Below, in pieces: positions 1 through 21,132 of a stretch of 21,132 nt of DNA. The DNA is taken from positions 1-21,132 of IMG/VR virus record IMGVR_UViG_3300023179_000592. The stretch is one strand, 5' to 3'. Below the pieces are notes generated by a model. That model was not told the origin of the DNA and did no database searches. It saw only the letters and a list, made by a program, of their open reading frames with translations. Made by a program: the position numbers and the translations under genes. The DNA is from a virus. How positions within the stretch are numbered: the first letter of the stretch is position 1; every line of letters starts with the position of its first letter.

Positions 1-1984
1 GGTATGCCATGCACTTTAGTTTTTCGGGGTGAATAAGCGTGTGTACCGAACCCAAGAATTCGGTTTCAAACTCGGTACGGAACTGCTCTTCGCTGGTGTT
101 GGAGATGGTTTGCTTTTTCCACTCTTCGTCACGACCGGGCACATCGCTCCAGTGTACTTCAATAGGGTAGTACTCGTTCTTGCCTTCTTCGCCTGCCCGT
201 TTGTTGGCATTTACCCATATGCGGTAAAACATGTTCAAGCCCTTTGGCGTTGACACGATGATTACTTTGGTTTCTTTACCGCTGGTAATGGTTGGATACA
301 CGGACGAGAAGAACTCTTCAGCCACATTCTGCGGAACATACGCAAACTCGTCAAGCATTATACAATTATGAACTTCTATTCCGTTTGCATAAAACGCATG
401 AGTCTCTTGCACATCTAATAAATCATAGACATCGGTTTTCACATTACTTTCAACAGACACAACAGGAAGAATGGAATTGTCGCAAACCACAAGATGCCCA
501 GCAGACAAAGAACCAGCAGCAACAAAACCATAACCATCAACAAGTATTTTGTGATCTTGAGTGCATACTATTTTTCTGTCAGGCAGATTTACGCTGATGG
601 TGTGTTGTGAATAAGTTTTGCTTATTCCTTTGAATGGTCGGAACCCTTTACTGGTAAGTACTTCCCATCTACCATTTTCATTCCACGATTCCAAGCACCT
701 CCCTGTTTGGCTATTCGTGCTTTTGCTGCATTGCTCATTTTCTTTTTTGCTTCTTCGCTTCGTTTCATTCCACGATGTTTCTCTGCTGTTTTTCTTATTT
801 TCTCTGGATTCTTGTTTATTTTGTCTGAATGTTCTTTTGTTTTCGGTTTGCCCTTTAGCCCCATAGATATTTTTCGACAAATATCCTGACTCTTCTTTGT
901 CCCAACAAGACGACCACGATTCGCAGCAGATATCAACTTTCTCGCATTTTCTGATAGGGGTCTTCCTTTGCTTGCTTTTGACATTTTCAATTTTGTTTCT
1001 TCTGAGTGTTTTTTCCCCATTCTCATAATTCGCCTTGCTTCCGAATACTCTGTCATAACGGTTTTCTTTTGTTGATCTGTCATTTTCACCATCTGACCCT
1101 GACGACCAGTTACCATACGAAAATGAGCATGAACCATTTTGGATTTTTCCACACCACTCAAAAACTTCGTCAAAAGTTTGTGAGCCAACAAATGTTCTCT
1201 TACTGTTAGTTTCACTAAATTGGTCTTTTCGTTTGTGCCCCCCAAAGATTGGGGAATTATGTGATGACTCTCCGTATAGACCGATGTTTCCAAAACTCTC
1301 TTCTGAGCATTCTCCATTATCGAAAAATACCAATTCTTGTATTTGTTGTTCGTCATCTCCATAAACATATTTAGTCTTTCTAGACGAGTTAGCAAAGAAA
1401 CTTTCAATACTAATATCAAAAATAGTTCCATTAGTAGAATCTCGCAGAGTAATAATAGAATCTCCACTTATGCAGTTATACGAACCGCCACGAACAGCAG
1501 ATGATGAAGTGGCTGCTGCAAGCACTTTGGAACCGTTCTCTAACACGATTGAACCCTTGTTCCACTCGACTACACCCTGCTGCAACCATATGGGCAAGTA
1601 TTCATACGCTAGTTTCAAGCGTCCCAGTAGTTCACGGGCTGTGGCTAGTTTGTTAGCCAAGATTGCCACACTCATGCTTTGGTTGAACAGGATATAGTGC
1701 AACAAGAACGAAATCATGGTTGTGGACTTGCCGCTCTGACGAGGCATCTTGCAGATCACGAAGCGGTTCTTGTGAACGGCTTGGATCATATCCTCTTGGA
1801 ATTCATAAGGCTCAAACGGCACCAAGCCTTTATCCAGCGACACAATTTTTACATAGTTCTTGATGAAATACAGCGGATCTTGAGAGCACTTTACATACTC
1901 TTCAATCTGCTTTTCAGAAAAATTTATCTTTACGCCTTCTGCTTTTAGATTGGCGTTTCCAAGATATTTTTGACTTTTAGTCAC
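1..1984 (-). CDS. 17: Terminase large subunit (gp17/TerL) precursor containing an intein; 3' end beyond window
   Basis: ATPase/nuclease of the DNA-packaging motor. The frame opens at GTG (1984-1982), just after an in-frame TAG, and overlaps the end of the upstream 103-aa gene by 8 nt (GTGACTAA); AAAGG lies about 9 nt before it. The N-extein is residues 1-170: Walker A PRQSGKST at about 81-88, ending SSAVRGGSYN. The C-extein starts at Cys (364-362) with CIMLDEFAYVP, where IMLDE is Walker B, followed by KVIIVSTPKG (coupling motif). The nuclease domain lies off the left edge. Order and wording match T4-like/cyanophage TerL as I remember it. Between the exteins is a 370-codon intein in the same frame, and I read no stop from 1984 to position 1. 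Identity is certain; the start codon is likely. Confidence 0.95.
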   Translation of the reverse strand, partial: MTKSQKYLGNANLKAEGVKINFSEKQIEEYVKCSQDPLYFIKNYVKIVSLDKGLVPFEPYEFQEDMIQAVHKNRFVICKMPRQSGKSTTMISFLLHYILFNQSMSVAILANKLATARELLGRLKLAYEYLPIWLQQGVVEWNKGSIVLENGSKVLAAATSSSAVRGGSYNCISGDSIITLRDSTNGTIFDISIESFFANSSRKTKYVYGDDEQQIQELVFFDNGECSEESFGNIGLYGESSHNSPIFGGHKRKDQFSETNSKRTFVGSQTFDEVFEWCGKIQNGSCSFSYGNWSSGSDGENDRSTKENRYDRVFGSKANYENGEKTLRRNKIENVKSKQRKTPIRKCEKVDICCESWSSCWDKEESGYLSKNIYGAKGQTENKRTFRQNKQESRENKKNSRETSWNETKRRSKKENEQCSKSTNSQTGRCLESWNENGRWEVLTSKGFRPFKGISKTYSQHTISVNLPDRKIVCTQDHKILVDGYGFVAAGSLSAGHLVVCDNSILPVVSVESNVKTDVYDLLDVQETHAFYANGIEVHNCIMLDEFAYVPQNVAEEFFSSVYPTITSGKETKVIIVSTPKGLNMFYRIWVNANKRAGEEGKNEYYPIEVHWSDVPGRDEEWKKQTISNTSEEQFRTEFETEFLGSVHTLIHPEKLKCMAY
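365..1474 (-). other. TerL intein (370 codons) interrupted between blocks A and B by an out-of-frame endonuclease gene
   Basis: Protein-splicing element in frame with TerL. Block A begins at Cys1 (1474-1472) with CISGDSIITLRD and continues through IFDISIESFF. Block B is IVCTQDHKILVDGYG with TxxH at intein residues 305-308 (562-551), followed by FVAAGSLSAGHLVV. Blocks F/G are VYDLLDVQETHAFYANG and then IEVHN, with penultimate His369 and Asn370 (367-365); the +1 residue is Cys. Removing the nested gene leaves about 125 residues, the size of a mini-intein. The middle (about residues 40-284) is the off-frame reading of the endonuclease gene: a Lys/Glu/Ser/Asn-rich sequence with no recognisable domain, yet no stop. 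The intein frame has no Met codon at all. The splicing motifs make the intein call firm; splicing activity is inferred. Confidence 0.92.
622..1356 (-). CDS. HNH homing endonuclease with NUMOD3 repeats, nested out of frame inside the TerL intein
   Basis: Predicted free-standing DNA endonuclease of 244 aa, expected to cut intein-less TerL alleles and spread the element. It starts NKYKNWYFSIMENA. The HNH core is ESHHIIPQSLGGTNEKTN at about residues 29-46, continuing into LVKLTVREHLLAHKLL. Basic DNA-binding repeats of NUMOD3 type follow: GKKHSEETKLKMSKASKG (about 114-131), a second at about 153-170 and GMKRSEEAKKKMSNA (about 196-210). The frame is +1 relative to TerL/intein. Upstream codons in this frame (to a GTG at 1467) read as the shadow of intein block A, so I start at ATG 1356; ATGs at 1362 and 1368 are alternatives. 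No good ribosome binding site is visible (AGAAAG lies before 1368; GGAG abuts the 1356 ATG). Stop TAA is 624-622. Confidence 0.88.
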   Translation of the reverse strand: MTNNKYKNWYFSIMENAQKRVLETSVYTESHHIIPQSLGGTNEKTNLVKLTVREHLLAHKLLTKFLSGVEKSKMVHAHFRMVTGRQGQMVKMTDQQKKTVMTEYSEARRIMRMGKKHSEETKLKMSKASKGRPLSENARKLISAANRGRLVGTKKSQDICRKISMGLKGKPKTKEHSDKINKNPEKIRKTAEKHRGMKRSEEAKKKMSNAAKARIAKQGGAWNRGMKMVDGKYLPVKGSDHSKE

Positions 1985-2288
1985 GCAATTCTACCTTTCC
2001 CAAAACCTCTCCACGAAGTTTAAGAGTGAAACTGCCACCAACAACAAGAGCAGCGTTTTGCTGTTCTTTCTTTGTATACTTCACGATATCTGCGTACATG
2101 GTTTCCATTTCGGCATCTGTGTATTTTGGACGACACGATTTGCACAGGCTTTGGTCATAAAACCGTTTGGCTTTGGTATACCACCCAAACAGAGTGCTTG
2201 GTCTACTGCATATACCTGTTGGTGTGTCTTCTCCCCTATACAGGTGTGTCACCAACTCCGCAGGACTTTCAAAGATGTATTCAGCCAT
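1977..2288 (-). CDS. Hypothetical protein, 103 aa, translationally coupled to TerL
   Basis: I do not recognise this protein. It begins MAEYIFESPAELVTHLYRGE and looks soluble, with no membrane segment. It has a cysteine cluster (GIC, then LCKSCRPKY, about residues 26-54) that could bind a metal or form disulfides, and a basic/acidic C-terminal half ending GKVELRD. The start ATG (2288) overlaps the upstream gene's TGA by 8 nt, and its own TAA overlaps the TerL GTG by 8 nt, so the three are probably translated together. GAGG lies a few bases before the ATG. Position between small and large terminase suggests a late, perhaps packaging-related role, but this is only context. Confidence 0.8.
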   Translation of the reverse strand: MAEYIFESPAELVTHLYRGEDTPTGICSRPSTLFGWYTKAKRFYDQSLCKSCRPKYTDAEMETMYADIVKYTKKEQQNAALVVGGSFTLKLRGEVLGKVELRD

Positions 2289-2637
2289 TGCTTAACCTCG
2301 TGACAGCCCACTTAAATAACAAGTAAAGTATACACGCCCCACCGTAAACAGCAGGAAGACGAGAAAAACAATCAAACGCCCAACACCCCAAGAAAGCGTA
2401 CCACACGCCAATACAAAACGGGCACGATGCCATCAGAACAAAAAAAGACGGGTGCTTGGTGCCCATGAAGTCGCTGTATTTCAGGGCAGAGTCGTGTTTC
2501 TTGAATTCTTGATACTCTTTGATGCGTGTAAAGCGTTCACAAAACGGTAGCAGTTTCAGGTACTCGTACACAGCAGAAGTTCCAAAAGCCACCCACAATG
2601 CAAATGCAGTCCAATATAAAGCCAATACAGTTTTCAT
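2281..2637 (-). CDS. Hypothetical small membrane protein with CPFC motif, 118 aa
   Basis: Function unknown. The N-terminus is hydrophobic (VLALYWTAFALWVAFG, about residues 4-19). After a charged middle segment (about 35-62) come further hydrophobic stretches around SCPFCIGVWYAFLGCWAF (about 71-88) and GGACILYLLFKWAV (about 99-112), suggesting two to three membrane segments. The CxxC of CPFC resembles thiol/metal motifs of small membrane proteins, but I cannot name a family with confidence. A strong GGAGG lies 6 nt before ATG 2637, and a late-promoter-like CATAAATA lies just upstream. The gene overlaps the 103-aa gene by 8 nt. It sits between gp16 and gp17, which are adjacent in T4. Confidence 0.8.
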   Translation of the reverse strand: MKTVLALYWTAFALWVAFGTSAVYEYLKLLPFCERFTRIKEYQEFKKHDSALKYSDFMGTKHPSFFVLMASCPFCIGVWYAFLGCWAFDCFSRLPAVYGGACILYLLFKWAVTRLSNG

Positions 2638-2655
2638 GCTATACCTCCATCAAAG

Positions 2656-2663
2656 TATTTATG
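2656..2663 (-). promoter_or_regulatory. T4-late-promoter-like motif CATAAATA
   Basis: CATAAATA on the minus strand matches the T4 late consensus TATAAATA at 7 of 8 positions. It overlaps the stop codon of the small terminase gene and lies about 19 nt before ATG 2637, so it would drive the 118-aa, 103-aa and TerL genes. The sequence following it (ACTTTGATGGAGG) resembles that before gp13. Prediction only. Confidence 0.4.
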
Positions 2664-3150
2664 GAGTTTCGTCCTCGCTTGCGTCAATAAACGCTTTGGT
2701 ACTGGAACGAGCAGAATTTATAATATCTTGCAAATCACGAGTAGACCCCACATAGATGGCATTGTTTGTGGTGTGGTTGTTGGTAGTGTTGTTTTCAGTC
2801 TTACGGATACCCTTGATCTTGTCGTGCAGGTCTAACAGATCACGATTGGTTTCCGAAAGGGTCTTTATCATTTGGGCTACCACTTCATACGCACGAGGGG
2901 AGTCGCCTTCTTGAGCCACAGCCATCACACCGTCCAATGCGTTCTTGCCTGCGTCAACTAGTTCGCGTAGGTTCTTGCGAACTGTTTCGTAATCGTGTTT
3001 CAGGTCTTTGGCAATACCTTCATCAGTCAGGGGAGGAGTTTCTATCCTCACTATAGGCATGGGAGCAGACTGCACAATAGCCTGTGGTTCGCTCTCACCT
3101 GTGCTACCAACACCTAACACGCTTTCAATATGTGAAAACCCATCACTCAT
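2659..3150 (-). CDS. 16: Terminase small subunit (gp16-like)
   Basis: DNA-recognition/regulatory subunit of the packaging terminase that works with gp17. At 163 aa it matches T4 gp16 (164 aa). The central region (about residues 45-115) carries the family pattern: LKHDYETVRKNLRELVDAGK followed by ALDGVMAVAQEGDSPRAYEV, then LIKTLSETNRDLLDLHDKIK-type helices expected to form the oligomerising coiled coil. The ends look disordered, the C-terminus being Asn/Thr-rich (TENNTTNNHTTNN). AAGGAGG (3156-3162) ends 5 nt before the ATG and shares bases with the gp15 stop. Placement after gp15 and before gp17 matches T4 apart from two small genes between it and gp17. Confidence 0.9.
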   Translation of the reverse strand: MSDGFSHIESVLGVGSTGESEPQAIVQSAPMPIVRIETPPLTDEGIAKDLKHDYETVRKNLRELVDAGKNALDGVMAVAQEGDSPRAYEVVAQMIKTLSETNRDLLDLHDKIKGIRKTENNTTNNHTTNNAIYVGSTRDLQDIINSARSSTKAFIDASEDETP

Positions 3151-3160
3151 ATGTGCCTCC

Positions 3161-4021
3161 TTATGCAGTTGGGCCAGTTACCCCATAACTATCAAACCAC
3201 CCCACAGTAACTCCCTTTGCAAGTGTTGCACCGTTTTGGTATTCGTAAATCTTGGCATACGGGGTGTAATCGTATTTGCCTGAACTTGCTCCACTTGGCC
3301 CGCTAATGCCAACAAAAATGTTGCCGTAAAGTCCAGCAGTAGCACCTGCACCTGTCCACCCTGCGGTGTATCCGTTGTCGTAGTAGTCCATGTTCAGCAG
3401 GTTGCTGTTGACTTTGCGAATCTCCGAATAGGATCTTACCGATCCAAAGATGTACGACTTCATGGTGAAATTCAAAGTAAATATAATGCTACGGCGGCTC
3501 TGAAAGTCGCCTTCGTAGTCTTCCTCTGATGACACCGAATTAAGATAAATGGGAACATCTACCTTTTTATTTACTTCATCAAAATTCATCGTGACAGTAA
3601 ACTCTGGAGAAAAATACGGAAGTATCTGTTCTATGATTTGCAGCCCGTCGTCCATGTTTCGGGTGTACACATACAGTCCGAAATCAATATTGTATGGAAC
3701 TTCAGCAAAAGTATACTTGATTCCACTCTTGTCTGAATTACGCAACACATTTCTTTGCAAAGAGTTTCGTTTACGAGCAGGATCGTATACAATTCCCGTG
3801 ATCTCAAAAGCCATACGGGGCAGAATAATTTGATTGGGATTTTGTAGATACGGATCACCTGCCAAACGCACTTTGTATTTTTCTTTGGGTGCGTATGCAA
3901 TAGGCACTTCAATGTATTTGGTTCCACCACTCTGTGTGCGAGATATCTTCATTTGGTTAAAAATGGAACCAAACGCAACCACCATGCGACGAATTGATCC
4001 GTTATAAAACTGCGTAAACAT
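3161..4021 (-). CDS. 15: Tail sheath stabiliser/tail completion protein gp15
   Basis: In T4, gp15 caps the finished tail tube and sheath so it can join the head neck. This 286-aa protein (T4 about 272) opens MFTQFYNGSIRRMVVAFGSI, close to T4 MFGYFYNSSFRR. It carries further family stretches: YIEVPIAYAPKEKYKVRLAG (about 37-56), ILPRMAFEITGIVYDPARKR, and DDGLQIIEQILPYFSPEFTV. The C-terminal 70 residues are Gly/Ser/Ala-rich (GISGPSGASSG, GVTGPTA) and unlike T4. The ATG shares one base with the gp14 TGA (TGATG), indicating translational coupling. Stop TAA is at 3163-3161. Confidence 0.93.
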   Translation of the reverse strand: MFTQFYNGSIRRMVVAFGSIFNQMKISRTQSGGTKYIEVPIAYAPKEKYKVRLAGDPYLQNPNQIILPRMAFEITGIVYDPARKRNSLQRNVLRNSDKSGIKYTFAEVPYNIDFGLYVYTRNMDDGLQIIEQILPYFSPEFTVTMNFDEVNKKVDVPIYLNSVSSEEDYEGDFQSRRSIIFTLNFTMKSYIFGSVRSYSEIRKVNSNLLNMDYYDNGYTAGWTGAGATAGLYGNIFVGISGPSGASSGKYDYTPYAKIYEYQNGATLAKGVTVGWFDSYGVTGPTA

Positions 4022-4908
4022 CAGTACAGCCCTTCGGAGAAAGGATCTTTCTCCGTGAAGTCAAAAATATTGTCGCGGTTGGCTTCCAAATCAAGGGCTT
4101 CATTGTCTTGCAGATTTGCATTAGTGACAAGCGTATCAGTATTGGTAATTGCTGTAATGGAAGAAGACGCACTGCTAGTTTTTCCTATAACAGTATCTCC
4201 AATTTCAAATTTACCCTTCTTTACATTCACATTCAGATAGTACACAGGAGGATTGTCGTTGGTTTTAGTCCACGATTCAACCCGCCCAAGTGCATGGGGA
4301 TTAGAAACATTTCCAGCGTACACCTCTTCACCAACAGTGAACTGTGAACTACTACTAAGGGTAAACCGCTTTTGGAATGTGGAAACCACATCCTTGACCG
4401 CATCCATGTCGCTTTCCCCTGTGTCAAATTCTTCGTGTGTTGCTTTGAAGGCTTCACAATACAATTTGAAAGAGTACCGCTGACCAAGTGGGTAAAACGG
4501 ATTGTCGTGTTCCACAAACTTGATTTCAAACAGGTTGTATGGGTAGTCAAAATAGATTAGATCGCCTTCTCGGGGGCGACCCAAATCTCGGATAGAAGTA
4601 TTGTGACTCATTACTTCCAAAAATCGTCGCTTAGACACAATAAATGTGCAGTTTTCGCGGATATCTAGCCCGAAACGGGTCATGTCACTTTCGCCGTCAA
4701 AGCCCTCTGCGTTTTCCATGTACATTTCGATACGATTAGCATCGGTGAACTTGGAAACTTCTTCTCCTAAAATATTGTCTTCTGTAACCGTTTCTCGCGG
4801 GATGTATATCATCTCGTGACCGTGAATCTTGATGGCTTCGGTCGTGAGTGATTCCAGTAGGTTTTGCTCGCCTACATTGTTTCTACGAAAATACGGATTG
4901 ACTGCCAT
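4021..4908 (-). CDS. 14: Neck protein gp14
   Basis: Head-closure/neck protein that, with gp13, seals the filled capsid and provides the tail attachment site. It is 295 aa (T4 gp14 about 256). The start MAVNPYFRRNNVGEQNLLES and the following IHGHEMIYIPRETVTEDNIL are characteristic of the T4-like family. FIVSKRRFLE (about 90-99) and GDLIYFDYPYNLFEIKFVEH (about 115-134) are also typical. The segment at about residues 190-265 looks like a small beta domain (VGEEVYAGNVSNPHALGRVE...GDTVIGKTS) and may account for the extra length. It starts 3 nt after the gp13 stop with AGGA upstream. The end DPFSEGLY overlaps gp15 by one base. Confidence 0.93.
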   Translation of the reverse strand: MAVNPYFRRNNVGEQNLLESLTTEAIKIHGHEMIYIPRETVTEDNILGEEVSKFTDANRIEMYMENAEGFDGESDMTRFGLDIRENCTFIVSKRRFLEVMSHNTSIRDLGRPREGDLIYFDYPYNLFEIKFVEHDNPFYPLGQRYSFKLYCEAFKATHEEFDTGESDMDAVKDVVSTFQKRFTLSSSSQFTVGEEVYAGNVSNPHALGRVESWTKTNDNPPVYYLNVNVKKGKFEIGDTVIGKTSSASSSITAITNTDTLVTNANLQDNEALDLEANRDNIFDFTEKDPFSEGLY

Positions 4909-4911
4909 GCG

Positions 4912-5667
4912 TTATCCTGTAATGAAATCGGGTGGCAATTGGTAGCGTGTCTCAATCTCTTCTTCCAGTTTGGCAATCTGTTCCTGTGCTTCTTCGTAAA
5001 TTTTGGTGCCGTTGAATGTTACATTACCGGGCAGCGGCATACCCTCGTACTTGGACAGATTGGCTCCCCACTGCCGCTTGATGAGTGCTGTTGAGTATTT
5101 TTTCAACCAAATATCATCGTAAATGTCTTTTGCTATTTCAGGATCATTCATGCTGTACGCTTCAATCATCAAATAAATTCCAGCGGTCATGTCTGTGGTG
5201 GTTGCGTCAATATACAATTTGTTATTGACTCGGTTGAAGCGAATCTGCTTTTCAGGATCAAGCAGTTGCTCAAGCATTTCAATATACTGCATGGTAGACA
5301 CATAGTAGTTTAGATTGGTCTGCCCTGTACGCAATCCATAAAAGTCGTTGAGTGCTAATTGGTAGCGAATATTGAAAATGTTATGGGTAGAGATATTGAA
5401 ACCCATATGAAAAATACGATTAATGGTCAGAATAGACGGGTCAATAGGATCGGTATCAATCCACTTGCGGGCAATGTCTTCAGCCGTGAGTGCGTAAGTA
5501 TAGTACATCTTTTGCCCACCGTCGTGGTGGAAGTTGGCGTAATACTCTAGGGCTTCGTCAATACGGTCTTCAACCTGCGAGTCTTCCACATTGACTTCGA
5601 TCACAGGCTGACCAAGTGCACGAAGGCAGTAGTCTTTGAGTTCTTGACGGGAATGTGGGCGAGCCAT
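4912..5667 (-). CDS. 13: Neck protein gp13
   Basis: Head-completion/neck protein, partner of gp14. It is 251 aa from ATG 5667, beginning MARPHSRQELKDYCLRALGQ and continuing PVIEVNVEDSQVEDRIDEAL, a hallmark of T4-like/cyanophage gp13. T4 gp13 is longer (about 309 aa). The body is largely helical and rich in Tyr/Asn; the C-terminus is an acidic helix (IYEEAQEQIAKLEEEIETRY). A longer frame from TTG 5682 exists, but those codons (MKGDC) are the ribosome binding site AAGGAG read as protein, so the ATG at 5667 is preferred. It is the first gene after a 276-nt spacer and may head its own late transcript with gp14, gp15 and gp16. Confidence 0.93.
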   Translation of the reverse strand: MARPHSRQELKDYCLRALGQPVIEVNVEDSQVEDRIDEALEYYANFHHDGGQKMYYTYALTAEDIARKWIDTDPIDPSILTINRIFHMGFNISTHNIFNIRYQLALNDFYGLRTGQTNLNYYVSTMQYIEMLEQLLDPEKQIRFNRVNNKLYIDATTTDMTAGIYLMIEAYSMNDPEIAKDIYDDIWLKKYSTALIKRQWGANLSKYEGMPLPGNVTFNGTKIYEEAQEQIAKLEEEIETRYQLPPDFITG

Positions 5668-5672
5668 GCAGT

Positions 5673-5678
5673 CTCCTT
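5673..5678 (-). promoter_or_regulatory. Ribosome binding site of gp13
   Basis: AAGGAG on the minus strand sits 5 nt before ATG 5667. It decides the start of gp13 against the upstream TTG at 5682, whose first codons would be this site itself. Confidence 0.8.
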
Positions 5679-5683
5679 TCAAG

Positions 5684-5691
5684 TATTTAGG
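5684..5691 (-). promoter_or_regulatory. Weak late-promoter-like motif CCTAAATA before gp13
   Basis: CCTAAATA matches TATAAATA at 6 of 8 positions and is followed by ACTTGAAAGGAG, resembling the arrangement upstream of the 118-aa gene (CATAAATA then ACTTTGATGGAGG). It lies about 17 nt before the gp13 ATG. Speculative. Confidence 0.25.
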
Positions 5692-5809
5692 ACTCTATTG
5701 GAGCCGCAAATGTTGTGTTTTATTCAAACTATCAACAACAATTCACGCAATTTGCTATTACAAGTGATCGTCCTATGACTTGTATTTTCAATTTTATGGC
5801 ATATGCCTC

Positions 5810-5817
5810 TATTTATC
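5810..5817 (-). promoter_or_regulatory. Late-promoter-like motif GATAAATA
   Basis: GATAAATA matches the T4 late consensus TATAAATA at 7 of 8 positions. It lies about 140 nt upstream of gp13 with no gene between, so it could supply the neck operon transcript. It overlaps the stop codon of the gene remnant. Prediction only. Confidence 0.35.
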
Positions 5818-5863
5818 TTTTACGACCTACGGGTTCTATTCTGTTGGTTTTCAGTGTGCTCAT
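5813..5863 (-). pseudogene. Decapitated start of an MSTLKT-type fibre gene (16 codons)
   Basis: From ATG 5863 the frame reads MSTLKTNRIEPVG, identical to the first 13 residues of the 428-aa fibre gene starting at 7803, and then diverges to RKR and a TAA (5815-5813). DNA similarity extends a few bases upstream of the ATG (ACAC). The rest of the gene is missing. Most likely it is the leftover of a fibre gene lost or swapped by recombination; a functional 16-aa peptide is improbable. Confidence 0.75.
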
Positions 5864-5868
5864 GTGTT
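5826..5868 (-). repeat. 43-bp direct repeat, copy 1 (fibre gene start)
   Basis: About 41 of 43 bases are identical to 7766-7808 by eye, in the same orientation. It covers the ATG and the first 13 codons of the MSTLKTNRIEPVG fibre start. The two copies could recombine and delete the fibre genes between them. Confidence 0.9.
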
Positions 5869-5876
5869 TATTTATG
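5869..5876 (-). promoter_or_regulatory. Late-promoter-like motif CATAAATA before the remnant
   Basis: CATAAATA (7 of 8 to TATAAATA) ends 5 nt before the ATG of the truncated fibre gene. It is too close to leave a normal leader for that ATG but could initiate transcription toward gp13. Prediction only. Confidence 0.3.
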
Positions 5877-5943
5877 GGTGTTTTTTACTCTGCCTGTTAG
5901 TACTAGTGATGATCCCATGTGTGTGTCCTGTTATTTGCTAATT

Positions 5944-6504
5944 TTATCCAACAACCAGTACTGAATAATTATATCCCTCTTTCATATCAATAAGCGGGAA
6001 AGCGGGAGAAGTTGAATATGTGCTAATATGAACATCAAAATAAGTTGTGGTTTTGCTACCTTGCTTTGCCCAGACTATTCCCGTACCTTCCGATGCGTTG
6101 TTTGCTTCTCCATACACACAGTAGTTTGCGTTTGGCATAGGAGTAGAAAATGTAAATCTATATGTGGGGGTACTACCAACAAGAAATCGTGTCACAGAAG
6201 CAATATTTCCACTATTCAAAATAGTCGGGTTTGTGCCAGCAGCATTTGCAAGCACATAACAAAATGCTCTTGCACCAAATAGCGGAGCGGTTCCACTTGG
6301 AGCAGCAAATGTGGCATCGCCAAGAACCATTCCACTACTAGCCTTGATGTTACCAACCACATCCAAAGCGGCAGAAGGGCCAGTAGTTCCAATACCCACA
6401 TTTCCGCCTGCACCTATAACCAACCGATCAGCCTGATTGGTGCGGAAGGTGAGTGCGTCAGAGTCGCTTGGTGGTTGTATAGTTTTGGTTTTGAGTGTGC
6501 TCAT
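5944..6504 (-). CDS. Short fibre/adhesin protein, 186 aa (MSTLKT family)
   Basis: Probable receptor-binding fibre component. It begins MSTLKTKTIQPPSDSDALTF, the start module shared with the 333- and 428-aa neighbours, followed by RLVIGAGGNVGIGTTGPSAA (about 28-47), a motif common in trimeric fibre shafts. The C-terminal about 110 residues (from GARAFCYV) look like a compact beta domain, possibly a lectin-type tip (YRFTFSTPMPNANYCVYGEA). There is no S74 chaperone. It begins 12 nt after the stop of the 428-aa gene with no clear Shine-Dalgarno, so it may depend on coupling. It is the last gene of the fibre cluster. Confidence 0.8.
   Translation of the reverse strand: MSTLKTKTIQPPSDSDALTFRTNQADRLVIGAGGNVGIGTTGPSAALDVVGNIKASSGMVLGDATFAAPSGTAPLFGARAFCYVLANAAGTNPTILNSGNIASVTRFLVGSTPTYRFTFSTPMPNANYCVYGEANNASEGTGIVWAKQGSKTTTYFDVHISTYSTSPAFPLIDMKEGYNYSVLVVG
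6377..6408 (-). repeat. 32-bp direct repeat, copy 1 (GGNVGIGTTGP coding)
   Basis: Identical to 8353-8384 by eye. It encodes GGNVGIGTTGP within the 186-aa fibre gene; the other copy is in the 333-aa gene. The same motif in two fibres at exact DNA identity suggests recent duplication or exchange. Confidence 0.85.
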
Positions 6505-6516
6505 GGGTGTTTTGCT

Positions 6517-7803
6517 TTATAGTTCTGCGGAAAGATCAATTCCAGCCTGTGCATTAGCAATGATTTGAAATCCGCCAGTACTTGTTACTTTGACAGAAAT
6601 ATACCCATTTGTTGGACTTGCAGCGACAAGTCCACCACCAGTAGGAATGTAACAATTGCTAAGAGTAAGACTAGAATAATATGTTGTTGATGGCGTTATC
6701 CTCATAGGAGAGAAATTAAAAGTCTGTACACATCCAGCATTTGTTTCATTATAACCGGCATAATTAAAGTAAATAAGCCGTTGAAAATACCTAGAACACA
6801 ACGCTTGCTCAACTTGATGCGGTCGTAATTCAAATGGAGTAGCAACACTGCCTAATTCCCATTGAACTCCAGTAATATCCAAATATCCACCCGAAAATCC
6901 TGCTATTTGTACACCTGTCCCGTCAGTATACGGGGAAAATCCGGCATATGCCCCACTTCTTGTTTGCCATGTGTTTCGTGTTCCGTAACCACTTAGACCA
7001 GCACCAATATTGAATCCTAAATACGCAAACCCGTGATTTATTCCGTTTATATTTGGCCCACCACCAATTCCACTGTCTATTGCAGAATTATAATTCCATG
7101 CTCCACTAGAAGAATCAGTATCACCGGGAATTGTCACAGATTTATATTCCCATGTGTTTGCGGAATTTATGGTGTACGGAAACAAATACCCTCTGGTTCC
7201 AGTACTATATGATGATACATTTCCTTCAAATATTCCTGTTCGGTTTGATCGTGCCCAAAAAGACACAGTGGTTGTTTTTGCTGTGGATTTACCGTAGTCA
7301 AAATCGGCAATATTAGACGCTTCGATTGGCTGAAAAATAGTAGACACAGAAGCATTGTTGGCAAATTGTGCTGTTGCTCCACTCAAAATTCGTGTATACG
7401 AATTAAATCCCGGTGGGGGTGATGCTGTAACACCCCCAATAAACCAAAAAGTTATACCGGGAGAACGCTGAAAATACCACATATCATAAGTTTTATTAGT
7501 GGTTTGTGATGTTATGTTAACAGTTCCCATAGTCATTCCAAAACCATTAAAAACGGGATTGGTTGTAATTGCTCGTTGATTTATCCGCATGTCACCGTTG
7601 ATTATGCGGTTTCTAAAAGTGAAAGGACTGCTCATGGCTACGGTGCCGTTTACAAAAACCGTTCCAGCAAAAGATGAGGTTGCACCAGAACAGATTCCAC
7701 CGGGAAAAGTGGCACCCTGTGTAAACACCATGTTTCCGTCAACGGTGATGCTGCCTGCGGTTGAGCCTACGGGTTCTATTCTGTTGGTTTTTAGTGTGCT
7801 CAT
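6517..7803 (-). CDS. Tail fibre/adhesin with jelly-roll carbohydrate-binding-like region, 428 aa
   Basis: Probable host-recognition fibre. Order: start module MSTLKTNRIEPVGSTAGSIT; a short shaft (GNMVFTQGATFPGGICSGAT); then FRNRIINGDMRINQRA (about residues 62-77), which marks a widespread class of phage fibre C-terminal domains. That domain continues through YDMWYF, VSFWARSNRTG and ITGVQWELGSVATPFELRPH to ALCSRYFQRL near residue 340, a beta-sandwich pattern of sugar-binding type. The last about 90 residues form a further beta region ending QAGIDLSAEL. No S74 domain. It begins 8 nt after the 333-aa gene with no visible Shine-Dalgarno. The ligand is unknown. Confidence 0.85.
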   Translation of the reverse strand: MSTLKTNRIEPVGSTAGSITVDGNMVFTQGATFPGGICSGATSSFAGTVFVNGTVAMSSPFTFRNRIINGDMRINQRAITTNPVFNGFGMTMGTVNITSQTTNKTYDMWYFQRSPGITFWFIGGVTASPPPGFNSYTRILSGATAQFANNASVSTIFQPIEASNIADFDYGKSTAKTTTVSFWARSNRTGIFEGNVSSYSTGTRGYLFPYTINSANTWEYKSVTIPGDTDSSSGAWNYNSAIDSGIGGGPNINGINHGFAYLGFNIGAGLSGYGTRNTWQTRSGAYAGFSPYTDGTGVQIAGFSGGYLDITGVQWELGSVATPFELRPHQVEQALCSRYFQRLIYFNYAGYNETNAGCVQTFNFSPMRITPSTTYYSSLTLSNCYIPTGGGLVAASPTNGYISVKVTSTGGFQIIANAQAGIDLSAEL

Positions 7804-7808
7804 GTGTG
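7766..7808 (-). repeat. 43-bp direct repeat, copy 2 (start of 428-aa fibre gene)
   Basis: Intact copy of the repeat at 5826-5868, covering the ATG and first 13 codons of the 428-aa gene. Confidence 0.9.
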
Positions 7809-7811
7809 TTC

Positions 7812-8813
7812 TTATTTAGCCTTCAGTTGTGAGATTTCCGCTGCCTGTGCATCCACGATTGCTTTTAGTTCTTTGATTGCTGCGGTAAGAACAGGAACAA
7901 CTCTAGATAAATCGACTGATTGTGGATTAATATTTCCGTGTTCATCAACTGCGTCTTTTTCTCCTGTGACCGCAAGCGGAACTACTTCCGCAAGTTCGTG
8001 AGCAACAAACCCTTCCCCATAGGAATCATCAATCTTCCATGTATACGACGAAGGTTTCAACATCATAACTCTAGTTAATGCTCCAGTCAAATGTGTTGGA
8101 TTGTTTTTCAACCTATAATCAGAACTTGTACCATAAGTAGTGCTACTGCTGGTTGTTGTGATAAGTCCTACCTGCGTCGTTCCATCCTTGTACATAAATC
8201 TACAAGGATGAGTTGCTGTATCAAGTGAACCCGGTTGTTGTGTGAATTGTATTCCATATCCGTAAGTAGTCGCATATCCTTCAACTAAAAGTTTAGTTTG
8301 GTTATTTGTATTATAAAATCGACCAGTTCCTTTCACATCAAGATCATAAATTGGGCCAGTAGTTCCAATACCCACATTTCCGCCCACAGGATTCAATGCC
8401 AACCCGCGTTGAGTATCGTCGCTGTTTTGTACCTGTAACCACGCAGCCGAAGTGCCTGCGTTTCCAAAAAACAGTGTGATATCGTTTCCACTTGGTTTTA
8501 TAAAAGCATTTGACCGACTACGGGTTCCACTATAATTTCCCTGAACAGGACTCAATACACTTGTATTGGTGTGCACCACATCTAATGCTGTGTATTTGGT
8601 TGATCCAATACCACCACCAACCAAAATTCCACCCTGAAAACGAGTGGTGCTTGAGAAATTCACTTCACCTGCAAAAGTTGTGCCAGTAGTGCTTGCCACC
8701 AGCATTTGCCCGTTGTCTTGAATACGAAACCGCTCTACATCTGCACCTGTTCTAAAAATCAGGTGGTTTCCAATCAGCGTGGGTTGTACCGAATCAGTTT
8801 TTAGTGTGCTCAT
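7812..8813 (-). CDS. Tail fibre protein with C-terminal S74 intramolecular chaperone, 333 aa
   Basis: Trimeric fibre with a self-cleaving folding domain. It starts MSTLKTDSVQPTLIGNHLIF, then has repeated beta-shaft motifs including NPVGGNVGIGTTGPIYDLDV (about 138-157). The C-terminal about 110 residues are a Peptidase_S74/endosialidase-type chaperone: SSDYRLKNNP (about 228-237) carries the Ser/Lys dyad, followed by LKPSSYTWKIDDSYGEGFVA, HELAEVVPLAV, and a terminal coiled coil (LTAAIKELKAIVDAQAAEIS). In this family the chaperone trimerises the fibre and then cuts itself off. AGAGGAAA precedes ATG 8813. It is the only gene of the cluster with this domain. Confidence 0.9.
   Translation of the reverse strand: MSTLKTDSVQPTLIGNHLIFRTGADVERFRIQDNGQMLVASTTGTTFAGEVNFSSTTRFQGGILVGGGIGSTKYTALDVVHTNTSVLSPVQGNYSGTRSRSNAFIKPSGNDITLFFGNAGTSAAWLQVQNSDDTQRGLALNPVGGNVGIGTTGPIYDLDVKGTGRFYNTNNQTKLLVEGYATTYGYGIQFTQQPGSLDTATHPCRFMYKDGTTQVGLITTTSSSTTYGTSSDYRLKNNPTHLTGALTRVMMLKPSSYTWKIDDSYGEGFVAHELAEVVPLAVTGEKDAVDEHGNINPQSVDLSRVVPVLTAAIKELKAIVDAQAAEISQLKAK
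8353..8384 (-). repeat. 32-bp direct repeat, copy 2 (GGNVGIGTTGP coding)
   Basis: Second copy of 6377-6408, inside the S74-bearing fibre gene. Confidence 0.85.
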
Positions 8814-8822
8814 GGTTTCCTC

Positions 8823-9902
8823 TTATAGTATTACCAAACTTCCGCCGGTTTCAACGGTGAGAGTGGCACCTGATGCCACAGTCAAGGTTCCACTCAAGAA
8901 AGCGTTTTCATCGCCTCCAATTGAACCACAAACGCCAGCGGGAACGATTATGTTCTTGTTCACGAAGAATCCGCCGAACGGAATGCGTACATCTCCTGCA
9001 ACTTCTAGTTTTCCGCGAGCAGCACTGGAACCAGTTCCATGTGGAAGAATGCGTGCACCAATGTTTTGTCCAGTAACACCAATTCCTACATTTCCAAGCA
9101 CATACGCACCACCACAAACACCTAATGTGCCTGCACTATAACCTGCGGCAGTGCTGTAGTGGAACAAGAAACTGCTTGTTGCACCGGGTGCGCCGCCCTG
9201 ATTGTACTGAACCTGCGTGTCTGTTCCTGTTACGCCGTCAGCGGCTTTCCAAAACAAGTTTCCAGAACCATCTGTTCCAAGAACCTGACCGTTGCTTCCG
9301 TCACCATTTGGAAGTGTCCATCCCTTTGTAGACGATATTATTTGTGGTGCTTGGAACGAAAGGTAATTTGTATTCGTAGAATCGTATAAACGGAGAGGGG
9401 TACTCTTCAATATTTGCAACTGACCGTATACTCTGGTCAATGCGTTTCCGGTAGTTTCGTTCCCTAAAAACACATTTCCTGCAAAAGTAGCCCCGCCTAC
9501 AACATACAGCGTTCCGGCAGCACACACACCCGATGCAAACCGTGCAATTCCAGAAACATTTAGAGTGGACGCAAGCGTTGTTCCGCCGTTTACCGTCAGG
9601 TTTCCGCCTACGGTTGCACCAGATCCAACCCACAGATTCGCAGTGCTTATTCCGGAAGTAAATCGCAAATACGAAGTAAATGTATGACCCGTGGGCACAG
9701 TTTCCTGTATGAATGCTCTCCATCCACCTGTGTTTCCGTATGTGGCACCGATGGAAGCACTGTCAAGAGCATCGTACACACGCAGTTTGTTCAATTTATA
9801 GATCGCGGTGTTGGTGGTGTCCCTCCAATAATTGAAAGTATCCCCCAATTCTACTTCTGGGATGGTGTATGTGTTTAGGTCTGGTCCTGTGCTGCCGGGC
9901 AT
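8823..9902 (-). CDS. Fibre/structural protein with repetitive beta-rich shaft, 359 aa
   Basis: Probable tail fibre or fibre-attachment protein. The N-terminus (MPGSTGPDLNTYTIPEVELG, then DTFNYWRDTTNTAIYKLNKL) is distinct from the MSTLKT start and may be the virion-docking segment. From about residue 85 the protein is made of short repeats such as LWVGSGATVGGNLTVNGGTT, LYVVGGATFAGNVFLGN and LTVASGATLTVETGGSLVIL, as in beta-helical shafts. WTLPNGDGSNGQVLGTDGSG followed by NLFWKAADG is common in aquatic phage fibres. It is cysteine-bearing in a recurrent GVC context. There is no chaperone domain. It begins 3 nt after the 58-aa gene and 9 nt separate its stop from the next start. Confidence 0.85.
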   Translation of the reverse strand: MPGSTGPDLNTYTIPEVELGDTFNYWRDTTNTAIYKLNKLRVYDALDSASIGATYGNTGGWRAFIQETVPTGHTFTSYLRFTSGISTANLWVGSGATVGGNLTVNGGTTLASTLNVSGIARFASGVCAAGTLYVVGGATFAGNVFLGNETTGNALTRVYGQLQILKSTPLRLYDSTNTNYLSFQAPQIISSTKGWTLPNGDGSNGQVLGTDGSGNLFWKAADGVTGTDTQVQYNQGGAPGATSSFLFHYSTAAGYSAGTLGVCGGAYVLGNVGIGVTGQNIGARILPHGTGSSAARGKLEVAGDVRIPFGGFFVNKNIIVPAGVCGSIGGDENAFLSGTLTVASGATLTVETGGSLVIL

Positions 9903-9905
9903 GGA

Positions 9906-10082
9906 TTAGTCCTTGTGTTTGCTCTCTAAACGGGCAATCCGTTCCTGTAGTTTATCTATCTGGTCTTGGAGAGCAGTAAGCCGAGACTGCACTCCATTTT
10001 TTTCATTCAGGTCAGCAATGGCTCGGGTGTCTCGCAGCAACACCCCCCTGCCTTCAGGATTTTTTACATATTTAACGCTCAT
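9906..10082 (-). CDS. Small coiled-coil protein, 58 aa
   Basis: Reads MSVKYVKNPEGRGVLLRDTR, then AIADLNEKNG and a heptad-like helix QSRLTALQDQIDKLQERIAR LESKHKD. ATG 10082 overlaps the TGA of the 1791-aa gene as ATGA, and the TAA (9908-9906) lies 3 nt before the 359-aa fibre ATG, so it is embedded in the translation chain. The coiled coil (about residues 29-55) could trimerise a fibre or act as a connector or assembly factor. No family recognised. The frame, overlap and heptads make it a credible gene despite its size. Confidence 0.78.
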   Translation of the reverse strand: MSVKYVKNPEGRGVLLRDTRAIADLNEKNGVQSRLTALQDQIDKLQERIARLESKHKD

Positions 10083-13000
10083 ACGCTTCTGAAACTACAC
10101 ATACGGAAGTTGCGAACTGCGGGGCTTATAGCATAAGTCTTGGCAGAACCGCTGTTCTGTGTGGTGAACATGAGCAGCACTTGATACGCACGAACGGTGG
10201 AAGCCGTATTTGAACCAAACCATGTCCATTCGGTGTGGCGGAAATCGTATTCGTTGCGAGAAGCGTGCCCAGAGTTCGCAAAACTTGGAGTGCTAGTATA
10301 CGGATACTTGGGGCTACCAAATCCTGCAACAGCAGTCATCTGCACCCACGGCTTGTTGAACAAGTCGTTTTCACCACGATCCGACCAACGCACCCATGCA
10401 CGAACAGCAGAGTTGAATGGGCAGCAAATTTCAGCGGTTGCAAACACACCATTAGACACCAAATCTTCAGGCAGGGTTATGGCTTTGGTGACATACGAAG
10501 AAGTAGGCGTTGTGCTGCTGATTGTGTTTGGGTTGCTGACTGTTGTAAGCAGCATTTCAGCACCCATTCCAAAGAACAGTCCAGCGTCCACCACAGGAGA
10601 AGTGTAGAATTTAGTGGTTGGTTTGGTTAATGCAAACTGTAGTGTTTCTGATGCAGTATAAACAGAGGACAAGTATGTGTTCTGTCCGTTATACACCGTC
10701 AAAGGTGATGTTCCGTCGTGGTCAACTTTAATGCTGTATCCACATTCTTGTGGTGTAATCACAGGTGCACTGATTTTTAGAACCTGACAGTTGGCTACAT
10801 CAAGAGGATTTCCGGTGTATGTAACTGTAGCAGATGATGCGTTGTTTGGGAATTGGCAAATATCCAATCCAAACGCAATATCTGTGGACAGGTTTTGAAC
10901 TGCTGCACCAATTGTTTGTGGCTGGTACAAGGTTCCCACAAACGGGCTGTTGGATCGACCAGTGTTGGTGAGATTTATTCCACTGTCATTGGCTCGGAGT
11001 TCGTAATTCTTGCTGTTGGTGTGAACCGCAATAGCGTACTCACCCGGTTCCAAATACACAGGTGAACTAAACTCAAATGTGGTTCCAAGAGGAGTAGTAG
11101 ATGTTCCAACAAGTCCTGTATTAACCTGCGAAGGCAATTTAGTGACTGTAGAGAACGGGAACGAAACACTGGGTGACGGATACCCGTTCACGGTTGGACG
11201 CAACTGCACAGTAACAGGCAGAGTGCTGTCTTTCTCTGCAAAATACAGAGTAACACTCTTTGCAAACACGCCTTCAGGATACGCTTTCTTGTCCACAATA
11301 AATGTCTGGCAAAGAGGATCAATCCACCTGTTGTTTTGAATGGTGTCTTGAATATTATCGTAAGACACCTCTCGGTTGAACGGGTCTTTGATAATACCTT
11401 CGCTTGTAACAGTTTGACGGCGATATTCAGGATTGCGTGTAGAGTACACACCGTCAACCCGTTGATTCACTGTGCCTGTGCAGTAGAACACCTTGTCTGC
11501 TGCTTGTGTGGCATTCTGAACGGTTGCATTGTCTGTGATGCGAATTGCCTTTTCACCAGACAGATTGCTACCAAGAGTAAACGCAAAAGTCACACCCACA
11601 GTTCCGTTTGCGTTTGCAGTAAGTCCAGTCTTTACTGCCTTGCCGTCCACATACAGAACCAAACCCGTGGAGTTTGGACGCATTCCGTATGCAGTAATTC
11701 CAATGTTAGCAGACGAAGCAGGAATATACGGCACAACCGTTCTGTCTACAATACGGTTGTCTAGTGTCTTGTATCGGTTTCGTCCAACCATTCTACTAGA
11801 AGAAATAAGGTTTCCTACCTTTTCTTCAACCGATACAGCACTACGAGAAACTGCTGTTCTTTCGTTTCCTGAATTGATATTTGGAATGCTTGTGGAAACA
11901 TTGTTGGTTCGTGGTGCTTCAAGCGTTCGCTTTAGCACATCATCTTTTTGTTCAGTGCGAATCTGACTGCCCGACCACAGGTATTCCCAGTCGTTCCATT
12001 GTGTACCAAATCCCTTTGTGGCATTTGCGTTGGAAGCAACCCAGTTGTCGTTCTCTAGCAGATTATTTGAGTACACAACAGGACGAATACTGGTATCAAA
12101 CTGTGTTTCGTACTGTTTGGAAATATCAATAAAGCCCAACCAATTTACGGTTCCTGTGGGATTGATTTTGATGGTTTTATTGTAGCCGTCAGCATCAATC
12201 AAGGGAGTGGTGCTGTATCTAAAAGTAATCAAACCATCAGGAGACACGAAAGAATTTAATGTAACACCATTGATAGCAGTTATAGATAGAGGATTGTGCA
12301 AGAACAGCGGTCGCATCTCGCAGTAGTCGTAATCAACCGAGCATCGGTGGTTGGGGTCTGCCACATCTCCACCAGCGTGACCAAAGAAATCGTCTGTGAA
12401 TATTGAAGTCTTGATTGGCTCTGTGGTAACAGAGAATACAGATGTGGATGCTCCAAGTGTTCCACCAATCACAGAGTATGCGTCTATTGCTAATTTGATG
12501 GAGTTGGAATCCAATTCTGCCTCTGACGCACTCAATTTAGTGAACGATTCCACATTGTCTATTCGCTTTTCAATATTGTTAATGTCTGACATGGTGAACC
12601 GACGAACATCGTTTCTATTCACAACCACATCATTTGCACTATGTGTGTAAGCAGGAACAGTAAGAGTTGCAATTGTGAGAGCATTCTCTGTTTCGGCAGG
12701 TGATTCTGGAGCAAGATCAGGCACACCAGAATCTATGGCAAAAGATGTGGACAGGTCTGATGGATTAATCTTTAGGCTGATTCTGTCGATTCGTGGCAGG
12801 TAGTTGGCCCATGTTGCTCCTGTTGCCTGATTCACATCAAAACCTTCAAAAATTCCGTAAGGCTTGGACACTATGGCATCAAAAGTTGTGCCGCTGTGGC
12901 GGAAATCTATGCAGTTAGCAAGCGAAACAGTTCTGCCTGTTCGTGGATTGGTGAACAGAGGAATTTCTTCGTAGGTCATTCCCGCAGACGAAGTTGCCCA

Positions 13001-15454
13001 ATACGAGTGCTTGCCCAAGAATGGGCCAAAACTCAATCCACCGTGCACAAAATACTTGTACTCAAACGAGATTCCTGTGGGTGCTTGTCCCGCACTATAA
13101 ATAAATCCTGCAACCCCCGGAACAGCCCCTCCTTCTTTAGATTTCTTGACTATAAGAGCACCGTAGTCATAGAATCCTTCACGCTGCCCGTCATCCAACT
13201 CAAAGTCGTTGGTGATGTCGGTTCCTTGTCTCCACACCTTGGTTATGGAATATACATCGTAATTTGGCAGAGTAAATCCAACTCGTCCGTTTATACTAGA
13301 AAGCGTATAAGTGGCAGCAGGCTGATTCACATATGTTGCAAGCGTTTTGCTTCTACAAACAGCGTCAACCGCAGTTTTAGATGTTAGATTAGATGTATTA
13401 ATGTTGTACTTGTACGGTGCAATAATTTTTACAGGTAGAGTAATTCCCGGATGGAAACCACGAACTCCTATTTCAATGTTATTGTTGTTTGTGGAAGGAT
13501 TTGAAATGGTAGCAGATGCGATTCCACCAGCATCCAATGCCCCCAGAGAAATAACCAATCCTGCGGTTCTGCCGTTTCCTGTTATGATGTGATATTTTGA
13601 TAGCAGAGTCGAACTGGTGCTTGGTGTATTAGACAAAGAACTGCTCCACACCAAACTAAAGTTGGATGATCCGGGTCTTACAGGAAGATCAATATCTTCA
13701 GGCCCAAACTGGAATGTGGCTCCAGTCATTCCTGTTCCAGCACCAAAGGTGTAAGTGTTTCCACTTGCAGCCCAAGAAGCAGACGATTTGGTTACTGCTT
13801 TTCCGTAGAACACCACACTATCAAAATCCTTGATGCTTTGTGTGGGAGTAATCTCGTAAACAAGGCACGAGTCACTAGAGGCAGTTCCTCCAACTAGACC
13901 AAATGTGGTTCCAATTGTAAAGTTAGAATTGTAGCCCGGAGTAAACACCGCATAAGTAACTCCACCCTGAACCGCATTAGAACCACCAGTAAATCCGTAA
14001 ATCACCGCAGAAGACGCTCCGCTTATAACCGAGCCAGCGGACACGCCATACAAGTATATGTTAAAATACGATGGATTAGTTACATAAGCACCAACAGTTG
14101 ATCCGGAGTTTGTGAATCCTGCCCAAGCACTAATACCGTAAGGAATCACACCGTGAACAAACGCACTTCCAACTACTCCGCCGCTATTGTTTCTGAATCG
14201 GATTACTGTTGTGCCACCGTTCAGAGTGTGTAAAAAGTTGAAGGATGTCTGACCTGCCCACTGATTTCCTGTGGAATTTCGGTCAAGTGACGCACCAACC
14301 ACCACATTTCCAACATTAAAATTGAATATGGCTGCTGCTGTTTGCCCTGTGCGAGCCTTGGAAATGCCTAAAATAGTTGGATACTTGGTTTCGACTTCCA
14401 TGCCCATCACATAAGCCTTGCCCGGCCCAATTACCACATCCAAATTTTCTGGAGAAGACGACTCACGAACACTTACCTCAAACGGATTTACAACATACGA
14501 ACCGCTCTCATCGTAAGTGCGACGAGCCAGTGTTTGAGAAATATCACCGTAAACAACCTTGTCTATCTTCTTGGTTACTTTGCCGTCTTCAAAACGAAGC
14601 AGTTCAATAAAATCATCAGGAGTTTCGCTGATACCAACCTGATCCAATTCTAAATTGATTACGAATCGGTCAGCACCCGGTGCATTATAATTTGGAGAAC
14701 CAAAAGACGGATCAAGAAGTGTGGTGTTTTCGGCTGATGTAACGGTATCGCGGCTAATGCTGAAACCAACTTTTTTGTCCAATCCTGCAAAGGTGACTCC
14801 ACCAACAGTTCCGCTCAAGTCTCGTTGATCGCTTGCCACATAATACGGAGTAAACGACTGCTCTGTATTAACAACAAACGCACCGTCCACATAAAAAATA
14901 CCGTCTCCCACAGTTACCAGTTTGCACAATCCGTTATAGGTTGCGCCCTTGGGGACAAACGGTGAGTATCCTGTTCCGTCACCTGCGGTAATGCCAATGG
15001 TCACACCATTGGTGTAAGGTGCGGTGCCCGATGACGGGATAAGTGACGAATAGCCGTTGGCATAATCAAACACCACGAACGCTTTATCATCGGTTTCAGG
15101 TGGCAAAACACCAACAATGGTTCCGCTAGCAGTTGCTCCCCAGTACACAGTTCCACCAACAAGCGACTGCCAAGTATCAGTAGCAAATCCACTAAACGGG
15201 GTTCCTGTGCCTGTATTCAACCCCAAAAAGTTTGCATTACGAACAGTAATGGGTGCACCAACAATACGCGATCCGTCTTTAAACAGGTGGTCGCCAATTT
15301 TTGAGATTTGATTCTGAAGAACCGACTGTAGTTGGGTTAGTTCACGAGCCTGAACCGCATAACCGGGCTTGAAAAGGATTCGTAAAAACTTGTTGTCCGG
15401 ATCAAAATCGTCGTAATACGGAGAGATGTTAAAAATGCTGGGATCGTAAGCCAT
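10079..15454 (-). CDS. Giant tail/baseplate structural protein, DUF4815-like, 1791 aa
   Basis: Large virion protein, probably a baseplate-associated long-fibre or host-contact protein. The N-terminus MAYDPSIFNISPYYDDFDPD, followed by NKFLRILFKPGYAVQARELT and QLQSVLQNQISKIGDHLF, is the DUF4815 signature found in many myovirus structural proteins. RRTYDESGSYVVNPFEVSVR (about 310) and GPGKAYVMGMEVETKYP (about 347) also belong to it. A long beta-rich middle (about 380-900) follows. A conserved-looking region near 1370-1480 (NNRWIDPLCQTFIVDKKAYP, LEPGEYAIAVHTNS) suggests a second structural module, with beta sandwiches to the C-terminus (CSFRSV). AAAGAGG lies 5 nt before the ATG. It follows the gp8-like gene by 10 nt and ends in an ATGA overlap. 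Its exact virion location is not determinable. Confidence 0.85.
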   Translation of the reverse strand: MAYDPSIFNISPYYDDFDPDNKFLRILFKPGYAVQARELTQLQSVLQNQISKIGDHLFKDGSRIVGAPITVRNANFLGLNTGTGTPFSGFATDTWQSLVGGTVYWGATASGTIVGVLPPETDDKAFVVFDYANGYSSLIPSSGTAPYTNGVTIGITAGDGTGYSPFVPKGATYNGLCKLVTVGDGIFYVDGAFVVNTEQSFTPYYVASDQRDLSGTVGGVTFAGLDKKVGFSISRDTVTSAENTTLLDPSFGSPNYNAPGADRFVINLELDQVGISETPDDFIELLRFEDGKVTKKIDKVVYGDISQTLARRTYDESGSYVVNPFEVSVRESSSPENLDVVIGPGKAYVMGMEVETKYPTILGISKARTGQTAAAIFNFNVGNVVVGASLDRNSTGNQWAGQTSFNFLHTLNGGTTVIRFRNNSGGVVGSAFVHGVIPYGISAWAGFTNSGSTVGAYVTNPSYFNIYLYGVSAGSVISGASSAVIYGFTGGSNAVQGGVTYAVFTPGYNSNFTIGTTFGLVGGTASSDSCLVYEITPTQSIKDFDSVVFYGKAVTKSSASWAASGNTYTFGAGTGMTGATFQFGPEDIDLPVRPGSSNFSLVWSSSLSNTPSTSSTLLSKYHIITGNGRTAGLVISLGALDAGGIASATISNPSTNNNNIEIGVRGFHPGITLPVKIIAPYKYNINTSNLTSKTAVDAVCRSKTLATYVNQPAATYTLSSINGRVGFTLPNYDVYSITKVWRQGTDITNDFELDDGQREGFYDYGALIVKKSKEGGAVPGVAGFIYSAGQAPTGISFEYKYFVHGGLSFGPFLGKHSYWATSSAGMTYEEIPLFTNPRTGRTVSLANCIDFRHSGTTFDAIVSKPYGIFEGFDVNQATGATWANYLPRIDRISLKINPSDLSTSFAIDSGVPDLAPESPAETENALTIATLTVPAYTHSANDVVVNRNDVRRFTMSDINNIEKRIDNVESFTKLSASEAELDSNSIKLAIDAYSVIGGTLGASTSVFSVTTEPIKTSIFTDDFFGHAGGDVADPNHRCSVDYDYCEMRPLFLHNPLSITAINGVTLNSFVSPDGLITFRYSTTPLIDADGYNKTIKINPTGTVNWLGFIDISKQYETQFDTSIRPVVYSNNLLENDNWVASNANATKGFGTQWNDWEYLWSGSQIRTEQKDDVLKRTLEAPRTNNVSTSIPNINSGNERTAVSRSAVSVEEKVGNLISSSRMVGRNRYKTLDNRIVDRTVVPYIPASSANIGITAYGMRPNSTGLVLYVDGKAVKTGLTANANGTVGVTFAFTLGSNLSGEKAIRITDNATVQNATQAADKVFYCTGTVNQRVDGVYSTRNPEYRRQTVTSEGIIKDPFNREVSYDNIQDTIQNNRWIDPLCQTFIVDKKAYPEGVFAKSVTLYFAEKDSTLPVTVQLRPTVNGYPSPSVSFPFSTVTKLPSQVNTGLVGTSTTPLGTTFEFSSPVYLEPGEYAIAVHTNSKNYELRANDSGINLTNTGRSNSPFVGTLYQPQTIGAAVQNLSTDIAFGLDICQFPNNASSATVTYTGNPLDVANCQVLKISAPVITPQECGYSIKVDHDGTSPLTVYNGQNTYLSSVYTASETLQFALTKPTTKFYTSPVVDAGLFFGMGAEMLLTTVSNPNTISSTTPTSSYVTKAITLPEDLVSNGVFATAEICCPFNSAVRAWVRWSDRGENDLFNKPWVQMTAVAGFGSPKYPYTSTPSFANSGHASRNEYDFRHTEWTWFGSNTASTVRAYQVLLMFTTQNSGSAKTYAISPAVRNFRMCSFRSV

Positions 15455-15464
15455 TTTTACCTCT

Positions 15465-17888
15465 TTAGAATCCTATTCGTAGTCTAAACTCTTCACTCTG
15501 GTTGGGCAGTCGTTGAATGGGCTGGATACTGTTTATGTATATGATTTGCCCAGAGTGTATGTCTATTGATGGAGCAGAAACACCAGAAACCCGGTAATCC
15601 AAATTAACACTTCCGCCTGATGTGTTTAGGCGACTGAATGTGTTGCCGTGAAGAGTGCTATATTTGAATGTTCCAAACGGTTCGGTTATGTACAGCAATC
15701 CGCTGTCGTCATCGGTTTTAGTCCACTTATACACGGTTCCTGCGGCGTAATCGTATAGATACGAACCACTCACTCCCTGCTGAATATAGTCCCCGTTTTG
15801 CCATGTTGTGGAAGTAAATGCGGAAAGAGTAGAGGGTCTAGACATCCGCAAAACAGTTAAACCAGTATAAGACGGAACTGTTGTACTTGAGAAATACGGA
15901 GTGCTAGCAGTTATAATTTTGAAAAATTCAGATGTTTTTCCTGCTTCTGTAGCCAACGACAATCCCTTGTTTACATACACATACTCACCGTATCCAAGAC
16001 TCACACCACCAATAAAGGCAGTAATGCCGCTGTTGAATCCATATAACCACAAATTATTCGAAGACCCACGAACAAAAGCATTTTTTGTAATTTTAACCTC
16101 TAGTTTTGATGGGGTTGCAGACAGCACTGTGGCTTCGGCACTGATTCCAAAACCGTAAGAAATACCACCCAAAGCAGCAATAGTGATACCCGCAGGAATG
16201 CTTTGATACACTTTTTCTCCCACCACAAAACCAGATTTTGCAGGAGACAGGGTTAGTTCGTAGTTGTCTAATCTGTCCAACCATGTAACAGGCTGAACCG
16301 CAGTGTTTTTTACCTTTACCTGTACTCGTTTTTCTCCGTTCACATCCGAGTATGCTGTTGTTTCCACCACAGGGAATGTGGCAAACGACTCTTTTCCGAT
16401 TATAAAGTTCGCGGTTGTTCCGGGAAAATAGTTGGTAGCAATATCGGTTTTAGTGGAATAACTTGCACCCAAATACAACAGCAAAAGGTTTCGATAGTAC
16501 GGTTCTCGTGTACCTGCAACAACCCCGCTTCCGTCGTTCAGTATGGGGTCTTTAATTATTCCAAACTTTCTGTAACTTCCACCTGTTTGAATGATTGCTT
16601 CATCGTTTTGGTCAACGGTGGCAATCAAGATTACATCTTGCACATTCAATTCTTTCAAAATGTTAGATCCGTGTCCGTCTTTTGGTGGCAAAACTGCTTT
16701 TATGGTGGGATGAACCGTGTTCTGTGAACTACCATCAGACTTGGCACTAACCACTTGAACTACTGCTTGGCTGTAGTCTTGTCCACCATCAACCAAATCA
16801 ACTCCATTTACTCGTCTCCAATCAGAATCACCAGTGCGTCCAAGTCTTAAAAATCCATACGCTCCGCTACCGTCTCCGCTTATTCGTGCGTGTGGAATAA
16901 TATCATAGTAAACTGCATCAGTTGTGCCGTTATACGAAAAATTAAACGGCACATGCTCGCCACGAACGGTGAATGTGTACTGATTGGAACTAGCCGTCAC
17001 ACCGTGTATAATGCCGTAGTTGTTGATGTCTGAAGGGTTTCCTCCACACACACCAACAATACGAAGAACATATCCTTCATAGTTGCTAATGTCACTAACA
17101 GGCAAACTAAACTGATTGCTGTTTGTACTGGATGTTATTGTAAAATAGTCTCCAACGCCGTATGAAGCGTTTGCGGATGTGCTGCCTGTTATACCCACAG
17201 AAAAACGAGAACCGTATTCGCTGCCAAGATACACCGCAGCACTTGCACCCGTTATTCCAGTGTCTACCAAATCCAAACGGGTGATTTCACCGCGAACCGC
17301 TGCTCGTTGAGTATTGTATTGTGTGGTGCTTTCGCTGTCTGTTCCTAAAGTGTCTTGCTGCACAAGAGCGTAGTTCACAGGCACATAATCTGTTAGTTCA
17401 TACGGCAACTGTGACTCTTTAACAGTTGCAAGATATTTCCATGTGTACCCGTCGCTATACTCCAAAGGCGTTGTGCTTGTGTGTGACGGCTGAACTACGG
17501 AGTTTCCGCTGCCTCGTTTCAAACATTTGTAAATATTATTTGCTGAAGTAACAACATAAAAATTCTTGGGAGCGTCCTGATTAAACAGTTCTTCATCGTC
17601 TTCATACGCATCGTATTCGCTAATTTCCCACGGCACTCGTGGAAGAGCAAACACTACTTGATTGGGATCAAGTTTTTTATAACCAATAACGCTACGCATA
17701 ATATCGTATTCGTCTTTAACAGTATCAGGAGGAGTCACGGGTATAATGTCTGCACTAGCCCCTGCGGTTGCATCCCACGGTGTGCCCTTGGCTACAAACA
17801 GAAAGTATTGCCCACGATTAAGAGCAATATCGTTCAGCAGGTTCTCTGCGTATGTTCTTTTAATGGACGCTTTCAGTAGTAGAGGCAT
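15465..17888 (-). CDS. 8: Baseplate wedge protein, gp8-like, 807 aa
   Basis: Component of the baseplate wedge. The first about 180 residues follow the gp8 pattern: KASIKRTYAENLLNDIALNR, GQYFLFVAKGTPWDA (about 26-40), VFALPRVPWEISEYDAY, NIYKCLKRGSGNSVV, then SDGYTWKYLATVKESQLPYE (about 146-165), equivalent to T4 gp8 DGYVWEYLFEIP. It is more than twice the length of T4 gp8 (334 aa), with added beta-rich domains (about 200-650) and a C-terminal region ending QRLPNQSEEFRLRIGF. It begins 5 nt after the stop of the 1019-aa gene; GGAG lies about 10 nt before the ATG. Assignment rests on motif memory plus position before DUF4815 and after the gp7-position protein. Confidence 0.8.
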   Translation of the reverse strand: MPLLLKASIKRTYAENLLNDIALNRGQYFLFVAKGTPWDATAGASADIIPVTPPDTVKDEYDIMRSVIGYKKLDPNQVVFALPRVPWEISEYDAYEDDEELFNQDAPKNFYVVTSANNIYKCLKRGSGNSVVQPSHTSTTPLEYSDGYTWKYLATVKESQLPYELTDYVPVNYALVQQDTLGTDSESTTQYNTQRAAVRGEITRLDLVDTGITGASAAVYLGSEYGSRFSVGITGSTSANASYGVGDYFTITSSTNSNQFSLPVSDISNYEGYVLRIVGVCGGNPSDINNYGIIHGVTASSNQYTFTVRGEHVPFNFSYNGTTDAVYYDIIPHARISGDGSGAYGFLRLGRTGDSDWRRVNGVDLVDGGQDYSQAVVQVVSAKSDGSSQNTVHPTIKAVLPPKDGHGSNILKELNVQDVILIATVDQNDEAIIQTGGSYRKFGIIKDPILNDGSGVVAGTREPYYRNLLLLYLGASYSTKTDIATNYFPGTTANFIIGKESFATFPVVETTAYSDVNGEKRVQVKVKNTAVQPVTWLDRLDNYELTLSPAKSGFVVGEKVYQSIPAGITIAALGGISYGFGISAEATVLSATPSKLEVKITKNAFVRGSSNNLWLYGFNSGITAFIGGVSLGYGEYVYVNKGLSLATEAGKTSEFFKIITASTPYFSSTTVPSYTGLTVLRMSRPSTLSAFTSTTWQNGDYIQQGVSGSYLYDYAAGTVYKWTKTDDDSGLLYITEPFGTFKYSTLHGNTFSRLNTSGGSVNLDYRVSGVSAPSIDIHSGQIIYINSIQPIQRLPNQSEEFRLRIGF

Positions 17889-17893
17889 CTATA

Positions 17894-20800
17894 TTATTCT
17901 CCGAGTACAGTATATGTATCTGTTGTAAGCACAGTTCCGTCTTCAAGTCGAGTTCCAGCAGATTTGTAAATTACTCCGTACAGATTCAAGAAATCGCTAA
18001 TAGTTATTGCTCCAAAAGATGTCCCCGCAAGAATAGTGGGGCTTCCTGCTGCGTTTGGGTGTTTGGTTATATCCCAATACGAGAATCCCAAAAGAGTTGC
18101 ACTGGGGTGTGAACAGGTATACGAAAGTGGTAGCACATAATCCAACCGATACTTTTTGGACAGGTAGCAATACACCACTTGTCGCTCTGTTTCAGTCAGC
18201 ACTCGGTCGTATACAATTACTTCGTAAATGACTCCCTTGAATGAATACGAAATATTTGATAAAGCAGAAGACACGAATCCCGCCTCCGACTCTGTATACG
18301 GAGCATCTAAAACAGGCAACACATACGATCCAAAACGACCAAGAGAAAGCGTTTCTGAATTGTATACTGTTTCCGATTCTGCCAAATTCAGGGGGCTTGA
18401 ACCACCGGGACTACTAGAACGAGCAATACGACGAGAAGTGGCAATTCCGTAATTACGAGCCTCTTCTCCATTGTGGAATGTTCGTATTCGTGAGTCGTTT
18501 TCTCGTTTCCACTCACCAATTGAAACATTTTCTGTACACACTCCAGTAAGAGTGGTCTGATACGGATTGAATGCCATACGAACAGCAGTGGTGCTGCCCA
18601 CATTACTGCGGAAACCTACCAAGCCAGCATCATACGGATAATACGACACATTGGTTGTGGAATTTACAAAATAGTAATCACTGGTTTGTTTAGCAGAATC
18701 AATGTCTATGTCGTAATACGAACGGTGGTAGAACAAGTGGTCTGTTTCTGTATCTGAATATGTGAACCCTGTTCCAACCGGAGTTCTGAAGTTGTTGAAA
18801 GATTTTGCAGACGAAGCAAGCCCAAGCCCATAATGAGAGTATGTGTATCCGGCTGCGGTTGCACCATTAGCAGTTACACCTGCACGAAACACAATAAACA
18901 CAGTCATGTCTTTGGTTAGGGTTATGCCACGAGTAAGTGTAAAAAACTGACCCGAAAGTATTTTTTCTCCAGTTTTTCCGGGTTCAAAAGGCACAGTAGA
19001 CGATAAAGCACCAAGAGTTTTTCCTGTGGCATATCCGCCACAAGTTCCTGCCTGTAGCCAAACAGTGTGTGGGCCATATACCACTCCACCATTGAATTGT
19101 ATGCCTGTTCTGCCAGCAATTCCACGATCTGCTACCACAAGGGTGGGACGGAGTTTATCTACAGTAACACCAGTATAAGACGGATTAGTTGTCCATAACC
19201 CCCATTTGGGAGGAGATGCGTGGTTTAGTGACGGTGAAGCGTCTCTCCAAATATCCATACTTCTTCCAGTAATCATAGAACCACCACACACACCAATGTT
19301 TTCAGGCTTGAGCCACAGAGTAAGACCAACCACCGCTTGCGGAGAGTTTCCTACCATTTCTGCTGTGAGTATAGACTCTCTGAATAGTCTCCATGCGGTT
19401 ACGCCACCAAGAGCAGCACCCAAAGGATTGTGTGCCACAGTTCCACCTTCTGGCACATACGCATAAGTGTATCCTAATCCTTTTACTCCACCACTTCCAC
19501 CCATTCGGAACAGGGTTCCTATGGGGGACGATACTCCGCTTGGCCCAATCTCGGCAGACGAGCCAATATACGGATTGTAACCAGCGGGATACAGATCGCC
19601 AGTGGTTCCGTAAGAAATACCACCACTCCCCCCTGGCCCGTCATTAAAAATCCACTTTCCTGCTAGAGTTCTACCATTATTTCGTAGATCAAATGTGGTT
19701 CCAAATGTGTATGGAGTATAGTTTCCAATCACAGGAACACCAACACGAGTCAATTGCGAAGATCCTGAAGACGGAGAATACACCAAACTCTCAAGCAGAA
19801 TAGAACCAAACATCTTCATTCCAGCAGGGTGAACAAGTCTGCGGAGCACATCATAATACCGATCAATGCTAACGGCAGACTTTAATTTGTACGAGTACTC
19901 TTGGTATTCGTCGCCATCATACAACTTTTGAGTGGATGAAATTTTTCCGCGATTGGTTTTATAGAATCCGGGATATTTGGTGATTGCTGTTGGAGTAAAC
20001 AGGACTCGTGCAACAGAGTTTGTACCGTTTGGACTAACGACAATACCCGTAACAGAATCAAAATAGTTTACACCTGAATTTTCAATACGAATACGCTTGA
20101 CTGCTCCAGCAAGACCTGTTTGCTCTACTTTTGCAGAAAACCCAACACCATTAGCAACCACATAAACAGTATCACCAACAGTATAGTTTTCTCCCGGTGT
20201 TTGTACAAAAAACTCACCAAGCACGCTATAAGTGGTTTCTGTGAAGGGATCAAGTCCACTAGTGGCGGCAGGAATAAGTTTAACAGAAGCACCCGGTGAA
20301 ATATTTCCAACCAAATTTGTCAGATACAGTTCAGTAACAGGAACTCCGTCCTGATAGTAACTGTGTGCACGATCAATATCAGCGTATCCAAGCAGCACAT
20401 TTCCGCCTTCTCCACCATACTGCTGAACTGTTCCACCCACCAAATACGGATGAGATGATTCGTTTACTCGTGTAATCTTTATAGACTTTTCTTCCACCCA
20501 TATTCCATCTGAAGCACGAAGTATGAAATTTTTAGGGTAGTAGAACTGAACAGAACTATCGTAAAGCACTCTGAACAAAAATCTATAGGCACTCTCTGTG
20601 CCTTTATTTCCGTAAAAGTTCTTTATCTTTTTGATTAAGGTCTTTTTATTTGGAGAAATTCCGTCTATGTTAACTGCCAAATCGGGAGGAAACCCGTCCA
20701 AATACATGCTCTTGAAATGGTCATAAAACTGCTCTAAATTGTTGTCCACATCCACAGCAGAATCTAACCGCTGATTCACAAAACTTGGATTGTCTTGTTG

Positions 20801-20953
20801 TTCTGCCCACTCGTAATACGCTTTGATAAACAGTATGAGTTTTCTGTAATCACTACGCATGAATGAAGGAAACTGCTCTTCAATAAAAGGAGACAGCACA
20901 TCTTCTAGTGCTTCAGCCGGTGTGTTTAGTACTATAGACTTGATCTGTGCCAT
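17894..20953 (-). CDS. Large baseplate protein in gp7 position with LamG-like lectin domain, 1019 aa
   Basis: Probable baseplate wedge protein. The N-terminal about 160 residues (LSPFIEEQFPSFMRSDYRKL, FIKAYYEWAEQQDNPSF, FYGNKGTESAYRFLFRVLYD, VQFYYPKNFILRASDGIW) match an N-terminal module of cyanophage-type large baseplate proteins that I associate with the gp7 position. Beta-rich repeats follow (about 165-420). Residues about 537-940 look like a LamG/concanavalin-type sandwich: VVGLTLWLKPENIG, MDIWRDASPSLNHASPPKW, GIQFNGG, MTVFIVFRAG, and near the end GVIYEVIVYDRVLTETERQV with YLSKKYRL. Such domains bind sugars or surface proteins, so it may contact the host. It starts 2 nt after the upstream stop with no strong Shine-Dalgarno. 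The gp7 naming is tentative. Confidence 0.7.
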   Translation of the reverse strand: MAQIKSIVLNTPAEALEDVLSPFIEEQFPSFMRSDYRKLILFIKAYYEWAEQQDNPSFVNQRLDSAVDVDNNLEQFYDHFKSMYLDGFPPDLAVNIDGISPNKKTLIKKIKNFYGNKGTESAYRFLFRVLYDSSVQFYYPKNFILRASDGIWVEEKSIKITRVNESSHPYLVGGTVQQYGGEGGNVLLGYADIDRAHSYYQDGVPVTELYLTNLVGNISPGASVKLIPAATSGLDPFTETTYSVLGEFFVQTPGENYTVGDTVYVVANGVGFSAKVEQTGLAGAVKRIRIENSGVNYFDSVTGIVVSPNGTNSVARVLFTPTAITKYPGFYKTNRGKISSTQKLYDGDEYQEYSYKLKSAVSIDRYYDVLRRLVHPAGMKMFGSILLESLVYSPSSGSSQLTRVGVPVIGNYTPYTFGTTFDLRNNGRTLAGKWIFNDGPGGSGGISYGTTGDLYPAGYNPYIGSSAEIGPSGVSSPIGTLFRMGGSGGVKGLGYTYAYVPEGGTVAHNPLGAALGGVTAWRLFRESILTAEMVGNSPQAVVGLTLWLKPENIGVCGGSMITGRSMDIWRDASPSLNHASPPKWGLWTTNPSYTGVTVDKLRPTLVVADRGIAGRTGIQFNGGVVYGPHTVWLQAGTCGGYATGKTLGALSSTVPFEPGKTGEKILSGQFFTLTRGITLTKDMTVFIVFRAGVTANGATAAGYTYSHYGLGLASSAKSFNNFRTPVGTGFTYSDTETDHLFYHRSYYDIDIDSAKQTSDYYFVNSTTNVSYYPYDAGLVGFRSNVGSTTAVRMAFNPYQTTLTGVCTENVSIGEWKRENDSRIRTFHNGEEARNYGIATSRRIARSSSPGGSSPLNLAESETVYNSETLSLGRFGSYVLPVLDAPYTESEAGFVSSALSNISYSFKGVIYEVIVYDRVLTETERQVVYCYLSKKYRLDYVLPLSYTCSHPSATLLGFSYWDITKHPNAAGSPTILAGTSFGAITISDFLNLYGVIYKSAGTRLEDGTVLTTDTYTVLGE

Positions 20954-20955
20954 TT

Positions 20956-21132
20956 TTATCTGACAACGCTGTTTGCTTCAGCCGATGTTTCTGTGCTAAC
21001 GCTAACAACCACAGAGTCTTTATAGATGGGATTTATTCGCAAAACTTGATTTTCGTTGGCGTATATGTTTGTAATTTCTGGTTGAACTGTAACTGTAATA
21101 GGGAATGCAATATTTTCAGAACCAACTGTATA
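20956..21132 (-). CDS. C-terminal 58 residues of an upstream structural gene (possibly baseplate gp6)
   Basis: Open from the right edge to TAA at 20958-20956. It reads YTVGSENIAFPITVTVQPEI, then TNIYANENQVLRINPIYK and DSVVVSVSTETSAEANSVVR, a beta-rich tail end. It stops 2 nt before the ATG of the 1019-aa gene. In T4 gene 6 precedes 7 and 8, so a baseplate wedge gp6 is the natural guess, but the fragment carries no diagnostic motif. Confidence 0.6.
   Translation of the reverse strand, partial: YTVGSENIAFPITVTVQPEITNIYANENQVLRINPIYKDSVVVSVSTETSAEANSVVR

What the first reader, a model, noticed from the sequence alone, without database searches (positions are those of the whole stretch)
365..1474. 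Homing endonuclease gene nested out of frame inside a contiguous TerL intein (dual-coding DNA)
Seen directly: the TerL frame runs from GTG 1984 to the window edge without a stop, through a 370-codon intein (Cys1 1474-1472, HN then Cys at 370-362). A full HNH/NUMOD3 endonuclease of 244 aa lies inside it in the +1 frame (1356-622). By hand count the 245 endonuclease codons include 88 starting AA, AG or GA and 58 ending in T. Random pairing predicts about 20 stops in the TerL frame; there are none. The third frame has at least six. So the TerL frame appears to be selected to stay open while the same bases encode the enzyme. Known inteins fuse the endonuclease in frame, and known fractured genes put it between two split halves; this is neither, and I know of no precedent.
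Basis: partly seen in the sequence, partly recalled or inferred. Interest (0 to 1): 0.96.

Follow-up and report, generated by a model that had tools for sequence, protein, structure and literature searches.

The report
Homing enzyme overprinted inside an intein
In a family of T4-like phages, a self-removing protein insert (intein) in the DNA-packaging motor gene carries a DNA-cutting enzyme gene written over it in a second reading frame, and evolution keeps the first frame free of stop signals so that one stretch of DNA encodes both a harmless spacer and the enzyme that spreads the element.

Summary
TerL (GTG 1984 to the window edge) is open through a 370-residue intein (1474-365), and a 244-aa HNH/NUMOD3 endonuclease gene (1356-622) lies inside it in the +1 frame. 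Host-frame stops inside the endonuclease gene: 0, against about 20 expected (0 of 20,000 shuffles). It is not an indel or a one-off: viral metagenomes hold at least 19 divergent lineages with the same layout, always +1, with 0 host-frame stops in each (11-20 expected). In 295 codon contexts where a final T would make a host stop, T is never used; elsewhere it is used 936 of 1,175 times. Non-nested relatives show no such bias. The enzyme frame is under purifying selection; the overlapped host-frame residues are constrained only to be non-stop and are predicted disordered between two folded intein parts. Elements have moved between diverged TerL genes; one allele retains a scar of a deleted endonuclease gene. 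Best reading: a third way of carrying a homing endonuclease on an intein, overprinted rather than fused in frame or placed between split halves. Closest precedent is the ShiLan element (out-of-frame HNH in a phage methylase), not an intein. Splicing, enzyme translation and cleavage were not tested.

The parts
1475..1984 (-). TerL N-extein (170 codons, GTG start), Terminase_6N / Walker A part
   Evidence: Pfam PF03237 E=9e-16; ends RGGSYN directly before Cys1; close relatives without intein read RGGSYN|CIMLDEF
1379..1474 (-). Folded N-terminal part of intein (residues 1-32: Cys1, block A, beta strands, helix alpha1)
   Evidence: CISGDSIITLRD...; Cys1 invariant in 16 aligned inteins; AF2 pLDDT about 85-94
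695..1378 (-). Host-frame linker (residues 33-260) that covers most of the endonuclease gene; no stops, predicted disordered
   Evidence: pLDDT <50 for residues 32-260; 0 host-frame stops in the endonuclease gene vs about 20 expected; no amino-acid constraint beyond no-stop
365..694 (-). Folded C-terminal part of intein (residues 261-370: block B CTxDH, blocks F and G, terminal His-Asn)
   Evidence: profile matches DnaX mini-intein 1e-10, NrdJ-1, gp41-1, VidaL; AF2 pLDDT mostly 85-95 from residue 271; Foldseek best hit VidaL intein 6vgv 6e-8
622..1356 (-). HNH/NUMOD3 homing endonuclease gene, 244 aa + TAA, +1 frame (further in-frame ATGs at 1362 and 1368)
   Evidence: NUMOD3 E=3e-7; HNH E=0.001, 7 of 8 family members match HNH; dN/dS 0.08-0.23 across pairs
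1177..1281 (-). HNH catalytic region (HHIIPqSLGGtN...nLvkLTvrEHLLAH)
   Evidence: Pfam HNH match and invariant H/H/N/H residues in A3
964..1017 (-). NUMOD3 DNA-binding motif in the endonuclease
   Evidence: Pfam PF07460, residues 114-131
362..364 (-). +1 Cys nucleophile of C-extein
   Evidence: Cys in all nested loci, and in 9 intein-free TerL matches reading RGGSYNCIMLDEF
2..364 (-). TerL C-extein (CIMLDEFAY... Walker B side), cut by window edge
   Evidence: same frame as N-extein; in L001 continues to a stop giving a 920-codon open frame
1368..1375 (-). Weak T4-late-promoter-like element (ACTAAATA; family consensus near TATAAATA) just before the endonuclease start; tentative
   Evidence: best-match score above synonymous null across 15 lineages (14 vs 9.2 with >=7/8, P about 0.001), confounded by AT-richness; in the window itself the motif is only a partial match; no clear Shine-Dalgarno

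Best explanation
It is a mobile intein in phage TerL whose HNH/NUMOD3 homing endonuclease is encoded out of frame (+1) by the same DNA as an internal linker of the intein. Two translation products come from one stretch. (1) Ribosomes in the TerL frame read straight through, making TerL-N / intein-N / about 230 residues of unstructured linker / intein-C / TerL-C; the Hint halves fold together, loop out the linker at the atypical 'S2' position after helix alpha1, and splice, restoring TerL. (2) Ribosomes starting at an internal ATG in the +1 frame make the free endonuclease, which cuts intein-less TerL alleles so the whole element is copied in. The host frame need only be free of stops, so selection removes every NNT|AA/AG/GA junction by choosing other codons in the endonuclease gene. 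Shown by sequence: both frames open, stop avoidance, purifying selection on the endonuclease and intein ends, absence of selection on linker residues, horizontal movement as a unit. Inferred: splicing, internal initiation, DNA cleavage.
For: 0 host-frame stops vs about 20 and in each of 19 divergent lineages vs 11-20. T at stop-forming junctions 0 of 295 Y-ending codons, elsewhere 936 of 1,175, p about 3e-161; non-nested relatives 389 T: 89 C vs 528: 116, p = 0.8. Endonuclease dN/dS 0.08-0.23, IntN/IntC 0.07-0.48, overlapped host frame 0.8-2.2; host-frame identity equals an endonuclease-plus-no-stop null (window/L001 0.588 vs 0.584 +- 0.010), while the same silent changes without constraint would make 7.5 stops and never zero. 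Intein catalytic residues conserved; NCBIfam intein models hit 14 and 11 of 16 members; AF2 orders only residues 1-31 and 261-370; Foldseek best match VidaL intein. Elements 97-98% identical in exteins 70-72% identical (L131 vs L132/L134), 94% vs 76-78% (L140/L142). L167 keeps the first about 20 endonuclease codons as a scar joined in the host frame to intein-C. Endonuclease tree: the nested label needs only 2 changes, with freestanding L144/L145 branching inside and having 10 host-frame stops. No RNA family matches.
Against: No experiment shows splicing, endonuclease translation or cleavage. The window's own intein scores under the curated NCBIfam cut-offs (15.0 vs 15.6 and 15.3 vs 24.5 bits). 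No convincing Shine-Dalgarno precedes the endonuclease start; the late-promoter-like motif is weak. Foldseek does not place the whole endonuclease model confidently.
Confidence: 0.88

Rival explanations
1. Fractured (split-intein) gene: TerL-N/IntN, endonuclease and IntC/TerL-C are separate proteins, and the open TerL frame is incidental.
For: The insertion point matches naturally split TerL inteins (S2 site of AceL-TerL and GOS-TerL, PMC13014065). True fractured TerL loci occur nearby in sequence space: L006, L061, L084/L085, phage kaaroe.
Against: No stop separates the parts in 19 lineages; stop avoidance is specific to nested copies. Fractured loci do have stops.
Confidence: 0.03
2. The endonuclease is made as an IntN-endonuclease fusion by +1 ribosomal frameshifting rather than by internal initiation.
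For: The endonuclease frame is open for 18-37 codons upstream in many lineages, including the window; in L084/L085 the enzyme is fused in frame to IntN.
Against: In L089 only 2 and in L129 only 4 endonuclease-frame codons are open upstream of the start, while an in-frame ATG lies within a few codons of the conserved NKYK motif in the lineages examined.
Confidence: 0.06
3. The endonuclease frame is a dead relic and only the intein frame matters.
For: HEG-less derivatives L166 and L167 exist, so loss is tolerated.
Against: Endonuclease dN/dS 0.08-0.23 in every pair, while host-frame residues are unconstrained; no premature stop in any full-length copy.
Confidence: 0.01
4. The insert is removed at RNA level (group I or II intron), so the host frame need not be read.
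For: HNH/NUMOD3 enzymes are typical of group I introns (general knowledge, not a tool result).
Against: No Rfam match at E<=1; intein splicing motifs conserved at both ends; stops avoided inside the insert.
Confidence: 0.01
5. Chance or sequencing/assembly error.
For: A single contig edge could in principle carry an indel (no tool result supports this).
Against: Gap-free, doubly open relatives at 83% identity, 19 lineages, p about 3e-161.
Confidence: 0.005

Closest known systems
ShiLan domain and Pacc40 insertion (Arsenault, Gosselin, Gogarten 2025, PMC11855218)
   Same: Out-of-frame HNH endonuclease inside a phage gene whose own frame stays open through the insert; host-frame translation predicted disordered or poorly confident; ShiLan has a mobile distribution.
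   Different: No intein splicing domain; the insert is thought to remain in the methylase as a loop. Here the overlap lies inside a Hint-fold intein with conserved splice residues, in TerL, with a quantified stop-avoidance signal.
Atypically split TerL inteins (AceL-TerL, GOS-TerL) and VidaL
   Same: Short IntN, long IntC, break after helix alpha1 (S2 site; VidaL breaks at S1, PMC13014065); best fold match is VidaL.
   Different: Those are two separate polypeptides (trans-splicing); this is one continuous frame (cis, inferred).
Fractured genes (Dassa et al. 2009; cited in PMC13014065 and PMC6892783, not read directly)
   Same: Endonuclease gene sits between intein halves and is not fused to the intein.
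   Different: There the host gene is broken into separate reading frames; here it is unbroken and the enzyme gene overlaps it.
Canonical maxi-inteins with an endonuclease domain
   Same: Contiguous intein in a conserved motor motif, mobile, carries its own nuclease.
   Different: Their nuclease is in frame, at the position between an N-part of about 100-120 residues and a C-part of 35-50; here it is out of frame and at the N-terminal S2 site.
Phage HNH/NUMOD3 homing endonucleases (MobD and relatives)
   Same: About 30-37% identity over most of the enzyme in T4-like phages.
   Different: Annotated there as separate genes; the non-nested relatives examined here show no host-frame stop avoidance.

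Membership tests
Intein (Hint splicing element) | Catalytic residues: Cys1, block B TxxH, C-terminal Asn/Gln, +1 nucleophile | tested here: met
   Invariant or nearly so in 16 aligned inteins; C-term HN/KN/SN/AN or HQ, +1 Cys
Intein (Hint splicing element) | Hint fold | tested here: met
   AF2 confident in residues 1-31 and 261-370; top Foldseek hits are inteins; profile hits in PDB
Intein (Hint splicing element) | In frame with exteins, precise empty alleles | tested here: met
   Close TerL relatives lack the insert exactly
Intein (Hint splicing element) | Protein splicing activity | not testable with these tools
   needs expression
Canonical maxi-intein | Endonuclease domain fused in frame | tested here: not met
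   endonuclease is +1 in all nested loci
Fractured gene / split intein | Host frame interrupted so that intein halves are separate polypeptides | tested here: not met
   0 stops in host frame in 19 lineages
HNH homing endonuclease with NUMOD3 | HNH motif and NUMOD3 DNA-binding motif | tested here: met
   (HNH just under the Pfam cut-off in the window copy; 7 of 8 family members match)
HNH homing endonuclease with NUMOD3 | Site-specific cleavage of the empty allele | not testable with these tools
   mobility inferred from intein/extein identity contrast
Group I / II intron | Conserved ribozyme fold | tested here: not met
   no Rfam match
ShiLan-type out-of-frame insertion | Out-of-frame HNH with open host frame | tested here: met
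ShiLan-type out-of-frame insertion | No protein-splicing domain | tested here: not met
   splicing domain present

The most novel reading that the evidence does not exclude
A third, previously undescribed class of intein-endonuclease partnership: an 'overprinted' intein, of probably single origin and spread over at least 19 phage lineages, in which the homing endonuclease gene and an inert intein linker share the same DNA in different frames, with selection acting on one frame for protein sequence and on the other only against stops.
Probability: 0.75. Interest if true: 0.87.

Novelty: new variant of a known kind. Interest (0 to 1): 0.82.

Why it matters
It adds a third solution to how an intein carries its homing endonuclease, and it links two known ones: the overprinted form sits at the same site as naturally split TerL inteins and could be the route between contiguous and fractured genes. 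It is also an unusually clean natural experiment on overlapping genes: one frame selected for sequence, the other only for absence of stops, with internal controls (third frame, non-nested relatives, a probable escaped copy, a deletion scar). Because the spacer residues appear free to vary, the intein could be useful as a splicing scaffold with a large tolerated insertion. The search approach (stop avoidance in one frame) could uncover other hidden endonucleases in apparently contiguous phage inteins.

Tried and rejected
Indel or assembly artefact (rejected). Chance or codon-mix artefact. Group I intron. Selection on the linker amino acids (host-frame identity equals null; a first heavier version of that script timed out). 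Split-intein reading. A scan for the endonuclease family in bacterial and archaeal genomes gave no relative, and in named phages only about 30-37% identical enzymes turned up. Shine-Dalgarno before the endonuclease start: none convincing; late-promoter motif only suggestive. Foldseek of the endonuclease model was uninformative beyond weak HNH hits. Literature: the only relevant precedent found was PMC11855218; the preprint 10.1101/2025.01.02.630785, Dassa 2009 and Gorbalenya 1998 were not held.

Full report
OBSERVATION. On the minus strand TerL starts at GTG 1984 and is open to the window edge. It contains a 370-residue insert (1474-365) beginning CISGDS and ending VHN|C. Inside it, ATG 1356 to TAA 622, is a 244-aa HNH/NUMOD3 protein in the +1 frame (Pfam NUMOD3 3e-7, HNH 0.001). 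Host-frame stops within the endonuclease gene: 0, against 19.9 (synonymous shuffle) to 22.5 (own codon usage), never reached in 20,000, 20,000 and 5,000 trials; the third frame has 25.

NOT A ONE-OFF. The first scan found two contigs (L001, L002) aligning over 1974 bp at 83% identity without a gap, with both frames open. Scans with the endonuclease and intein-C alignments then gave a family. Of these, 15 lineages (no two above about 83% nucleotide identity across the intein) plus 4 more divergent ones (L168, L169, L170, L187) have TerL-N | IntN | endonuclease nested +1 | IntC | TerL-C with an unbroken host frame, several of them for more than 900 codons. Each has 0 host-frame stops in the endonuclease gene against 11-20 expected; none of 2,000 synonymous shuffles per lineage reached zero.

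STOP AVOIDANCE IS SPECIFIC. In the nested endonuclease genes, a pyrimidine-ending codon followed by AA, AG or GA ends in T 0 times and C 295 times; in all other contexts T 936, C 239 (p about 3e-161). Non-nested relatives of the enzyme (L084, L086, L146-L156) use T equally in both contexts (389:89 vs 528:116, p = 0.8) and carry the number of stops that shuffles predict. L144/L145, a freestanding copy between terS and an intein-free terL, branches inside the nested clade (a 98/99-supported fork) and has 10 stops against 15.7 expected (P 0.01): it looks like an escaped copy losing the constraint. The branch is long, so this is suggestive only.

WHAT IS SELECTED. Endonuclease-frame dN/dS is 0.08-0.23, IntN and IntC 0.07-0.48, and the host frame over the endonuclease gene 0.8-2.2. 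A simulation that places the same number of silent endonuclease changes at random and forbids only host stops reproduces the host-frame identity (0.588 observed vs 0.584 +- 0.010 for window/L001; three other pairs also within the null), whereas without that rule the silent changes would create 7.5 stops on average and never zero in 400 runs. So the linker residues are free to vary, provided none is a stop.

THE INTEIN. Cys1, the block B T..H pair and the +1 Cys are conserved; the last residue is Asn (Gln in L140/L142, L169 and L170). An intein-C profile hits DnaX mini-intein (1e-10), NrdJ-1, gp41-1 and VidaL in the PDB. NCBIfam intein models match 14 and 11 of 16 members; the window copy alone falls short of the cut-offs. 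AlphaFold2 orders residues 1-31 and 261-370 (mostly pLDDT 85-95) and leaves 32-260 disordered; Foldseek's best match is the VidaL intein, 6e-8. The break falls after helix alpha1, the S2 site at which AceL-TerL and GOS-TerL inteins are naturally split (PMC13014065).

MOBILITY. Close TerL relatives without the insert exist, reading RGGSYN|CIMLDEF. L131 and L132/L134 share 97-98% identical elements in TerL genes only 70-72% identical; L140/L142 94% in exteins 76-78% identical. The identity step is at the element's edges. L166 and L167 are HEG-less: L167 still encodes, out of frame, M-K-M-I-K-N-K-Y-K-S-W-Y-F-S-L-M before jumping in the host frame to intein-C (the peptide is read from the printed DNA). 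That is the degeneration stage expected of a homing cycle, and only the host frame was preserved.

MECHANISM. Cis protein splicing with a looped-out spacer, plus a free endonuclease from internal initiation. Frameshifting is unlikely as the general route because in L089 and L129 the endonuclease frame is open only 2-4 codons upstream of its ATG. How initiation occurs is unresolved: no clear Shine-Dalgarno; a TATAAATA-like (T4 late promoter) element is over-represented just upstream but the test is confounded by AT-richness. Splicing, translation and cleavage are inferred, not shown.

KNOWN RELATIVES. The nearest published case is the ShiLan insertion: an out-of-frame HNH in a mycobacteriophage methylase whose frame stays open, with no splicing domain (PMC11855218). 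The present element combines that arrangement with a true intein fold. Fractured TerL inteins were seen in passing (L006, L061, L084/L085, phage kaaroe), and L089 carries the overprinted form at one site and an apparently fractured intein at a second site of the same gene. I found no report of an out-of-frame endonuclease within an intein in the library, but a preprint on non-canonical architecture of actinobacteriophage inteins (10.1101/2025.01.02.630785), cited by PMC11855218 for overlapping frames, was not available. Hence 'new variant of a known kind'.

Noticed in passing
L006:1051-2451 and L061:1686-3463: A different TerL intein (between ..TEFE and CEFLG..) fractured by an out-of-frame GIY-YIG-like endonuclease, with stops in the TerL frame.
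   Followed up: partly
L089:3557-3953: The same TerL gene that carries the overprinted intein appears to carry a second, fractured-type intein further downstream (..EFN|CVSGDTLITIKEE.., then a stop).
   Followed up: no
L084:1079-1915, L085:244-1080: Related endonuclease fused in frame to IntN, with IntC in another frame: a split form adjacent to the overprinted clade.
   Followed up: partly
L144:2185-2889, L145:2123-2827: Freestanding copy of the nested endonuclease between terS and an intein-free terL; partial loss of stop avoidance suggests an escape from dual coding.
   Followed up: partly
L166:370-777, L167:3811-4258: Endonuclease-less contiguous mini-inteins of this family; L167 retains a scar of the first about 20 endonuclease codons.
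   Followed up: yes
window 8823-9902 (-): Another gene has fewer +1-frame stops than a codon shuffle predicts (7 vs 20), with a 140-aa ORF at 9301-9723; probably repetitive composition, not tested.
   Followed up: no
window 5944-6504, 6517-7803, 7812-8813 (-): Three consecutive genes begin with the same MSTLKT motif, suggesting duplicated tail-fibre-like modules sharing an N-terminal tag.
   Followed up: no
L160 (phage kaaroe) 676-3787: In a cultured RB49-like coliphage TerL is broken near the Walker B motif by an IntN-endonuclease-like fusion plus a separate IntC-TerL ORF, annotated as 'hypothetical protein' and 'terminase large subunit'.
   Followed up: partly
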